NCBI RefSeq assembly: GCF_002835935.1
Contig: NZ_PJCF01000007.1
Coordinates: 1 to 64,000 of the forward strand
Source: Paraglaciecola sp. MB-3u-78
GTDB lineage: Bacteria > Pseudomonadota > Gammaproteobacteria > Enterobacterales > Alteromonadaceae
Length of the DNA: 64,000 bases
Reading direction: 5' to 3'
Shown: piece by piece, positions 1 to 64,000 of the stretch
How positions within the stretch are numbered: the stretch's first letter is position 1
How the letters are laid out: the number at the start of each line of letters is the position of its first letter
Translations under genes and position numbers: made by a program
Notes under the pieces: model-generated
What the model saw: only the letters and a program-made list of their open reading frames with translations
Told to the model about the DNA's origin: nothing
Databases searched by the model: none

Positions 1-56
1 AAATCGACAGTTTGGGGATATAAATACACAGCAACTGGGTCGAAAAACATTCTCAT
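1..56 (-). CDS. tnpB: IS66-family TnpB, N-terminal fragment cut by window edge
   Basis: Reading leftward from an ATG at 56, the translation begins MRMFFDPVAVYLYPQTVDF, the typical opening of the short IS66 TnpB accessory protein. Only 18 complete codons lie in the window. Its ATG overlaps the TGA stop of the upstream tnpA-like gene in an ATGA arrangement, which implies translational coupling as is usual in IS66 elements. Whether the rest of the element, including the TnpC transposase, is intact cannot be seen. Confidence 0.75.
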   Translation of the reverse strand, partial: MRMFFDPVAVYLYPQTVD

Positions 57-391
57 ACAGCCAATCCTTTTAGCAGAATGGCTACCCACAGCGGGTCGCA
101 GGTGCTAGAAAAGGATAATTGGGCTTCACGCGTTTGCATGACTATTGAGCTATTATGATTGACCAACTTTGCTTGCACAAATTGGCTAGTCGGTGCAGTG
201 ATAGGCATTGTTTTACTTCGCTTCGTTGGTGTTGCCAGACCTAAGGCATGGCGGCGAAAATAGAAGGTTTGTAAATGAATATTGAGCTGCTGGCAAAAGT
301 CGCGTGTAGTCAGTCCTGATTGGGTGTGTTGCTCTACAAGCACTTGCCATTGTTGTTTGGTTCGTCTGGCCATGTTGGTAAAGTCATTCAT
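53..391 (-). CDS. tnpA: IS66-family TnpA-like accessory transposition protein
   Basis: This 112-residue protein matches IS66 Orf1 (TnpA). Its N-terminal half has the helix-turn-helix pattern WQVLVEQHTQSGLTTRDFCQ, followed by the LNIHLQTFYFRRH segment and a basic linker. The C-terminal half is the weakly conserved tail of this family. It overlaps tnpB by 4 bp. An in-frame ATG at 373 (MARRTKQQW) is an alternative start. The product is a presumed DNA-binding helper for IS66 transposition. The end of the element should lie within about 100 bp upstream of the start (400-480), but I could not identify a convincing terminal repeat there. Confidence 0.8.
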   Translation of the reverse strand: MNDFTNMARRTKQQWQVLVEQHTQSGLTTRDFCQQLNIHLQTFYFRRHALGLATPTKRSKTMPITAPTSQFVQAKLVNHNSSIVMQTREAQLSFSSTCDPLWVAILLKGLAV

Positions 392-647
392 ACCTGTTTA
401 ACGCTGTAACCTGCGTAGCCAGTCACACTTATCATCATACGGAGTTGATTTCAGTCAATTACTTAGTGAGTATTGTGTCAGGTTTATTTACACAATTGAT
501 ATTTTTAAACAAACCCGTTTTATGTAACTTATTGTTTTTAATTAATTAAAATGTTGCGGCGTGAATTATGCGGATATTCCTTCAAAGGTAAGATTTCACT
601 TTTGGTTCACCATTTTCAATTTCGGGAGTGGGTAAAAGGAATAACAC
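392..647. other. Intergenic region between the IS66 fragment and the PEP-CTERM gene
   Basis: This AT-rich stretch has no coding capacity that I can support. It probably contains the right end of the IS66 element. A 7-bp inverted repeat (ATTGTGT at 472-478 and ACACAAT at 490-496, 11-nt loop) is visible and could be an operator or a weak hairpin. The ribosome-binding region of the next gene is the AAAGGA at about 635-640. Confidence 0.4.
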
Positions 648-1364
648 ATGACATTTAAATTTTTAAAAATGGTTTTAACAACTTGCAGTTACGCAATATT
701 CATAAGCCTCGGAGTACTGAGTGTTTCGGGCACTGCATCGGCCACACTTATAGAGGCAATAGCGAACCTAAATGAGGGTGACAAGTACAGGGTGGTGTTT
801 GTTACGAGCACCACTCGAGATGCCACTTCATCCGACATCAGCGATTACAACGATTTCGTGAGTAATCTAGCCCTATCTGGCACGGTCACGAGTACCTTAG
901 GTTTAGAGTGGACAGCGTTGGCTAGTACATCGGCAGTAAACGCACAGGTAAACACCGGAATAAGTAATTTGGATAGTGATACCGTTAATATATTTAACAC
1001 AAATGGAGAAATAATTGCGACATCGGGTGAGGATTTATGGGACGGTAATTTAGCCAACCCAATACGGTACGACGAGAATAGGTTTAAAACCAATGAGATC
1101 GTTAGGACAGGCACGACTTCAAATGGGGAGAATAACAATAATTACGAACTAGGTGAGGTTGAATCATATACAGGATTAGCATTTAACCAGATATTTGTAT
1201 GGATTAACTTTGATTTTGATCAAGGCGAAAATGATTATAGTTTTTATGGTGTATCAGAAAGTGTTACGAAGCAAATCGTTGAGGCCCCCGCACCCGGAAC
1301 GGTTATATTGTTGTCGCTGGGCTTAGCGGGCTTGTCATTCGCTCTATACAGAAGACAATCTTAA
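648..1364 (+). CDS. PEP-CTERM-type sorting-domain exoprotein
   Basis: The 238-residue product has a Sec signal peptide at about residues 1-32 (hydrophobic ISLGVLSVSG core, cleavage near TASA), a low-complexity Ser/Thr/Asn-rich body, and a C-terminal sorting signal. That signal is a PAPGT motif, a hydrophobic helix (VILLSLGLAGLSFALY) and a terminal RRQS. Proteins with this tripartite tail are processed by exosortases and tied to exopolysaccharide export; PAPG replaces the canonical PEP. The body resembles no family I recognise. No exosortase or polysaccharide gene is in the window, so the sorting machinery must lie elsewhere. AAAGGA sits about 8 nt before the ATG. Sorting-signal assignment is strong; substrate and function are unknown. 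Confidence 0.75.
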   Translation: MTFKFLKMVLTTCSYAIFISLGVLSVSGTASATLIEAIANLNEGDKYRVVFVTSTTRDATSSDISDYNDFVSNLALSGTVTSTLGLEWTALASTSAVNAQVNTGISNLDSDTVNIFNTNGEIIATSGEDLWDGNLANPIRYDENRFKTNEIVRTGTTSNGENNNNYELGEVESYTGLAFNQIFVWINFDFDQGENDYSFYGVSESVTKQIVEAPAPGTVILLSLGLAGLSFALYRRQS

Positions 1365-1564
1365 TCGGCTTGTCATTCAACTATGAGATTTTATCAACCT
1401 TTTTATTAGGCCCTGAGTTTAGGTTCAAATTGATGGTCTTCCATTTTGCGTTGGCAGATTTGATGGGTCCTAAAGCCTATTGTCTCCTGACACTCGACCG
1501 TTCGCAATAGTGGCTAACTTGCCATACAGAATTCAGAAAAAATGGATGCTGTATGACCGTTTAT

Positions 1565-1742
1565 GGCACAGTCTGTGTAAAAAGTCGACTTTTTGAGAGT
1601 CAGTGGATAACTACAGCTATAAAGTTGTCGATTTGGCTGCGGATGTGGGTTTTAAGATTAAATTTCACTTCAAAATATTAAGCTTTGTGGAGAATTATTT
1701 CATCAAGTTCTAACTTCTAATAGTTTTTACACAGTCTGTGCA
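1565..1742. repeat. 178-bp element bounded by inverted repeats (possible MITE or IS remnant)
   Basis: The 19-nt left arm at 1565-1583 (GGCACAGTCTGTGTAAAAA) and the right arm at 1724-1742 are reverse complements at 17 of 19 positions. The left arm runs into a perfect 16-nt palindrome centred on GTCGAC (1579-1594), and the right arm into a perfect 14-nt palindrome GTCTGTGCACAGAC (1734-1747). There is no ORF between the arms. I see no clear target duplication, so this may be a non-autonomous element or a decayed IS. Confidence 0.4.
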
Positions 1743-1822
1743 CAGACCAGCCAAATAGCTGACATAAGCAATATTAATGTTTAACCTCTCTGAAAACCCC
1801 ACAGATTAGTGAGAAAACTACT

Positions 1823-1846
1823 ATTTAAATTGACTACGGTCCTTTT
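1823..1846 (+). repeat. Short dispersed repeat, copy 3
   Basis: This 24-nt sequence with core TTGACTACGGTCCTTTT matches 18247-18270 at about 21 of 24 positions and shares its 5' half with 17331-17343. The other two copies flank the toxin-antitoxin locus more than 15 kb away. Confidence 0.45.
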
Positions 1847-2053
1847 AAATTCCTCCCCCTTAAAATTCTATTCATGATGTACATCCTTACCAATAAGCAA
1901 GTAAAAGTGATCTAAGTCAACATTAAGTGAGGTTTAAAAAACAACCGTAATTAGCTTGGAGGTATTGTTAACTGTAACCTACACTCATATCTCTAATTCT
2001 GTCGGTAGTTTTTCTATCGATGGGCCGCTTCAGGTTTATTATAAGGAATATTT

Positions 2054-4387
2054 ATGAATCGTTTAGTTAACGTTTTTGCCAGTACAATACTTGTAACTTA
2101 TTTTTTAACTGCCTGTGGCAGCGGTAGTAGCTCTTCACCAGATGGCGGCGGTGGTTCGACACCTCAAACCTTTAATATTGGTGGTACTGCGATAAAAGGT
2201 ATTATCAAAAACGGTATTGTTAAGATTTATGGTGTAACCAATGGTGTTACGGATACGACAGCATTAGTAGAAGGCACAACGGATTCGAAAGGATCATATT
2301 CACTTACTGTTGAAGATTATACCGGGCCTATCGTTATCGAAATAACGGCTGGAACTGATTCAGTCATGGTCTGTGATGTTTTTGCAGGTTGTAATGGCGT
2401 TGCCTTTGGGCAAGATTTTGCACTGACAAGTGATTTCAGCTTGAAAGCAGTGGTATCGGATGTTCAAGAAGGTGAAGACGTCACGACTAACATTACTGCA
2501 ATGACGACTCTTGCTGCAGTCCTGGCGGAAAACGCAACAATATTTGATGCTACTACGGTAGCGGAAGCTAACGCTCATGTTGCTGCATTATTTAATATTA
2601 CTGGCAAGTTAACCGAGCTTGAAGTTGTCAACCTTACCAATCCTGATGACGTTAATGCTGCGAGTGGCGAAGCACCTGAAGCGGCTATATTAAATGCTGC
2701 ATTATTAGCGGCTGCCCTTGTCGATGCTGCTGTCGGTACTTCTCCAGACAACGCTTTAGCTGCCATGATTGCCGATTTTGCCGCTAATAATGGTCAGATG
2801 ATGAATAATGAGTCGACTGATGGGGCAACCGTATCTTTAGCCGAGATATTTGCAGAAGCCTTGGCCATTATTAAAAACCCTAGCTTTGCTGGCGTTGATT
2901 TAGGCACGCTTGAATCAACGACAGAATTATTATTAATGCAGGCTCAAGCAGCAGAACCGGATTCAACTAAAGTGGTAGTGCCCGCTAATCCCGCCGTTCA
3001 AAACCGCGTACAAGCTGCCAAAAACATGGTTGAGCGTGTTCGTGCTTTTGGTCTGACTGCAACTTATGAAGGCTCTGATGAAGCAACCTTTATTGCTAGC
3101 TTTGAACTGGCAACTGAGCTTGTTAGCGAAGTTGATCTTGATACTATTTTTGACAGCTTAGATCCCATCAGTACCGCGTTAGTAATTGCTTATGAAGCTA
3201 ATATGGCAGCAATCGATGCCGGCTTAGCCGCCTTAACTGCATATACTGTGACTAACGGATCTGAATTAGACATTACAGTCACTATTACCAGTGCGAGTAC
3301 GGGGGATACCTACAGTATCGATATGGTAGTCCCCGATACTGTCACTGGCTCAGTAGCACTTGATGTTGATGTTGAAGCGACGATTGCTTTAGAAATCGTT
3401 GAGGATTTGACTATGACGGATGAAGAATTTTCCGGTGTGGGTAGTTTAGCCATTTCAGGTACGATCAGTTCAGTCAATGTCGCGATGACGATTAATTCAG
3501 GTGATATTTCGATTGATTTAGATGATGTCTTTAATAGTAGCGAATCACAAAACGGTTTTGAATACACTGAAACCACCCATGTCACCTTAGCTTCAGCGGA
3601 TTTAAATATTACTTTAGCCCAGTTAACAGGCGAGGCACCGATCAGCTTTACCGGGCAACTAGGTCTGACTATCGATGACGCAACAGAATCGTTGGCAGCA
3701 AGCGTAGAGGATGGTCCAATCTTAGATTGTGATGCTAGCGGGAGTCCTGATGGTACTACTGATTGTATTGGCTATACTGAAACGCAAGAGAGCAGTTTTA
3801 CGCTCGATGAGTTTGATTTGACTTTAAGTGGTACGTTTAGCCAGGGTAGTGAATCGGTGACCGCCAGTATCACCATAAATATTGATCCTGACACCAGTGT
3901 TCATATTCAAACTGACAATTTAATCTCTTCCTGGACTGATTTTTACCAAGCGGGTCAATTTATTGATAGTGTCACTAGTTTTGAAAGTCAAAGTGACATT
4001 CTGGGTGAAACCGAAGATAATTTTATTGGTGTTGATTTTGGTATCGCTCTGGAATTTGACCTGGCAGGCTCCTCTGCTATTACCGGAATAATGCTCACGG
4101 CCACGCGGACAGGTTTAGAGTCGGCATTATTATCGCTCGATATTGCTGTGGGTTCTGATCGCTTAGAGATTGATGTGGCCGTAGCAGGTGATGATGTAGA
4201 AATGACAGTGACAGATCAAAATGGTAATACTTTGATGCTGGCTGAAGCCTGTAATGTTGAGACCGATCTATGTACGGTGACGGGTCACATTATGATTGAT
4301 GGTGAACAAGCAGCAATCATAGAGGAAGATACTGACAGTGATATCTTTATCATCACCTACCAGGATGGCAGTTTTGAAGTGCTCTAG
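2054..4387 (+). CDS. Large secreted lipoprotein of unknown function
   Basis: The 777-residue product starts with a lipoprotein signal peptide: a hydrophobic stretch and the lipobox LTAC with Cys21. A Ser/Gly-rich linker (GSGSSSSPDGGGGS) follows. The mature protein is strongly acidic and rich in Ala, Thr, Asp and Ser. An N-terminal segment at about 38-130 looks like a carboxypeptidase-regulatory-type beta domain, then comes an Ala-rich helical part (about 150-330). The C-terminal half is repetitive beta structure with many IxIDxD-type strands. I expect an outer-membrane-anchored protein. No catalytic motif is visible. It is followed by a terminator, so it is probably monocistronic although a barrel protein gene lies 74 bp downstream in the same orientation. 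Start and lipobox are secure; function is unknown. Confidence 0.75.
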   Translation: MNRLVNVFASTILVTYFLTACGSGSSSSPDGGGGSTPQTFNIGGTAIKGIIKNGIVKIYGVTNGVTDTTALVEGTTDSKGSYSLTVEDYTGPIVIEITAGTDSVMVCDVFAGCNGVAFGQDFALTSDFSLKAVVSDVQEGEDVTTNITAMTTLAAVLAENATIFDATTVAEANAHVAALFNITGKLTELEVVNLTNPDDVNAASGEAPEAAILNAALLAAALVDAAVGTSPDNALAAMIADFAANNGQMMNNESTDGATVSLAEIFAEALAIIKNPSFAGVDLGTLESTTELLLMQAQAAEPDSTKVVVPANPAVQNRVQAAKNMVERVRAFGLTATYEGSDEATFIASFELATELVSEVDLDTIFDSLDPISTALVIAYEANMAAIDAGLAALTAYTVTNGSELDITVTITSASTGDTYSIDMVVPDTVTGSVALDVDVEATIALEIVEDLTMTDEEFSGVGSLAISGTISSVNVAMTINSGDISIDLDDVFNSSESQNGFEYTETTHVTLASADLNITLAQLTGEAPISFTGQLGLTIDDATESLAASVEDGPILDCDASGSPDGTTDCIGYTETQESSFTLDEFDLTLSGTFSQGSESVTASITINIDPDTSVHIQTDNLISSWTDFYQAGQFIDSVTSFESQSDILGETEDNFIGVDFGIALEFDLAGSSAITGIMLTATRTGLESALLSLDIAVGSDRLEIDVAVAGDDVEMTVTDQNGNTLMLAEACNVETDLCTVTGHIMIDGEQAAIIEEDTDSDIFIITYQDGSFEVL

Positions 4388-4411
4388 TTAATATTTTAAC
4401 CAAAATTAAGT

Positions 4412-4436
4412 AAGGGCGGCATAAGTCGCCCTTTTT
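4412..4436 (+). terminator. Intrinsic terminator of the lipoprotein gene
   Basis: AAGGGCGGC (4412-4420) pairs with GTCGCCCTT (4425-4433) around an ATAA loop and is followed by a T-rich tract. It lies 25 nt after the lipoprotein stop. Confidence 0.75.
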
Positions 4437-4461
4437 ATTGTATTTATTTGAAAGAAAATTT

Positions 4462-5532
4462 ATGTCTATTCGTCTATTTATTTTATTCGTTTGTCTTTCA
4501 GTGTCAGCCGGTACATTTTCTCAACAAGCTGATAATCAAATTTTTTTTAGCATCGATAGTTATAGTTATAGTGAGCCAACGTCTATAGCTAGTTTTATAA
4601 ATAAATTTAATGGTGACCTAGATTATGGCGATCATGCGGTTTCATCCAGTCAGCTTGCCTTTGGTGTTAACTATGAAAATTTTTCCTTTAGCGTGATCAA
4701 GCGACTTGATTATTTTTATAAATTTACCAACGATACCGCCCACTTTTATCACCAGACTAAAAATGATGTGGGCTTTGTTGCGGAACAGAAATATCAGCTT
4801 GGGTTACAAATGAGTCACCTTGAGGCCTCAGGTTTAAAAGTCGCTTATCGATGGCAACTACCGTCAAATATCACCTTAGCTATTGGAGGCAGTTATTTAA
4901 AAACGTCAGATTTTTATCAAGCCAGGTTACGAGGAGAGGCTATTTGGCAAGGAATAGATGATTTTCAGCTTGATGCGCCTGCTCACATATATAGCGCGCA
5001 TAATGAACTGTTACCATATCCTGAAACTGATGCAGAAGGCGAGGGTGTTACGTTTGATGTTGCCGTTGCCTGGAAAATACACCAACAATGGCAGTTTGCT
5101 GTATTAATAAACGATGCTTTTAGTCGAATATATTGGCGTGATGCATTATTCAGCCAAATTAATCGTTGGCAAGTACATCGTTTAACTGAAAATGGACAAT
5201 TAGATACATCGCCTGTGCTTGAAGGTCGTGTTGTAGATTATCATCAAGAACTACCAAAAAAATGGCGAGGTAAAATAAGTTATACGACTGAAACGGGAAC
5301 TAACTATTATACAAAAAGTTATCATACGCGTTATTTTAGTCATTATCAGTTAGGACTAAATAAGCCCATAAATGAAAATAATGCGGTGTTTCTGGCCTGG
5401 CATATTCAAGCTAAAGCGATAGAGTTAGGCTATGTTATGCCTTACGGATATATTCGTTTTATGACAGATTCATGGCATCGTAAACAGGCTCATGCATTTG
5501 CACTTAATGCTGGCTTTTCACTGCCTTTTTAA
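4462..5532 (+). CDS. Predicted outer-membrane beta-barrel protein
   Basis: I place the start at the ATG at 4462 rather than an upstream TTG at 4438, because the latter lies against the terminator and the ATG gives a clean signal peptide (MSIRLFILFVCLSVSAGTFS). The mature part of about 335 residues alternates aromatic and polar residues in strand-length runs. It ends in Phe (AFALNAGFSLPF), the typical outer-membrane beta-signal recognised by the BAM complex. I do not recognise a family. Its position after the lipoprotein gene in the same orientation suggests a shared envelope function, but a terminator separates them, so co-expression is only an inference. Confidence 0.6.
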   Translation: MSIRLFILFVCLSVSAGTFSQQADNQIFFSIDSYSYSEPTSIASFINKFNGDLDYGDHAVSSSQLAFGVNYENFSFSVIKRLDYFYKFTNDTAHFYHQTKNDVGFVAEQKYQLGLQMSHLEASGLKVAYRWQLPSNITLAIGGSYLKTSDFYQARLRGEAIWQGIDDFQLDAPAHIYSAHNELLPYPETDAEGEGVTFDVAVAWKIHQQWQFAVLINDAFSRIYWRDALFSQINRWQVHRLTENGQLDTSPVLEGRVVDYHQELPKKWRGKISYTTETGTNYYTKSYHTRYFSHYQLGLNKPINENNAVFLAWHIQAKAIELGYVMPYGYIRFMTDSWHRKQAHAFALNAGFSLPF

Positions 5533-6112
5533 GCGATAAACCAGAGTTAAACGATTCCCTGTATAATCGAGCTAGGAAATGATAGCTTATTGAGATACAC
5601 ATTATAAAAAATCAGTAAAAAAATATATTAAATCAATACTTTACATGAAAATACGAGAAGCGCCTTCACTATAACTTTAAAAGCAAGAAAACGGTCGCTG
5701 AGACACCAAAGCAGTTATCGGCTAAGCCGATGTTTAATCTTTTGCTCTTTCTCTGCACTCAACTCAAGGCTCGCCAACGATTACTTCAATTAAGTAGGGT
5801 GAAACTGGATTCATTAGAAGCACGGTTTCGCACAATTGAACAGCTCGACAAAGAGGTCGAGCTAGGGTGCCGATCATCAGGGATGATGATTGACTAATTT
5901 AAAGAGTTTGAATCAGCTTGCGAAGAAGAAGCCAAATTTGTCGAATAGAAAGATGAATAGCATTAAGGATTCTGCTAGAAATATCACATGCGGTCGCCGC
6001 CCGGTATATCAATGCTCGAGAGAGCATAAGCTGGGATATAAAGGATGTTATAAGTTTAACGATTGGAATGAAAAGGTAAATCAGAAAGCTTCTTAGGAAC
6101 ATAAAAATAAAA
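5533..6112. other. 580-bp spacer with repeat copy C and hairpins
   Basis: No supportable gene is seen. The stretch contains one copy of the dispersed hairpin-core repeat (5717-5803) and two further perfect hairpins: AGCTCGAC/GTCGAGCT (5842-5863) and ATCATCA/TGATGAT (5873-5890). The 3' part leads into the tRNA genes, which point leftward into it. Confidence 0.5.
5717..5803 (+). repeat. Dispersed structured repeat, copy C
   Basis: A small hairpin ATCGGC-TAA-GCCGAT (5717-5731) precedes a 49-nt core (5755-5803) containing AACTCAAGGCTCGCCAAC and ending in AAGTAGGGTGAA. The same hairpin-plus-core order occurs at 22935-23015 and 23148-23220. The downstream hairpins at 5842-5890 may belong to the same unit. 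Confidence 0.6.
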
Positions 6113-6199
6113 TGGTGCCCGGGGCCGGACTTGAACCGGCACGTCCTTACGAACGAGGGATTTTAAATCCCTTGTGTCTACCAATTTCACCACCCGGGC
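6113..6199 (-). tRNA. leuZ: tRNA-Leu (anticodon UAA)
   Basis: On the minus strand the 5' acceptor GCCCGGG (6199-6193) pairs with CCCGGGC before A-CCA (encoded, 6113-6115). The anticodon loop context GGGATTTAAAATCCC gives TAA, and a long type II variable arm is present. The length of 87 nt is normal for tRNA-Leu(UAA). It is the last member of the Gly-Cys-Leu cluster, the same order as glyW-cysT-leuZ downstream of pgsA in E. coli. Confidence 0.95.
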
Positions 6200-6245
6200 A
6201 CGGGGGGTACTTGTATAAATACAAGCTGGTATTGTTAAGAGTATT

Positions 6246-6319
6246 TGGAGGCGGAACCCGGAGTCGAACCGAGATACACGGATTTGCAATCCGCTGCATA
6301 GCCAATCTGCCATTCCGCC
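6246..6319 (-). tRNA. cysT: tRNA-Cys (anticodon GCA)
   Basis: The acceptor stem is GGCGGAA (6319-6313) with TTCCGCC, followed by T-CCA. The anticodon arm CGGATTGCAAATCCG gives GCA, and the T-loop GGTTCGACTCC is canonical. The length is 74 nt including encoded CCA. It lies between tRNA-Gly and tRNA-Leu and is presumably processed from the same transcript. Confidence 0.95.
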
Positions 6320-6362
6320 ATTCCGCTAAATATCTTATCTTTAATTTCTTCTTAGAAGAAAT

Positions 6363-6388
6363 TGGAGCGGGAAACAAGATTTGCATCC
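6363..6388 (-). pseudogene. Decayed 3' half of a tRNA-Gly copy
   Basis: Positions 6363-6388 repeat the 3' end of the intact tRNA-Gly at 6471: the CCA, the acceptor 3' strand and the start of the T-arm match for 13 nt without change, then with scattered substitutions. The rest of the tRNA is missing, so no cloverleaf can form. It may be a degraded tandem duplicate or a trace of a past tRNA-targeted insertion. Confidence 0.55.
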
Positions 6389-6470
6389 GGTCGGCGCTCC
6401 TATTGCTACCCCTTGGGGTCGCAGCCTAACAAATCATACAGACTTTGCTTTTTTCATCCAAATTTAAATT

Positions 6471-6545
6471 TGGAGCGGGAAACGAGATTCGAACTCGCGA
6501 CCCCAACCTTGGCAAGGTTGTGCTCTACCACTGAGCTATTCCCGC
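6471..6545 (-). tRNA. glyW: tRNA-Gly (anticodon GCC)
   Basis: The acceptor GCGGGAA (6545-6539) pairs with TTCCCGC before T-CCA. The anticodon arm AACCTTGCCAAGGTT gives GCC, and the D-arm (AGCTCAGTGGTAGAGC) and T-arm are canonical. The length is 75 nt. It is the promoter-proximal gene of the tRNA cluster. Confidence 0.95.
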
Positions 6546-6623
6546 TTGGTTTACTATGCAATCCTTGCATCAGATTTATGTTGCTTTGCAATGTTTCGCT
6601 TGGCTCCCTAAATCTGAGGCTGC

Positions 6624-6651
6624 ATTCTACATTCAAAGTAATATGTGTCAA
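6624..6651 (-). promoter_or_regulatory. Sigma70 promoter for the tRNA Gly-Cys-Leu cluster
   Basis: On the minus strand TTGACA (6651-6646), a 16-nt spacer and TAGAAT (6629-6624) form a near-consensus promoter about 80 bp upstream of tRNA-Gly. It allows transcription of the tRNAs independently of pgsA. Confidence 0.7.
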
Positions 6652-6738
6652 CCACAAAAAGCAGGTTTTTGAACTGACTGGCTGAATTTTGACTTAAACG
6701 CGCTAAATTTGCACAAAAGGAATTTATTAGTGAAAACT

Positions 6739-7302
6739 TTAGACATTTTTCTGATCGTCCCATGCGGCTTTTGTATAAACCACCATTGACCAGAAAGACA
6801 ATACTGCGGCGAAATACAATAATATGTATCCCAGTGACACCCAATATATTTGTATGCCCATAAAGTATTCCATTTCTGACAGTAAACCAATTAACGCTAA
6901 CATTTGCGCCATGGTTTTAGATTTGCCTATGAAGGATACTTTGACTAAGTCTTGTTTTCCCTGCTGTCCCATCCATTCTCTTAACGCTGAGATATAGATT
7001 TCTCGAGACATTAATAAAATAGCAGGTACAGTTATCCAAGGTGTCTGGTAGCTATGGGTAATTAATAGTAAGGCGGCCGCCACAATGAGTTTGTCGGCCA
7101 CGGGATCTAAAAACGCACCAAAAGCGGTGGTCTGATTTAACTTTCGCGCTAGGTAACCGTCACACCAATCAGTGATGGCTGCAAACCAAAATATAACAGC
7201 CCCCGCTTGGTGTGCCCATTTCCAATCTAAAAAATAGACACCAACAAACACAGGTATGAGTAACACTCTGATCATCGTAATGATATTAGGAATAGTCCAC
7301 AT
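6739..7302 (-). CDS. pgsA: CDP-diacylglycerol--glycerol-3-phosphate 3-phosphatidyltransferase
   Basis: PgsA makes phosphatidylglycerol phosphate, the committed step to phosphatidylglycerol and cardiolipin, in the inner membrane. The 187-residue protein begins MWTIPNIITMIRVLLIP. It carries the CDP-alcohol phosphotransferase signature as CDGYLARK...GAFLDPVADK, with the metal-binding Asp residues in place. Hydrophobic segments predict a multi-spanning membrane protein. Length is normal (E. coli 182). It lies 91 bp downstream of uvrC and upstream of the tRNA cluster, the classic uvrY-uvrC-pgsA-tRNA order. Confidence 0.95.
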   Translation of the reverse strand: MWTIPNIITMIRVLLIPVFVGVYFLDWKWAHQAGAVIFWFAAITDWCDGYLARKLNQTTAFGAFLDPVADKLIVAAALLLITHSYQTPWITVPAILLMSREIYISALREWMGQQGKQDLVKVSFIGKSKTMAQMLALIGLLSEMEYFMGIQIYWVSLGYILLYFAAVLSFWSMVVYTKAAWDDQKNV

Positions 7303-7393
7303 CTAACTTTCTATATTCCCTGTAATCGTAAAATGAATGGTTTAAGCTCTAAAACTAAGACATTAACCCACATGCAGGGGATTATTTCAAAGC

Positions 7394-9226
7394 TCAATTG
7401 TGAATATGGTCATAAATAATTTCGGCAAGCTCTTCACTGATGCCCGGTACATTAGCAATTTCGCTTTTGCTAGCCTGCAATATTCCATGTAACCCCCCCA
7501 TATACTTTAGTAAACTTTGCCTTCTTTTTGAACCCACCCCAGGAATGGACTGTAACTTTGAGGTGTTTTTTTCTTTTTGACGCCTTTGCCTGTGCCCTGT
7601 TATGGCAAAACGGTGGGCTTCATCACGAATGTGCTGGATTAAATGTAATGCGGCACAGTCACCGGCCATGGGAATAGTCGCGTGACTACCTGCCATTATC
7701 AGGGTTTCTAAGCCTGCTTTTCGACTACTGCCTTTTGCAACACCAATTAATAGTGGTTTTTTATCTTGTTTCCAATCATCGAAGTAGGTCTCAGCTTGGG
7801 CAAGTTGCCCTTTACCGCCATCAATAAATAAAATATCAGGGATTTTGCTTTCGTCTTTTACATCTCGATAACGCCGCGCGAGCGCTTGGGCCATGGCTGC
7901 GTAATCATCTCCAGGGGTAATGCCCTCAATGTTATAGCGACGATAATCGGTTTTATAGGGCCCTTCCCTATTAAACACCACACAAGACGCCACGGTTTGT
8001 TGACCAGACGTATGGCTGATATCAAAACATTCCATACGCTGGATAGGTTGTTCAAACTCTAAGATTTGTTCTAATTCGATATAACGAGCAAACACTGATT
8101 TTTGATGGCTTTGCCGTGACTCCAAAGCCGTTTCAGCATTGGTGTTGGCTAAGTTGAGATAACGACGTTTTTCGTCTCGCACTCCCTTGTAGAACTGAAT
8201 TTTACGCCCGGCTTGTTTGCTTAACATTTCCTCGATTGCGGGTTGATCTTCTAACTCACAGGGGATCACGATTTGCTGGGGAATAATTTTATTGCCTGCA
8301 AGGTAAAACTGCAAAATAAAGGAGTGAAACACTTCTGCATCACTGGACTGGGCTGGTACTTTGGGATAAAAACTTTTACTACCGAGTAGTTTATTGTCAC
8401 GAATAAACAAACCTTGAATACTGGCAATACCATTGCGATAGGCAAAACCAAATACATCCATTTCTTGTTGATTACCACTGACCCATTGTTGTTCTTGCAC
8501 CTTGTTTAAAGCGCCAATTTGGTCGCGATACCGAGCTGCAGCTTCAAATCTAAGGTCAATACTGGCTTGTTCCATTTTGGCAACCAAAGAGTCAATAACT
8601 TGTTTGTTTTTCCCTTTTAAAAATAACCGAGCGAATTGCACTTGTTGTGCATACTCTTCCTCACTTACCAAACCTTCTACACAAGGGCCAGCGCAGCGTT
8701 GTAATTGGTATTGTAAACACGGGCGTGTTCTAGCGCGGTAATAGCTGTCTTCACATTGGCGAATGGGGAACAAGCGCTGCATGGTGCGTAAACTTTCGCG
8801 CACCGCCCAAGCACTGGGATAAGGGCCAAAGTATTCGCCCTTGAGCTTTTTTGGGCCTCGGTGATTACTTAATCTTGGGTGGATATGATCAGATAGAAAG
8901 ATAAAGGGATAAGACTTATCATCCCTTAACAGCACGTTATAGCGAGGTTTATATTTTTTTATATAGTTATTTTCGAGAATAAAGGCTTCAGCTTCACTGT
9001 GCACAACTGTGACGTCCATTTCACAAATTTGTTTAACCAGCGACCGAGTCTTAATGCTATCAACCGTGCTTCGAAAATAGCTAGCAACCCGCTTTTTTAG
9101 ATTTTTTGCTTTCCCTACATAAATCACTTCCTCTTTCTGATTGTACATCCGGTATACGCCCGGTTGGTTAGTCAGGTTTTTGAGAAAGGCTTGGTGGTCG
9201 AAAGGTTCGACATTACTGATACTCAT
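7394..9226 (-). CDS. uvrC: UvrABC excision nuclease subunit C
   Basis: UvrC makes both incisions in nucleotide excision repair after UvrA/UvrB damage recognition. The 610-residue protein has an N-terminal GIY-YIG nuclease domain (QPGVYRMY...VIYVGKAKNLKKRV, about 17-46), a conserved Cys cluster (CEDSYYRARTRPCLQYQLQRC), and a UVR UvrB-binding motif near 204-239. An RNase H-like second nuclease domain with DISHTSG and FIDGGKGQL follows, then C-terminal helix-hairpin-helix repeats (about 555-610). The length equals the E. coli enzyme. It follows uvrY by 14 bp, and an operon with uvrY and pgsA is likely. Confidence 0.97.
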   Translation of the reverse strand: MSISNVEPFDHQAFLKNLTNQPGVYRMYNQKEEVIYVGKAKNLKKRVASYFRSTVDSIKTRSLVKQICEMDVTVVHSEAEAFILENNYIKKYKPRYNVLLRDDKSYPFIFLSDHIHPRLSNHRGPKKLKGEYFGPYPSAWAVRESLRTMQRLFPIRQCEDSYYRARTRPCLQYQLQRCAGPCVEGLVSEEEYAQQVQFARLFLKGKNKQVIDSLVAKMEQASIDLRFEAAARYRDQIGALNKVQEQQWVSGNQQEMDVFGFAYRNGIASIQGLFIRDNKLLGSKSFYPKVPAQSSDAEVFHSFILQFYLAGNKIIPQQIVIPCELEDQPAIEEMLSKQAGRKIQFYKGVRDEKRRYLNLANTNAETALESRQSHQKSVFARYIELEQILEFEQPIQRMECFDISHTSGQQTVASCVVFNREGPYKTDYRRYNIEGITPGDDYAAMAQALARRYRDVKDESKIPDILFIDGGKGQLAQAETYFDDWKQDKKPLLIGVAKGSSRKAGLETLIMAGSHATIPMAGDCAALHLIQHIRDEAHRFAITGHRQRRQKEKNTSKLQSIPGVGSKRRQSLLKYMGGLHGILQASKSEIANVPGISEELAEIIYDHIHN

Positions 9227-9240
9227 TGCTGTGGGCGAGT

Positions 9241-9885
9241 TTACAATTGATCAGACAATATCAATTTATGCCGCAAAGCAAGATGAGTAAGCTCAACGTC
9301 AGTACTGACCTTGAGCTTATCAAACATTCTGTAGCGATAAGTGTTGACCGTTTTGGCACTGATATTGAGGTATACCGCTATATCGGGCACTTTCGCGCCT
9401 TTGGTTAACATTAAAGTAATTTCGAGCTCTCGTTCTGATAATTGCTCGAAAGGGTTACTGTCGTTTAAATTAAGTTGCCCTAGTGCAATTTGTTGGGCTA
9501 TATCGGGCGACACATATTTTTGGCCCGCAGCCACTTTGTATATTGCTTTGATCATCTCTTCAGGATCAGAATCTTTGGTTAAATAACCAAAGGCCCCGAT
9601 TTGCATCACTCTTGCGGGAATCGGATTTTCTTTATGTACGGATAACACTATGACGCGAGTATCTTCAGAAAAACGTAGAATTTGCTTTGTGGCTTCTAAT
9701 CCACCAATGCCAGGCATACTCATGTCCATTAACACTAAATCTGGAGCATGATTCCGACAAAATTTTACCGCATCTTCACCATTGGTGGCTTCGCCCACCA
9801 CCTCAAAATCGGATACATCTTCTAAAATACGACGGATTCCCGTTCTGACTAATTCATGGTCATCTACTAACAGCAGTTTAATCAA
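9241..9885 (-). CDS. uvrY: UvrY/GacA-type response regulator
   Basis: This is the response regulator of the BarA-UvrY (GacS-GacA) two-component system, which activates Csr/Rsm-type small RNAs and so controls carbon flux, motility and biofilm formation. The 214-residue protein has a receiver domain with the phosphoacceptor Asp54 (VLMDMSMPG), acidic residues at VDDH and Lys104 (TKD). A LuxR-type HTH follows (LSERELEITLMLTKGAKVPD...SAKTVNTYRYR). The start appears to be a TTG at 9885 (MIKLLLVDDH), preceded by GAGA. A small zinc-ribbon gene lies 22 bp upstream on the same strand. Confidence 0.93.
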   Translation of the reverse strand: MIKLLLVDDHELVRTGIRRILEDVSDFEVVGEATNGEDAVKFCRNHAPDLVLMDMSMPGIGGLEATKQILRFSEDTRVIVLSVHKENPIPARVMQIGAFGYLTKDSDPEEMIKAIYKVAAGQKYVSPDIAQQIALGQLNLNDSNPFEQLSERELEITLMLTKGAKVPDIAVYLNISAKTVNTYRYRMFDKLKVSTDVELTHLALRHKLILSDQL

Positions 9886-9907
9886 GGTAAGGATCTCTTT
9901 ATTATTA

Positions 9908-10141
9908 TTATCGGTAAAAATGAGTACTGAGTCTGTTCCAACCTTGGATGGTATCTGCTAATCCTTGACCAATATTATACGCGTAACATTGTTCAACCTG
10001 ACATCGAATAACCCATCTATTTTCGCAATTTGCAATGGCTTGTGGTTCGCTAGGCTTACCACCACAACGGCAGTTAAGCGGCATATCGGTGGTAACTTTA
10101 TTAAGCTCAGGTTGACTCTTTTTTTGTTTGAAAGTGATCAT
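9908..10141 (-). CDS. Small Lar-like zinc-ribbon protein
   Basis: I start this gene at the ATG at 10141 (MITFKQKK); an upstream TTG would add three residues. The 77-residue product has CRCGGKP, a central WVIRC..EQC and a C-terminal DTIQGWNRLS. This is the layout of Lar-type restriction-alleviation proteins (CPFCGG, then W-V-C-C, then AI-WN-R), small zinc ribbons common in phages and phage-derived loci. The role of this chromosomal copy is unknown. It is 22 bp upstream of uvrY on the same strand, so it may be co-transcribed with it. The family resemblance rests on the motif pattern only. Confidence 0.55.
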   Translation of the reverse strand: MITFKQKKSQPELNKVTTDMPLNCRCGGKPSEPQAIANCENRWVIRCQVEQCYAYNIGQGLADTIQGWNRLSTHFYR

Positions 10142-10403
10142 ACTTATCAATGAACAACAGTATCGATAACCAAGAGCATAAAGGATTACCTAACAAAACC
10201 ATACTGAAAGTCGCAATAACTAGAATTGTTAGCTTAACTTTTGACCTGCCATACCAAAATTTTCTAATAATACGCCACTCACAGTGCCCTCCAGTGACTT
10301 TCAATCGAGTTATGGTTCAGCAGAAATAGCAAAACCATTTAAAAAGGCTAGATTAAGTATTTTCACATATCATTGAGAAGGCAAATTTTAGGATAAATTG
10401 CTA
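10142..10403. other. Spacer with no recognised feature
   Basis: Between the Lar-like gene (leftward) and the 3' end of the TetR gene (leftward) I see no gene or clear terminator. It presumably contains the promoter for the Lar-like/uvrY/uvrC unit. Confidence 0.4.
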
Positions 10404-10931
10404 TCATTTTAAGCTATTCGTCGCTTGGTCGAAGAAACAATTATCACCTAATGCTTTGCTCACCATCATTGCCCCTTCTAATAGCGATAAGGTACTCGCT
10501 GCTTTTTGCTCAACGTCAATGGGGTCATTCAATTTATGGGCAACTTGCAACCACTCTAGATTTAACCTGAAGAATCGTTTGGTTTCTTGTTGTACTTTTT
10601 CTGGTAAACAATCCGTTTCAGCACCTAACAAACCGCAGAGGCACATTTTTTTATCTTCAAGTAATGCCCGTCTAAATTGTGTTGTATATACTTGAATCGG
10701 ACTTTTATCTGCCTTGTGTATCTCGCCCGGATCGCCCAGTAAATCCATGAAATAATCTGTATATTGCCGAGCTAACGCAGCACCCAAATCAGCTTTTGTC
10801 GGGAAGTGATAATGGACACTGGCACTTTTAATCCCAACTTCTTTGGCAAGCTCTCTAAAGCTAAAATTACTGTAGCCGCCAGAACGTACTTTATCTTCTG
10901 CCGCTTTTAGCAATGCTTGTTTTTTGGTCAT
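10404..10931 (-). CDS. TetR/AcrR-family transcriptional repressor
   Basis: The start is the ATG at 10931 (MTKKQALLKAAEDK), with AGGGG at suitable spacing. The longer frame to 11099 would run through the divergent promoter. The 175-residue protein has the TetR N-terminal HTH (FSFRELAKEVGIKSASVHYHF), with the typical tyrosine-histidine-phenylalanine end of the recognition helix, and a helical ligand-binding domain containing several Cys residues (CLCG, TDCL). It is divergent from a flavin amine oxidase gene, whose promoter carries a perfect inverted repeat. I infer that it represses that gene and itself. The inducer is unknown. Confidence 0.85.
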   Translation of the reverse strand: MTKKQALLKAAEDKVRSGGYSNFSFRELAKEVGIKSASVHYHFPTKADLGAALARQYTDYFMDLLGDPGEIHKADKSPIQVYTTQFRRALLEDKKMCLCGLLGAETDCLPEKVQQETKRFFRLNLEWLQVAHKLNDPIDVEQKAASTLSLLEGAMMVSKALGDNCFFDQATNSLK

Positions 10932-10974
10932 GTTAAGTCCCCTTATTTGCCAATTATCAGGCAGTGGTAAGCAC

Positions 10975-11003
10975 TTGACAAGTACCAAAGTCAAAACTAA
11001 CAT
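10975..11003 (+). promoter_or_regulatory. Sigma70 promoter of the amine oxidase gene
   Basis: TTGACA (10975-10980) and TAACAT (10998-11003) are separated by exactly 17 nt, about 90 bp upstream of the oxidase start codon. The -35 element lies in a small palindrome ACTTGACAAGT (10973-10983). Confidence 0.7.
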
Positions 11004-11012
11004 CACAAACCT

Positions 11013-11026
11013 ATCTACAGGTAGAT
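11013..11026. promoter_or_regulatory. Candidate TetR operator
   Basis: A perfect inverted repeat ATCTAC-AG-GTAGAT lies 10 bp downstream of the -10 box, over the expected transcription start of the oxidase gene and upstream of the divergent tetR gene. That is the placement expected of a repressor site. Confidence 0.6.
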
Positions 11027-11090
11027 TTATATTGCATATGCTGCTGTGAATTTTACCTTTATCAGCCAACTCACTTGTTGAGGAGATCAC

Positions 11091-12173
11091 TTGCAACATA
11101 AAAAAGTTATCATAGTAGGTGGAGGCTTAGCCGGCTTGTACGCGGCATATTTACTGCAACAGCAAGGTATTCCTTATCTATTGCTAGAGGCTCAGTCTAG
11201 GCTTGGAGGACGCATTCTAGGGGTTCAGGATAAACAAAACACCGACCACTACTTTGATTTAGGCCCTGCGTGGATATTCCCCCATCAAAAAAAGATACAG
11301 GCTTTAGTGAAACAACTCGATATTTCACTTTTCGATCATTATGCAACTGGAGATGTACTTTATCAAATGTCTGAACAACAGCCACCTCGGCGGATCAAAG
11401 GTGCTGGCGATTTACAATTATTGAAGATCCAAGGCGGCACTCAGTCGCTTATAACGGCTTTGCAAAATCCACTTGATCAAAACAACATTCAACTCAATCA
11501 TGTCATCACAAACATTGAGAGACACACAAATTTATGGCAACTGTCAGCCACTCACAATGGCATTGAGCAAAGCTTTAGTGCCGACCAATTGATGTTAGCT
11601 ATGCCACCTAGGATCATTGCTAAGTTCCTAACAAATAAACAGTGGATATCAAAATTATTACTCGCCCATCTTCAAAATTCACAAACATGGATGGCTGGGC
11701 AAGCTAAATTTGTGGCAACTTACGCGACCCCTTTTTGGCGTAAACAAGGGCTATCAGGGCAAATATTCAGTCAAACGGAGCCTATGGTTGAAACACATGA
11801 TGCGTCAACCGATAACAATCAACACCATGGTTTATTCGGTTTTATGGGTTGGCCCGCAGCACGCAGAAGCCAAATGACAGAACAACAACTAAAAGATGCC
11901 TGTTTAGCGCAACTTGTTTCCTGTTATGGCCCAGATGCCTATGATTTTACAGAATGTTATTATAAAGATTGGGCCACTGATCAATTTATTTGTACAACAA
12001 ACGACAGCCTTGAAGCCTCTCGTCATCCGGAATTCACCCTCTCAAATCATCGACAAGAGCTTGCTGCACTTCACCTGCATTTTATCGGCAGTGAATTTGC
12101 AAGCATTGATCCCGGATACCTTGAGGGTGCTCTCGATGCGGTTGAACAGAGCACCTCAGACCTATGTAGTTAA
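11091..12173 (+). CDS. FAD-dependent amine oxidase / NAD(P)-binding flavoprotein
   Basis: The 360-residue protein starts with a dinucleotide-binding fold (KVIIVGGGLAGLYAAYLLQQ), continues with the E-x-x-x-R-x-GGR motif of the flavin amine oxidase superfamily (LEAQSRLGGRI), and ends with the second FAD motif (FIGSEFASIDPGYLEGALDA). It is therefore a monoamine oxidase/phytoene-desaturase-like flavoenzyme; the substrate cannot be read from sequence. No signal peptide is seen. The start is a TTG at 11091, supported by GAGGAG 5-6 nt upstream and by the immediate onset of the Rossmann strand. It is divergent from tetR, and its 3' end overlaps the convergent HPF-like gene by 4 bp. Confidence 0.85.
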   Translation: MQHKKVIIVGGGLAGLYAAYLLQQQGIPYLLLEAQSRLGGRILGVQDKQNTDHYFDLGPAWIFPHQKKIQALVKQLDISLFDHYATGDVLYQMSEQQPPRRIKGAGDLQLLKIQGGTQSLITALQNPLDQNNIQLNHVITNIERHTNLWQLSATHNGIEQSFSADQLMLAMPPRIIAKFLTNKQWISKLLLAHLQNSQTWMAGQAKFVATYATPFWRKQGLSGQIFSQTEPMVETHDASTDNNQHHGLFGFMGWPAARRSQMTEQQLKDACLAQLVSCYGPDAYDFTECYYKDWATDQFICTTNDSLEASRHPEFTLSNHRQELAALHLHFIGSEFASIDPGYLEGALDAVEQSTSDLCS

Positions 12174-12544
12174 TACAGAGTATTGGGTATTTCAGCCTCT
12201 TTGCTGGTCAATAGTAAAATTTCTTTGATTTTTCTTCGTGTTCTAACATGAAGGCTAAGTTGCCGCTTAACGGCTCTTCTACCTCGACGTGTACAAGTAT
12301 TAATTGCATCGTACAAGTCTTCGGCGGTTTCTTGGACCACCACCGAGCTAGTACTATTAATTTTGACGATAATCTTACAACACTTATCCTCGCCTCCCTT
12401 GGGTCCATTGATATCAAATAGATTAACGTCAACTCTACTAATTTTCGATTCATATCTGCCGAGCATTATTTGCACTTTGTTTTTTACATACCGGCTTAGT
12501 GCTTCAGATAAAGAAAAATGTCTGGATTGAATATGAACTAACAT
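12170..12544 (-). CDS. HPF/RaiA-family ribosome-associated protein
   Basis: The 124-residue protein has the beta-alpha-beta-beta-beta-alpha pattern of ribosome hibernation factors: an N-terminal HIQSRHFSLSEALSRYVKNK helix, then RVDVNLFDINGPKGGEDKCC and a C-terminal DLYDAINTCTRRGRRAVKRQ basic helix. Members bind the 30S subunit A/P sites and slow translation under stress. It is slightly longer than E. coli HPF (95) and RaiA (113) and lacks the long C-terminal dimerisation domain. The tail is basic, then hydrophobic. It is transcribed away from the NhaR-like activator and converges with the oxidase gene. Confidence 0.8.
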   Translation of the reverse strand: MLVHIQSRHFSLSEALSRYVKNKVQIMLGRYESKISRVDVNLFDINGPKGGEDKCCKIIVKINSTSSVVVQETAEDLYDAINTCTRRGRRAVKRQLSLHVRTRRKIKEILLLTSKEAEIPNTLY

Positions 12545-12716
12545 AATAGAAACCTCTCATTTGGGATAATAGGATCATCACCTCACAATGCTGTGGGATG
12601 ATAAATGTATGTTGAAAATTAACGTTAGCAACATAGAATACAAAGAAAAAATCGTTTATTATTTATAAAATTCATCGATTAAACCGATGAGTTTAATTTC
12701 TGCGAGAGGCATAAAG

Positions 12717-13619
12717 ATGACCATTAACTTTAACTACAAACACTTACATTACTTTTGGATGGTGGCTCATGAAGGCAGTATTGCCAAGGCGAGTGAAAAG
12801 TTACACATCACACCACAAACTATAAGCGGCCAGCTTTCGCTGTTAGAGGATAGTATCGGGAATAGCCTATTTTCCAGAGAAGGACGCGGTTTACGCCTCA
12901 CCGAAACGGGGCGTTTAGTGTTGGGTTACGCAGATGAAATTTTTGATTTGGGCAGAGAGCTAGGGGATGTGTTGCGTGGCAACCCAAAACTAGGACCCGC
13001 TGAATTTATAGTCAGTGCTGCCAGTGCGTTACCAAAAACTATTGTTCAAAAAATTATTGAACCCGGATTGCAAATTGATCAAGATATCAGCCTAACGAGT
13101 CGTGAAGGGCCAGTTGAAAGTATTCTGGCAGACTTGGCAATACATAAAGTAGATATGGTACTCAGTGATACACCTTTGACAGGGGCGCTAAGCATCAAGG
13201 CATATAATCACAAACTTGGCGAAAGTAGTTTGACGTTTTTTGCTAATAAACAACTGGCGGAAAAATATAGACCTAATTTCCCCCATTCTCTTAATAATGC
13301 ACCCATATTATTACCAACCTCACAATATGCGATACGCCGCTCGGTGGACTTCTGGTTTGAAGAGCAACAAATATACCCCAATATACGTGGCCAGTTTGAT
13401 GACAGCGCTTTGATGAAGTCCTTTGGTCAAGCAGGACTTGGGATCTTCTTTATGCCAACCATCATTGCAGAAGAAGTGTGTTTTAATTTTAACGTAGAAA
13501 TAATCGGCAAAGTGGAGGCCATTAAACAAACGTTTTATGCAATTACCGCTGAGCGTAAAGTTAAACACCCTGCTGTTGCTGCAATTTGTGACACTGCTCG
13601 CACAATGTTGTTTGCATAA
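12717..13619 (+). CDS. nhaR: NhaR-like LysR-family transcriptional activator
   Basis: The start is the ATG at 12717, 7 nt after GAGAGG; an upstream ATG at 12687 lacks a ribosome-binding site. The 300-residue protein has a LysR HTH (KHLHYFWMVAHEGSIAKASE, then TPQTISGQLSLLE) and a periplasmic-binding-like effector domain. YFWMVAHEGSIAKA and LLPTSQYAIRRSVDFWF are characteristic of NhaR, which activates the Na+/H+ antiporter nhaA and biofilm genes in enterobacteria. No nhaA is adjacent, so the target is uncertain. It is divergent from the HPF-like gene across about 170 bp. Confidence 0.85.
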   Translation: MTINFNYKHLHYFWMVAHEGSIAKASEKLHITPQTISGQLSLLEDSIGNSLFSREGRGLRLTETGRLVLGYADEIFDLGRELGDVLRGNPKLGPAEFIVSAASALPKTIVQKIIEPGLQIDQDISLTSREGPVESILADLAIHKVDMVLSDTPLTGALSIKAYNHKLGESSLTFFANKQLAEKYRPNFPHSLNNAPILLPTSQYAIRRSVDFWFEEQQIYPNIRGQFDDSALMKSFGQAGLGIFFMPTIIAEEVCFNFNVEIIGKVEAIKQTFYAITAERKVKHPAVAAICDTARTMLFA

Positions 13620-13816
13620 GCAAGCTACACCGATGTCATTAAACAGGCTTATTCTTTGGTGATAGTTGCATAACTGGATTGCAACCAACACATCGTTATT
13701 TCCGATCTTTCCTTACTTAAAATACGACTTTTACTGTGCAATAAAAGCAAATAGCATGATCCTAGAATGAAATGCTAAGTAATGAGACTTTGTATTCTAT
13801 TTAAGGATGTTGCTAC

Positions 13817-14548
13817 ATGAATTTTCAAAACTTGTTAAATCAGTTTACTGGTTCGAATACGAGCAGTTCCTCAACTCAACACAATACTAAAGGCAGTAGC
13901 CTTGGCTCTGGATTAATGGGTGGAGCAGCAGCCGGTGGCGTAATGGCTCTATTAGTGGGGAGTAAAAAAGGAAGAAAATTTGCAGGTAAGGCCGCCACAG
14001 TCGGAGGCGCTGCTTTAATTGGCGGTATCGCATTTAAGGCTTATAAAAATTGGCAGCAAAACAATCAGCAATCATCAACAGTTAATACAGGCCATAACAC
14101 AGGATATAGTTCACAGCATATCTCAGCACCACAATCTCACGACTCAGGTAACCAAAGAGCGGTGCCAGAGGTTTCCCAAGATTTTCAACTTACGTTGATA
14201 AAAGCCATGATTGGCGCAGCTAAATCTGACGGACACATTGATGAAGTTGAACAAAAGCGGATTTTTGATGCTGTGGAGCAGATGTCTTTGAGCAGTGAAA
14301 TGAAAGGGTTAGTCTTCGACCTACTCAGACAACCTATTTATGTGGAAGAATTGGCACATAACACACAAGGCATGGAGCAAAAATCTGAGGTGTATTTAGC
14401 CTCTTGTCTAGCTATTGATTTAGATAATGCTTCTGAACACAACTATTTAAATAAACTAGCCGGAGCATTGGGATTGCCATTAGATTTAGCCGATCAGATA
14501 AAAAGTCATGCGAAACAGGCTTTAGACAGTGAAAGGGTTTTGAATTAG
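13817..14548 (+). CDS. yebE: YebE-like DUF533/TerB-fold inner membrane protein
   Basis: The 243-residue product opens with a Ser/Gly-rich segment, then a Gly/Ala-rich hydrophobic stretch (GLMGGAAAGGVMALLVGSKKG and AATVGGAALIGGIAF, about residues 34-80). A Gln/Ser-rich linker and a C-terminal helical domain follow (about 120-240; LIKAMIGAAKSDGHIDEVEQ). The last has the acidic D-G-x-I-D-x-x-E pattern of the TerB fold. This is the layout of the DUF533 protein YebE. Function is unknown; YebE is linked to envelope stress in enterobacteria. RBS AAGGA precedes the ATG. Confidence 0.8.
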   Translation: MNFQNLLNQFTGSNTSSSSTQHNTKGSSLGSGLMGGAAAGGVMALLVGSKKGRKFAGKAATVGGAALIGGIAFKAYKNWQQNNQQSSTVNTGHNTGYSSQHISAPQSHDSGNQRAVPEVSQDFQLTLIKAMIGAAKSDGHIDEVEQKRIFDAVEQMSLSSEMKGLVFDLLRQPIYVEELAHNTQGMEQKSEVYLASCLAIDLDNASEHNYLNKLAGALGLPLDLADQIKSHAKQALDSERVLN

Positions 14549-14690
14549 TCAGAATAACGAGAGGAAAAGCCGATGAAATCATAATTTGCGGAGGAGTGCT
14601 TGTTGAGTATTTAGGCGACTAGATGGGAGTCATCGGTATCGTACTTGAAACTAGCACCGCGAGGGGGTTTACTTCGCTACCCTTCAAATA

Positions 14691-14716
14691 CAAAAAACCC
14701 GCAATTAAGCGGGCTC
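14691..14716 (-). terminator. Intrinsic terminator downstream of tRNA-Ser
   Basis: On the minus strand GCCCGC-TTAATT-GCGGG is followed by a run of T. It lies about 10 nt past the tRNA-Ser 3' end. Confidence 0.8.
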
Positions 14717-14725
14717 TTTTGAATA

Positions 14726-14817
14726 TGGCGGATAGCGAGGGATTCGAACCCCCGGTAGGTTTGACCCTACGTCTGATTTCAAGTCAGGTGCATTAAACCG
14801 AGCTCTGCCAGCTATCC
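14726..14817 (-). tRNA. serT: tRNA-Ser (anticodon UGA)
   Basis: The acceptor GGATAGC (14817-14811) pairs with GCTATCC before discriminator G and encoded CCA (14728-14726). The anticodon arm CTGACTTGAAATCAG gives TGA, and a long type II variable arm (ACGTAGGGTCAAACCTAC) is present. The length is 92 nt. Proximity to yccA is shared with E. coli serT. Confidence 0.95.
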
Positions 14818-14850
14818 GAGTTTTACTACAATTCGTTGATGCAGAACTAA

Positions 14851-15066
14851 ACTTGTCTGCTGCCCCGAATTGAGGATGCGAATAATAGTGACGTTTTTAG
14901 AGCTTGTAAAGTACTAATTGAACAAAAGGGATTGATTGATTATAGTTTGAACGGATTGAGCGCATTTACATCAAGTTACTATTGGGGTGAAGAATTAAAT
15001 ACGTTATTACTTGAAAAAGTGAACCAAACCCCATACAAAGACACTATAAATATAGAATCATTTTAA
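14851..15066 (+). pseudogene. Orphan C-terminal coding tail without start codon
   Basis: A 71-codon open frame starts right after an in-frame stop and ends at TAA 15064-15066. It has no ATG and no ribosome-binding site, but its translation (NSDVFRACKVLIEQKGLIDY, then TSSYYWGEELNTLLLEKV) looks like natural protein. It sits between tRNA-Ser and yccA, where the tRNA could be an integration target. I do not recognise the family. The likeliest reading is the surviving 3' end of a deleted gene. Confidence 0.4.
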
Positions 15067-15086
15067 CTTACGTTTTGGAGAATACA

Positions 15087-15755
15087 ATGGAACAAAGATC
15101 TTCCTACAGCAGTGCAGGTGAAGCATCGGTATTGCAAACCAACAAAGTACTTCGTAATACTTATATGTTGTTGGCGATGACATTAACATTCAGCGCAGTC
15201 TGCGCCGGAATTGCAATGTCAATGGGTCTAGGGCGTGGCACAGCTTTGATGATGAGTCTAGGTGCGCTAGTTATGATTTTCTTCCTAAATAAAGCAGCAC
15301 AGAGCTCAATGGGCATTTTGTTTGTGTTTGTCTTTACAGGTTTATTGGGCGCTTCCTTAGGGCCAATGTTAAATCACTATGCAGGCTTTCCAGGTGGTTC
15401 TGAAACAATTCTTCAAGCTCTTGGTACCACAGCCTTGGTATTCTTCGGATTATCTGGATATGTATTAACCACCAAAAAAGACTTTTCTTTTATGGGCGGT
15501 TTTTTGCTAGTGGGTCTAATTGTAGCTGTGGTAGCTTCAGTGGCTAACATCTTCTTGGGTATTCCAGCTCTTAGTCTTGCCGTTAGTGCAGCAATAGTGT
15601 TTATTATGTCTGGCTTAATTCTATATGACACAAGCCGCATAATTAATGGTGGTGAAACTAACTATATTCGTGCGACAGTATCCATGTATTTGAATATCTA
15701 CAACTTGTTCACTTCCATCCTTCACCTTTTAGGTGTCTTCGGTGGTGATGATTAA
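15087..15755 (+). CDS. yccA: BAX inhibitor-1/YccA family membrane protein
   Basis: The start is the ATG at 15087, with GGAG 7 nt upstream; a TTG at 15075 would overlap that site. The 222-residue protein has about seven hydrophobic segments, the N-terminal NKVLRNTYMLLAMTLTFSA and the C-terminal YDTSRIINGGETNYIRATVSMYLNIYN-type signature (split here as ILYDTSRII and SMYLNIYNLF) of the Bax-inhibitor-1 family. In E. coli YccA inhibits FtsH-mediated degradation of membrane proteins. It is followed by a strong terminator and then the tus genes. Confidence 0.92.
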   Translation: MEQRSSYSSAGEASVLQTNKVLRNTYMLLAMTLTFSAVCAGIAMSMGLGRGTALMMSLGALVMIFFLNKAAQSSMGILFVFVFTGLLGASLGPMLNHYAGFPGGSETILQALGTTALVFFGLSGYVLTTKKDFSFMGGFLLVGLIVAVVASVANIFLGIPALSLAVSAAIVFIMSGLILYDTSRIINGGETNYIRATVSMYLNIYNLFTSILHLLGVFGGDD

Positions 15756-15778
15756 CAGCAAAAAGTCTTAACTTTAAA

Positions 15779-15807
15779 AACGCCTCAGCTTGCTGGGGCG
15801 TTTTTTT
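15779..15807 (+). terminator. Intrinsic terminator of yccA
   Basis: AACGCCTCAG pairs with CTGGGGCGTT around CTTG (with one T-G wobble) and is followed by seven T residues, 24 nt after the yccA stop. Confidence 0.88.
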
Positions 15808-15851
15808 ACATTACTTATGCTACATTTGCCAAAAGCACTTAAAGTTTAATT

Positions 15852-16241
15852 ATGTCGTCATTTACCTTATTGGTTACCTCAGCACCCTACTCCGATCAAA
15901 GTGCTTATAGTGCTTATCGCTTTGCTTTGGCAGCAGTAGAGTCAACTCATCTAATAAAAGGTATCTTCTTTTATCAAGATGGCACTTTAAATGGCAGTGA
16001 ATTACAGCTAATACCATCAGATGAATTCAATTTGCATCAAGCATGGAAACAACTCTCAGCAGATCACAACATTCCACTTATGGTGTGTGTCAGTGCTGCT
16101 ACCAAGCGTGGCATTACCAATGCCCAAGACGCTGAGGACTCTGACCAAATACATCATAGTTTGTCGCCTGAATTTCAATCTGTAGGATTAGGCGATTTAG
16201 CCATATTATTGGCTGATAGTGATAGGTTGGTGCAATTTTGA
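15852..16241 (+). CDS. tusD: Sulfurtransferase complex subunit TusD
   Basis: TusD is part of the TusBCD relay that passes persulfide sulfur from TusA to TusE for 2-thiouridine synthesis at the tRNA wobble position. The 129-residue protein has the DsrE-like fold and the active-site Cys79 in MVCVSAATKRG. It ends with LGDLAILLADSDRLVQF, typical of TusD. Its TGA stop overlaps the TTG start of tusC. Order tusD-tusC-tusB matches E. coli. Confidence 0.93.
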   Translation: MSSFTLLVTSAPYSDQSAYSAYRFALAAVESTHLIKGIFFYQDGTLNGSELQLIPSDEFNLHQAWKQLSADHNIPLMVCVSAATKRGITNAQDAEDSDQIHHSLSPEFQSVGLGDLAILLADSDRLVQF

Positions 16242-16600
16242 AGGCCTCTACTATCGCCATCCTGAATAAATCAGCCCCTTACGGAAGGGTTAATGGTCAG
16301 GAGAGTCTGGATATGGCGTTAGCTATGAGTAACTTTGGTCAAGACGTGAATCTGTTTTTCATCGAAGATAGCGTATTACAATTAGTTAAACGGCAAACCC
16401 CAGATACGATACAACACAAAGCCTATCACAAGACTTTCGCTGCTTTGGGCTTTTACGATATAGATAATATCTACGTTTGCCAACAGAGCCTATTAGAGCG
16501 AAACCTTGAGGTAACAGACCTATTGATCCCCGTCACCCTAATAGAATCAGATCAACTTACCGCATTAATTAGTGAAAGTGCACAAGTGATGGTGTTTTAA
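16238..16600 (+). CDS. tusC: Sulfurtransferase complex subunit TusC
   Basis: TusC is the structural DsrF-like subunit of the TusBCD heterohexamer. The 120-residue product begins KASTIAILNKSAPYGRVNGQ, a typical TusC opening, and ends LISESAQVMVF. It starts with TTG at 16238, overlapping the tusD stop by 4 bp, so translation is probably coupled. Its last base overlaps the tusB ATG. Confidence 0.9.
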   Translation: MKASTIAILNKSAPYGRVNGQESLDMALAMSNFGQDVNLFFIEDSVLQLVKRQTPDTIQHKAYHKTFAALGFYDIDNIYVCQQSLLERNLEVTDLLIPVTLIESDQLTALISESAQVMVF

Positions 16601-16884
16601 TGATTTTACATAAAATATCGACCAGTCCATTTGCAGACCAAACATTGCTGCAATGCCTAAAACGAATACAGCCGACAGATAAATTATTACTAATACAAGA
16701 TGCCGTATATGCCATGGTTAAAGGGGATTTAGTCGATAGTTTGCTCGAACAAGGGCCGATTTATGTATTAAATGAAGACGTGCAGGCCAGAGGGTTAATA
16801 ATAGAGAACAATCTATATCAAGGTATATCCTATCCTGAATTTGTGGCTCTCACCCTTGAATGTAAACAAGTCATAAGTTGGTAA
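16600..16884 (+). CDS. tusB: Sulfurtransferase complex subunit TusB
   Basis: TusB is the DsrH-like small subunit of the TusBCD complex. The 94-residue protein starts MILHKISTSPFADQTLLQCL and contains LLIQDAVYAMV, both typical of the family. Its ATG shares a base with the tusC stop, and tusE follows after 3 nt, so the four genes form one translationally linked operon. Confidence 0.9.
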   Translation: MILHKISTSPFADQTLLQCLKRIQPTDKLLLIQDAVYAMVKGDLVDSLLEQGPIYVLNEDVQARGLIIENNLYQGISYPEFVALTLECKQVISW

Positions 16885-16887
16885 GTC

Positions 16888-17226
16888 ATGGAATATAGTT
16901 TTGAATTTAATGGCCAACAATTGGCAGTAGATAAAGCTGGTTACTTACTCAATGTTGAAGATTGGCAAGCTGAATTAGCTCCAATTTTGGCTGCGACAGA
17001 AAATATTCAGCTAACCGATAACCACTGGGAAGTGGTGAATTTTGTGCGCTATTTTTACCTTGAATTTAATACCAGCCCTGCGATGCGAGCTTTAGTTAAA
17101 GCCATGGCCAATGAATTTGGCCCAGAAAAAGGTAATAGCCGATATCTGTTTAAGCTTTTCCCAAAAGGCCCTGCCAAACAAGCAACAAAAATTGCAGGTT
17201 TACCTAAACCTGCAAAATGTTTGTAA
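16888..17226 (+). CDS. tusE: Sulfur relay protein TusE (DsrC family)
   Basis: TusE accepts sulfur from TusD and hands it to the MnmA-tRNA complex. The 112-residue protein has the DsrC fold with [23 protein letters not shown] and [20 protein letters not shown]. The catalytic Cys111 lies in the C-terminal PKPAKCL tail, one residue from the end as in the family. In E. coli tusE is unlinked from tusBCD and next to yccA. Here all are adjacent. Confidence 0.95.
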
Positions 17227-17313
17227 TCAATGCGTAAAAACAGCCGCTAAAAATAAGATCCCACAGCTAAAATAAGGGCGTTAGTTGGTGATTTTCTTAA
17301 TTAAATATGAGCG

Positions 17314-17343
17314 TTAATCAATATTTTCACTTAAATTGGCTAC
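17314..17343 (+). repeat. Left direct repeat flanking the toxin-antitoxin locus
   Basis: A 30-nt sequence beginning TTAATCAATATTTTC and ending TTGGCTAC matches 18233-18262 at 26 of 30 positions in the same orientation. The two copies bracket the ParDE-like genes. Confidence 0.6.
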
Positions 17344-17433
17344 AACTCAGTACCAGCATCTGATAAAAAGTAAACTGGTTAAATTTTAACAATTATATTA
17401 AAATAATAGGTATAGTTTTAGCGAGGTAAAATT

Positions 17434-17667
17434 ATGGTCGCATTAGCACAAACAATAGATCATCTTATTGAAGAGCAAGTTCATGATGGATCAGCACATT
17501 CTGAAATTGAAGCAGAACAAATGATTATCTCAGTTGTGGCTGAACGTGTTATTGATAGAAAAATAGCAAAATCCCAAGAGCAAGTGCGTAATGGACAATA
17601 TTCAGAATTTAATGATGAATTTATGACAAACTTACTTGCTCAAGCAAAAACTCGACATAGTGTTTGA
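17434..17667 (+). CDS. ParD/RelB-like antitoxin
   Basis: This 77-residue acidic protein precedes a RelE/ParE-fold toxin gene by 27 nt. Its HSEIEAEQMIISVVAERVID region looks like a helical N-terminal DNA-binding/dimerisation part, with a C-terminal toxin-binding helix (QYSEFNDEFMTNLLAQAKTR). The order antitoxin-toxin and the small size are typical of type II modules. The subfamily (ParD versus RelB) is unclear. GAGG sits 7-8 nt before the ATG. The flanking direct repeats suggest transfer as a unit. Confidence 0.65.
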   Translation: MVALAQTIDHLIEEQVHDGSAHSEIEAEQMIISVVAERVIDRKIAKSQEQVRNGQYSEFNDEFMTNLLAQAKTRHSV

Positions 17668-17694
17668 CCTAGCGTTTAGGGCTAGTTTGTTATA

Positions 17695-18009
17695 GTGCAA
17701 TATTTTACAGTTAATATTTCTGAGGGTGCGAAACAAGATTTAGAAAACATATTTGATTATATATTCAACAATAGTAAAAATTTCAGTATAGCAAGTAACT
17801 TTGTACTAAAACTTAATAAAGCACTTGTAAAATCTTTATCATTTTCTCCAACAAAACACCCCATATATAAAAATAAAATTCGTAAGTTTATATACCCTCA
17901 AAATACAAATTATGTAGCATACTTTGAAATATTTGATGAAACAAAAGAAGTGATAATTCATATTATTACCGATACAAAACAATACACTCGGTATATGAAT
18001 TTATCGTGA
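17695..18009 (+). CDS. ParE/RelE-superfamily toxin
   Basis: The 104-residue protein has the RelE/ParE fold layout: an N-terminal beta strand (YFTVNISEGAKQDLENIFDYI, one run split as YFTVNISEGA and KQDLENIFDYI), two helices, then a beta sheet with KNKIRKFIYPQNTNYVAYFE and EVIIHIITDTKQYTRYM. Such toxins either poison gyrase (ParE) or cleave ribosome-bound mRNA (RelE). The start is GTG at 17695. It is AT-rich compared with tusE upstream. The function is inferred from fold and context. Confidence 0.7.
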   Translation: MQYFTVNISEGAKQDLENIFDYIFNNSKNFSIASNFVLKLNKALVKSLSFSPTKHPIYKNKIRKFIYPQNTNYVAYFEIFDETKEVIIHIITDTKQYTRYMNLS

Positions 18010-18181
18010 TAAATCTATTTTTAAAAGTATAGTATTTTTACTTTCTTCACCCGTTACCTTCGACTTACCCCCTGTCATAACGCAATCTAGACAGTCACGT
18101 TAATTCCCCCCCAAAAACAAACATTTTGTGTTGAAACATTAAATGCGGAAAAACCGAGGCACAGCCTCGAGAGGTTGGAAT

Positions 18182-18204
18182 TAATGAACAAAAATAGTTC
18201 ATTA
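18182..18204. repeat. Perfect inverted repeat near the toxin-antitoxin locus
   Basis: TAATGAAC (18182-18189) and GTTCATTA (18197-18204) are perfect complements around a 7-nt A-rich loop. It could be an operator or part of a hairpin with the GC-rich stem just upstream. Confidence 0.5.
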
Positions 18205-18232
18205 TTATCATGCGTGCCCTGTTAACTTACTT

Positions 18233-18262
18233 TAATCAATATTTACATTTAATTTGACTACG
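18233..18262 (+). repeat. Right direct repeat flanking the toxin-antitoxin locus
   Basis: This is the second copy of the 30-nt repeat at 17314-17343 (26 of 30 identical). It continues into CGACCCTTTT, which matches the copy at 1823-1846. Confidence 0.6.
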
Positions 18263-18552
18263 ACCCTTTTGTTTTAAACGACTCATAGGATTTCCTTATC
18301 TCTGAGTTAACCAAATATTGAGTATAGTCTATGGTTTATTTAACTTTGTTCTGACCCCGATATTTAATGATAGGCCAAGAAAGAAACTAAATTATAAAAC
18401 GCCAGCCAAATTAATGGCTGAACACATGGTGGCTATAGCCGCTTAGAGGTTATGCACTTCAAACTTGAATCTGCCCCTTAATATTTGACGGTTAATTGTC
18501 TCTTATTAAAGTGTCCGTTAAACTGTAGCAGGTTCACAACGACTCCTTTTAT

Positions 18553-20385
18553 TTACTCATCTAGCAGCTTAGTTATCTCTTTCTTCACAAAATTAAATCC
18601 TTGTTTCTCCTCTAATGCTCTTTTTAAGTACCTAGCAGATTTCCTAGGTTCATCATGTTCTAGATAAAACTTACCTATTTCAAAATTCATTCTTTGTTTG
18701 AATCGTTTTTTTGTTTTTTGATCTGATAACAAAGAAATAGCTTCGTAGTATAGTTTTACCCCCTCTTCCAAATTTCCTTTCTTGATTTTATACATGCCTA
18801 AAGTTGCTGTTGTAAAAGGATCTATATGAAAAGAATTGCTCATTAAATTAATAAATTCATCCACTTCCTCAATCAACCCGAAGTTCAAATAGGCGAATGC
18901 TAAATTGTTAACTGCTCGTTCCTTTAGGTCAGTTCTAAGACTCTTATCCTCACATTTGACTAGAAGTAAAACCTCATTTTTAACAGATAAAACAATTTTT
19001 AGATCAGGTTCTGAAGTGGTATGGAAATACAATATTCTGACTAGTAAATCCAACTTTACATTTAAATCTGCAAGGTCATCTTCTAGATATTTGATTGCTA
19101 GGTTGACAGCCTCTTTCCGATTACTATTGGCTTCTGTAAGAATCACATGTTGGAGCTTGATTTTTTCAAGCAATGCTAAAGATTCATTTTCTGGTTCTAA
19201 TAAATGCAAACAAGATTCGAATACTTTACTAAATGCCTCATGTTTTTCATTTTGAATCATCAGTCCACATAAGTTATATAAAGGCACTGCAATATTTGAA
19301 CTATTTTCTAGTGATTTTTTTAAGGAATAGTTTAAGTATTTTTCAGATGAATGAAAATCTCCCAAAGCCCACTTACATAGACCTAAATTGTTCCAAACAC
19401 CAGAAGATGAGGTGAAACTTTCTTGATGTCTCAATGCCTCTAATGCTTTTTGTAACATCACCTTATTATTTTTACGTTTTCCAACAGAGTAAAAAGCTCT
19501 AGCGTATTGTCCCCAAATATGTTCTTTTTTTTGTTCAAATTCTAAGAACTTTTCGAGTATTGGTATACATTCTTCATCCTTACCTAAAATGTGTGATACA
19601 TCCACATAAAAGCTAATGGCATTCTCATCATATGGATCTAAAACTATAGCGCGTTTTAACGATTTGTAAGCCTTACCGTGTAATCCCAACTTCCAATAAG
19701 ATGCAGCCAAATTAACTTTAGCAACTGAAGAATTAGGTTCTTCTTCTGATGCTATTTTAAATGAACGTATAGCCTTTTCTAATTCACCTTTATATAAGCA
19801 CAAAGCTCCATGAAATAGTCTCGACTTAAAATCTAAAGGGTCTATTGCCAAGGCCTGTTCTATATGAAGGCTTGCCCCGTCTAAATTTCTATTTAGCAGA
19901 TGAAAATATGCTGTACGCAAATGTGCATAACCATTACCAGAGCTAGCTATAGAATTAAAATATTTATTCGCGTCTTCTTTTAATCCCCGATTAACATAGT
20001 TATCACCTAGCTTGTTCTTAGAATAATTTGTCTCGTCTAACTCAATAGCCCTCTTAATATAGGTAAAAGCTTTTTCATTGTCGTTGGAATATTCTGCTAA
20101 ATCTGCCAAATTCAAAAGATATGTTTTTGAAATATCCTTATCATCAAATTTCTCAACCAATCTTTTAAATTCATCTTGATATTGTGATCGCAAATTGAAT
20201 ACATCATTTTGAGAGACTTCTGGAATGGATAATTTTAATTCATACCCAATTCGAAACTCAGACAATTCTTCTGCTGAGGGTATCTCAATTGCAATGGGAG
20301 AGTTTTGATCAAAAAAGATGATATCTATTGACCTTGGAACAATCTTCACATCTCTATCATTAACTTCAGACTTGGAATTTAACAT
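18553..20385 (-). CDS. TPR-repeat protein partnered with a protein kinase
   Basis: The 610-residue protein has a non-TPR N-terminal part (about 1-80, with VPRSIDIIFFDQNSP) followed by many tetratricopeptide repeats to the C-terminus. Clear repeats include NLADLAEYSNDNEKAFTYIK (about 92-111), a GALCLYKGELEKAIRSFKIA unit and FYLEHDEPRKSARYLKRALE near 578-597. No signal peptide or membrane segment is seen, so it should be a cytoplasmic scaffold. Its ATG overlaps the kinase stop by 7 bp (ATGTTAA), so the two genes are translationally coupled. The gene is visibly AT-rich compared with tusE and serS on either side, suggesting transfer. I infer that the TPR array binds the kinase or its targets. No known system is recognised with certainty. 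Confidence 0.75.
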   Translation of the reverse strand: MLNSKSEVNDRDVKIVPRSIDIIFFDQNSPIAIEIPSAEELSEFRIGYELKLSIPEVSQNDVFNLRSQYQDEFKRLVEKFDDKDISKTYLLNLADLAEYSNDNEKAFTYIKRAIELDETNYSKNKLGDNYVNRGLKEDANKYFNSIASSGNGYAHLRTAYFHLLNRNLDGASLHIEQALAIDPLDFKSRLFHGALCLYKGELEKAIRSFKIASEEEPNSSVAKVNLAASYWKLGLHGKAYKSLKRAIVLDPYDENAISFYVDVSHILGKDEECIPILEKFLEFEQKKEHIWGQYARAFYSVGKRKNNKVMLQKALEALRHQESFTSSSGVWNNLGLCKWALGDFHSSEKYLNYSLKKSLENSSNIAVPLYNLCGLMIQNEKHEAFSKVFESCLHLLEPENESLALLEKIKLQHVILTEANSNRKEAVNLAIKYLEDDLADLNVKLDLLVRILYFHTTSEPDLKIVLSVKNEVLLLVKCEDKSLRTDLKERAVNNLAFAYLNFGLIEEVDEFINLMSNSFHIDPFTTATLGMYKIKKGNLEEGVKLYYEAISLLSDQKTKKRFKQRMNFEIGKFYLEHDEPRKSARYLKRALEEKQGFNFVKKEITKLLDE

Positions 20386-21530
20386 TTTGATTCCAATCGA
20401 TTCTTCAGGGCCAAATAGTCAGTCAATTTTTTTTCTTTTAAGCAGAGTTTATTTATTCGATGTTCTCTCATAACCTTTCTTTTATGCGCACGTTGCCGAT
20501 CTAGTTTTTGGTTGGTTAATACCCTAATAGCACTGTCCACTTTTTTTAGAACAGTATCCAAATCCGACAAACGTAAATTATAATCAAAGACAGTCATGTT
20601 TCGATGCAATGTATCTAGGATATTTATTATGGAACTAGGAATCGAATGTCCGTTTCCTTCTATTTTTGGTGGTTCCAAAATATATTTAAATGGCTTCAAT
20701 TCTGAGGCCCATAACTCTTCTTTTTCTTCAAAAGACTTAACGCTTGCCATTTTTGCTTTGAGAAAGGTCAAGGATTGCAAAAAATGAACATTTTTTTCTC
20801 TAGCAATTGCAAAAATTTCGGGATTGAACAATTGATATAGTAAAGCTCCTAGAGCATAAATGTCTGTTGATTTTCCAACATTACGGTATCCAGCTAGACC
20901 GATAAGAGACTCAGGAGCAGAAAAAGCTGGAGCACCAACAGACATATCTGGATAATCTGAAGATGATGTTGCAGGAGGCATATCATAATGAGCAGCCGTA
21001 CCAAAATCTATAACAACAACTACTAAATTTCCATCTTCATCAAAACCTCTGAAATTATCAGATTTCAGGTCTCTATGTGAAATACCCTCGGAATGAAAGG
21101 AAGCTGTAGCAAGAACTGTATTTCTAAAAACATTTAGTTTTTCCAAAGCGTCATATTTGTCCTGACAAACGAAATACGGTTCAACATCAATATCCAACCA
21201 ATTGGTTACAAAGAACTTAATGGGTAAAGAACTCAAATTGCCTGCCACATCGAATGCCCAATCGAACTTAGATGGACCGTGGACTATTGCCAAACAGCGT
21301 TTTTTTCCATTTAAAAGTTTTAATATTACAGGTTCTCGTTCAAACACTGCTTGTCGATATGAATCTCCTAACAAATCAGGGTCTAAGAATTTTATCGCAA
21401 CCTTTTCTTCCTCAACAGTATCAAATGCGCTGAATACTAAGGCTGTCACTCCTTTTCTCACTCCAACATCGTGGCAATTGATACATTCAATATCACTGAA
21501 CCTGCCATCTAAAACAGCAAGCTCCTCCAA
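20379..21530 (-). CDS. Eukaryotic-type Ser/Thr protein kinase, 5' end removed by IS3
   Basis: The remaining 383 codons, numbered from a TTG at 21530, encode a kinase domain. It has the ATP-binding Lys47 (VAIKFLD), a candidate helix-C Glu64 or Glu66, the catalytic loop HRDLKSDN (152-159), DFG (175-177), APE (205-207) and the helix-F Asp223 (STDIYALG). All residues needed for catalysis are visible; a clear glycine-rich loop is not. A Lys/Arg-rich C-terminal tail follows (about 340-383). No membrane segment is seen. An IS3 element sits 16 bp upstream and has removed the original ATG and promoter. Translation could restart at this TTG, but it lacks a good ribosome-binding site. Overlap with the TPR gene marks a two-gene operon. 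Confidence 0.8.
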   Translation of the reverse strand: MEELAVLDGRFSDIECINCHDVGVRKGVTALVFSAFDTVEEEKVAIKFLDPDLLGDSYRQAVFEREPVILKLLNGKKRCLAIVHGPSKFDWAFDVAGNLSSLPIKFFVTNWLDIDVEPYFVCQDKYDALEKLNVFRNTVLATASFHSEGISHRDLKSDNFRGFDEDGNLVVVVIDFGTAAHYDMPPATSSSDYPDMSVGAPAFSAPESLIGLAGYRNVGKSTDIYALGALLYQLFNPEIFAIAREKNVHFLQSLTFLKAKMASVKSFEEKEELWASELKPFKYILEPPKIEGNGHSIPSSIINILDTLHRNMTVFDYNLRLSDLDTVLKKVDSAIRVLTNQKLDRQRAHKRKVMREHRINKLCLKEKKLTDYLALKNRLESKC

Positions 21531-21543
21531 TTGTTTAATAAGA

Positions 21544-21546
21544 TCC
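21544..21546. repeat. Target-site duplication TCC, left copy
   Basis: TCC directly before the left TIR equals TCC at 22811-22813 after the right TIR. A 3-bp duplication is usual for IS3-family elements. Confidence 0.8.
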
Positions 21547-21610
21547 TGACGTGGTTAACTAGATCCGACTACCTCAGTTAAGACATAATAAGCTTAACTG
21601 GAGATAGATA

Positions 21611-21904
21611 ATGACAGCACGTAAGAAATACTCAAAAGAATTTAAATTGGATGCCATCGCATTGGTGGTAGAGCAAAAATACAGTCGAGTCGAGGCCGCT
21701 AGGAATTTAGGCCTCAGTCCTCAGATACTCGGTCGTTGGCTCAAAGAGGCCGAAGACGATGATGGTCATGCTTTTCGAGGTAACGGCACCCTGACACCCG
21801 AACAAGCCGAAATCCGCAGCTTGAAGGGGCAAGTCAAGCGTCTCGAAATGGAGCGTGAAATATTAAAAAAAGCGACGGTCTTCTTTGCCAAAGAAACGAA
21901 GTGA
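21611..21904 (+). CDS. IS3-family transposase OrfA (HTH subunit)
   Basis: The 97-residue protein starts MTARKKYSKEFKLDAIALVV, has the RVEAARNLGLSPQILGRWLK helix-turn-helix and ends in a leucine-zipper-like segment (LKGQVKRLEMEREILKKATV). This is the standard DNA-binding half of IS3 transposases. It overlaps orfB by 4 bp. The run of seven A at 21865-21871 allows -1 frameshifting to make the OrfAB transposase. Confidence 0.92.
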   Translation: MTARKKYSKEFKLDAIALVVEQKYSRVEAARNLGLSPQILGRWLKEAEDDDGHAFRGNGTLTPEQAEIRSLKGQVKRLEMEREILKKATVFFAKETK

Positions 21905-22779
21905 AGTATTCGTTTATTACCCGATATAAGAAGACCTGGCCTGTGCGCTTAATGTGCAGGCTGCTCGGTGTACAAAGTAACAATTATTACAGTTATCAGA
22001 AGCGTCAAACGAATAAACCTGATGATCTAACGCATCAAGAGATGCTGGAATGGGTAAAGGATATCGCCAAGTTCAGCGATAATACCTATGGCGAACGACG
22101 CATTCAAAAAGTATTGAATGCGCTGAGCTTTCCTGTGAGTCGCAGGAAAACAGCCCAATTGATGAAAGAAGCAGGCGTGTGGGTGCGGTATAAAAAGAAA
22201 TATAAAGCCACCACCAACAGTGACCATAAAAAGCCTATTTATGACAATGTACTTAAGCAAGACTTTGTAGCACAAAAGCCTGACCAAGCTTATGTGCAAG
22301 ATATCACCTACGTTTGGACATCAGAAGGCTGGTTGTATTTAGCTGTGGTGATTGATTTATATTCACGCAAAGTCGTGGGTTGGAGTATGAGTTCAAGAAT
22401 GAAGGCCAGTTTAGTCTGTGACGCATTAACCATGGCGATATGGCAACGACAACCGAAAGCAGGATTGATTGTGCATTCAGATCAAGGCGTACAGTACGCC
22501 AGCAAAGCTTATCGACGCCTTATAAAGACATATGGTTTTGTAGGGAGCATGAGTAAAAAAGGATGTTGCTGGGACAATGCTGTAGCAGAAAGTTTCTTTG
22601 GAAGCCTAAAACAAGAGCGGGTGCATTGGCGCAATTACTCAACACGATTTAGCGCCCAACAAGATATATTGAATTACATGACCATGTGGTACAACAGCCA
22701 TAGACTTCATTCGTACTTGGATTACCAAAGTCCTAATGACTTTGAAAGAGAAAACAATGAATTACAAAAAGTAGCTTAA
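21901..22779 (+). CDS. IS3-family transposase OrfB (DDE integrase core)
   Basis: The 292-residue protein carries an N-terminal HTH_21-like segment (DNTYGERRIQKVLN) and the rve integrase core with DDE residues in QDITYVWTSEGWLYLAVVID, VHSDQGVQYAS and AVAESFFGSLKQE. The independent start is GTG at 21901. The frame is also open back to the slippery site, so the active product is probably an OrfAB fusion. No disabling mutation is seen. Confidence 0.93.
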   Translation: MKYSFITRYKKTWPVRLMCRLLGVQSNNYYSYQKRQTNKPDDLTHQEMLEWVKDIAKFSDNTYGERRIQKVLNALSFPVSRRKTAQLMKEAGVWVRYKKKYKATTNSDHKKPIYDNVLKQDFVAQKPDQAYVQDITYVWTSEGWLYLAVVIDLYSRKVVGWSMSSRMKASLVCDALTMAIWQRQPKAGLIVHSDQGVQYASKAYRRLIKTYGFVGSMSKKGCCWDNAVAESFFGSLKQERVHWRNYSTRFSAQQDILNYMTMWYNSHRLHSYLDYQSPNDFERENNELQKVA

Positions 22780-22810
22780 CTAAGGTGGTCGTATTAGGTT
22801 GACCACGTCA

Positions 22811-22836
22811 TCCTGTTGATTGGTACTTCTAGACAT
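22811..22836 (-). pseudogene. Severed 5' end of the kinase gene
   Basis: On the minus strand an ATG at 22836 begins ATG TCT AGA AGT ACC AAT CAA CAG GA, which runs to the IS boundary. Deleting the IS and one TCC copy joins it in frame to GAT CTT ATT AAA CAA TTG GAG of the kinase. The restored protein starts MSRSTNQQDLIKQLEELAVL. A TGGA stands 6-8 nt before the ATG. Confidence 0.75.
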
Positions 22837-22934
22837 TAATAATCCATTATTTAGTTTTTTATTATCCGCTAGATATTATCATAAATGACCAAAAACATAA
22901 CTATTCCAGAACCTACGGGGCAGGTTCGTTGAAA

Positions 22935-23015
22935 TCAGCGTCACTGATGCTTTTAAGCATTTGACATACCCTCGACTCAAAGCTCGCCAACTATTACTTC
23001 AATTTAGTAGGGTAA
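22935..23015 (+). repeat. Dispersed structured repeat, copy A
   Basis: A hairpin TCAG-CGTCA-CTGA (22935-22947) is followed by a second, ATGCTT/AAGCAT, and then the core 22967-23015. The core opens TACCCTCGACTCAAAGCTCG and closes with TTTAGTAGGGTAA. TACCCT and AGGGTA at the core ends are complementary. Confidence 0.65.
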
Positions 23016-23147
23016 TCGCCATGGACAGGCAATTGAGCGGTGCGCCGTCTGGAAAACGCTATCGGGACACTCACGATAACTTAGCGCTAATTGTCAGCTT
23101 AAATTAACAACAAATCCATATTCATTAATTGCGAAGCAATATCTTAG

Positions 23148-23220
23148 TCGGCAACGCCGATGCTTTTGACTTACCCTCGACTGAATGCTCGCCGGTTATT
23201 TTGTGAATTCAGTAGGGTAA
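23148..23220 (+). repeat. Dispersed structured repeat, copy B
   Basis: A hairpin TCGGC-AAC-GCCGA (23148-23160) precedes the core 23172-23220, which opens TACCCTCGACTGAATGCTCG and closes with TTCAGTAGGGTAA. It runs directly into the first GC-rich palindrome at 23219. Confidence 0.65.
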
Positions 23221-23253
23221 TTGGCATGCGGACGCCGCGCGGGATAGCCAATT
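23219..23253. repeat. GC-rich palindromic repeat, copy 1
   Basis: A 21-nt core (23225-23245; CATGCGGACGCC then GCGCGGGAT) is enclosed by AATTGGC and GCCAATT arms. The identical core recurs at 23406-23426. Confidence 0.65.
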
Positions 23254-23402
23254 AAGTGATGTACCGCCGGGAGCGGATCATCACGACCTGCTTAATTTGC
23301 AAAATTACCGGATGAAGAGCATTGCCCTCGAGCGGCCTTTTTTGCCTACTTTTTTTGGCTGTAGCAAAAAAGTAGGTTGGACGAAGGGATGCGTTTGAAA
23401 AA

Positions 23403-23430
23403 TGTCATGCGGACGCCGCGCGGGATGACA
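23403..23430. repeat. GC-rich palindromic repeat, copy 2
   Basis: The same 21-nt core (23406-23426) is enclosed by different complementary arms, TGTCAT and ATGACA. The change of both arms together keeps the stem. A further small hairpin (TATGCGAAGCATA) follows. Confidence 0.65.
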
Positions 23431-23522
23431 GTATGCGAAGCATATGCCTTAAAGGCTTGAAATCTACATTAACTTGCGGGAGCAGGGGCAGGTTCGATTA
23501 CCCCAACCCTTTTGAATATAAA

Positions 23523-23552
23523 ACAAAAAAGGTGAGTCAAAGCTCACCTTCC
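23523..23552 (-). terminator. Intrinsic terminator of the ftsK-serS operon
   Basis: On the minus strand AAGGTGAG-CTTTGA-CTCACCTT is followed by TTTT, 27 nt downstream of the serS stop. Confidence 0.85.
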
Positions 23553-23576
23553 CCAACTCAAATAAAAACTACCCCT

Positions 23577-24872
<1,296 letters not shown>

Positions 24873-24876
24873 TTAT

Positions 24877-25257
24877 CTAACCTTTCACTAATTGAGTGCC
24901 TAACCATGCTGCAAATAGACAACATAATATATTTAAAGTTACGTTAAGTGCAGCTTTGAACCACAAGCCCTGTTGAAAGAGCATTAACGTATCTACTGAG
25001 AATGTGGAGAATGTGGTGAGTGCACCAAGAAAGCCAATTCCGATTGTTGTTCGCCACAGGGCAGTTTCTAAATGACCATGCTCTAATAACGCATATAAAA
25101 AGCCAAGAAAAAATGAACCTGCTACATTGACCAGAAGTGTACCAAAAGGAAAGCCTTTGCCAAACCATTGAAACATCAGTTGTGTAAGAAAATAACGCAA
25201 ACATGCACCTGTTGCGCCACCGAGTGCGATAAAAATATACATGGTTATTGTATGCAT
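24877..25257 (-). CDS. crcB: Fluoride exporter CrcB/Fluc
   Basis: Fluc proteins are dual-topology dimeric fluoride channels in the inner membrane. The 126-residue protein has four hydrophobic helices and the family motifs GGATGACLRYFLTQL, GTLLVNVAGSFFLGFLYAL and TTFSTFSVDT (the phenylalanine-box region). It lies between rarA and serS with tiny gaps. I see no fluoride riboswitch in front of it. Confidence 0.93.
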   Translation of the reverse strand: MHTITMYIFIALGGATGACLRYFLTQLMFQWFGKGFPFGTLLVNVAGSFFLGFLYALLEHGHLETALWRTTIGIGFLGALTTFSTFSVDTLMLFQQGLWFKAALNVTLNILCCLFAAWLGTQLVKG

Positions 25258-25258
25258 A

Positions 25259-26614
25259 TTAATTATACCTGCGCTGTGTACTGCGTAAATCTAGCTCCTT
25301 TAGAAATTTTAACTTTTCATTCAGTTTTTTTTCTAACCCACGATCATTAGGTTGATAATATTGGGTATCACGCAACTCTTCAGGAAAATAGTTTTCTCCT
25401 GCCGCATAGGCGTGGTTCTCATCGTGAGCATAACGATATTCTTTGCCGTAACCTAAGTCTTTCATCAAGTTAGTCGGTGCATTTCTTAAGTGTTCTGGTA
25501 CAGCACTATCAGGTGTGTCTTTGGCGTGTGCCATAGCCGCCTTAAATGCAACATAAACCGCATTACTTTTAGCTGCGCTAGCACAGTACAAAGTTGCTTG
25601 AGCAATGGCCCTTTCACCTTCTGCCGGTCCGACACGTTGGAAAATATCCCAAGCGTTTAAACATATCTGCATTGCTCTTGGATCAGCGTTACCAATGTCT
25701 TCTGTGGAAATAGCCAATAAACGCCTTGCTACATAAAGAGGATCACAACCTGCCACCAACATGCGAGCATACCAATACAAGGCGGCGTCGGGGGCTGAGC
25801 CTCGTACCGATTTATGAAAGGCTGAAATCAAATCATAAAACTGGTCACCATTTTTATCATATTGTGCGACCTTTTCGCCTACAGCCAGTTTTACCATGTC
25901 TACAGTGAGGATTTTGTCTACTGAACCTGATGGCAAAAAATCAGCACTGAGTTCTAAATAATTGAGAAGACGCCTCGCGTCGCCAGCCGCCATATCAATC
26001 AACATGGACTTGGCATAATCGTCTAAAGAAATTTCAGCAAGACCTAAACCACGTTCGTTATCGGTTAATGCTTGAGTGATGACGTCACTGAGATCGTCTT
26101 CGCTTAAGCTTTTAAGTACATAGACTCTAGCTCTGGATAACAATGCATTATTGAGTTCAAAAGAAGGGTTTTCAGTGGTCGCACCGATAAACGTCACTGT
26201 GCCGTCTTCAATATAAGGTAAAAATGCATCTTGTTGGCTTTTGTTAAAACGGTGTACTTCGTCTACAAACAAAATGGTGCGCTGACGATGCTGACTCGCA
26301 TAATGTTTAGCGTTGTCTATGGCTTGACGAATATCTTTAACACCACTACTTACGGCTGACAATCGTTCAATATGCGCGTCGCAATGTTTGGCCACCAACT
26401 CAGCTAACGTGGTTTTCCCTGTTCCGGGAGGCCCCCACAAGATCATCGAATGGCATTGACCACGTAATAGCGCCGCTCTCAATGGTTTATCAGGACCAAT
26501 GATATGTTGCTGACCAAAATACTGTTCAATCACCTGAGGACGCATACGAGCCGCTAAGGGTGCGAACTGTGCAACCGAGTCTTGTGTTTCTGCGAATTCA
26601 AATTCTGCGGTCAT
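25259..26614 (-). CDS. rarA: Replication-associated recombination protein RarA (MgsA)
   Basis: RarA is an AAA+ ATPase related to clamp-loader and RuvB proteins and acts at stalled replication forks. The 451-residue protein has Walker A ([12 protein letters not shown]), Walker B ([16 protein letters not shown]), sensor 1 ([12 protein letters not shown]), the arginine finger region ([10 protein letters not shown]) and the C-terminal tetramerisation domain ([26 protein letters not shown]). It begins 2 nt after lolA, as in E. coli. Confidence 0.96.
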
Positions 26615-26616
26615 AG

Positions 26617-27246
26617 TTAGCGCTGGTCGTCCAACTCGTAACCATCAGGCATGACAAAGAGAAAAGTATCAGCGGGTAATGAATGATTTTGTTTTATTTC
26701 CGAGAACAACAGCACACTTTTTTGTTGCTGCCCATCTTGGCTTTCAAGCTCAACTAAGGTGTCACCCTTAAACACTAAACGTAATGACACAATACCGCCA
26801 GTTAGCTCTCGTGGTGTAATGATAAATTGGTTATCTGCTTGACTCACTTCAAACTCTTGCCATTGACTGCTATCGGGATTGGTTAACAAAATCAAAGGAT
26901 TGTTTACAAGGGCGATATCAGCACGGTTAACAACAACTTGTTCTAAAAATGGGTCAATATTCCAGATATTGTCGCCATCAGCCAACAATACACTTTCGTT
27001 TGGTTCAAATAACTCCCAGTATAATTTGTTGGGTTGTTGTAACACGATCCGGCCAGTGGCCTGCTGTAGTAATGTATTTTCAATATCGACCACAGTTTGC
27101 GTGAAATTAGCTTGATAGGTTGCAAGTTTATCCAGCTTGACTTTTAGATGCTGTTTGGCATCCATATCGGTTGCAAGGACAAATGTACTGTTTAATAAGA
27201 CTGTGGTGAATAAAATTAGCTGTTTGAGCTGGGATAACTTGTTCAT
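26617..27246 (-). CDS. lolA: Outer-membrane lipoprotein carrier protein LolA
   Basis: LolA is the periplasmic chaperone that carries lipoproteins from LolCDE to LolB. The 209-residue precursor has a Sec signal peptide ([19 protein letters not shown]) and the LolA half-barrel with [29 protein letters not shown] and NPLILLTNP. Length matches the family. It is 21 nt downstream of ftsK. Confidence 0.95.
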
Positions 27247-27267
27247 TTATTATTACTTCTTGTCAGG

Positions 27268-29679
27268 TTAATCTCTAGGGGCAGCAGCGGCCAATACTTC
27301 ACGGTTGCCATTATGCCCAGGTGAAGTTACGACGCCACTTTGTTCCATTTGTTCCACCAGTCTCGCTGCGCGATTGTAACCAATTCTGAATTTTCGCTGC
27401 ACACCTGATACTGAAGCACGCCTACTCTCTGTCACAAAAGCCACGGCTTCATCATAAAACACATCATATTCTTGATCTGCATCTTCTGACTGTTCGCCAG
27501 GTAAGAGGATCTCTGCGCCAGCATCACCGTTTAAAATCTCATCTATATATTGAGGTGCACCCCGTTTTTTCCAATCAGCGACTACAGCATGCACTTCGTG
27601 ATCATCCACAAATGCACCGTGAATTCGCGTCGGCACACCGGTTCCAGGTGGCAAATACAGCATATCCCCGGCCCCTAAAAGGGCTTCTGCCCCACCCTGG
27701 TCAAGAATAGTACGAGAATCAATTTTAGACGACACCTGAAACGCAATACGGGTAGGAATGTTAGCTTTAATCAAACCGGTAATAACGTCAACAGAAGGTC
27801 GTTGAGTTGCCAAGATTAAGTGAATACCTGCTGCACGGGCCTTTTGCGCAATACGTGCAATTAACTCTTCCACTTTTTTGCCTACAATCATCATCATGTC
27901 GGCAAATTCATCTACTACAACCACTATGGCTGGCAGTTTTTCTAAGATAGGCGCCACAGTTTCCATGCTTTCTTCAAACTTCCACAATGGGTCGCGAATA
28001 GGTTCGCCCGCTTCAATCGCATTCAACACTTTGGTGTTATAACCTTTTAGATTTCTAACCCCAAGTGCTGACATCAATTTGTAGCGGCGTTCCATTTCTC
28101 CCACACACCAACGCAATGCGTTAGCGGCTTCTTTCATATCGGTGACGACTTCTGATAATAAATGAGGAATACCTTCATACACCGACAATTCTAACATTTT
28201 TGGGTCGATCATGATCATGCGCACATCTTCAGGCGTAGATTTGTATAAAAGGCTCAGGATCATCACGTTAACACCCACAGACTTACCAGAGCCGGTAGTT
28301 CCCGCGACCAGAAGGTGAGGCATTTTCGCTAAATCGACCACCACAGGTTTTCCTGAAATATCCGCGCCTAACACCATAGTTAGCGGTGACTCGGAAGATT
28401 GGAACACATCGGCACTGATCACTTCGCTTAAACGCACCATGTCACGTTTTTTATTTGGCAACTCTAAACCAATAACTGATTTACCTGGGATGACTTCTAC
28501 CACACGGACTGAAATAGCTGACATAGAGCGAGCCAAATCTTTAGATAATGTTGTAATTTTACTAACCTTAACACCCGGAGCTAAATCCATTTCAAAACGC
28601 GTTATAACAGGCCCAGGATACACTCCGACCACTCTTGCTTCGATATTAAAATCAGCGAGTTTCGCTTCGAGTAAACGAGAGACAATTTCTAATTCTTCTG
28701 GTGTGATGGGGTTTTTAATTTTATCCGCTCGTTCCAGTAAGTCGAAAGACGGCATAGGTCCCTGCTCTTTATCAGCACTGTCCTGGGATAAAGGTGCGAG
28801 TTCTGGCTCGGGGTCTGTCATCACGGGCTCTACTTTTGAGGAATTCCTCGAAAGGCTAATTTTTCTTTTTAACTCACTGATTGAAACCGGATTTTTCTTT
28901 GTATGTTGGGGTTCATCTAAAATACTTTGAGGAACAACAGGCTCTGCTGGATATGCCTCGTCGTTTTGTGACGCAACACTGCTATTTTTGGACTCACTGC
29001 CCCAAAAACTTTCATCAGAGGAACCTAGACCAACTGGCTCAGACTCAGACTCAGACTTTTTAAAGGTTAAAAGCAGATTCGAAGACCCTTTAAATTTAGC
29101 AGGTGTGTGATATATAAAACGGCTGATACGTATAGTCCACTCGCCAATTTTATCAACAATAGCAACCCACGAAACTCCACTTAAAAGTGTAAACCCTGTA
29201 CAGAAAAAACATAGCAGCAAGAGTGTAGTACCTACCAGACTAAAATAAGGTATCAACGACGAACTCAACACGTCTCCTACCATGCCACCAGAAGTATAAT
29301 TATGGATATCTTCTACATTAAGACTTAACAAACCTGTGGCGCCTAACATCAGTAAAATAACGCCTATCAGTCTAAGCCCAATGGTCAGATAATCTATCTC
29401 TAATAAAGTTTTGGTTTGTTGAAATAAAAACCAACCTAAAAATGCGCAACAAAATGGCAAGGTATAAGCAAAAGAACCTAGGATAAAAAACAATATATCT
29501 GCAAACCATGCACCTATTGGCCCTACCCAGTTATGCACATCACTTTGTAATCCAGCTTGACTCCAACCGGGATCCGCTGGATGAAAAGAAGCCATGGCGA
29601 GTAATAGAAAAAACGCAAAGACACAACTGATAATCATGCCTACTTCCATAATTCTTTGAATGCCTGTGAGTCTCGCCAT
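27268..29679 (-). CDS. ftsK: DNA translocase FtsK
   Basis: FtsK couples septum formation to chromosome dimer resolution at dif. The 803-residue protein has four to five N-terminal membrane helices (about 18-190), a short acidic linker (about 205-315) and the hexameric motor. The motor has Walker A ([12 protein letters not shown], about 463-474) and Walker B ([13 protein letters not shown]). The C-terminal winged-helix gamma domain ([20 protein letters not shown]) reads KOPS sequences. The linker is far shorter than in E. coli (1329 residues), usual for Alteromonadales. Start at 29679 fits homologues. Confidence 0.95.
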
Positions 29680-29817
29680 AGTGTTTATTATCGTTATCAG
29701 TAACTAGGATTCTAGGTCCTATTAAAATTCAGATGTATAAGATACCAGTGCAGTCATAAAAATCCTAGTTTGCTGATGCCTACCGCTCGCAAATCAATCA
29801 ATCCCGAGCAATGAATG

Positions 29818-30303
29818 TTATCTCAGGCTTATTTTGACTTGAGTTGATTCTTTTATCTCCTCCATGACCACATAAGTCCGAGACTCACTCACGCCCGGTA
29901 AACGTAATAAAGTGTCACCAAGTAACTTTCGATAACTGGACATATCGGCTACACGCGCTTTTAATAAAAAATCAAAATTTCCTGAAACTAGATGACATTC
30001 TTGAATATCTTCATGCTTGCGCACCGCAGTAGAAAATTCTTCGAATATATCAACAGATGTTTTTGTTAGGGTAATTTCTACAAAAACTAACATAGCCGCG
30101 CCCAATAATGAGGGGTCAACTCTGGCATGATAGCCTGTAATATACCCTTGGGACTCTAGCCTCTTAACCCTTTCTAAGCATGGGCTAGCGCTCAATCCAA
30201 TTTTATTGGCAAGATCAGAATTAGTTATCCTCCCATTTTTTTGTAACTCAATGAGAATATTTCTATCGATCCTATCAATATGTTTAGGGGTTTTTATTAA
30301 CAT
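29818..30303 (-). CDS. lrp: Leucine-responsive regulatory protein (Lrp/AsnC family)
   Basis: The start is the ATG at 30303 (MLIKTPKHIDRIDRNILIEL); an upstream frame extension lies in the divergent promoter. The 161-residue protein has the AsnC-type HTH (ITNSDLANKIGLSASPCLER) and a RAM ligand-binding domain (about 70-155) that forms octamers and senses amino acids. It is the global regulator Lrp, found upstream of ftsK as in E. coli. It is divergent from alanine dehydrogenase, a plausible direct target. Confidence 0.94.
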   Translation of the reverse strand: MLIKTPKHIDRIDRNILIELQKNGRITNSDLANKIGLSASPCLERVKRLESQGYITGYHARVDPSLLGAAMLVFVEITLTKTSVDIFEEFSTAVRKHEDIQECHLVSGNFDFLLKARVADMSSYRKLLGDTLLRLPGVSESRTYVVMEEIKESTQVKISLR

Positions 30304-30430
30304 AGAATATTCCGTAAAATGACAATTTAGCAACACATTATACTTTTGAATGTCTGAATACAAAACAACTTACTTCGAATATTAACTTATAATTTTTAAT
30401 TCAAAAATATCCTTATAATTGGAGTGAGTC

Positions 30431-31564
30431 ATGTTAATCGGTGTACCAAAAGAAATTAAAAACCATGAATATAGAGTGGGCTTGACCCCAGCTGCGGTAA
30501 AAGAGTTTGTTAATCATTCACACCAAGTATGGGTAGAAACTCTGGCGGGGCATTCCATTGGTTTCACTGACGCACAATATATCGCGGCAGGTGCGGAGAT
30601 AATTGATAAAGCAGCAACAATTTTCGCCAAAGCCGACATGATAGTGAAGGTAAAAGAGCCCCAACCAAATGAATGTAAAATGTTACGTCCGGGTCAGACC
30701 TTGTATACCTATCTGCATTTGGCACCAGATCCAGTACAAACTCGGTTATTAGTTGAGTCTGGCGCAACCTGTATTGCCTATGAAACCGTTACTGATAATA
30801 GAAATACCTTACCGCTTTTGGCACCTATGAGTGAGGTAGCCGGAAGAATGTCAATACAAGCTGGTGCACATTATTTGGAAAAAGCACAAGGAGGTAGCGG
30901 TACCTTATTAGGCGGCGTACCTGGTGTTGCTCCTGGTAAAGTCGTTGTTATAGGTGGTGGTGTGGTAGGTTTAAACGCAGCAAAAATGGCCATGGGCATA
31001 GGTGCTGATGTGACTATATTAGACAGATCACTTAATCGTTTGCGTGAATTAGATGATATTTTTGAGGGCAGACTAGCCACCGTGTTTTCAACCGCAGAAG
31101 CCATTGAATATTATTCTTCTAGAGCAGACTTAGTGGTTGGCGCTGTATTAGTTCCGGGTGCTGCAGCACCTAAGTTACTCAATCGTGAACATATTAAAAA
31201 TATGAAACCAGGTTCGGTCGTAGTCGATGTTGCTATTGATCAGGGAGGATGTTTTGAAACATCAAAAGCCACCACTCATCAGGATCCAGTGTATATCATA
31301 GATGAGGTGGTACATTATTGTGTTGCCAATATGCCAGGCGGTGTAGCACGCACATCAACTATGGCACTCAATAATGCCACCCTACCTTTTGGTCTAGCCC
31401 TAGCCAATAAAGGCCCCAAACAGGCCATGTTAGATGACCCACATTTAATGAATGGTTTGAATGTGCATCAAGGTAAAGTGACATATAAAGCGGTTGTTGA
31501 CGCTTTAGGACAAGAACTTGGCCTTGAGTATATGGATGCTAAAACCGCGTTAGAGACTTTATAA
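30431..31564 (+). CDS. ald: Alanine dehydrogenase
   Basis: Ald interconverts L-alanine and pyruvate plus ammonia with NAD. The 377-residue protein has the N-terminal catalytic region ([20 protein letters not shown]; catalytic Lys in VKVKEPQ and His in LHLAPD) and the NAD-binding [20 protein letters not shown] fold. The C-terminal [13 protein letters not shown] and [19 protein letters not shown] are also canonical. TTGGAG precedes the ATG. Divergent lrp suggests Lrp-alanine control. Three tandem repeats follow the stop. Confidence 0.97.
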
Positions 31565-31566
31565 TA

Positions 31567-31621
31567 GGTTGAAGACTTTGTAACAAGTTAAAGACTCTAA
31601 CAAGTTGAAGACTCTATAACA
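31567..31621. repeat. Three tandem 17-19-bp repeats between ald and pyrF
   Basis: Units GGTTGAAGACTTTGTAACA (31567-31585), AGTTAAAGACTCTAACA (31586-31602) and AGTTGAAGACTCTATAACA (31603-31621) lie head to tail in the space between the convergent ald and pyrF stops. The last unit includes the pyrF stop codon. Confidence 0.75.
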
Positions 31622-32369
31622 AAATAGAATGATTGATTTCTATTAGGGTCTTGAGTGGGTCGGCTGATTGGGTAATTGGCCGACCTATCACTAAGTAGTC
31701 CGAACCCGCTTGAATAGCTTGTTTAGGCGTCATCACTCGTATCTGATCACCTTTAGCTGAACCTTCAGGACGAATACCTGGTGTGATTAATTTAAAATCT
31801 TTTGTGTCACTATATTTAGGAAAACTTGATTTAAGCAAAGTAGATTCTTGCGCCGAACACACCACGCCATCTAAACCACAATCGTGAGTGAGTTTAGCCA
31901 ATTTTAATACTTGTTGCTCAGGTGTGGAATCAATCCCAATAGCAGTTAATTGTTGTTGATCCATACTAGTCAACACAGTAACCGCAATCAAAAGAGGTTT
32001 GTTAGCAGCATACTTATCTAGACTTTCTCTGGCATATTCCAGCATTTTTGGGCCACCTGAAGCATGCACATTGACCATCCACACGCCTAAGTCTGCCGCA
32101 GCTTGGCAAGCCTTAGCCACAGTATTAGGAATATCGTGAAATTTTAAGTCTAAAAAAACATCGTAGTTCTTTTCAACAAGGCCTGTAACAAAACTAGGGC
32201 CAAAGTGAGTGAACATTTCTTTGCCCACTTTGAGTCGACACAATTTTGGGTCAAGCTTATCAACAAAGGCTTCAGCTTTGATTATTTGATCAAAATCAAG
32301 TGCCACTACAATTTTTGGATCTGTTTGAATCTTTGTCACACTCTTATTTATCAAAGTCTTATTTATCAA
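31614..32369 (-). CDS. pyrF: Orotidine 5'-phosphate decarboxylase
   Basis: PyrF makes UMP from OMP, the last step of de novo pyrimidine synthesis. The 251-residue protein has VALDFDQ, the catalytic [11 protein letters not shown] (Asp-Lys-Asp charge network) and the phosphate-binding ITPGIRPEG and [11 protein letters not shown]. The start is a TTG at 32369, with GGAGAG upstream next to the lapB stop. A 15-bp tandem duplication repeats the TTG context, so a second TTG at 32354 is possible. It follows lapB by 1 nt. Confidence 0.95.
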
Positions 32370-32370
32370 A
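32342..32370. repeat. 15-bp tandem duplication at the pyrF start
   Basis: TCTTATTTATCAAA occurs at 32342-32355 and again at 32357-32370, one period of 15 bp. On the coding strand this duplicates TTG ATA AAT AAG A, adding five codons (INKTL/INKS region) at the N-terminus. Confidence 0.75.
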
Positions 32371-33540
32371 TTACTCTCCGTCTAAGCCTTTAATCGGTTT
32401 AACCACTCCCCATTTTTTACATGAAGGGCATAACCAGTGAATTTTACTCCCGGCAAACCCACAACTATGACATTTATATTTAGGTCGTTGTTTTATTTGT
32501 TCTTCTACTAATTCTTTTAGCAATACCAGACTATTGGTGGATTGCTCATGATCTTGTAAATCTATGTACAAGCCCATTAATGTTTTAAAACCTTTCATAG
32601 TGGGGTGTTTTTTTAATTGTTCTAACAACACTTGCGCTGCATTTTCCACTTCGCCGTCTTTTGCCATAAGTTTGACTTTAGCCAAGTAGGCGGTAGCGCA
32701 TTGCTGCCAGTATTCATCTAATACTTGATCTAGTTTTACATGATCATTCAGCTGCTCGGCACACTCCTCGATTAAAGGCACGGCCTCACTTAACCAACTC
32801 ACATCACGACTAGGAATTTGACTCAAACAATCAATAGCGTCATCGTATTTTTGTTGTTGCATGGCAATTTCACCTAACAACAGCCACGGACGTACCGCTT
32901 TTTCATCCGTAGTAACTGCCTTTTTGAGGTTCACTTGAGCTTCGATTAAGTTATTATTTTTTAACTCAATATTTGCCTGTTCGCAATAAAAATGTGCCAC
33001 TCGAGTGCATAACTCATCACTGTCTCCACCCGCACCAATCATTTGTTCTGCCAACTCTATGGCTCTTGGCCATTCTTTGGTAGTTTGATAAATATTGAAC
33101 AATTGGATTTGCGCATTAAGAAAATGTTTTTGGCTATTCAATAACTGTAAGAAAGCATTTTCAGCACGCTCTAAAAAGCCCGCCAAAATATAGTCTCGGC
33201 CCAATTCATATAAGGCAGATTCTCGTTGTAAAGCTGAGATCTGTTCTTTGCTGACTAAGTTTTGATGCACTCGAATAGCGCGGTCAAGCTCACCTCTATG
33301 TCTGAAAAATTTGCCCATAGCGATATGGGTTTCAACGGTATCACTGTCCAAATCAATCATTTTAATCAGCGTATCAACCGCTTTATCAGGCTCATCAGAA
33401 AGTAGAAAGTTTAAGCCTCTGTAATAATGTTTGGCCAGTATACTTGAGTGTCTTTGTTGCGCTTGACGGGCACTGTTGCGTCCCATCACCCAACCATATC
33501 CGGCAGCAACGGGTAATAATAAAAAGAGGAGTTCTAACAT
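32371..33540 (-). CDS. lapB: LPS assembly protein B (YciM)
   Basis: LapB links the FtsH protease to LpxC and so sets LPS synthesis. The 389-residue protein has one N-terminal membrane anchor ([17 protein letters not shown]), about nine TPR units ([20 protein letters not shown] and onward), and a C-terminal rubredoxin-like zinc site (KCHSCGF...LCPSCKKWG). All match E. coli LapB (389 residues). It overlaps lapA by one base and precedes pyrF, forming the lapA-lapB-pyrF unit. Confidence 0.97.
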
Positions 33541-33812
33541 TATGTAACGATAGTAGTCTGTGAGAGTTTTTTGTTTTTGCGTTCTAAGCTACTAATACGC
33601 CACTTTAATCGCAGGATATAGCCAATAAATATCAACACAGAGAATATAACGCCTATAAAAAATGTCACCGCCAATAACACTGACATCCGCATTTCTGTCT
33701 CAGCCAATATATAGTTGATTGGTACTAGGTGACTATTCTGTGAACCGATAAACCCAGCAACAACGAGCAATAACAATACCAAGAGTAGTAACAATAATCC
33801 TTTAACTTTCAT
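33540..33812 (-). CDS. lapA: LPS assembly protein A (YciS, DUF1049)
   Basis: LapA is a small inner-membrane partner of LapB. The 90-residue protein has two hydrophobic helices (LLLLLVLLLLVVAGFIGSQN and LLAVTFFIGVIFSVLIFIGY) separated by VPINYILAETEMRMS, then a basic cytoplasmic coiled tail. This is the DUF1049 pattern. Its stop overlaps the lapB start. Confidence 0.92.
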   Translation of the reverse strand: MKVKGLLLLLLVLLLLVVAGFIGSQNSHLVPINYILAETEMRMSVLLAVTFFIGVIFSVLIFIGYILRLKWRISSLERKNKKLSQTTIVT

Positions 33813-33933
33813 TTCGCCCCCTTTGGGTTGTCTAATGTAAAATGATATTGATTGTTAACACAGTTTAGTTTACAGCTTTGATTGCTCAATGTGTGTCTAC
33901 AAGATTAAGTGATAGAACGTTGTGTTAACTCTA

Positions 33934-33966
33934 ACAAAAACGGCACCCTAATTGGAGTGCCGTTTA
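33934..33966 (-). terminator. Intrinsic terminator of ihfB
   Basis: AAACGGCAC (33938-33946) pairs with GTGCCGTTT (33957-33965), and the minus strand continues into TTTTT. It is 20 nt past the ihfB stop and separates it from lapA. Confidence 0.85.
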
Positions 33967-33985
33967 TAAAAATATTACTAAAAAA

Positions 33986-34276
33986 TCAACTAACTAAGTT
34001 CTCGTTGACTCTTTCTCGTAATTCTTTGCCCGGTTTAAAATGAGGAACGTACTTACCGTCTAATTTAACAGTTTCACCGGTTTTAGGATTACGACCAACG
34101 CGTGGTGCTCGATAATGTAGGGAAAAACTACCAAAACCTCTAATTTCTATGCGCTCCCCTTTTTGTAAAGTTTGCGCCATCTGTTCTAGCATGACTTTTA
34201 TCGATGACTCCACATCCCGGGAAGGAACCTGACGCATTTTATCGGCCAATCTTTCTATAAGTTCTGACTTGGTCAT
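33986..34276 (-). CDS. ihfB: Integration host factor beta subunit
   Basis: IhfB pairs with IhfA to bend DNA sharply at specific sites. The 96-residue protein starts [20 protein letters not shown]. It contains [20 protein letters not shown] and the beta-arm [20 protein letters not shown], where the DNA-intercalating Pro lies in RNPKTGE. Length is normal (E. coli 94). It follows rpsA in the cmk-rpsA-ihfB order. Confidence 0.97.
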
Positions 34277-34403
34277 TTATGTAACTCTCCGTCATTCAAA
34301 AAACTGTTACTACCGATAATAAGCGCGTTAATGTATTTGTCAAAACTATAAATATTTTAAATAGTTTTTATCAATTAACCAACACGCTTGCATATGACGT
34401 CAA

Positions 34404-36074
34404 TTAGTCGCTTTTAGCAGCTTTAAAGGCATCAGCAAAAGCATTAGTGAAACCAACATCTTCTTGTTGATTCACTTTATCTAGCGCGTCTTTCTCATCT
34501 GCATGGTCTTTCGCCTTAACAGATAAGTTAACGATGCGATTCTTACGATCAACGCCCATAAACTTGGCTTCGATCTCAGTATCCACACTGACTACTGTAG
34601 ATGCATCTTCAACACGGTCACGTGCTAAATCAGCTACGCGGATATAACCTTCAACTTCATCACCAAGCTTAACGGTTACGCCTTTAGCGTCAACTGCAGT
34701 TACCATTCCAATTACAATAGTACCTTTCTTAGTATCAGTGATGTACTGATTAAAAGGGTCTTCCTCGATTTGTTTAACACCAAGAGAGATGCGCTCACGC
34801 TCTGGATCAACTTGAAGAACAACAGCAGATATTTCGTCGCCTTTCTTATAGTCACTAACCGCTTCTTCGCCAGTCTTATTCCAAGAGATATCAGACAAGT
34901 GAACTAGACCGTCTATGCCGCCATCAAGACCGATGAAGATACCAAAATCAGTGATAGATTTGATTTTACCACTCACTTTGTCGCCTTTGCTTTGTGCTTT
35001 AGCGAATTCTTCCCAAGGGTTGGGTATACATTGTTTAAGGCCAAGAGAAATACGACGACGTTCTTCGTCAATTTCAAGCACCATCACTTCACATACATCA
35101 CCAAGGTTGACCACTTTAGATGGGTGGATATTCTTATTAGTCCAATCCATTTCTGAAACGTGAACCAAACCTTCAACACCGTCTTCGATTTCTACGAAAC
35201 AACCGTAATCAGTTAAGTTAGTGACCGCACCGCTTAATTTAGCGCCTTCAGGGTAACGGTTAGCAATTTCTTGCCAAGGATCGTTGCCCATTTGTTTCAT
35301 ACCAAGAGAAACACGAGATTTCTCTTTATCGAACTTCAATACTTTAACGTTGATTTCGTCACCAACATTAACGATTTCACTTGGGTGCTTAACACGTTTC
35401 CAAGCCATATCTGTTATGTGTAGAAGACCATCTACGCCACCTAAGTCAACAAACGCACCGTAATCGGTAAGGTTCTTAACGATACCTTTAACTTCATGTC
35501 CTTCTTCAAGGTTAGCAAGAAGCGTATCACGCTCTGCACTGCTTTCTGCTTCGATAACAGCACGACGAGAAACAACAACATTGTTACGTTTTGCATCAAG
35601 TTTGATAACTTTAAATTCTAACTCTTTACCTTCAAGATGAGTCGTATCGCGAACAGGGCGTACATCGACTAAAGAACCTGGTAAGAAAGCACGAACTGTG
35701 TTTACTTCAACCGTAAAGCCACCTTTAACTTTACCGTTAATAACACCTATGATGGTTTCTTTTTCAGTGTAAGCTTTTTCTAATTCTACCCAAGCTTCAT
35801 GACGCTTCGCTTTCTCGCGAGATAAAATCGTTTCACCGAATCCATCTTCAATGGCATCCAAAGCAACATCAATTACATCGCCTACAACAACGTCTAGTTC
35901 GCCTTCGGCGTTTCTAAATTGTTCGACAGGGATGGCGCTTTCAGATTTAAGCCCCGCATCAACAAGTACTATATCCTTATCAATTGATACGATTGTACCT
36001 TTAACGATAGAGCCTGGACGGGTTTCAATTACTTTTAAACTTTCTTCAAATAGATCAGCAAAATTTTCAATCAT
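34404..36074 (-). CDS. rpsA: 30S ribosomal protein S1
   Basis: S1 recruits and unfolds mRNA on the 30S subunit. The 556-residue protein has six S1 OB-fold domains spread over its length, visible as repeats of the type G-x-V-x-x-[IL]-T-D-[YF]-G-x-F-V followed by [10 protein letters not shown] or [10 protein letters not shown]. The first two bind the ribosome and S2. Length equals E. coli (557). It is about 100 bp downstream of cmk, where an own promoter is usual. Confidence 0.98.
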
Positions 36075-36175
36075 AGTGTTTTAATATATTTCTTTTTGAC
36101 ATCCACGTTACAATCCAGTGAGCGCGGGGTTGTTATTCATAACCAAATCATCCTAACTTGGCAGGCTTTTTCTAC

Positions 36176-36874
36176 TTAACTATTTACTGAAGTAGACGTT
36201 TTAGTTAATTTCTCTTCAATAAACATTTCAATCTTTTCAAGCACTTGCTCTATACTCAACGCAGTTGAATCAAGCACTAATGCATCTCTCGCTGGCAATA
36301 AGGGAGCAACGGTTCGATTCGCATCTCGCTCGTCACGTGCTTTTATGTCTGCTAAAAGGCGCGGCATATTAACATCATGCCCCTTATCTTTCAACTGCTT
36401 AAAGCGTCTATCGGCGCGTTCCTCGGCACTAGCCGTCAGGAATATTTTTACCTGCGCCTCTGGGAAAACGACAGTGCCCATATCTCGTCCGTCGGCCACT
36501 AAGCCTGGCGCCTGTTTAAAACCTCTTTGGCGTCTCAGCAATGCTTCTCGAATTGAAGGTAATGACGCTATTTTTGACGCAGTCGCTCCCACCTCTTCTG
36601 TGCGGATAGTATCGCTAACATCTTCTCCCTCTAATATGACTCTTACACCATGTTCTGTCGTTTCAAAGTTTACATCTAAGCCTGATGCTAAAGGCAACAA
36701 ACCTGACTCGTCTTCAGCTGGAATTTGATGATGCAGTGAAGCAACAGCCAAAACACGATAAATGGCGCCACTATCTAAAAAGTGCCAACCCAACTTTTTA
36801 GCTAACAAAGTACTGGCTGTTCCTTTACCTGCTCCGCTTGGACCGTCTATGGTAATGACAGGTTCTATGTACAT
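36176..36874 (-). CDS. cmk: Cytidylate kinase
   Basis: Cmk phosphorylates CMP and dCMP. The 232-residue protein has the P-loop [11 protein letters not shown], the [11 protein letters not shown] motif, the nucleotide-binding [13 protein letters not shown] and the lid region [15 protein letters not shown]. It lies between aroA and rpsA as in E. coli. Confidence 0.97.
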
Positions 36875-37021
36875 GCGCTCTCCTGAGCATAATAAAATCG
36901 GGCGTAATTATACGGATAGATGCTAGATAAGCAATGACACTAAGGTTACTTTTTATAACCTTACACCGATGAACCTTATAAACAGTTCGATTTACAGGCA
37001 ATAGCCCCTTAGCCGGAAAGT

Positions 37022-38302
37022 TTACTTACAAATAGTCGCAAACCTGTCGAAATAATCAGGAAAGGTTTTTGCGGTGCAACTAGGATCATTGATCGTTACT
37101 GCTGTGTCGCTTAAAGCAACCAGTGAAAAACACATGGCCACACGGTGATCATTGTAAGTATCAATTTCTGCATGGAGTAACTGTTTGGGTGGCGTAATGG
37201 ATATAAAATCTTCACCTTCTTCTACTATTGCCCCCACTTTTCTCAGCTCACAGCTCATTGCAGCTAGGCGATCGGTTTCTTTTACTCGCCAGTTGTAGAT
37301 GTTCCTTATTGATGTAGTACCAGTAGCGAAAAGCGCAGTAGTAGCGATGGTCATGGCCGCATCTGGAATATGATTCATATCCAAATCGACCGCTTTTAAT
37401 GGTGCACTTGTGACTTCGATAAAGTCATCTTGCCAATTTACTTTTGCACCCATTTGTTCAAGTACTTCGGCAAAACGAATATCACCTTGAATACTATTTT
37501 TTCCAACACCGGTAACCCTTACTGTGCCACCTTTAATCGCCCCAGCAGCAAGAAAATAAGAAGCTGATGAAGCGTCGCCTTCCACCATAAAATGCCCTGG
37601 TGATTGGTATTGCTGCTGCCCTTTGATCTTAAATTGCTGGTAATTTTGATTTTCGACGTCCATCCCAAATTGCGCCATAGTATGCAGTGTAATATCAATA
37701 TAGGGTTTAGAGACCAAATCTCCGCTAATAACGATAGTGGTATCTTGCTCAAACAAAGGAGCACTCATTAATAAAGCCGTAAGAAATTGGCTCGATACAC
37801 TGCCATCCACCGTAACACTCCCACCTTTTAGAGCATGGCCTTTAATCGATAAAGGTGGATAATTCACATTTTTTAAATAATCTATATCCGCCCCTGCTTG
37901 GCGCAAAGCGTCAACTAAGGCACCTATAGGACGTTCTTCCATTCGAGGCTCACCTGTCAACTCAAATTCACCGTGGCTACAGGCCAGTGCAGCACATAAC
38001 GGGCGCATAGCCGTACCTGCATTACCCAAAAATAACATGACCGGTTTTGATACGTTAAACACACCTGCGTTACCTGTTACCCAACACTGGGTTTTACATT
38101 CAGATAATCGATAACTGACATTCAATTTGGTTAATGCACTCAACATATGATGAATGTCTTCGCTATCTAACAAATTAGTAAGATGCGTTTCACCATCGGC
38201 AAGTGCTGCAAGCAGTAACGCACGGTTAGACAAACTTTTTGAGCCAGGCACATTGACCGTTCCGTCGACCTTACTAATGGGCAAAAGATGCAATTGATCC
38301 AT
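37022..38302 (-). CDS. aroA: 3-phosphoshikimate 1-carboxyvinyltransferase (EPSP synthase)
   Basis: AroA makes EPSP in the shikimate pathway. The 426-residue protein has the paired signature [19 protein letters not shown] and [18 protein letters not shown], plus [16 protein letters not shown] and the C-terminal [21 protein letters not shown] is the class I, glyphosate-sensitive type. Its start overlaps the serC stop by one base. Confidence 0.98.
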
Positions 38303-39387
38303 TATTTATGTCTCCTAGCGAAATATCGCATAAATTCAGTTAGCGCGTTCACCCCTTCGATGGGCATAGCATTATAAATACTGGCGCGCATCCCGCCTAC
38401 ACTTCGATGCCCCTTGAGAGCGGTTAACCCTGCTTGTTCTGATTCTTTTACAAAAATAGCGTCTAAATCCGTATTTGGAAGATGAAACGTTGGATTCATT
38501 TTCGAACGAAAATCAGGGTGAACTTTATTCAAATAAAACTCACTTTCATCAATACATTCATATAATAATGCTGCTTTTTGAGCATTTTTTTGAGCAATAC
38601 TTTCAACACCACCTTGCGCTTTGAGCCATTTAAAGACCAAGCCAGCTAAATACCATGAATAGGTAGGCGGCGTATTGTACATGGATCCATGCTGAGCCAT
38701 GGTTTGATAATGCAAAAATGTTGGGGTTTCAGGCATAGCAAAATCTAATAGATCATCCCTGACAATTACCACTGATAACCCCGAAGGCCCAATATTTTTC
38801 TGTGCGCCAGCATAAATCACTCCAAACTTAGAGACATCTACTGGTTTAGATAAAATATTAGACGACATATCAACGACCAATGGCACATCACCAGCATCTG
38901 GAATGTTATTGATCTCGATACCATCTACCGTTTCATTTGAACAATAATGGAAATAAGCACTTTTTTGATCAACTTGTGCTGCGGTAATACTGGGAACGGT
39001 ACTTAAACCGTCTTCCATGATTATTTCGCCTGCCACATGTGTTTTCAAAAATTTGCTGGCTTCTTTTAATGCACCTTCAGACCAAGAACCTGACAGTAAA
39101 AAGTCGGCTGAATCGGCTCTCATTCGCAAGTTCATTGGTACAGCAGAAAACTGCCCTCGCCCACCGCCCTGTGCAAACAGGACTTTATAATTGTCAGGCA
39201 CTGTGAGTAAGTCCCTTAAGTCCTGTTCTGCCGTCTCGGCTAGCGCAATATATTCTTTACTGCGATGGCTGATTTCCATCACAGAGCGGCCCATGGATTG
39301 CCAATCTAAAAACTCTGCTTGGGCTTGTTGCATCACAGATGCAGGTAACATGGCAGGACCAGCAGAGAAGTTGTAAATTTTTGTCAT
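38302..39387 (-). CDS. serC: Phosphoserine aminotransferase
   Basis: SerC forms phosphoserine from phosphohydroxypyruvate and also acts in pyridoxal phosphate synthesis. The start is the ATG at 39387 ([20 protein letters not shown]); a longer frame to 39414 would begin inside the gyrA terminator. The 361-residue enzyme has the PLP-lysine site [14 protein letters not shown] and [14 protein letters not shown]. It is co-transcribed with aroA. Confidence 0.97.
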
Positions 39388-39395
39388 TTTTTTAC

Positions 39396-39426
39396 CAAAA
39401 AAAACGAGCGGCATTAGCCACTCGTT
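39396..39426 (-). terminator. Intrinsic terminator downstream of gyrA
   Basis: On the minus strand AACGAGTGGC-TAAT-GCCGCTCGTT is followed by a run of T. It lies about 80 nt past gyrA and just before the serC start codon, which separates the two units. Confidence 0.85.
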
Positions 39427-39504
39427 ATTGTTTCTAATATATCGATATTAATACCTATAAATCAGTGAGTTTCCATATCTTTCAATATAAAAAATAGGAC
39501 TCTC

Positions 39505-42216
39505 TTATGCGTCTTCGTTATCTTGGGTATCGTCATCAGTGCTGTTATCAATAACGTCATCGGTGCTTTGCTCAGTAATGGCCTCAATCGCTTCAGCGTC
39601 TTCGGCTTCGATTAACTCAATTTCAAGCTCTTCGATTTCGTCGATACGCTGTAAGCCAACAACGTGCTCACCTTCAATAGTACGTATTAAGCGTACACCT
39701 TGAGTATTACGGCCAACAGTCGAGACTTCTTCAACACGCGTTCTAACGAGTGTACCTTTGTCACTGATAAGCATGATTTCATCGCTATCGTTGACCTGTA
39801 CCGCGCCGACAACTTTACCGTTACGCTCAGATACTTTGATAGATACCACACCTTGAGTCGCGCGACTCTTAGCAGGGTAATCAGAGACGGGTGTACGTTT
39901 ACCGAAACCATTTTCAGTCGCAGTCAAAATAGCACCATCACCTTTAGGAACAATCAACGAAATCACTTTTTGTCCATCTTTCAAGCGAATCCCACGCACA
40001 CCTGTTGCGGTTCTTCCCATGGGACGTAATGCCAACAATTCTTCACCCGTTTCTGGATCAAGTTTGACATTACCCGTGTCAGCCTCACGTTGTTTTTCAT
40101 TGAAACGTACGACTTTCCCCGCGTCTGAGAACAACATAATATCGTCATCCCCATGAGTGATATCTACACCGATTAACTCATCACCGTCATTCAAGTTAAC
40201 CGCAATGATGCCGTTTGCTCTGGGACGAGAATAAGAAGTTAACGCGGTTTTCTTCACTGTACCGTTAGCCGTTGCCATTAATACATACTTACCTTCTTCA
40301 AATTCTTGAATAGGCAAAATAGCGGTGATACGTTCATTTTCTTCAAGAGGAAGAATATTCACTATTGGGCGACCACGGGCATTTCTGCTAGCAAGGGGTA
40401 ATTGATATACTTTTAACCAATACAAACGGCCACGTGTAGAAAAGCACAATATATGATCATGGGTGTTGGCGACTAATAATTTCTCGATAAAATCTTCATC
40501 TTTCATCTTAGTAGCCGATTTACCACGACCACCACGGCGTTGGGATTCATAATCATTTAATTTTTGATATTTGACATAGCCTTCACGAGATAAGGTCACT
40601 ACGACTTCTTCTCGTTCAATCAAATCTTCAATATCAATATCGTGGGAAGCTGCGGTAATAACAGTTCGGCGAGCATCACCATATTCATCACGGACAGCTT
40701 CAAGCTCTTCACGAATAATTTCCATCAAACGTTCTGGGCTGTTTAATATGTGTAACAACTCAGCAATGAAATCAAGTAACTCTTTGTATTCAGACAATAT
40801 TTTGTCGTGTTCCAAACCAGTTAGCTTGTTTAAACGCAAATCGAGAATGGCTTGAGCTTGTTGTTCGGTTAAATAATATAACCCATCACGAATACCGAAC
40901 TCTGGCTCTAACCAATCAGGCCGTGCAGCATCGTTACCTGAACGTTCAAGCATTTCAGCTACATCACCCAAAGACCAACCTTGCGCAGTCAAAGAAACTT
41001 TAGCTTTTGCTGGGCTCTCAGACGCTTTAATCATCGCAATGATAGGGTCAATGTTAACCAGTGCTATTGCCAAACCTTCAAGGATATGAGCACGTTCACG
41101 GGCCTTTTTCAGTTCGAAAACAGTACGACGTGTTACGACCTCGCGGCGATGTAAAATAAACGCCTTAAGAATATCCATAAGAGTGAAAATCTTAGGCTGT
41201 GTCTTATCTAGCGCTACCATATTGATACCAAACACAGTTTGCATTTGTGTTTGCGAATATAAATGGTTTAGCAATACTTCCGCTGATTCGTTACGTTTCA
41301 CTTCAACAACAATACGCATTCCGTCTTTATCAGACTCATCACGTAGCGCAGAAATACCTTCGATTTTTTTCTCTTTTACCAAGTCGGCAATTTTTTCAAT
41401 CAAACGCGCTTTGTTCACTTGATAAGGTATTTCGTGAACAATGATAGTTTCTTTACCGTTGTCTTCGGTTTCAATTTCAGCACGGGCACGCATATATATT
41501 TTTCCGCGCCCAGTGCGATAAGCCTCTTCAATACCCTTTCTGCCACTTATAAATGCGGCAGTGGGGAAATCTGGTCCTGGAATATGCTCAATGAGTTCTT
41601 CGATAGTTATATCAGGATTATTAACCATGGCTATACAACCATTAACCACTTCAGTCAGGTTATGTGGCGGTATATTAGTCGCCATACCTACTGCAATGCC
41701 TGAAGAACCATTGATCAACAAATTAGGCACTCTAGTTGGCATAACATTAGGAATAAATTCAGATTCGTCGTAGTTAGGTACAAAATCAACGGTTTCTTTT
41801 TCTAAATCAGCTAATAGCTCGTGGGCAATTTTTGACATGCGAATTTCGGTGTAACGCATTGCCGCAGCTGAATCACCGTCGACCGAACCAAAGTTACCTT
41901 GTCCATCAACCAACATATACCTTAGTGAAAATGGTTGCGCCATTCGAACGATAGCTTCGTAAACGGCTGAATCACCATGAGGGTGATATTTTCCTATTAC
42001 GTCACCTACCACACGGGCAGACTTCTTATAAGGTTTGTTAAAATCATTTTTCAATTCGTTCATGGCGAATAAAATCCGGCGGTGAACCGGCTTTAAGCCA
42101 TCTCGTACATCAGGCAGCGCCCTGCCAACAATAACGCTCATCGCATAGTCGAGATAAGAGTTTTTAAGTTCTTCTTCTATATTAATTGGAAGAATTTCAT
42201 GGGCGTGTTCAGTCAT
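39505..42216 (-). CDS. gyrA: DNA gyrase subunit A
   Basis: GyrA cuts and rejoins DNA during negative supercoiling. The 903-residue protein has the winged-helix/tower core with the active-site tyrosine in [13 protein letters not shown]. The quinolone pocket reads [20 protein letters not shown]: Ser83 is kept, and position 87 is Glu rather than the Asp of E. coli. The GyrA-box [10 protein letters not shown] starts the C-terminal beta-pinwheel. The C-terminus ends in a long acidic Asp/Glu/Thr tail (about 855-903). It is divergent from ubiG. Confidence 0.98.
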
Positions 42217-42501
42217 ATACAGCCTTGTCCCTAGTCGTTATTATTAGAATATCAATTAAGCAAAATTCGTTTGGTCAATTTTAAGCTAGGACTTAAAATT
42301 AGGTTTACGCTTTCACCCAAATTTATCTTTATTTTCAACCGCCTGATTCTATCACCTACTAATTAAAATGAATAGACAGAAGTCACGCCTATAGTATGCA
42401 AACAGGCAGAGAATTAACATATCTGCGATTTTATTTGCTCAGATAGTAGATTAAGATAGCGATAGTTTAAGTGAAAATGATAATTAGGCAAAATGTGAAA
42501 T

Positions 42502-43218
42502 ATGCAAAATAAGCAAAATGTCGACCATAACGAAATACAAAAATTTGCTGAGTTAGCCTCTAGATGGTGGGATCTTGCTGGTGAATTTAAACCATTACAT
42601 CAAATCAACCCTTTAAGAACAGACTATATCCAGCAACATAGTGACGGTTTATCGGGCAAAAGTGTATTAGATGTAGGCTGTGGTGGTGGCATATTGGCTG
42701 AGAGCATGGCACGTCATGGTGCACAAGTAACGGGTATTGACATGGGTGAAGCACCTCTAGAGATAGCTCGTTTACATGGTTTAGAGTCAGGCTTAACGGT
42801 AGATTACCAACAGACTACCGCAGAGGAATTTGCAGATAAACATCAGGCTCAGTTTGATGTGGTCACTTGTATGGAAATGTTAGAACATGTACCTGATCCA
42901 AGCTCTGTGGTTAATGCGTGTTATCGATTAGTCAAACCCGGTGGACATGTATTTTTTTCCACCCTGAACAGAAATATTAAATCTTACTTAATGGCCATAG
43001 TGGGAGCTGAATATGTATTGGGTTTAGTTCCTAAAGGCACCCATCAACATGACAAGTTTATTAAACCCTCAGAATTGATGTCTTGGATAGATGACACCCC
43101 ACTTCTAGTGCAAAGAATGATTGGATTACATATGAATCCTATTAGCCAAGAATTTTATTTGTCAGATCAAAACGTTGACGTCAACTATATTATGCATTGT
43201 CAAAATAGTGATGTGTAA
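42502..43218 (+). CDS. ubiG: Ubiquinone biosynthesis O-methyltransferase UbiG
   Basis: UbiG performs both O-methylations in ubiquinone synthesis. The 238-residue protein has a class I SAM fold with motif [17 protein letters not shown] and the family-specific [20 protein letters not shown] start, [11 protein letters not shown] and FFSTLNRN. It abuts the downstream HAD phosphatase gene with no gap, so they are co-translated. Confidence 0.97.
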
Positions 43219-43875
43219 ATGTTAAACAAACCCGATGCGATATTGTTTGACCTTGATGGCACCCTTTTAGATACCGCCAGAGACTTGGGTAACGCACTAA
43301 ATCATATACTAAGAGAATTGAAACGCCCGACTGTGGATTATGACGTCTATCGAAATATTGCCTCCGATGGTGCTAAGGGTATGCTTGAATTAGGTTTTGG
43401 GGAAGATTTACAGAACTTTGATTTTGCTCGATTACGACAGCAATTTTTAGATTATTATGAAAATAACATTTGTGTAGATACTGACTATTTTGTCGGTATT
43501 GAGAGCCTATTATTGACACTTAATCAGAAGAATATCCCATGGGGCATAGTCACCAACAAACCAGAGTTTTTGACGTTACAATTAGTCACATCATTTCCCC
43601 TATTACAAAACTGTGCAGTCATTGTCAGTGGTGATACTTTAAGCGAAAGAAAACCGCATCCCCTTCCTTTGTTACATGCTGAAGAAAAGTTTGCTCTGAC
43701 CTCGCCTAATACTTGGTATATAGGAGATGCAGAGCGAGATATTCAGGCGGCTAATGCTGCTAATATGGTGAGTGTCATTGCTCAATATGGCTATATCACA
43801 GATTTTCAACAAACTGACGAATGGAATGCGGACCTTAGCATTCATGAACCTAGCGATTTGTTAGCTTACTTTTAA
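43219..43875 (+). CDS. HAD-family phosphatase (phosphoglycolate phosphatase/MupP type)
   Basis: The 218-residue protein has HAD motif I FDLDGTLLDTARDLG, motif II IVTNK, the Lys in RKPHP and motif IV YIGDAERDIQAA. It has a C1 helical cap, placing it with Gph-like enzymes. In Pseudomonas the gene next to ubiG is mupP, a MurNAc 6-phosphate phosphatase in peptidoglycan recycling; the same position here makes that function possible. Sequence alone does not separate the two. It starts directly at the ubiG stop. Confidence 0.85.
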   Translation: MLNKPDAILFDLDGTLLDTARDLGNALNHILRELKRPTVDYDVYRNIASDGAKGMLELGFGEDLQNFDFARLRQQFLDYYENNICVDTDYFVGIESLLLTLNQKNIPWGIVTNKPEFLTLQLVTSFPLLQNCAVIVSGDTLSERKPHPLPLLHAEEKFALTSPNTWYIGDAERDIQAANAANMVSVIAQYGYITDFQQTDEWNADLSIHEPSDLLAYF

Positions 43876-44334
43876 GCTAACAAATCGAAGTCAATTCACA
43901 CCCAAACACGACATCTAGTGCCTACTGCTCACTTTTACCCCTATATATCCATAAATGATAAATCTCAGATTTTTACTTCAAAAAAGTTTAATAAAAAAAA
44001 TATCTTAAATATTGTCTTGCATTTCTATTAAACGAAACTCAAAAGGCGCTTTTAGGTGAGTCACTACTAACCTTTTATTTGCTGCACCAAGATCGCACAC
44101 AAAACCACCACATGTTGGGTTGCATTGATCTTAAAACCTCACTATCTTGTGTTCTGTAAGTTATAAAGGCACTACCAAAACGTGAACATTAAAAAATCAA
44201 TTTAATAAAGCAATATAGTGTTGGATTTAACAAACAGACACAGGGCTTAGGGGTAGGGATCTCTAATTAATGCATTTTCGCGCTAAATAAAAGTCATCTA
44301 TACGACTTAAAATAAAAAAGTAACGGCTAAAAAC
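43876..44334. promoter_or_regulatory. nrdA upstream region with possible NrdR boxes
   Basis: This 459-bp spacer has no gene. Two sequences resemble the NrdR box (acaCwAtATaTwGtgt): CCTCACTATCTTGTGT at 44137-44152 and AAGCAATATAGTGTTG at 44208-44223. Their spacing (71 bp) is wider than in typical tandem boxes. An earlier part (43980-44030) is a plain A/T-rich tract. Confidence 0.35.
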
Positions 44335-46650
44335 ATGAATAACAATTTATATGTCACCAAACGTACAGGCGAACGTGAGATTATTGAATTGGATAAAATC
44401 CATAAAGTAATCGAATGGGCAGCCAAAGGTTTAAATAACGTTTCCGTTTCACAAGTAGAAATAAAAGCTCACATTCAATTCTACGACGGCATTAAAACGG
44501 CCGATATTCATGAAACACTGATACGCTCTGCTGCTGATCTTATTTCGACTGATTGCCCAGACTATCAATATTTAGCAGCGCGATTAGCCATATTCCATTT
44601 ACGTAAAAAAGCCTATGGTCGTTTTGAGCCGCCTATTTTAAGAGAGCATGTTAAAAGCATGGTGGATAAAGGCAAATACGACCAACATTTACTGAAAGAT
44701 TACAGCGACGCCGAATTCGATGAGATGAATGAATACATCGATCATTGGCGTGATATGGATTTCAGTTATGCGGCAGTTAAACAACTCGAAGGTAAATATT
44801 TAGTTCAAAATCGTGTCAGTGGCGAAATTTACGAAAGTGCGCAGTTCTTGTATATATTAGTAGCAGCGTGTTTGTTTGCTAACTATGAAAAAGACACACG
44901 TATGGACTACATCAAGCGTTTTTATGATGCCACTTCTAAGTTTAAGATCTCGTTACCTACGCCTATTATGGCTGGAGTTAGAACCCCTACCCGTCAATTT
45001 AGTTCTTGTGTATTAATTGAAGCAGGTGACAGCCTAGACTCAATTAACGCTACAACCAGCGCTATCGTAAAATATGTAAGTCAACGTGCCGGCATTGGCG
45101 TTAATGCAGGGCGTATTCGAGCGTTAGGTAGTCCTATTCGTGGTGGCGAAGCCTTCCATACAGGTTGCATTCCTTTTTATAAGCACTTTCAAACGGCAGT
45201 AAAAAGCTGTTCACAAGGTGGTGTGCGTGGTGGTGCAGCAACCTTGTTTTATCCTTTATGGCATTTAGAAGTTGAATCATTATTGGTGTTGAAAAACAAC
45301 CGGGGTGTTGAAGAAAACCGAGTACGTCACTTGGACTACGGTGTGCAATTCAACAAGTTGATGTATACCCGTTTGATCAAAGATCAACACATTACCTTAT
45401 TCAGTCCTTCTGACACGCCAGGTCTTTACGATGCGTTTTTTGCCGACCAAGATGAATTCGAACGTTTATATGTGCAATACGAAAAAGATGAAAGCATTCG
45501 TAAAAAACAAATAAAAGCCATCGAATTATTTAGCTTATTCATGCAAGAGCGTGCCAGTACAGGGCGTATTTATTTACAGAATGTCGATCACTGTAATACT
45601 CACAGCCCATTTAATCCTAAACTTGCTCCGGTTCGTCAAAGCAATCTATGTTTAGAAATTGCCTTACCTACTAAACCTCTAGAACATGTGAATGACGAAA
45701 ATGGCGAAATTGCCTTATGTACGTTATCAGCATTTAACTTAGGTGCGATTGAAAGTGTAGATGAATTTGCTGAATTGTCTGATTTAGCGGTACGTGCATT
45801 AGATAATTTACTCGATTACCAAGATTACCCTGTTCCAGCAGCACTTAACGCTACAATGGGTCGTCGCACATTGGGTATAGGCGTGATTAACTTCGCGTAT
45901 TACTTAGCCAAAAACGGCGTCAAATATTCAGACGGTAGCGCTAATGGTTTAGTGCATAGAACCTTCGAAGCCATGCAATATCACTTAATGCAGGCATCTT
46001 GTAATTTAGCTAAAGAAAAAGGGGCTTGCCCTAAGTTCGACGAAACGACTTATTTCCAAGGCCTAATGCCAATCGATACCTATAAAAAGGATCTCGATAA
46101 AATTTGTGACGAACCGTTGCATTGTGACTGGGATTCACTCAGAGCTGACATTAAACAATACGGTTTACGTAACAGTACCCTGTCTGCATTGATGCCTTCT
46201 GAAACATCGTCGCAAATATCCAATGCCACCAATGGAATTGAACCGCCTCGTGGACATATCAGTATTAAGTCCAGTAAAGATGGCGTGTTAAAACAAGTGG
46301 TGCCTGAATACGAAAGACTCAAAGATAAATACGAGTTGTTATGGGATTTACCGTCCAACGAAGGTTACCTTCAATTAGCTGGTATCATGCAAAAATTTGT
46401 TGACCAAACTATTTCCGCCAACACCAGTTACGACCCAAATAAATATGACGGTGGCAAGGTCCCTATGAAGTTACTGATCCAAGACTTGCTGACTGCCTAC
46501 AAACTTGGGGTTAAAACATTGTATTACCATAACACTCGTGATGGGGCCGACGACGCGACTCAAAAAGAATTAACGGGCCAAAAATTTGTCCCGCAAGAAG
46601 TTATCGAAGAAGAAGATGACGATTGCGCAGGCGGCGCATGTAAAATATAA
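44335..46650 (+). CDS. nrdA: Ribonucleoside-diphosphate reductase, class Ia alpha subunit
   Basis: NrdA reduces ribonucleoside diphosphates. The 771-residue protein has an N-terminal ATP-cone (TKRTGEREIIELDKIHKVIE) for allosteric control and the 10-stranded barrel with the SSCVLIEAGDS Cys. The NLCLEIALPT region holds the Cys-x-Glu active-site pair. The C-terminal swinging redox pair is CAGGACKI. Length is close to E. coli (761). It is followed by a hairpin and then nrdB. Confidence 0.98.
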   Translation: MNNNLYVTKRTGEREIIELDKIHKVIEWAAKGLNNVSVSQVEIKAHIQFYDGIKTADIHETLIRSAADLISTDCPDYQYLAARLAIFHLRKKAYGRFEPPILREHVKSMVDKGKYDQHLLKDYSDAEFDEMNEYIDHWRDMDFSYAAVKQLEGKYLVQNRVSGEIYESAQFLYILVAACLFANYEKDTRMDYIKRFYDATSKFKISLPTPIMAGVRTPTRQFSSCVLIEAGDSLDSINATTSAIVKYVSQRAGIGVNAGRIRALGSPIRGGEAFHTGCIPFYKHFQTAVKSCSQGGVRGGAATLFYPLWHLEVESLLVLKNNRGVEENRVRHLDYGVQFNKLMYTRLIKDQHITLFSPSDTPGLYDAFFADQDEFERLYVQYEKDESIRKKQIKAIELFSLFMQERASTGRIYLQNVDHCNTHSPFNPKLAPVRQSNLCLEIALPTKPLEHVNDENGEIALCTLSAFNLGAIESVDEFAELSDLAVRALDNLLDYQDYPVPAALNATMGRRTLGIGVINFAYYLAKNGVKYSDGSANGLVHRTFEAMQYHLMQASCNLAKEKGACPKFDETTYFQGLMPIDTYKKDLDKICDEPLHCDWDSLRADIKQYGLRNSTLSALMPSETSSQISNATNGIEPPRGHISIKSSKDGVLKQVVPEYERLKDKYELLWDLPSNEGYLQLAGIMQKFVDQTISANTSYDPNKYDGGKVPMKLLIQDLLTAYKLGVKTLYYHNTRDGADDATQKELTGQKFVPQEVIEEEDDDCAGGACKI

Positions 46651-46657
46651 ATTCAGT

Positions 46658-46680
46658 CAGCTGCTTAGGCAGCTGTTTCT
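46658..46680 (+). terminator. Hairpin between nrdA and nrdB
   Basis: CAGCTGC (46658-46664) and GCAGCTG (46669-46675) form a perfect 7-bp stem with a TTAG loop, followed by TTTCT. The weak T-tract suggests partial termination or mRNA stabilisation, setting the NrdA to NrdB ratio. Confidence 0.5.
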
Positions 46681-46714
46681 AAGCAGTTTGAATTATTAAT
46701 GGCAACAACACTTA

Positions 46715-47845
46715 ATGAAATATACAACTTTTAACCAAGTAAATAACAACCCTCTGATTGAACCGATGTTTTTCGGAAATCCAGTCAATGTGGCACGTTA
46801 TGACCAACAAAAACATCCGATTTTTGAAAAGTTGATCGAAAAACAAATCAGTTTTTTTTGGCGTCCTGAAGAAGTTGATGTAAGTAAAGACAGAGTTGAT
46901 TTTCAAAAATTAAGTGACTCAGAAAAGCACATTTTTATTTCTAACCTGAAATATCAAACATTGCTTGATTCAATTCAGGGTAGAAGTCCTAATATCGCTT
47001 TTTTGCCGATTATTTCTATTCCAGAATTAGAAACTTGGGTAGAAACATGGTCATTTTTTGAAACGATTCACTCTCGCTCATATACCCATATATTACGTAA
47101 CCTGTTTGGTGATCCCAGTAGCATTTTTGACGATATTGTTGAAAATAAAGAAATCAAAAAACGCGCGGAAGATATATCTAAATATTACGATGACCTCATT
47201 TTTGCAACCCAATTGTGGCAAACGTTAGGCGAAGGTACACACACAATTAAAGGTGAGACTCATATCATTACAATGCGTGAGCTTAAGAAAAAGCTGTATT
47301 TGTGTATGAACTCAGTCAACGCCTTAGAAGCCATACGTTTTTATGTGTCTTTTGCTTGTACTTTTGCATTCGCAGAGCGTGAATTGATGGAAGGTAATTC
47401 GAAAATCATTCGTTTGATTGCCCGTGATGAAAACTTACATCTGACCTCTACTCAACATGTGTTGAACCTATGGGCTAAAGGCAAAGATGATCCAGAAATG
47501 GCCGAAATCGCCGAAGAATGTAAAGAACAAGCCACACAAATATTCCTGCATGCAGTAGAGCAAGAAAAAGAATGGGCTGCATTTTTATTTCAACATGGCT
47601 CCATGATCGGACTCAATAAAGAAATCCTATGCCAATACGTTGAATTTATTGCTAATCATCGTATGTCGGCCATAGGCTTAGGTCAGCCCTTTGACATAAA
47701 GAATAACCCACTGCCTTGGATGAATAACTACTTAAGTTCTGACAACGTTCAAGTGGCGCCTCAAGAGTCTGAAATAAGCTCCTATCTGGTTGGCCAAATT
47801 GACTCAGAAGTCAGTGCTGAAGATTTTGGTGACTTTGATTTATAA
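46715..47845 (+). CDS. nrdB: Ribonucleoside-diphosphate reductase, class Ia beta subunit
   Basis: NrdB carries the diiron-tyrosyl radical. The 376-residue protein has the radical tyrosine in [16 protein letters not shown] and iron ligands in [13 protein letters not shown] (helix), [10 protein letters not shown] and [13 protein letters not shown]. The C-terminal [11 protein letters not shown] tail docks into NrdA. It is 64 bp downstream of nrdA and 5 bp upstream of the ferredoxin gene. Confidence 0.98.
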
Positions 47846-47850
47846 ATCAT

Positions 47851-48120
47851 ATGAGTAAAAGCAGCGACAGTTTTATGGTGACGATAAAAGATCATAAAAC
47901 TGTCAAACACCCACCCCAAAATACCCTACTAGAAACCATCGAACAGCACCAGATTGAAATTCAATACCATTGCCGCGAAGGGTATTGTGGGGCCTGTCGT
48001 ACAAAGTTAACAAAAGGCCAAGTGGAATATAAAACTGATCCTCTGGCCTTTATCGATGATGATGAAATTTTACCCTGTTGCTGTTTTCCTATATCAGATA
48101 TTCAAATAGATATTGGTTGA
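47851..48120 (+). CDS. yfaE: YfaE-like 2Fe-2S ferredoxin for NrdB cofactor maintenance
   Basis: The 89-residue protein has the plant-type 2Fe-2S ligands YHCREGYCGACRTKL and a later Cys in EILPCCCFP. YfaE reduces the diferric NrdB cluster to restore the tyrosyl radical. Its place right after nrdAB is typical. The start at 47851 fits nrdB spacing of 5 bp. Confidence 0.95.
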   Translation: MSKSSDSFMVTIKDHKTVKHPPQNTLLETIEQHQIEIQYHCREGYCGACRTKLTKGQVEYKTDPLAFIDDDEILPCCCFPISDIQIDIG

Positions 48121-48204
48121 GTTAAAGCTGGAGCTTTAAGAGGGGTTCTAAAACTCTTGTTCACACTAAACACTTGTAGTAACAAAGAGAAGGTCTGAAA
48201 ATCC

Positions 48205-48237
48205 ATCACCAAAACCGCCTAAAGCGGGCTTGGTGAT
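48205..48237. terminator. Bidirectional hairpin between yfaE and the giant gene
   Basis: ATCACCAA pairs with TTGGTGAT, and inside a 2-by-2 internal loop CCGC pairs with GCGG around CTAAA. It lies between two convergent genes and has only short T-tracts. Confidence 0.5.
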
Positions 48238-48286
48238 TTCAATATCTATTCATACCATCAATCCGCAGCACTAATATACTCTTGGA

Positions 48287-51200
48287 TCAGGTACCTCGAA
48301 ATCCACTAATAGTACCTATTTGCGACGACGGAAAGGAGCTAAAGGACACAAAAAGTTCTTTTTCCTCCAGCCAAATACCCAACTCGTCATTTTTCCATAC
48401 CAGTTGGAGGTGAAGCTGCAATAAATCCAGCCTTAATTGTCCTAAGTCGAGAGACAACTCACTAGGGGATATCTCAGGAACTCTAAACAAGGGGGCTTGC
48501 GTTGAATACATTGGATTGCTAGATAAAACAGGGATAGGCATAGTCACTTCAGGTACATCCACATCAATGTCATCTTCATATACCTGAATAATAAAATTAA
48601 ACACAGGCTCGCTGGATGGGGAGGGTTTTACTGGTGTCAGGTAGCTAAAGTTAAAACCGTCACCGTCTACATCTAAATTTACGGAATTATGCAAGTATAT
48701 TGCATCACCTTTCTCCGTATCGAGCACAGGTACACTCACAGTTATGCTGCCCAAATCGAACAAATTCAGGCCATTTATGGCAATAAGATCAAAAAGTACG
48801 ATCATATCTTCGCTAGCACTATGACTGTTATGTAGATTTATCTGTTGACTAGCAATGGGCAACATTTGATTAGCTTGCATGCCTGGCAGTTTGATCGCCA
48901 ATTGCCAGTTAAGATCAAATTGCCAGCTAAGCAACTGTCCCTGTGCATTTAAGCTGAATTTGCCCGATACTGCGGCATTAAGATGTAGTCCGGCAATTTC
49001 TATATTGGCCGGTAGTTGTTGCGGTGTTAAATCCAATCCAAAATCGGCATTACCCTGGATAGTGACCCCGTTACTACCAATAGAAATACCGCCATCTAAC
49101 CAGTTTCGTCCTTGCCAGAATAATTGACCTTCTGCACCAAGCATCCAATTTTGCCCACTGGCTTTTACACTGCACTGACCTTCAATACCGGCACCCAGTA
49201 CCGTAAATTTACCCTCTCCACTCAATGCAAATTGCGGATTTTGGCTAGAAAAATCCACCATACCAGCTAAACGCATCTGTACATTAGTTAAGGGTAACAG
49301 TCCCAACTGCCAACTTTGATTGTTGCCATTTAGCTGGGCACTTAGCTGCATTTTTTTGTAGCCGATTGAGCCAGAGACTTGCGTGAAGCTTTTACCTAAT
49401 AATTGCAATTGACCCAAACCTTCTAGGGCAATCAGCTGTTGTGGACCAATGCGCCCTTCACAACTCAAGTGCAACGCCATTAACGGAGTATTTCCAAACA
49501 CCGTAATGGCAGGTTCGAACTCAAGCTGACCGGCCAAGATGACATGCTCCTGACTGATATCCACGTGCCCCTTGATGACAATTTGCTCTGCAAACAAGCG
49601 TAACTCACCACTGCCCTGCAAGGCAAAGTCAGGATTGGATGACAACATCAAACTGGCTGGTTGTTGTTGGTCAGCAATCAGCAAACGGGCAATCGCATTT
49701 TGTGGGCTGCCGTTGGGTAATATTATCCAATCAGCATAAACACTGGCATTAATTCGTGCGAAGGAGTCAGCACCGGCACTGCGACCTTGCAATTGTAAAC
49801 GGCCATGCAGTTGCAAAGGCAGGCTTAGCTCAATCCCAGCCACCCGCAGCGACAGGGGCTCGATATCTAGGCTGGAAAACAGTGAAAATTCGCCGTTACT
49901 ATTAATGCTGCCCAGCATGGAGTAAATCTGGCTATCAATCACATTGACCTTAGCAACCACGGCCAAGGCGAACTCGCTGCCAGAAGCCATAGCTGCACTG
50001 ATATCTGCTTGGCTAAAACCGACAAACTCATCCATTAAACCGCTTTGGTCGGGTGATAACTGATTAGCCAAAGGCAGCAACTGTGCGGAGGATATTGCTG
50101 AGCCCATTGCCAGTTGTGTCGATTTTTTCTGGTACAACACAAAATCATCAAATTGCGCGCCCTGATCCCACCAACTATCCAAACCTACGCGGCCTTGTGT
50201 AAGTGCATGCTGGTTGTCTTGCACAGCACACCACAGTTGTCCATCGACCCAAATTTTAATGCTGGTAATGTCTTCGCTTTTACTCATGTTTTGCAGCATA
50301 TCTTGCAAGCTTGAGGCGCGGATATTGATAGCTTTCAATGTTGTTTTGTTAGAAAAACGGCGACTTAAACCTGCAGTGGTATTGCTGCGGCTGCTGGTTT
50401 CCAATCGAATTTGATAGGTTTTGTTGGGTTTGAATGCAGTTTTGCTGACAAATAAGGTGGTGGCTCGTCCATCTACCAGCTTCACCAGATCCCATTGCTT
50501 TTGCTCCTGGGTCATGCGGAAACGATAAAAAGTGTCTTTGTTTTGAAAATGAAACACCAACCCCAATCCGTCGTTATCCTGAGATGTTAATTGTACTTCT
50601 AATTTCAGATCCTCAACTACTCTCGGCATATAAATTAACATAGTGCCATAACGTGCGGGTGAGTTATCCCCGACATTATTGGCCTGCACTAATCGCCCAC
50701 TATCAACCAGCCACATACCTTTGCCCCGTTTCATGCCAAAGTCCTGTACTTGCCAGTCACTTAGGTCATTGTTGTGAAAATCATTGTGATACAACAATTC
50801 ATATAGGGGGGTAGCTGGGTCGATATCATTTTGATTATCTGCTAGTTGGGCCAACTCTTGGGCCTGCATCAACATAAAAGTGGCGCTGGCATCAAAGAAT
50901 ACAAAACGCCCGTGCAATTCCACCTTACGCAGCGGTGCCGGTAACAAGGCTAAAATACTCGACAAAGAAAGCTGTGGTGGCTGACTAAGCATACTTTGCG
51001 TCCATTCAATGCCTTGCAGAGACGTGTCGCTAATTCGCTGCAAAACCTCCGCCAATGTAGATTGAATTTGCTGTGCCAAGGCAATGATAGTGGCTACATT
51101 GATCTTGCCAGAAAAGTCGGTGTTGACCACGCCATTTAGCACTGGAAACATTTGGGCTACGGGAGCTGGCAGGCTTATTTGCCCATTAAACAATTCGGCA

Positions 51201-54200
51201 TACATGATATTAGCAATGTGTCCGTTTGGATCAATAGGCACGCTGGGATCAGCAATAAAACCCATCAGTTCAAAAATTAACAAAGGGCTGGGATGGGGGA
51301 AAGGTCGGCTCAAGTCAAAACTCAGGCCAAAGCCCCCAAGATTGATACGTGTGCAATAACGGTCAAAATAGGGCGAAGCATCGTTTAGCATGGGCATCGT
51401 TGGGGCGCCCGTCATGGGCAATATAGTAAAGTAGTTTTCGCAAATATGACTGATACCATAATCTGCGTTACCCAAGGCAAAATCGAAAGATGTGGTGATA
51501 TTGGTGGACATTACAGGACCGAAAAAAGGCGAAACTTTAAAGCGTTTTAGATCCGCACGAATGGCCCCTGGCACAATCAGTTGCAAACCGTCCCAAGTCG
51601 GTTGGCAAAGACCATTCATAGGCGGTGCAGGCGGTGGAATATCACTGCGCAAGTCGATATCAAAACCAATCAGCGGTATGACAAAATCTACTTCGCCTAA
51701 GGTGACCGGGATCAAATCCAGTTTAAACTGCAGTTTGTTGTTTACTGGCAAACGCAGGCCAAAGCCTAGTTCGTTTGAGGTATCGGCATCTTCGATCAGT
51801 TGTTGTGACAGAATTAATTCACCAGCAAAATCGATCAGCAAGCTATTTTTCGAATAACCGTAACCAAAGACCAGACGATCAAGATTTACGCTACTTCCTG
51901 GATAGTGGCCAAAATCGGGCAAGGGGATAGGATTAACTCCACCCTCAAGTGCAAAATAAATGGCATCGGCTGAAATCCCAAGCTTGAATACTAAGTCTGC
52001 CATGGCGACCAAAGGATCATCAGGAGCAAAACCAATTATCGATGCCGCGCCTTCAACGCGCATATCGGATGGATTGTTAAAGGGTAAAACGAATTTGGCA
52101 TCCGTTATTTTGAACTGTAATTGTGTGTCCACATGCAGCCAACCCAAGGACACATCTACAGCGCCTTGATAAATTTCAATACCAGTTTGATAGATTTCCT
52201 GACTCCCCTGAACCCCAACAATGCCTAACATTTGGTGCACAGCCAGCACGGCTTCATACAAAAACTTGCGTCCGACTAACTGGAATAGGTCTGCCTGAAT
52301 GCTGGGTATTACACGAAATTTTTGCATGAAAATAGCCTGAGTATCTTCATTGGCCTGCTCAAGTTGCTGCAATAAGTCTCTGGCCTCTTCGAGTTCTTGA
52401 TCCAGGCGGTTTATTTCAGCGGCTATTTCGGGCTCAAGGTTTTGCAACCAGCGGTTTGGGTAATCCCAACTACCATTGTCATCTTTGAGTCGGTTCAAAT
52501 CGTTAAGACTCAAAGGTAGCTTGGGAATAGCGATAGGAATGGTTAATTCATTGAAACCAAAACTAAGACTTTGCTCACTTAATTCAAATTCAAGTTCAAC
52601 AAACTGACCGGCAAATCCTAGTTCGGTATTGATGGAAAAGGCAAAGGCCAAAGGCTGATCAGCCGCTGGATTTTCTTCGCCCATGCTCAGGCTGATTTTT
52701 TTCAGCTCGACACTGACATCTATGTCCAAGTCAATTTCAGTGCCATTGTTTTGAGCCCCAACGAGACTCGCGCCACCTTTGAGTAAGTCTGCCAACATAT
52801 CAAACAGATCTAGCTCTAGTCCCGCTTGGTCAAATACACATTCTGCATTAAACCAAATGTTGTCTGGGTTGAATCCCAAGGTTAAGCTGGCCTGCCCGCT
52901 TAAATCAATCTGGCTAGCAATAGCCAGTAAACGATTCAATTGCTGGGCAATCATAGGTGGCACAAAACCGCTTAGTTGCTCAGGCAACACTGGATGTAAC
53001 ACGAAAGAGCCAGATAATGTGAGCTGCCCGCTAAGTTCATCGTCAGCATTGCTTAAGTTCAGCTCAATTTTTTTAATCACAATTTCGATGGGCGCGTCGG
53101 GTAACACCAAGCCGGGCAACTGCAGGTGCAGGCTGAGTGGGTTAGCTATGCTAGCGCTAAGCTTAGTACTGTCGGTATCTGCTTCTGTATCTGTGTCAGT
53201 GTCAGTGTCAGAAGTATGTATCTCAGCCTTAAACTGCAACTGCATCCAACCATCTTCGTCACCGCTATCCAGCTCGATAAAATCTTGTAAGCCCAGTACC
53301 TGCAGTTGTTGTAGGTTGGCCAAGTCTGGCAAGCGTAATAAAAAGCCTAGGCTTAACTCACCATTAAAATCTGCGCCAGTTTTACTCAGTTGAATATCAA
53401 TGCTGGCATCATCGACCTCAGGTCGCAGACTTGGCGGGATGAATCGCCATAACTGGTCTACATCATCTAGCTCAGCCTGAATAGCCAGCGCCATGTGTTC
53501 TTCATGCCAACTGATATTCAAGCTGACCTGCGCATCATTAGCAGGCATTGGCAGAAAATTGCTCTGTTGCGCAAGATTGATACGACTGGCGATATCCTGC
53601 CACTGCATCTCAATCACCAGTTCAAAAATCGCCAACTGCGACTGATTTGGTTCATCCTCATTATCAATAAACACCAACACCAGTTGGGCCTGATTGATTT
53701 GCGCTAATCCATCAATGTTGATGTTTTCCAGTTTGATCAGCAAATTGTCTTGGCCCTGCTGATGCTCAAACTGTATCTCAAGATTATCAGCCTGTAGGCT
53801 TAAACCATCCACCTCTAGGCTGATACTGGTTGTTCCCTTAAGCTCAAAATCGCCGTCAGAGTCAAACTCTCCCAGCAACTGCAACTCGCTTAAGGTCAGT
53901 ATTTGACTCGGATGCAACAGTGGAATACGCAAGGGGGAATGGGCCGATAAGCCAATCGAATAGTTATACTGATTTTCTCCTGCGTAGGCAAAGCCCAGTT
54001 CGGCTAAAAATAACCCTTCGATATAGGGAAATTTGAGTATGCCCTTTACATGAGTGCCAATAGGAATATTGGCTGCAACCACTACATCAAGTTGTTGTAG
54101 GGCAAATTGCAGGTTTTGTGCAAACAAACTGCCAGCCAACTCGGACTGGGCAATATCAATATTTTCACCATCATCTACCACTGTCCAAGATAAACTAGCC

Positions 54201-54907
54201 GAGACTGACAACCCTTGATTGCCCAGCGCCAGATTTTCCAGATCGGCTTGAATTCCGGGCAGTTCCTGAGTATTAAGCTGCAGGGGGATATCCCAATAAA
54301 ATTGCGCAGACTGCGCATGTATACCTCGAAAACTCTGATTGAAACCCAGATCCGTGATATCGGTATCCACCGCATCAGCGTTGGTGATCAGGCGGCAATC
54401 TTGCAAGCCTAGCACTAACCCCGTACCCGCAATACTGAACGGCGGAACTGAAAACTGCTCCATCTCAGCGCTAATATTCAACTGAGCATCAATACCTAGC
54501 GTACCTTCCACTTCAAAGGCGAACCCTGCTAAGGCATCTTGTTCATTGTCAGGCGGAACTGGCAGCAATAAGGTGTTTTCAATAACAATCCGCAACGGGA
54601 AATGGCGCAGAGTGACACCGATGGGGGCTCCTGCATGCACTAATTCACACAAAATCAATGGCCACTGGTCAGCACTTTCGCGAAATACCCCTAAGCTCAG
54701 TGCATTCAATCCCGGCACGTTGAAGAACACACTTTGCTCAACGGCCAACACCATATTGTAGGTGCTAACACCCTGCTCTTGGGTTTCAAAAAAACTGGTG
54801 ATTTGAATGTGTTCAAAGAAATCCGCAAATAACTGGTCGAGTAAGTCATTTAAAGGCCCTAAGGGAATATTGTCCTGTACGTTTTGCAAACTACTTAATG
54901 ACGTCAT
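48287..54907 (-). CDS. Giant beta-rich protein of about 2206 residues, unknown function
   Basis: The start is the ATG at 54907 (MTSLSSLQNVQDNIPLGPLN), 4 nt after the upstream gene; the frame extension to 55051 would run into that gene. No signal peptide or membrane helix is seen. Nearly the whole protein consists of alternating hydrophobic-polar strands. Notable parts are a FRGIHAQSAQFYWDIPLQL segment near 200, an acidic DTDTDTDTEADTDS stretch near 570, a coiled coil EINRLDQELEEARDLLQQLE near 830, and a LamG-like/concanavalin-type segment at about 1360-1600 (FHNNDLSDWQVQDFGMKRGK; IKIWVDGQLWCAVQDNQ; QGRVGLDSWW). Repeats of LxLxGxxxL type dominate 1650-2060. I do not recognise the family. Tight coupling to the OmpA-domain gene suggests a joint structure. 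Confidence 0.7.
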   Translation of the reverse strand: MTSLSSLQNVQDNIPLGPLNDLLDQLFADFFEHIQITSFFETQEQGVSTYNMVLAVEQSVFFNVPGLNALSLGVFRESADQWPLILCELVHAGAPIGVTLRHFPLRIVIENTLLLPVPPDNEQDALAGFAFEVEGTLGIDAQLNISAEMEQFSVPPFSIAGTGLVLGLQDCRLITNADAVDTDITDLGFNQSFRGIHAQSAQFYWDIPLQLNTQELPGIQADLENLALGNQGLSVSASLSWTVVDDGENIDIAQSELAGSLFAQNLQFALQQLDVVVAANIPIGTHVKGILKFPYIEGLFLAELGFAYAGENQYNYSIGLSAHSPLRIPLLHPSQILTLSELQLLGEFDSDGDFELKGTTSISLEVDGLSLQADNLEIQFEHQQGQDNLLIKLENINIDGLAQINQAQLVLVFIDNEDEPNQSQLAIFELVIEMQWQDIASRINLAQQSNFLPMPANDAQVSLNISWHEEHMALAIQAELDDVDQLWRFIPPSLRPEVDDASIDIQLSKTGADFNGELSLGFLLRLPDLANLQQLQVLGLQDFIELDSGDEDGWMQLQFKAEIHTSDTDTDTDTEADTDSTKLSASIANPLSLHLQLPGLVLPDAPIEIVIKKIELNLSNADDELSGQLTLSGSFVLHPVLPEQLSGFVPPMIAQQLNRLLAIASQIDLSGQASLTLGFNPDNIWFNAECVFDQAGLELDLFDMLADLLKGGASLVGAQNNGTEIDLDIDVSVELKKISLSMGEENPAADQPLAFAFSINTELGFAGQFVELEFELSEQSLSFGFNELTIPIAIPKLPLSLNDLNRLKDDNGSWDYPNRWLQNLEPEIAAEINRLDQELEEARDLLQQLEQANEDTQAIFMQKFRVIPSIQADLFQLVGRKFLYEAVLAVHQMLGIVGVQGSQEIYQTGIEIYQGAVDVSLGWLHVDTQLQFKITDAKFVLPFNNPSDMRVEGAASIIGFAPDDPLVAMADLVFKLGISADAIYFALEGGVNPIPLPDFGHYPGSSVNLDRLVFGYGYSKNSLLIDFAGELILSQQLIEDADTSNELGFGLRLPVNNKLQFKLDLIPVTLGEVDFVIPLIGFDIDLRSDIPPPAPPMNGLCQPTWDGLQLIVPGAIRADLKRFKVSPFFGPVMSTNITTSFDFALGNADYGISHICENYFTILPMTGAPTMPMLNDASPYFDRYCTRINLGGFGLSFDLSRPFPHPSPLLIFELMGFIADPSVPIDPNGHIANIMYAELFNGQISLPAPVAQMFPVLNGVVNTDFSGKINVATIIALAQQIQSTLAEVLQRISDTSLQGIEWTQSMLSQPPQLSLSSILALLPAPLRKVELHGRFVFFDASATFMLMQAQELAQLADNQNDIDPATPLYELLYHNDFHNNDLSDWQVQDFGMKRGKGMWLVDSGRLVQANNVGDNSPARYGTMLIYMPRVVEDLKLEVQLTSQDNDGLGLVFHFQNKDTFYRFRMTQEQKQWDLVKLVDGRATTLFVSKTAFKPNKTYQIRLETSSRSNTTAGLSRRFSNKTTLKAINIRASSLQDMLQNMSKSEDITSIKIWVDGQLWCAVQDNQHALTQGRVGLDSWWDQGAQFDDFVLYQKKSTQLAMGSAISSAQLLPLANQLSPDQSGLMDEFVGFSQADISAAMASGSEFALAVVAKVNVIDSQIYSMLGSINSNGEFSLFSSLDIEPLSLRVAGIELSLPLQLHGRLQLQGRSAGADSFARINASVYADWIILPNGSPQNAIARLLIADQQQPASLMLSSNPDFALQGSGELRLFAEQIVIKGHVDISQEHVILAGQLEFEPAITVFGNTPLMALHLSCEGRIGPQQLIALEGLGQLQLLGKSFTQVSGSIGYKKMQLSAQLNGNNQSWQLGLLPLTNVQMRLAGMVDFSSQNPQFALSGEGKFTVLGAGIEGQCSVKASGQNWMLGAEGQLFWQGRNWLDGGISIGSNGVTIQGNADFGLDLTPQQLPANIEIAGLHLNAAVSGKFSLNAQGQLLSWQFDLNWQLAIKLPGMQANQMLPIASQQINLHNSHSASEDMIVLFDLIAINGLNLFDLGSITVSVPVLDTEKGDAIYLHNSVNLDVDGDGFNFSYLTPVKPSPSSEPVFNFIIQVYEDDIDVDVPEVTMPIPVLSSNPMYSTQAPLFRVPEISPSELSLDLGQLRLDLLQLHLQLVWKNDELGIWLEEKELFVSFSSFPSSQIGTISGFRGT

Positions 54908-54911
54908 GACC

Positions 54912-55985
54912 TTAGTCCTCTTCCAGAGTGACTTGCACAAAACCCGCAGGCACAAAACTGAGTTCGGCATCGGGAACTGCAATATTCTGACCGGCGCCAA
55001 AAATAACCGTATAAGCAAAAAAATAGCCGCTATGCAGCATAAACAGGGCACCCTCAGCCTTACCCAAAATACTCAGTCCAGCAGATACTGTGGCGTAGTT
55101 AAAGGATTGCATATCTTTAAATGTCAAGGCTTCGGAGGTTTCAAACTCACCTCCTACATTGACAATATCCACGCTAAAGCCAATGTTCTGCAACAGGTTT
55201 GAGGTTTTCGCATAGTTTGCAGGGCCATCTGAATTCAACCCTTTTAAGAGTCGCTTGAGAAGAGGGAATTTTTCTACAAATTTAAGTTTTTTCAATTTAT
55301 CAAACAATCCCACCGATATACCCAGTTGCTCAAATTTAATGGATTTAGTAATGGCTGTGGCTGGGCCACTAGCCCCATCGGGTAACATAGTCAGCGTACC
55401 TAAGCCGCCCGACAGGAAAAAACCACTACCTGCTGGACCAAAATCAATTTTCCATTGGGTGCTAGCAAGAGCAGCGTTCCCTGTCGGTTGCGCCAGAGTA
55501 ACTTTCAGCACATAGACAATTTCTACCCGTCGATTCAGAGGACTGTCCTGAGCATCGACACCCAAGTCGATCAATTCTGACTCCCCCTTGCCTGACACCT
55601 GAAAATTGTTCTTAAGCATGTCGGCATGGGGAATGCTCATAGAGTCCATTATTTCCAGCAAATATCGATGAACCTCTGCAGCACGTTCTTCTGAAAGCAA
55701 GAGGTTGTTATGCTCTTCGCCAATACTGCTGGCGTAGCCGGTAATGCTGCCGATGCGAATTTGGTAGCTAGGTAGCAAATGTTTATCGACTAACTTTTCA
55801 ATCGCCTGACGGTGCTCATCATCCAGCAGCGCAGGCTGTCCATTAAATGGCAAATCCTGCAAAATAATTCGGTGATATTGGTATAACAAGGTATCGAGAT
55901 TAATTTTACGTTCGACTTCCAGTTCAACCTTGTTGACCAGTTCTTCACGTTGTAGATTAACGGCGGTGTTAGTTTGTGCGGACAT
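54912..55985 (-). CDS. OmpA-like-domain protein without signal peptide, partner of the giant protein
   Basis: The start is the ATG at 55985 (MSAQTNTAVNLQREELVNKV), with GGAGAG 7 nt upstream; an ATG at 56000 also exists. The 357-residue protein has an OmpA-like peptidoglycan-binding domain at about 35-165: GSITGYASSIGEEHNNLLLS, then SEERAAEVHRYLL, VSGKGES and the conserved PLNRRVEIVYVL. The rest is beta-rich with a Lys-rich helix (FDKLKKLKFVEKFPLLKRLL). The absence of a signal peptide is unusual for this domain. It precedes the giant gene by 4 nt. Confidence 0.7.
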   Translation of the reverse strand: MSAQTNTAVNLQREELVNKVELEVERKINLDTLLYQYHRIILQDLPFNGQPALLDDEHRQAIEKLVDKHLLPSYQIRIGSITGYASSIGEEHNNLLLSEERAAEVHRYLLEIMDSMSIPHADMLKNNFQVSGKGESELIDLGVDAQDSPLNRRVEIVYVLKVTLAQPTGNAALASTQWKIDFGPAGSGFFLSGGLGTLTMLPDGASGPATAITKSIKFEQLGISVGLFDKLKKLKFVEKFPLLKRLLKGLNSDGPANYAKTSNLLQNIGFSVDIVNVGGEFETSEALTFKDMQSFNYATVSAGLSILGKAEGALFMLHSGYFFAYTVIFGAGQNIAVPDAELSFVPAGFVQVTLEED

Positions 55986-56510
55986 AAAGCGGCTCTCCAT
56001 GCAAAGTTGAGTATTCCTATTGACGCGCAATACAAACAAACCACCTTGCACTTATGAGCTGAGGGTTAAGCCCTCAGTTATTAGTTATTAGTTATTAACC
56101 TTATTAGTGCATGCTGCAAGGTATGATCAGCTAATTTAAATTAACTTGCTGATCAATAGAGAATTTTTTATTGATAATAATATCAACTCACCTTGTGTCT
56201 CATAGCAATATGACGCATCCGTCTGGAAAGTTAAGGCCATACTTTGGCTAGTCTTTAATATCCAAAGAAAACAACCTTATCCCTAAATAAGGCGCACCAC
56301 TTAATTTAAAATAACGTGATTAAAATCAGCGTGTTAAAAGGATGAAATATCTTTACCCAAGGATTCAACATATCCAGCACTGCTATTATTATGACTACCA
56401 AGACGGGCATGTGAAGGTCTTTGAGGCGATAGAAAAGTAATCAGACATTGATAAAACAACAGTATTTATTTGTGTAGATCAGATAAGTGGAATGGATATG
56501 ATCCTTCGCA
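55986..56510. other. Spacer upstream of the giant-protein operon
   Basis: A perfect hairpin CTGAGGG-TTAAG-CCCTCAG (56059-56077) is followed by three tandem TTATTAG-type heptamers (56078-56098). The operon promoter should lie here. A 32-codon open frame at 56342-56440 is listed separately. Confidence 0.5.
56342..56440 (+). CDS. Very short ORF, 32 residues, doubtful
   Basis: An ATG at 56342 directly after AAAAGG opens a frame translating as MKYLYPRIQHIQHCYYYDYQ with a charged end (KVFEAIEK). The aromatic-rich composition looks protein-like, but there is no family recognition. It could be a remnant. Confidence 0.2.
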   Translation: MKYLYPRIQHIQHCYYYDYQDGHVKVFEAIEK

Positions 56511-57614
56511 TCAATCAATAAGTTGATATTCTTGATGCAGAATTTTAATTATTTCAGCTTTAGGGTTTTGACTTAAGGTAAGAGGTTGTCTGGTAATTTT
56601 TTCTGCGATATCAATATAAGTCTTAGAAACCTGCATCAATACCTCAACAGGTAGCGCATTGTCTTCGGCCAATGCTTGGCGCTCCGGCATACGTTGTTTG
56701 TTTAGCAAAATATCAGGATCAGGGAAATGATTTAGCAATAACTGACGGAATCCTTCTTTAGAGTTTTCCACTACCCTGCCCTGAGCATATTGCTGTGCAT
56801 CCCAAATTCTTGACGAATCTGGGGTGCCCACTTCGTCCATGTAAATCAATTTGTTATCACCATCTAAGTCTTTGACATAACCAAATTCAAACTTAGTATC
56901 AACAAACACTTGCCCGACCTCAGACAAAGCCTGGCTAATCAGCGCAAACCCTTCAGTTAATAATTTTTCATACAGTGAGACATCGCTTTGTTTTTTAAAG
57001 TTGAACGCTGAATAGTTATCGAGGATATTCTGACGGGTGATATTCACATCATCAGCTTCAGGCACATTAGGGATGCCCTTTAAAATCCCTTTTGTGGAGG
57101 GTGTCATAAGTAAGTGGGCTAATTGGCTATCTTGACTAAGTCCTTCTTCAAGCTGGATACCACAAAAGTCTCTTTCACCTTTATCATAAGCGCGCCACAT
57201 TGAGCCTGTAATATATTGACGACAAATTGCTTCAATCATCACCGGTTGTGCTTTTTGAACTATCCATACAAAAGGGTGTGGAATATCGAGTATATGACTG
57301 TCTGCTAGACCTTGTTGCTTAAATAAAGTGAACCAGTGATTAGAAATGGCATTTAAAGCAGCACCTTTTCCGGGCACACCTAACATGCCGTCTTCACCGT
57401 GCCAAATACAATCAAAGGCAGAGATACGATCGCTAATAACCATAATGGCTAGTGGCGTATCATAGGGCACTGGATAGGCTTTTTCTTCAATTAAACGACG
57501 GCTGTCTTGCTTAGTTAACCAATAAACAGAACGCACTTTACCGCTGTGCACCGGTAATTCAGTACGAATAGGCAGGTCATTGTTAATCGATAAAATTGAA
57601 TCCGCAATCGACAT
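56511..57614 (-). CDS. purC: Phosphoribosylaminoimidazole-succinocarboxamide synthase
   Basis: PurC adds aspartate to CAIR in purine synthesis. The 367-residue protein is the long form common in marine Gammaproteobacteria, not the 237-residue E. coli form. Family motifs are [57 protein letters not shown] and TPDSSRIW. It is downstream of bamC in the dapA-bamC-purC order. Confidence 0.96.
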
Positions 57615-57714
57615 ACTATGCCAACTCCTTAATGTGAAGAATGTAGAACGCTTTAAATGATACTTATTTTTGAAAAGAGCCCTCTGGCTGCGCTAACAAT
57701 CAGAGGTAAATCAC

Positions 57715-58836
57715 TTATATATCTAGATCGTCAGCCGACATAGTTTTTGAAAATGTGGGGTATAAATCTGTTAATTTATTGACGGGGAATGGATTGCTCT
57801 CATCGTCTAATAATGTGATAGAGGTTTTTTTGCCTACAGAGACTACTTTGATACGATACTCTTCAGTGTCTAACTTCATCTCATTTTTGTCACTAGACCA
57901 AATATTGCTCCACCAACCTTCTTCAGCACCATTGTATTTAACAAACAATAAGCCATTAGACTTATCATAATCTTTTACATCAAAGCCCAATTTTCTCAAT
58001 ACAAGTAACAATCTGGGCCAAGTGATTTCATAGTCGGCGTCGACTACAAAAGCAGGCTCACCGTCACTATCAAACCCTAAGTCCATCTGTAAACCTTCAC
58101 GAATTTGACGAAAACGTTTGACGTTAGCGACTTTTGCTTCAAACTCATAGTTCTTCACTACTCGATTCAGAACGTCGACTTCGTTACGTCTTTTATCTTT
58201 AGCTTTGGTTATCTCGGTGCTCTGAGCGTCCAATTTTTCCCTATAATCAACCAATTCAACACTGAGACTTGCGGTTCTTCCATGAGGTTTTTTATCTAAG
58301 GTAAATTCGAAGCGTTGACCGACAGTACGTTCTGATTTTGACCAGCTATACCATTTATTGTCTTTACTTTCGTCCATCACCATCCAGTCTGTGATCAAGC
58401 GCTGGTTGTCTTTGTCAAACATCTCGACGCCAATACCCTCGGTTTCTAAAAATCGAATCAGCGAATTCCAAACGGCAGTATCTAGAGGTAAGGTATCATC
58501 AACCTGATCAAACCAAACAATGGCATTTTTTGAGCCTTCTTCTATATGAGAGCCTGACACCACAGCCAATACCAATGAAGGCGACAGCACACTCAAATCT
58601 TTGCCCATAGCATTTTTCGGCGCGTTTTCACCTAATTCTGGGAGTTTATAGGCGTCATTAAAATGAGGCGAGTCCACGTCATCTGGAATATTTATTTTTT
58701 GACCAGGTTGCTCTTTGACATAATCAAATGAACCACTGGCAATTTGTCTTTCTTCTAATGAACTACAGGCGGTTAACAGAGTGGCAGTTAAAACAGAGGC
58801 TGTCATCAAAGCGATTGATTGAAAATTATAGGTCAT
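57715..58836 (-). CDS. bamC: Outer membrane assembly lipoprotein BamC
   Basis: BamC is an accessory lipoprotein of the BAM complex. The 373-residue precursor has a lipobox LLTACSS (Cys24), an unstructured N-terminal segment (QKINIPDDVDSPHFNDAY) that binds BamD, and two helix-grip domains with LLVLRKLGFDVKDYDKSNGL in the first. It follows dapA by 9 bp. Confidence 0.93.
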   Translation of the reverse strand: MTYNFQSIALMTASVLTATLLTACSSLEERQIASGSFDYVKEQPGQKINIPDDVDSPHFNDAYKLPELGENAPKNAMGKDLSVLSPSLVLAVVSGSHIEEGSKNAIVWFDQVDDTLPLDTAVWNSLIRFLETEGIGVEMFDKDNQRLITDWMVMDESKDNKWYSWSKSERTVGQRFEFTLDKKPHGRTASLSVELVDYREKLDAQSTEITKAKDKRRNEVDVLNRVVKNYEFEAKVANVKRFRQIREGLQMDLGFDSDGEPAFVVDADYEITWPRLLLVLRKLGFDVKDYDKSNGLLFVKYNGAEEGWWSNIWSSDKNEMKLDTEEYRIKVVSVGKKTSITLLDDESNPFPVNKLTDLYPTFSKTMSADDLDI

Positions 58837-58845
58837 GCTATCTCC

Positions 58846-59727
58846 TTAAGATAATACGCCAGAACTGCGCATGACTTGTTCGATATGATTTTGGCTAGCT
58901 AGTTCCGATTCAACTAAAGGTAATCGTAAAAAAGCTGAATTAGTCAGCCCCATTTTGTGTAAAGCCCATTTAGGTAACACAGGATTCGGTTCGACGAACA
59001 ACGCCCTATGTAGGCCAGCAATTTGTTTGTCTATTTTTTCTGCCAACTGGAAATCCTTTGCCAAAGCAGCATTGCACATGTCAGCCATTTGTTTAGGCAC
59101 AATATTTGCGGTTACAGAAATCACCCCATGGCCACCATTAGCAAGAAATTCACATCCCGTTAGGTCATCACCGCTTAAAAACATAAAATCGTCTGCAACA
59201 AGTTTCTGTGTGGCCTTTAAGCGTGCTATGTCACCTGTGGCATCTTTTAAACCGACAATCTTAGGATGAGTCGCTAACTCTGCCACCGTCTCTGGCAGCA
59301 TATCAGCGACAGTGCGGCTGGGCACATTATATAATAATACGGGTAAGTCAGTCGCATCAGCAATGGCAGTAAAGTGTGCAACCATGCCTTTTTGTTGTGG
59401 CTTATTATAATAAGGCACAACACTTAAAAATCCTTCAATGCCAGTACTCGACATTTGTTCACTCAAAAAAATGGCTTCTGAGGTAGAGTTCGCTCCGCTC
59501 CCAGCGATGATAGGTATTTTCCCCTGAGCATATTCGACAGTGCGCTTTACCACTTCTATATGTTCAGAAAAGGGTAAAGTCGCAGACTCCCCAGTAGTAC
59601 CAACTGACACTATGCCATGAGACCCATTTTGAATATGAAAATCAACGAGCGTCTTCAATGACGGATAATCTATTTCCCCGTTATCATACATTGGCGTAAT
59701 TAACGCCACAAAACTGCCAGTAAACAT
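58846..59727 (-). CDS. dapA: 4-hydroxy-tetrahydrodipicolinate synthase
   Basis: DapA condenses pyruvate with aspartate semialdehyde, the first lysine/DAP-specific step. The 293-residue protein has GSFVALITPMY, GTTGESATL, the catalytic Tyr in LLYNVPSRT and the Schiff-base Lys in IVGLKDATGD. GGGGAG precedes the ATG. No lysine riboswitch is visible upstream. It is divergent from gcvR. Confidence 0.97.
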   Translation of the reverse strand: MFTGSFVALITPMYDNGEIDYPSLKTLVDFHIQNGSHGIVSVGTTGESATLPFSEHIEVVKRTVEYAQGKIPIIAGSGANSTSEAIFLSEQMSSTGIEGFLSVVPYYNKPQQKGMVAHFTAIADATDLPVLLYNVPSRTVADMLPETVAELATHPKIVGLKDATGDIARLKATQKLVADDFMFLSGDDLTGCEFLANGGHGVISVTANIVPKQMADMCNAALAKDFQLAEKIDKQIAGLHRALFVEPNPVLPKWALHKMGLTNSAFLRLPLVESELASQNHIEQVMRSSGVLS

Positions 59728-59882
59728 GTGCTCTCCCCAAAAATTAGCGCCTTATGGTAAAGATCTGGCCTCCTAAAAACAAGCATTGAATAGCCCATTT
59801 GATAGATTAGAATTGAAACTGGATCAACCCACCCACAATCATGTATGTTATAGCCAATTTGAAAGCAACGAATTGGTTAAAA

Positions 59883-60419
59883 ATGACGCAACAATTAATC
59901 ATTACCATATTAGGTTCAGACCAATTTGGTGTGTTGAGCAAATTGGCAGACACAGTTTCTGGAGTGGGATGCAATATTTTAGATAGTCGCCAAGCTGTTT
60001 ATGGACAAGATTTTTCTCTCACTATGATTATCGAAGGCAGTCAAAGTGCGATTACCCAAGCCGAATGTTTATTGCCGCAAACTTGTCAGAAGCACAATTT
60101 ATTGTCTATGATGAAACGCACTAAAAAACATTGTAAACAAAACCTCGAACACCTAGCGGATGTCATCATACATGGCGAAAGCACACCTGGTCTAATTGAC
60201 CAAATCACCGACTTTTTCAAACAACATAATATCTCTGTCAGTGCTTTTAGATTAAAATTTTTGGATAAGTATGAAAACGACTCTGGTAGAGACAATCCCA
60301 TGAAGTGTAAAATGGTGATTTCTATTCCACATGATCTCGAAGTTGAAAAAATTGAACATGCTCTTCAAGAATTATTACAACCATTGAATTTAGAGGCTTC
60401 AATTAAACAAAATCATTAA
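59883..60419 (+). CDS. gcvR: Glycine cleavage system transcriptional repressor GcvR
   Basis: GcvR binds GcvA to repress the glycine cleavage operon. I prefer the ATG at 59883 (MTQQLIITILGSDQFGVLSK), where homologues begin, over 59841. The 178-residue protein has two ACT domains (about 4-75 and 92-165; VIIHGESTPGLIDQITDFFK in the second). The neighbourhood dapA/gcvR-bcp is conserved. It precedes bcp by 46 bp. Confidence 0.9.
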   Translation: MTQQLIITILGSDQFGVLSKLADTVSGVGCNILDSRQAVYGQDFSLTMIIEGSQSAITQAECLLPQTCQKHNLLSMMKRTKKHCKQNLEHLADVIIHGESTPGLIDQITDFFKQHNISVSAFRLKFLDKYENDSGRDNPMKCKMVISIPHDLEVEKIEHALQELLQPLNLEASIKQNH

Positions 60420-60465
60420 TAATCTCGTATTACCCCTTTTCATTAATCATTTAAGGTTATTTTTT

Positions 60466-60930
60466 ATGCAAATTCTCAAAGCGAGCGATATTGCTCCGCA
60501 ATTTTCTCTACCGAATCAAGATAACCAAACGGTATCATTAAGCGACTATGTGGGTAAAAAAATATTGCTTTATTTTTATCCTAAGGCCATGACACCAGGG
60601 TGTACAATACAGGCACAAGGGTTACGTGATAGCCAAGCAGCATTGGCTAAGTTGAACGTTGAAGTGATAGGTGTAAGCCCTGATGCAGTTAAAAGGTTGC
60701 CGAAGTTTATAGAAAAAGAAAACCTCAATTTCACCCTGTTGTCGGATGAAGATCATGCATTAGCAGATGCATTTGGAGTCTGGGGTCTAAAAAAGTTTAT
60801 GGGTAAAGAATACGACGGTATTCACCGTATTACATTTTTAATTAATGAAAACGGCGAGATAGAACATGTATTTGATAAATTCAAAACCAAAGATCATCAT
60901 GAAGTAGTATTAGCATATCTTCAAAAGTAA
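60466..60930 (+). CDS. bcp: Thioredoxin-dependent peroxiredoxin Bcp, one-cysteine form
   Basis: Bcp reduces peroxides. The 154-residue protein has the thioredoxin fold and peroxidatic Cys46 in AMTPGCTIQAQGLRD. In E. coli Bcp a second Cys five residues on (CTVQACGLRD) is the resolving residue; here that position is Gln, and no other Cys exists in the protein. It therefore should work as a 1-Cys enzyme and need an external thiol. AAGG lies upstream of the ATG. Confidence 0.94.
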   Translation: MQILKASDIAPQFSLPNQDNQTVSLSDYVGKKILLYFYPKAMTPGCTIQAQGLRDSQAALAKLNVEVIGVSPDAVKRLPKFIEKENLNFTLLSDEDHALADAFGVWGLKKFMGKEYDGIHRITFLINENGEIEHVFDKFKTKDHHEVVLAYLQK

Positions 60931-61009
60931 ACATCATTAAAGGTCAGAGCCGTTTATAATAATGCGGCTCCACCTTGATTGAATCAATCAACATAATTAC
61001 ATGCTTACA

Positions 61010-62077
61010 TTAAACCTCAGTCACTGACTCTTTTGGACCGGACCATGCATTGGTAACGGCCTTAACTAGCGTAGCTAAAGGAATAGCGAAGAACACGCCC
61101 CAAAACCCCCACAAACCGCCAAAGAACAACACCGCGATAATGATATACACAGGATGTAAACTCACCGCTTCTGAGAATAATATGGGTACTAATACATTAC
61201 CGTCTAGGGCTTGAATAATGCCGTAGGCAACCATCAAGTACCAAAATTCTGGGGTTACCCCCCATTGAAACAAGGCGACTATGGCCACAGGAATAGTCAC
61301 AACTGCAGCACCTATATAGGGTATAAGTACTGAGAAGCCCACTAACACCCCTAGTAACAGTGCATAACGAAGGTCCATAAACGCAAAAGTCACCGCCGAA
61401 ACAGTACCAACAATGACAATTTCTATGACCTTACCACGAATGTAGTTAGCAATTTGCAGGTTCATTTCAGTGCCCACTTGTTTGATCAGCCGACGTTCGC
61501 TGGGTAATAAAAAAGAGATATTAGATACCAACATTTCTTTATCTTTAACCATAAAAAATACCATTAGCGGCACTAAAATCATGTAAATCAATAGCGCACC
61601 AAAGCCACCCAAAGAACTAAATGACGCAGACAATAGTTGTTCTGCCATCACCACCACTCTTTCATTTATACCGTCCAACACATCCTGAATTTGAGTGAGC
61701 TGTACAAGATCTGGGTAGGTGTCGGGCAACTTTAATAACCACGCCTGTCCTTTCTCCCATATCTGTGGCATTTCTTTGATCAAATTAATACTCTGCTGGG
61801 CAACCACAGGTACTAGGCCCACAAAAGTTAAAATTGATACACTGATAAAACCAAATAACACCAACACGGTAGTATATGTGCGAGATAAGCCTAACTTACA
61901 CAGTTGCACGACCGGCCAATCCAGCAAATATGCGATGACAGCGGCCACAATAACAGGCATTAAAATTCCGCCCCAAACCGCCAGTAATAATGAACTGATA
62001 AGTAACAGCAATAACAGCATCATTGAGTCAGGATCAGAAAATTTTCGCTTATACCAACGTTCAAAAACGTTTAACAT
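61010..62077 (-). CDS. perM: AI-2E family transporter, PerM type
   Basis: The 355-residue protein has about eight membrane helices and the UPF0118/AI-2E layout. It includes PVIVAAVIAYLLDWPVVQ near the N-terminus, GFSVLIPYIGAAVVTIPVAI, and GNVLVPILFSEAVSLHPVYI and LFFGGLWGFWGVFFAIPLAT near the C-terminus. The family includes TqsA and Na+/H+ antiporters, so the substrate is uncertain. Being next to bepA is conserved with E. coli perM. Confidence 0.92.
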   Translation of the reverse strand: MLNVFERWYKRKFSDPDSMMLLLLLLISSLLLAVWGGILMPVIVAAVIAYLLDWPVVQLCKLGLSRTYTTVLVLFGFISVSILTFVGLVPVVAQQSINLIKEMPQIWEKGQAWLLKLPDTYPDLVQLTQIQDVLDGINERVVVMAEQLLSASFSSLGGFGALLIYMILVPLMVFFMVKDKEMLVSNISFLLPSERRLIKQVGTEMNLQIANYIRGKVIEIVIVGTVSAVTFAFMDLRYALLLGVLVGFSVLIPYIGAAVVTIPVAIVALFQWGVTPEFWYLMVAYGIIQALDGNVLVPILFSEAVSLHPVYIIIAVLFFGGLWGFWGVFFAIPLATLVKAVTNAWSGPKESVTEV

Positions 62078-62172
62078 CTAGTGTCCTTGTATATTATTAG
62101 GCATCATCAATCTGTAGGTTATTGGTGATAGTGGAAGTTCATCTATAGGATGAAGACATTATTGCACAACCC

Positions 62173-62802
62173 TTGCATGATAAAATAGAACTTAACTTAG
62201 ATTATAGAAATAAAGAGAGGCTGTTTTTGCAATTAGATTGGACATGTCGTTTTGGCAACGTAAAAGCTATTTTGCAACTGAAAAAATCACTCAATTTAGG
62301 AGAGGTCTCGAATCATTTTCAAATAGTAGCGAATAAACTATTGGAGCTAGAAGGCACATTTACCGACGGTTTTGATAATAATATTAAATACTTACTGAAT
62401 AAAAAAAACTGGCATTTAGCTAATTGTAAGCAAGGGAAACCATCAATCGCACTGAAAAAAAACTGCAACCAATACGCATTTGATTTGTTTTGTTTTCCTA
62501 TTGTTAACAACGAACCTCAAGCGCTGATTAAGCCTTTTGATGCCGATTCACCCTTCAAAGAATTCAATCCATCAAGTCTGGGTCCACTGCTTAGTATTCC
62601 CAAATTAAAAGACTTTATCGCGGTGACAATCCATTGCGGAGATGAGGCAGATATGGAATTACTTAAATATGCCCATATATTACTAGAACAATTAATAGAT
62701 TTACTGAGCACATCATTACACGTGGTTGAAAATAGTGGCCAGTCAGTCCAAGAGATATTTTTATCTGTTGAGCAACAATTAAAAGAACTAAAACAAGCTT
62801 AA
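62173..62802 (+). CDS. Hypothetical protein with non-ATG start
   Basis: The 209-codon frame between perM and bepA has no early ATG; an in-frame TAG lies 27 nt upstream of a TTG at 62173. Possible starts are that TTG or an ATT at about 62158, which has AGGATGAAG in front. The product contains LQLDWTCRFGNVKAILQLKK and a C-terminal helical pair (KYAHILLEQLIDLLSTSLHV; FLSVEQQLKELKQA). It is cytoplasmic with no recognised domain. Confidence 0.6.
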   Translation: MHDKIELNLDYRNKERLFLQLDWTCRFGNVKAILQLKKSLNLGEVSNHFQIVANKLLELEGTFTDGFDNNIKYLLNKKNWHLANCKQGKPSIALKKNCNQYAFDLFCFPIVNNEPQALIKPFDADSPFKEFNPSSLGPLLSIPKLKDFIAVTIHCGDEADMELLKYAHILLEQLIDLLSTSLHVVENSGQSVQEIFLSVEQQLKELKQA

Positions 62803-62913
62803 TATATCAGCTGGAATTGAACTAATTGGCGAGTAGTTGATCCATAACAAACGCAAGTATTTAATAATTAATACTGTCATGTAATCTAGACACACTTAAA
62901 TTAGACGTAATCT

Positions 62914-64000
62914 ATGATAAAACCTATTGCTAGCATCGTTGTTTCTGCCTTAAGTATATTTTTATTAGGCACTATGTCTGTTAGCGCAGTAAATAAGAAA
63001 AATGACTTACCCGAAATAGGTGTGGTGGCATCTAGCGCAATCAGCTTAGATAAAGAGGTATTAATTGGCGACGCCCTGATGCGTCAACTACGCGGTCAAG
63101 CCCCTATTATTAACGATCCATTGTTAGATGAATATATTCAAGACATTGGTAATCGTTTGGTTGCACAAGCGGACAATGTAAAATTTCCTTACAAGTTTTT
63201 TATTCTTAATAGTCCAGATATCAATGCATTCGCTTTTTTTGGCGGGCATATCGGTATTCACACCGGGCTTATTTTTAATGCCAGAAACGAATCTGAATTA
63301 GCCTCGGTGTTGGCTCATGAAGTCAGTCATGTTACTCAAAGACACATTGCACGTAGTATTGAAGCGAGACAAAAATCCTCTCCTTTGCAAATTGCCAGTT
63401 TGCTGGGTAGCATATTAGTAGCAGTGGTGAATCCAGAAGCAGGCATGGCGGCGCTTTCTGTTAGTAATGCTGCCTCAGCACAATCTTCAATCAATTACAC
63501 CAGACAAAATGAAAAAGAAGCCGACAGAGTTGGCATTGGAATACTAGCTGAAGCAGGATTTGATCCAAATGGTGCAAGCAGTTTCTTTGGAATATTGGCT
63601 GAAAAAAATCGTCTTAAATCATCTCCTCTCGCATTTTTGCTGACTCATCCTTTACCTGAATCACGGATTGCCGATGCACGAACACGAGCGGCATCTTTTC
63701 GACCACGAGAAATTCCTGAAAGCATCAATTTTCACTTAGCTAAGACGAGAATAATAGCCCGCTACTATGCCAATCCTAAGCGTAATATCGAATATTTTTC
63801 TGACATATTGCAAAAACAAAGTTATGTTTTTAAACAAGCCGCAGAATACGGTTTAGTTTTATCTTATTTAGCCAACGAACAATTTGAACCAGCATTAAAG
63901 TTAATAGATATGTTGTTGGAAAAATATCCCGATAATTTATTCTATTTAGATACCTATACCGATATTGCTATAGAAATGAATCAACATCAAAAAGCGATTG
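62914..64000 (+). CDS. bepA: M48-family beta-barrel assembly-enhancing protease, partial
   Basis: BepA is a periplasmic metalloprotease and chaperone for outer-membrane protein assembly (LptD). The fragment starts MIKPIASIVVSALSIFLLGT (signal peptide cleaved near VSA) and has the zinc motif SVLAHEVSHVTQRH with the third ligand Glu in NEKEADRVG. It carries the active-site loop and HPLPESRIADAR, and enters the TPR domain (about residue 285 on) before the window ends. 362 codons are visible of about 485 expected. Confidence 0.95.
   Translation, partial: MIKPIASIVVSALSIFLLGTMSVSAVNKKNDLPEIGVVASSAISLDKEVLIGDALMRQLRGQAPIINDPLLDEYIQDIGNRLVAQADNVKFPYKFFILNSPDINAFAFFGGHIGIHTGLIFNARNESELASVLAHEVSHVTQRHIARSIEARQKSSPLQIASLLGSILVAVVNPEAGMAALSVSNAASAQSSINYTRQNEKEADRVGIGILAEAGFDPNGASSFFGILAEKNRLKSSPLAFLLTHPLPESRIADARTRAASFRPREIPESINFHLAKTRIIARYYANPKRNIEYFSDILQKQSYVFKQAAEYGLVLSYLANEQFEPALKLIDMLLEKYPDNLFYLDTYTDIAIEMNQHQKAI

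What the first reader, a model, noticed from the sequence alone, without database searches (positions are those of the whole stretch)
18553..22836. Two-gene protein kinase-TPR unit in an AT-rich island
A eukaryotic-type kinase with all catalytic residues (Lys47, HRDLKSDN, DFG, APE) overlaps a 610-residue TPR protein by 7 bp, so the two are made together. They sit between core genes (tusE, serS), next to a toxin-antitoxin pair, an IS and repeats. That setting is common for defence or regulatory cargo. Neither protein has membrane segments, unlike the usual PASTA or sensor kinases. I know no named system with this exact pair; a stress or anti-phage role is inference only.
Basis: partly seen in the sequence, partly recalled or inferred. 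Interest (0 to 1): 0.75.

Follow-up and report, generated by a model that had tools for sequence, protein, structure and literature searches.

The report
Mobile kinase–TPR pair, candidate phage defence
Two joined bacterial genes, a protein kinase and a repeat-rich partner protein, form a rare mobile pair that probably guards cells against viruses, although in this particular genome a jumping gene has landed in the start of the kinase gene.

Summary
The pair is real: a 383-codon Ser/Thr-type kinase frame and a 610-residue TPR protein overlap by 7 bp in an AT-rich stretch between tusE and serS. It is conserved as a unit: in the three settings that could be read (window, a Pseudomonadales chromosome, a prophage) the kinase is directly followed by the same kind of TPR protein. 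The family is rare: no family-level kinase match in 21 congeners; only the window's own in samples of 369 class and 398 phylum genomes. The tusE–serS gap is a cargo site in this genus; congeners carry Dsr1, HipA, an effector-like gene or the same toxin–antitoxin pair there, but as often a metabolic cassette. The TPR C-terminus matches PADLOC's untested candidate PDC-M71B specifically (controls nine orders weaker), and PDC-M71 has the same gene order; the rest of the TPR protein and the kinase do not match, so this is a relative, not a member. Best reading: a TPR-gated kinase acting in phage defence (function inferred). Correction: an IS3-type element, one of eight copies listed at 100% identity in this genome, cuts the first codons off the kinase gene, so this copy may be impaired.

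The parts
18553..20385 (-). TPR protein, 610 aa: low-confidence N-terminus with two short strands (about 1-65), TPR superhelix, C-terminal module 485-610 shared with PDC-M71B
   Evidence: (model pLDDT 85)
20379..21530 (-). Ser/Thr-type protein kinase reading frame, 383 aa from a TTG; full catalytic set; 59-residue basic C-terminal helix
   Evidence: (pLDDT 89)
22811..22836 (-). detached first codons of the kinase gene, beyond the IS (3-bp duplication 22811-22813)
   Evidence: read by eye against the relatives' N-termini
21547..22810 (+). IS3-family element (orfA 21611-21904, orfB 21901-22779) inserted in the 5' end of the kinase gene; eight copies listed at 100% in the genome
17434..18009 (+). 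toxin-antitoxin-like pair (77-aa ORF without family match, ParE-type toxin 17695-18009) in the same cargo site; about 96-97% identical in two congeners with other cargo
17314..18264 (+). 33-bp direct repeats (17314-17346, 18232-18264; 85%) bracketing the toxin-antitoxin pair
   Evidence: a 95% match to G001 spans 17327-18228
16888..17226 (+). tusE, left core flank of the cargo site
23577..24866 (-). serS, right core flank of the cargo site

Best explanation
A mobile two-gene conflict module, most likely anti-phage. The two proteins are made together and probably bind each other. The kinase is the effector: a soluble, catalytically complete Ser/Thr-type kinase with a long basic C-terminal helix. 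The TPR superhelix is the regulator and sensor: it holds the kinase (plausibly through that helix) in an inactive state, and a phage product or infection-caused change releases it, so that the kinase phosphorylates host proteins and stops growth before phage matures. Shown here: the conserved pair, intact catalytic residues, the basic tail, mobile setting, the TPR C-terminal module shared with PDC-M71B. Inferred: complex formation, gating, trigger, targets and anti-phage effect.
For: Pairing in 3 of 3 readable settings (window; L006, 8-bp overlap; L092, 3-bp gap), and a fourth pair (P0002/P0026) inferred from equal contig length 10537. Catalytic residues kept across the family alignment. Basic tail in 19 of 21 aligned kinases, K+R 14-26 against D+E 5-12 (weakest P0006, 14 against 12); P0008 and P0021 are short there. 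Prophage cargo near an AriA/GajA/Old-like ATPase. tusE-serS site: Dsr1 at 9.4e-85 in G001, HipA 3.3e-38 in G021, effector-like gene (PDC-M68A 1.9e-21) in G019. Patchy distribution. TPR C-terminus against PDC-M71B 2.0e-15, best control 2.3e-6. Precedent: KKP, a prophage kinase module that blocks lytic phage through kinase toxicity (abstract of PMC11341870).
Against: No functional data. Of six tusE-serS sites with cargo and both flanks seen, three carry a metabolic cassette and two carry defence or toxin-antitoxin genes, so the site is not defence-specific, and no control site was counted. L006 sits alone between core metabolic genes. Direct BLASTP of the window TPR protein with a true PDC-M71B finds nothing significant (E 3.8); the protein search with that PDC-M71B returned no member of this family (10 proteins). 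The kinase is no closer to PDC-M71A than to other kinases. PDC-M71 is itself unvalidated. The ATPase in L092 matches 134 PADLOC families, so its type is not specific. The window copy is interrupted by an IS.
Confidence: 0.58

Rival explanations
1. A toxin-antitoxin or prophage-control module: the kinase is toxic, the TPR protein is its antidote, and the pair stabilises mobile DNA or controls lysogeny without being selected as phage defence.
For: Probable co-translation, prophage cargo position, toxin-antitoxin and HipA genes at the same chromosomal site in congeners; KKP is described as both a toxin-antitoxin system and a prophage regulator (abstract).
Against: Typical antidotes are small (recalled), while this partner is 610 residues with a sensor-like superhelix; the shared C-terminus is with a defence candidate.
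Confidence: 0.2
2. An ordinary cytosolic signalling kinase with a TPR scaffold (stress or metabolic regulation) that happens to be spread by horizontal transfer.
For: Kinase and TPR also occur together in other ways, for example in one frame in L011; L006 lies between metabolic genes; metabolic cassettes use the same cargo site.
Against: No family-level match in the 21 congeners searched, found in a prophage, very rare in class and phylum samples.
Confidence: 0.15
3. In this strain the pair is a decaying remnant: the IS has separated the kinase gene from its start and promoter, and nothing functional is made.
For: IS inside the gene; eight copies listed at 100% in the genome, so recent.
Against: Both frames are otherwise open and a TTG start exists; IS3-type elements can drive outward transcription (recalled). 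This rival concerns this copy only, not the family.
Confidence: 0.07

Closest known systems
PDC-M71 (PADLOC phage-defence candidate; A kinase, B TPR)
   Same: Kinase gene directly upstream of TPR gene (8-bp overlap in L098, 2-bp gap in L157); related C-terminal module of the TPR protein
   Different: The first about 480 residues of the TPR protein align only as generic TPR; the kinase lacks specific similarity, and the two PDC-M71A examples read have HQD for HRD and no strongly basic tail
PD-T4-6 (single-gene kinase defence)
   Same: Best PADLOC kinase model for the window kinase, 1.3e-21
   Different: Similarity covers only the catalytic domain; no TPR partner (single-gene nature recalled)
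KKP kinase-kinase-phosphatase module
   Same: Prophage-borne Ser/Thr kinase module with antiphage effect through kinase toxicity (abstract)
   Different: Two kinases and a phosphatase; the abstract names no TPR protein
Stk2 and HipA-type kinases
   Same: Kinases used in phage defence or growth arrest (Stk2 model hit 7.8e-9; HipA-related DS-6 in PMC13092281, passages)
   Different: Stk2 is far down the list; HipA is another kinase family with a different partner (recalled)
PknG and other kinase-TPR fusions (recalled)
   Same: A kinase working with TPR repeats
   Different: Fused in one chain (recalled)

Membership tests
PDC-M71 | Kinase gene followed directly by TPR gene on one strand | tested here: met
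PDC-M71 | TPR protein matches PDC-M71B over its length | tested here: not met
   Only residues 492-608 match (1.2e-12, profile 386-509 of 515), against 4.3e-88 over profile 1-498 for a true member; BLASTP to that member not significant
PDC-M71 | C-terminal module of PDC-M71B, beyond generic TPR | tested here: met
   2.0e-15, score 90 against best control 2.3e-6, score 40; C-terminal hit in 4 of 4 family TPR proteins scanned
PDC-M71 | Kinase closest to PDC-M71A | tested here: not met
   PDC-M71A 2.8e-8 is far below PD-T4-6 at 1.3e-21; a true member scores 6e-67
PDC-M71 | Embedded in a known defence system | tested here: inconclusive
   No defence genes recognised around L006 or the window pair by reading; near an AriA/GajA/Old-like ATPase in prophage L092
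PD-T4-6 | Full-length match to a PD-T4-6 kinase model | tested here: inconclusive
   17-209 of 292 positions, catalytic domain only
PD-T4-6 | Acts as a single gene | not testable with these tools
   Partner gene present in 3 of 3 readable settings; single-gene action is recalled
KKP | Second kinase and a phosphatase gene | tested here: not met
   None among the neighbours scanned with Pfam in the window and L092; L006 neighbours only read by eye
Eukaryotic-type Ser/Thr kinase (Pkinase) | Catalytic Lys, alphaC Glu, HRD Asp, Asn, DFG Asp | tested here: met
   (assignment of the alphaC Glu to E69 of P0001 is by its place, not by structure)
PASTA/PknB sensor kinases | Membrane segment and PASTA repeats | tested here: not met
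   Only Pkinase found by Pfam, PknB model 47.5 bits against a cut-off of 450, no hydrophobic segment

The most novel reading that the evidence does not exclude
This family and PDC-M71 are two old branches of one unrecognised class of immunity in which a TPR superhelix with a dedicated C-terminal module is a phage sensor that holds and releases a separate soluble kinase. The kinase half is exchangeable between branches, while the TPR C-terminus is the conserved coupling part.
Probability: 0.3. Interest if true: 0.7.

Novelty: new variant of a known kind. Interest (0 to 1): 0.5.

Why it matters
Kinases are a small but growing group of phage-defence effectors, and the best-known ones act alone or with a phosphatase (recalled, and KKP). 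A conserved kinase plus a separate TPR regulator, found in a prophage and in a chromosomal cargo site that congeners also use for Dsr1 and HipA, would be a sensor-effector split in which trigger and targets can be studied separately. It also gives the untested candidate PDC-M71 a distant cousin and a defined module to test, and it marks tusE-serS as a place to look for further cargo in this genus.

Tried and rejected
The viral-contig scan with the TPR alignment confirmed no relative (it did not return L092 either, which the kinase scan found, so that scan is not exhaustive). tblastn of the TPR protein found nothing in the plasmid and phage collections; the kinase was run against plasmids only, and its 6 hits are generic, covering 61% of the query or less. 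Whole-protein profile comparison is no proof of kinship to PDC-M71B: generic TPR families score as well or better (A5 4.5e-20, A4 1.4e-14, A3 1e-14); only the C-terminal piece discriminates. BLASTP of window and PDC-M71B TPR proteins is not significant; the kinases align at 1e-8 over 117 residues, as kinases do. The N-terminal pieces of the two TPR families do not align (probability 0.1), so a resemblance seen there by eye was dropped. Foldseek against PDB gave only kinases and TPR-type superhelices of generic kind in the 50 rows shown. Literature: a search for 'PDC-M71' found 0 papers; searches listed no title or abstract start on such a pair, but most listed papers were not opened (opened: passages of PMC13092281 and PMC12988326, outline and abstract of PMC11341870); the library holds no bioRxiv preprints. 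Complex prediction was not possible with the monomer tool. Genus and species of the window were not determined.
Full report
OBSERVATION. The window holds two long frames on the minus strand, 20379-21530 (383 codons from a TTG) and 18553-20385 (610 codons from an ATG), overlapping by 7 bp. Pfam gives Pkinase (4.4e-18) for the first and a set of TPR models for the second. The catalytic lysine, HRDLKSDN, DFG and SAPE are present; in an alignment of 21 sequences, own included, the lysine, a glutamate at the alphaC place, HRD, the asparagine and the DFG aspartate are invariant. Neither protein has a hydrophobic segment. The stretch is AT-rich (GC 0.32-0.34; third-position GC 0.26-0.27 against 0.33-0.37 for serS, rarA, ftsK and the gene before the tus genes, though tusE itself is 0.29).

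CORRECTION. The IS3-family element lies inside the kinase gene. Eight full-length copies listed at 100% identity, the window's own among them, share one stretch, which here is 21547-22810; the ends are inverted repeats and a 3-bp duplication flanks them. Of 20 aligned relatives all but P0021 start 9-15 residues before the window's TTG, and the beginning of the gene is on the far side of the element, up to 22836. The catalytic domain is untouched, but this copy has lost its native start and promoter side, recently, since the IS copies are alike. Whether it is still expressed is unknown.

THE FAMILY. A search of about 5.8 billion proteins gave 24 kinases, of which P0001 is the window's own and 19 others (P0002-P0020) align over at least 86% of the query at 36-64% identity. 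The TPR search gave 41 proteins; P0025 is the window's own, P0026-P0034 (9) are clear relatives (E 2.9e-62 or better), the next is 3.1e-10. Organism names, where given among these relatives, are Sedimenticola, Thiodiazotropha and an uncultured Undibacterium. In whole genomes the family is rare: at E 1e-40 only the window genome itself among 369 drawn from its class and among 398 from its phylum; in those two calls at most five and four candidates per genome were scored, so a member could have been missed. In the genus, where every candidate was scored, two of 21 other genomes reach 1e-21, but with kinases in 888-908-aa frames at 76-77 bits against 549 for the window's, so none has a family-level match.

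PAIRING. Beside the window, two loci could be read. L006 (uncultured Pseudomonadales chromosome) has the kinase (402 aa) and TPR gene (612 aa) overlapping by 8 bp, alone between metabolic genes. L092 is an IMG/VR contig with integrase, primase, regulator and tail genes (GPD-like hub, tape measure); the pair (388 and 615 aa, 3 bp apart) lies between the replication and tail blocks. In the same gap, about 2.6 kb further on, is a 504-aa AAA ATPase that matches 134 PADLOC families, best AriA, NsnB and HEC-01A, then GajA and Old among others. In a scan of frames of 80 aa or more in the 121 loci then held, the three highest-scoring distinct kinases (549, 356, 347 bits) were those followed by a family TPR gene (643, 468, 266 bits); the next kinase scored 101 bits, and other TPR hits were weak (L010 40, L011 28, L021 27, L098 27 bits). 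Identities among the four pairs are 64/63% (kinase/TPR) for the closest and 29-35/22-26% for the rest.

CARGO SITE. Nineteen tusE regions were fetched from 21 congeners (G012 and G017 were left out). serS was found in 16. In 10 of 16, tusE and serS are 25-331 bp apart; in 6 of 16, 3.6-10.2 kb lies between them (in L129 serS is seen only as a 57-residue match, so that site may be rearranged); in the other 3 no serS was found on the piece held. Contents: G001/L125, the same toxin-antitoxin pair (antitoxin 96%; toxin 97-100% but matched in two frames, so probably frameshifted) plus a 1266-aa SIR2 protein matching Dsr1 at 9.4e-85; G019/L126, the same pair (96%), a weakly RelE-like ORF with an HTH ORF, and a 387-aa protein without Pfam match that hits PDC-M68A (1.9e-21) and CBASS endonuclease effectors (1.4e-17; that 'Effector' means CBASS is recalled); L127, L128 and L131, a metabolic cassette; L129, other genes. 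Of the three without serS, L123 (G021) has HipA (3.3e-38) and an HTH protein beside tusE, L124 mostly unknown ORFs, and L133 ends just after tusE. So it is a variable cargo site, with defence or toxin-antitoxin genes in 2 of 6 fully seen occupied sites and 1 of 3 partly seen ones, and a metabolic cassette in 3 of 6. No statistical comparison with other sites was made.

RELATION TO PDC-M71. PADLOC's only hit for the TPR protein is PDC-M71B, residues 492-608 against 386-509 of 515, 1.2e-12, and the C-terminus is likewise hit in P0026, L092 and L006. Two true PDC-M71 systems (L098, Arenicella xantha by the name on P0066; L157, unnamed) show kinase then TPR gene, 8-bp overlap and 2-bp gap. With profiles, the window family's C-terminal 126 residues match the PDC-M71B C-terminus at 2.0e-15 (score 90), while the best of 31 and 38 windows from two other TPR families is 2.3e-6 and 6.3e-6 and the best of 18 windows from the family's own earlier repeats is 3.6e-5. 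The rest is not specific: direct BLASTP of the TPR proteins is not significant, the search with PDC-M71B returned no member of this family among 10 proteins, whole-length profile comparison is no better than to other TPR proteins, N-termini do not align, and the kinase prefers PD-T4-6 (1.3e-21) and MAD6 (2.2e-17) to PDC-M71A (2.8e-8). In the two PDC-M71A examples the HRD arginine is a glutamine and the last 60 residues are not strongly basic. So the pair is a relative of PDC-M71, not a member. PDCs are putative candidates from a 'guilt-by-embedding' approach, mostly untested (passages of PMC12988326).

STRUCTURE. The kinase model (pLDDT 89, pTM 0.86) finds kinases in the PDB, has its weakest stretches around residues 21-30 and 181-220 (activation-loop side) and ends in one helix, residues 327-385. 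That tail is basic (K+R 14-26, D+E 5-12; weakest 14 against 12) in 19 of 21 aligned members; P0008 and P0021 are short there. The TPR model (pLDDT 85, pTM 0.72) is a continuous helical array from about residue 66, with a poorly predicted N-terminus holding two short strands; its PDB neighbours are generic TPR-type proteins.

MECHANISM. Most likely the TPR protein holds the kinase and senses infection, and the kinase is the effector. The closest studied analogy is KKP, in which a phage replication protein inhibits the phosphatase and so releases toxic kinase activity (abstract of PMC11341870). The basic helix is a natural docking part for the superhelix. All of this beyond sequence and context is inference.

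VERDICT. Real, conserved, mobile, rare, and related at one end to an untested defence candidate; function unproven, and this copy interrupted. New variant of a known kind.

Noticed in passing
window 17314-17346 and 18232-18264: 33-bp direct repeats (85%) bracket the toxin-antitoxin pair; in G001 the block 17327-18228 is 95% identical while the tusE flank is 81%, so the pair may be a small cassette that moves by itself; in G019 the match runs through at 88% without such a step.
   Followed up: partly
L125 7002-10802: A Dsr1-like SIR2 gene (1266 aa, 9.4e-85) occupies the tusE-serS site of a congener, next to the same toxin-antitoxin pair, whose toxin is matched in two frames there.
   Followed up: yes
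L125 5651-6451: A second, partial serS copy (83.5% identical to the intact one) lies beside the cargo, as if cargo had been exchanged together with a serS end.
   Followed up: no
window 22957-23426 and L125 5335-5521, 12089-12313: Repeats between kinase gene and serS recur beside both ends of the cargo in L125, in opposite orientation.
   Followed up: no
L122 11425-12399 and L124 3741-4076: ORFs that look like REP-associated transposases (label recalled, not searched) lie next to the PDC-M71 pair of Arenicella and beside tusE in a congener.
   Followed up: no
L127, L128, L131 between serS and tusE: A shared cassette with a xylose-isomerase-like protein (Pfam hit in L127) and what looks like an oxidoreductase (read by eye) fills the same site in three congeners.
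   Followed up: no
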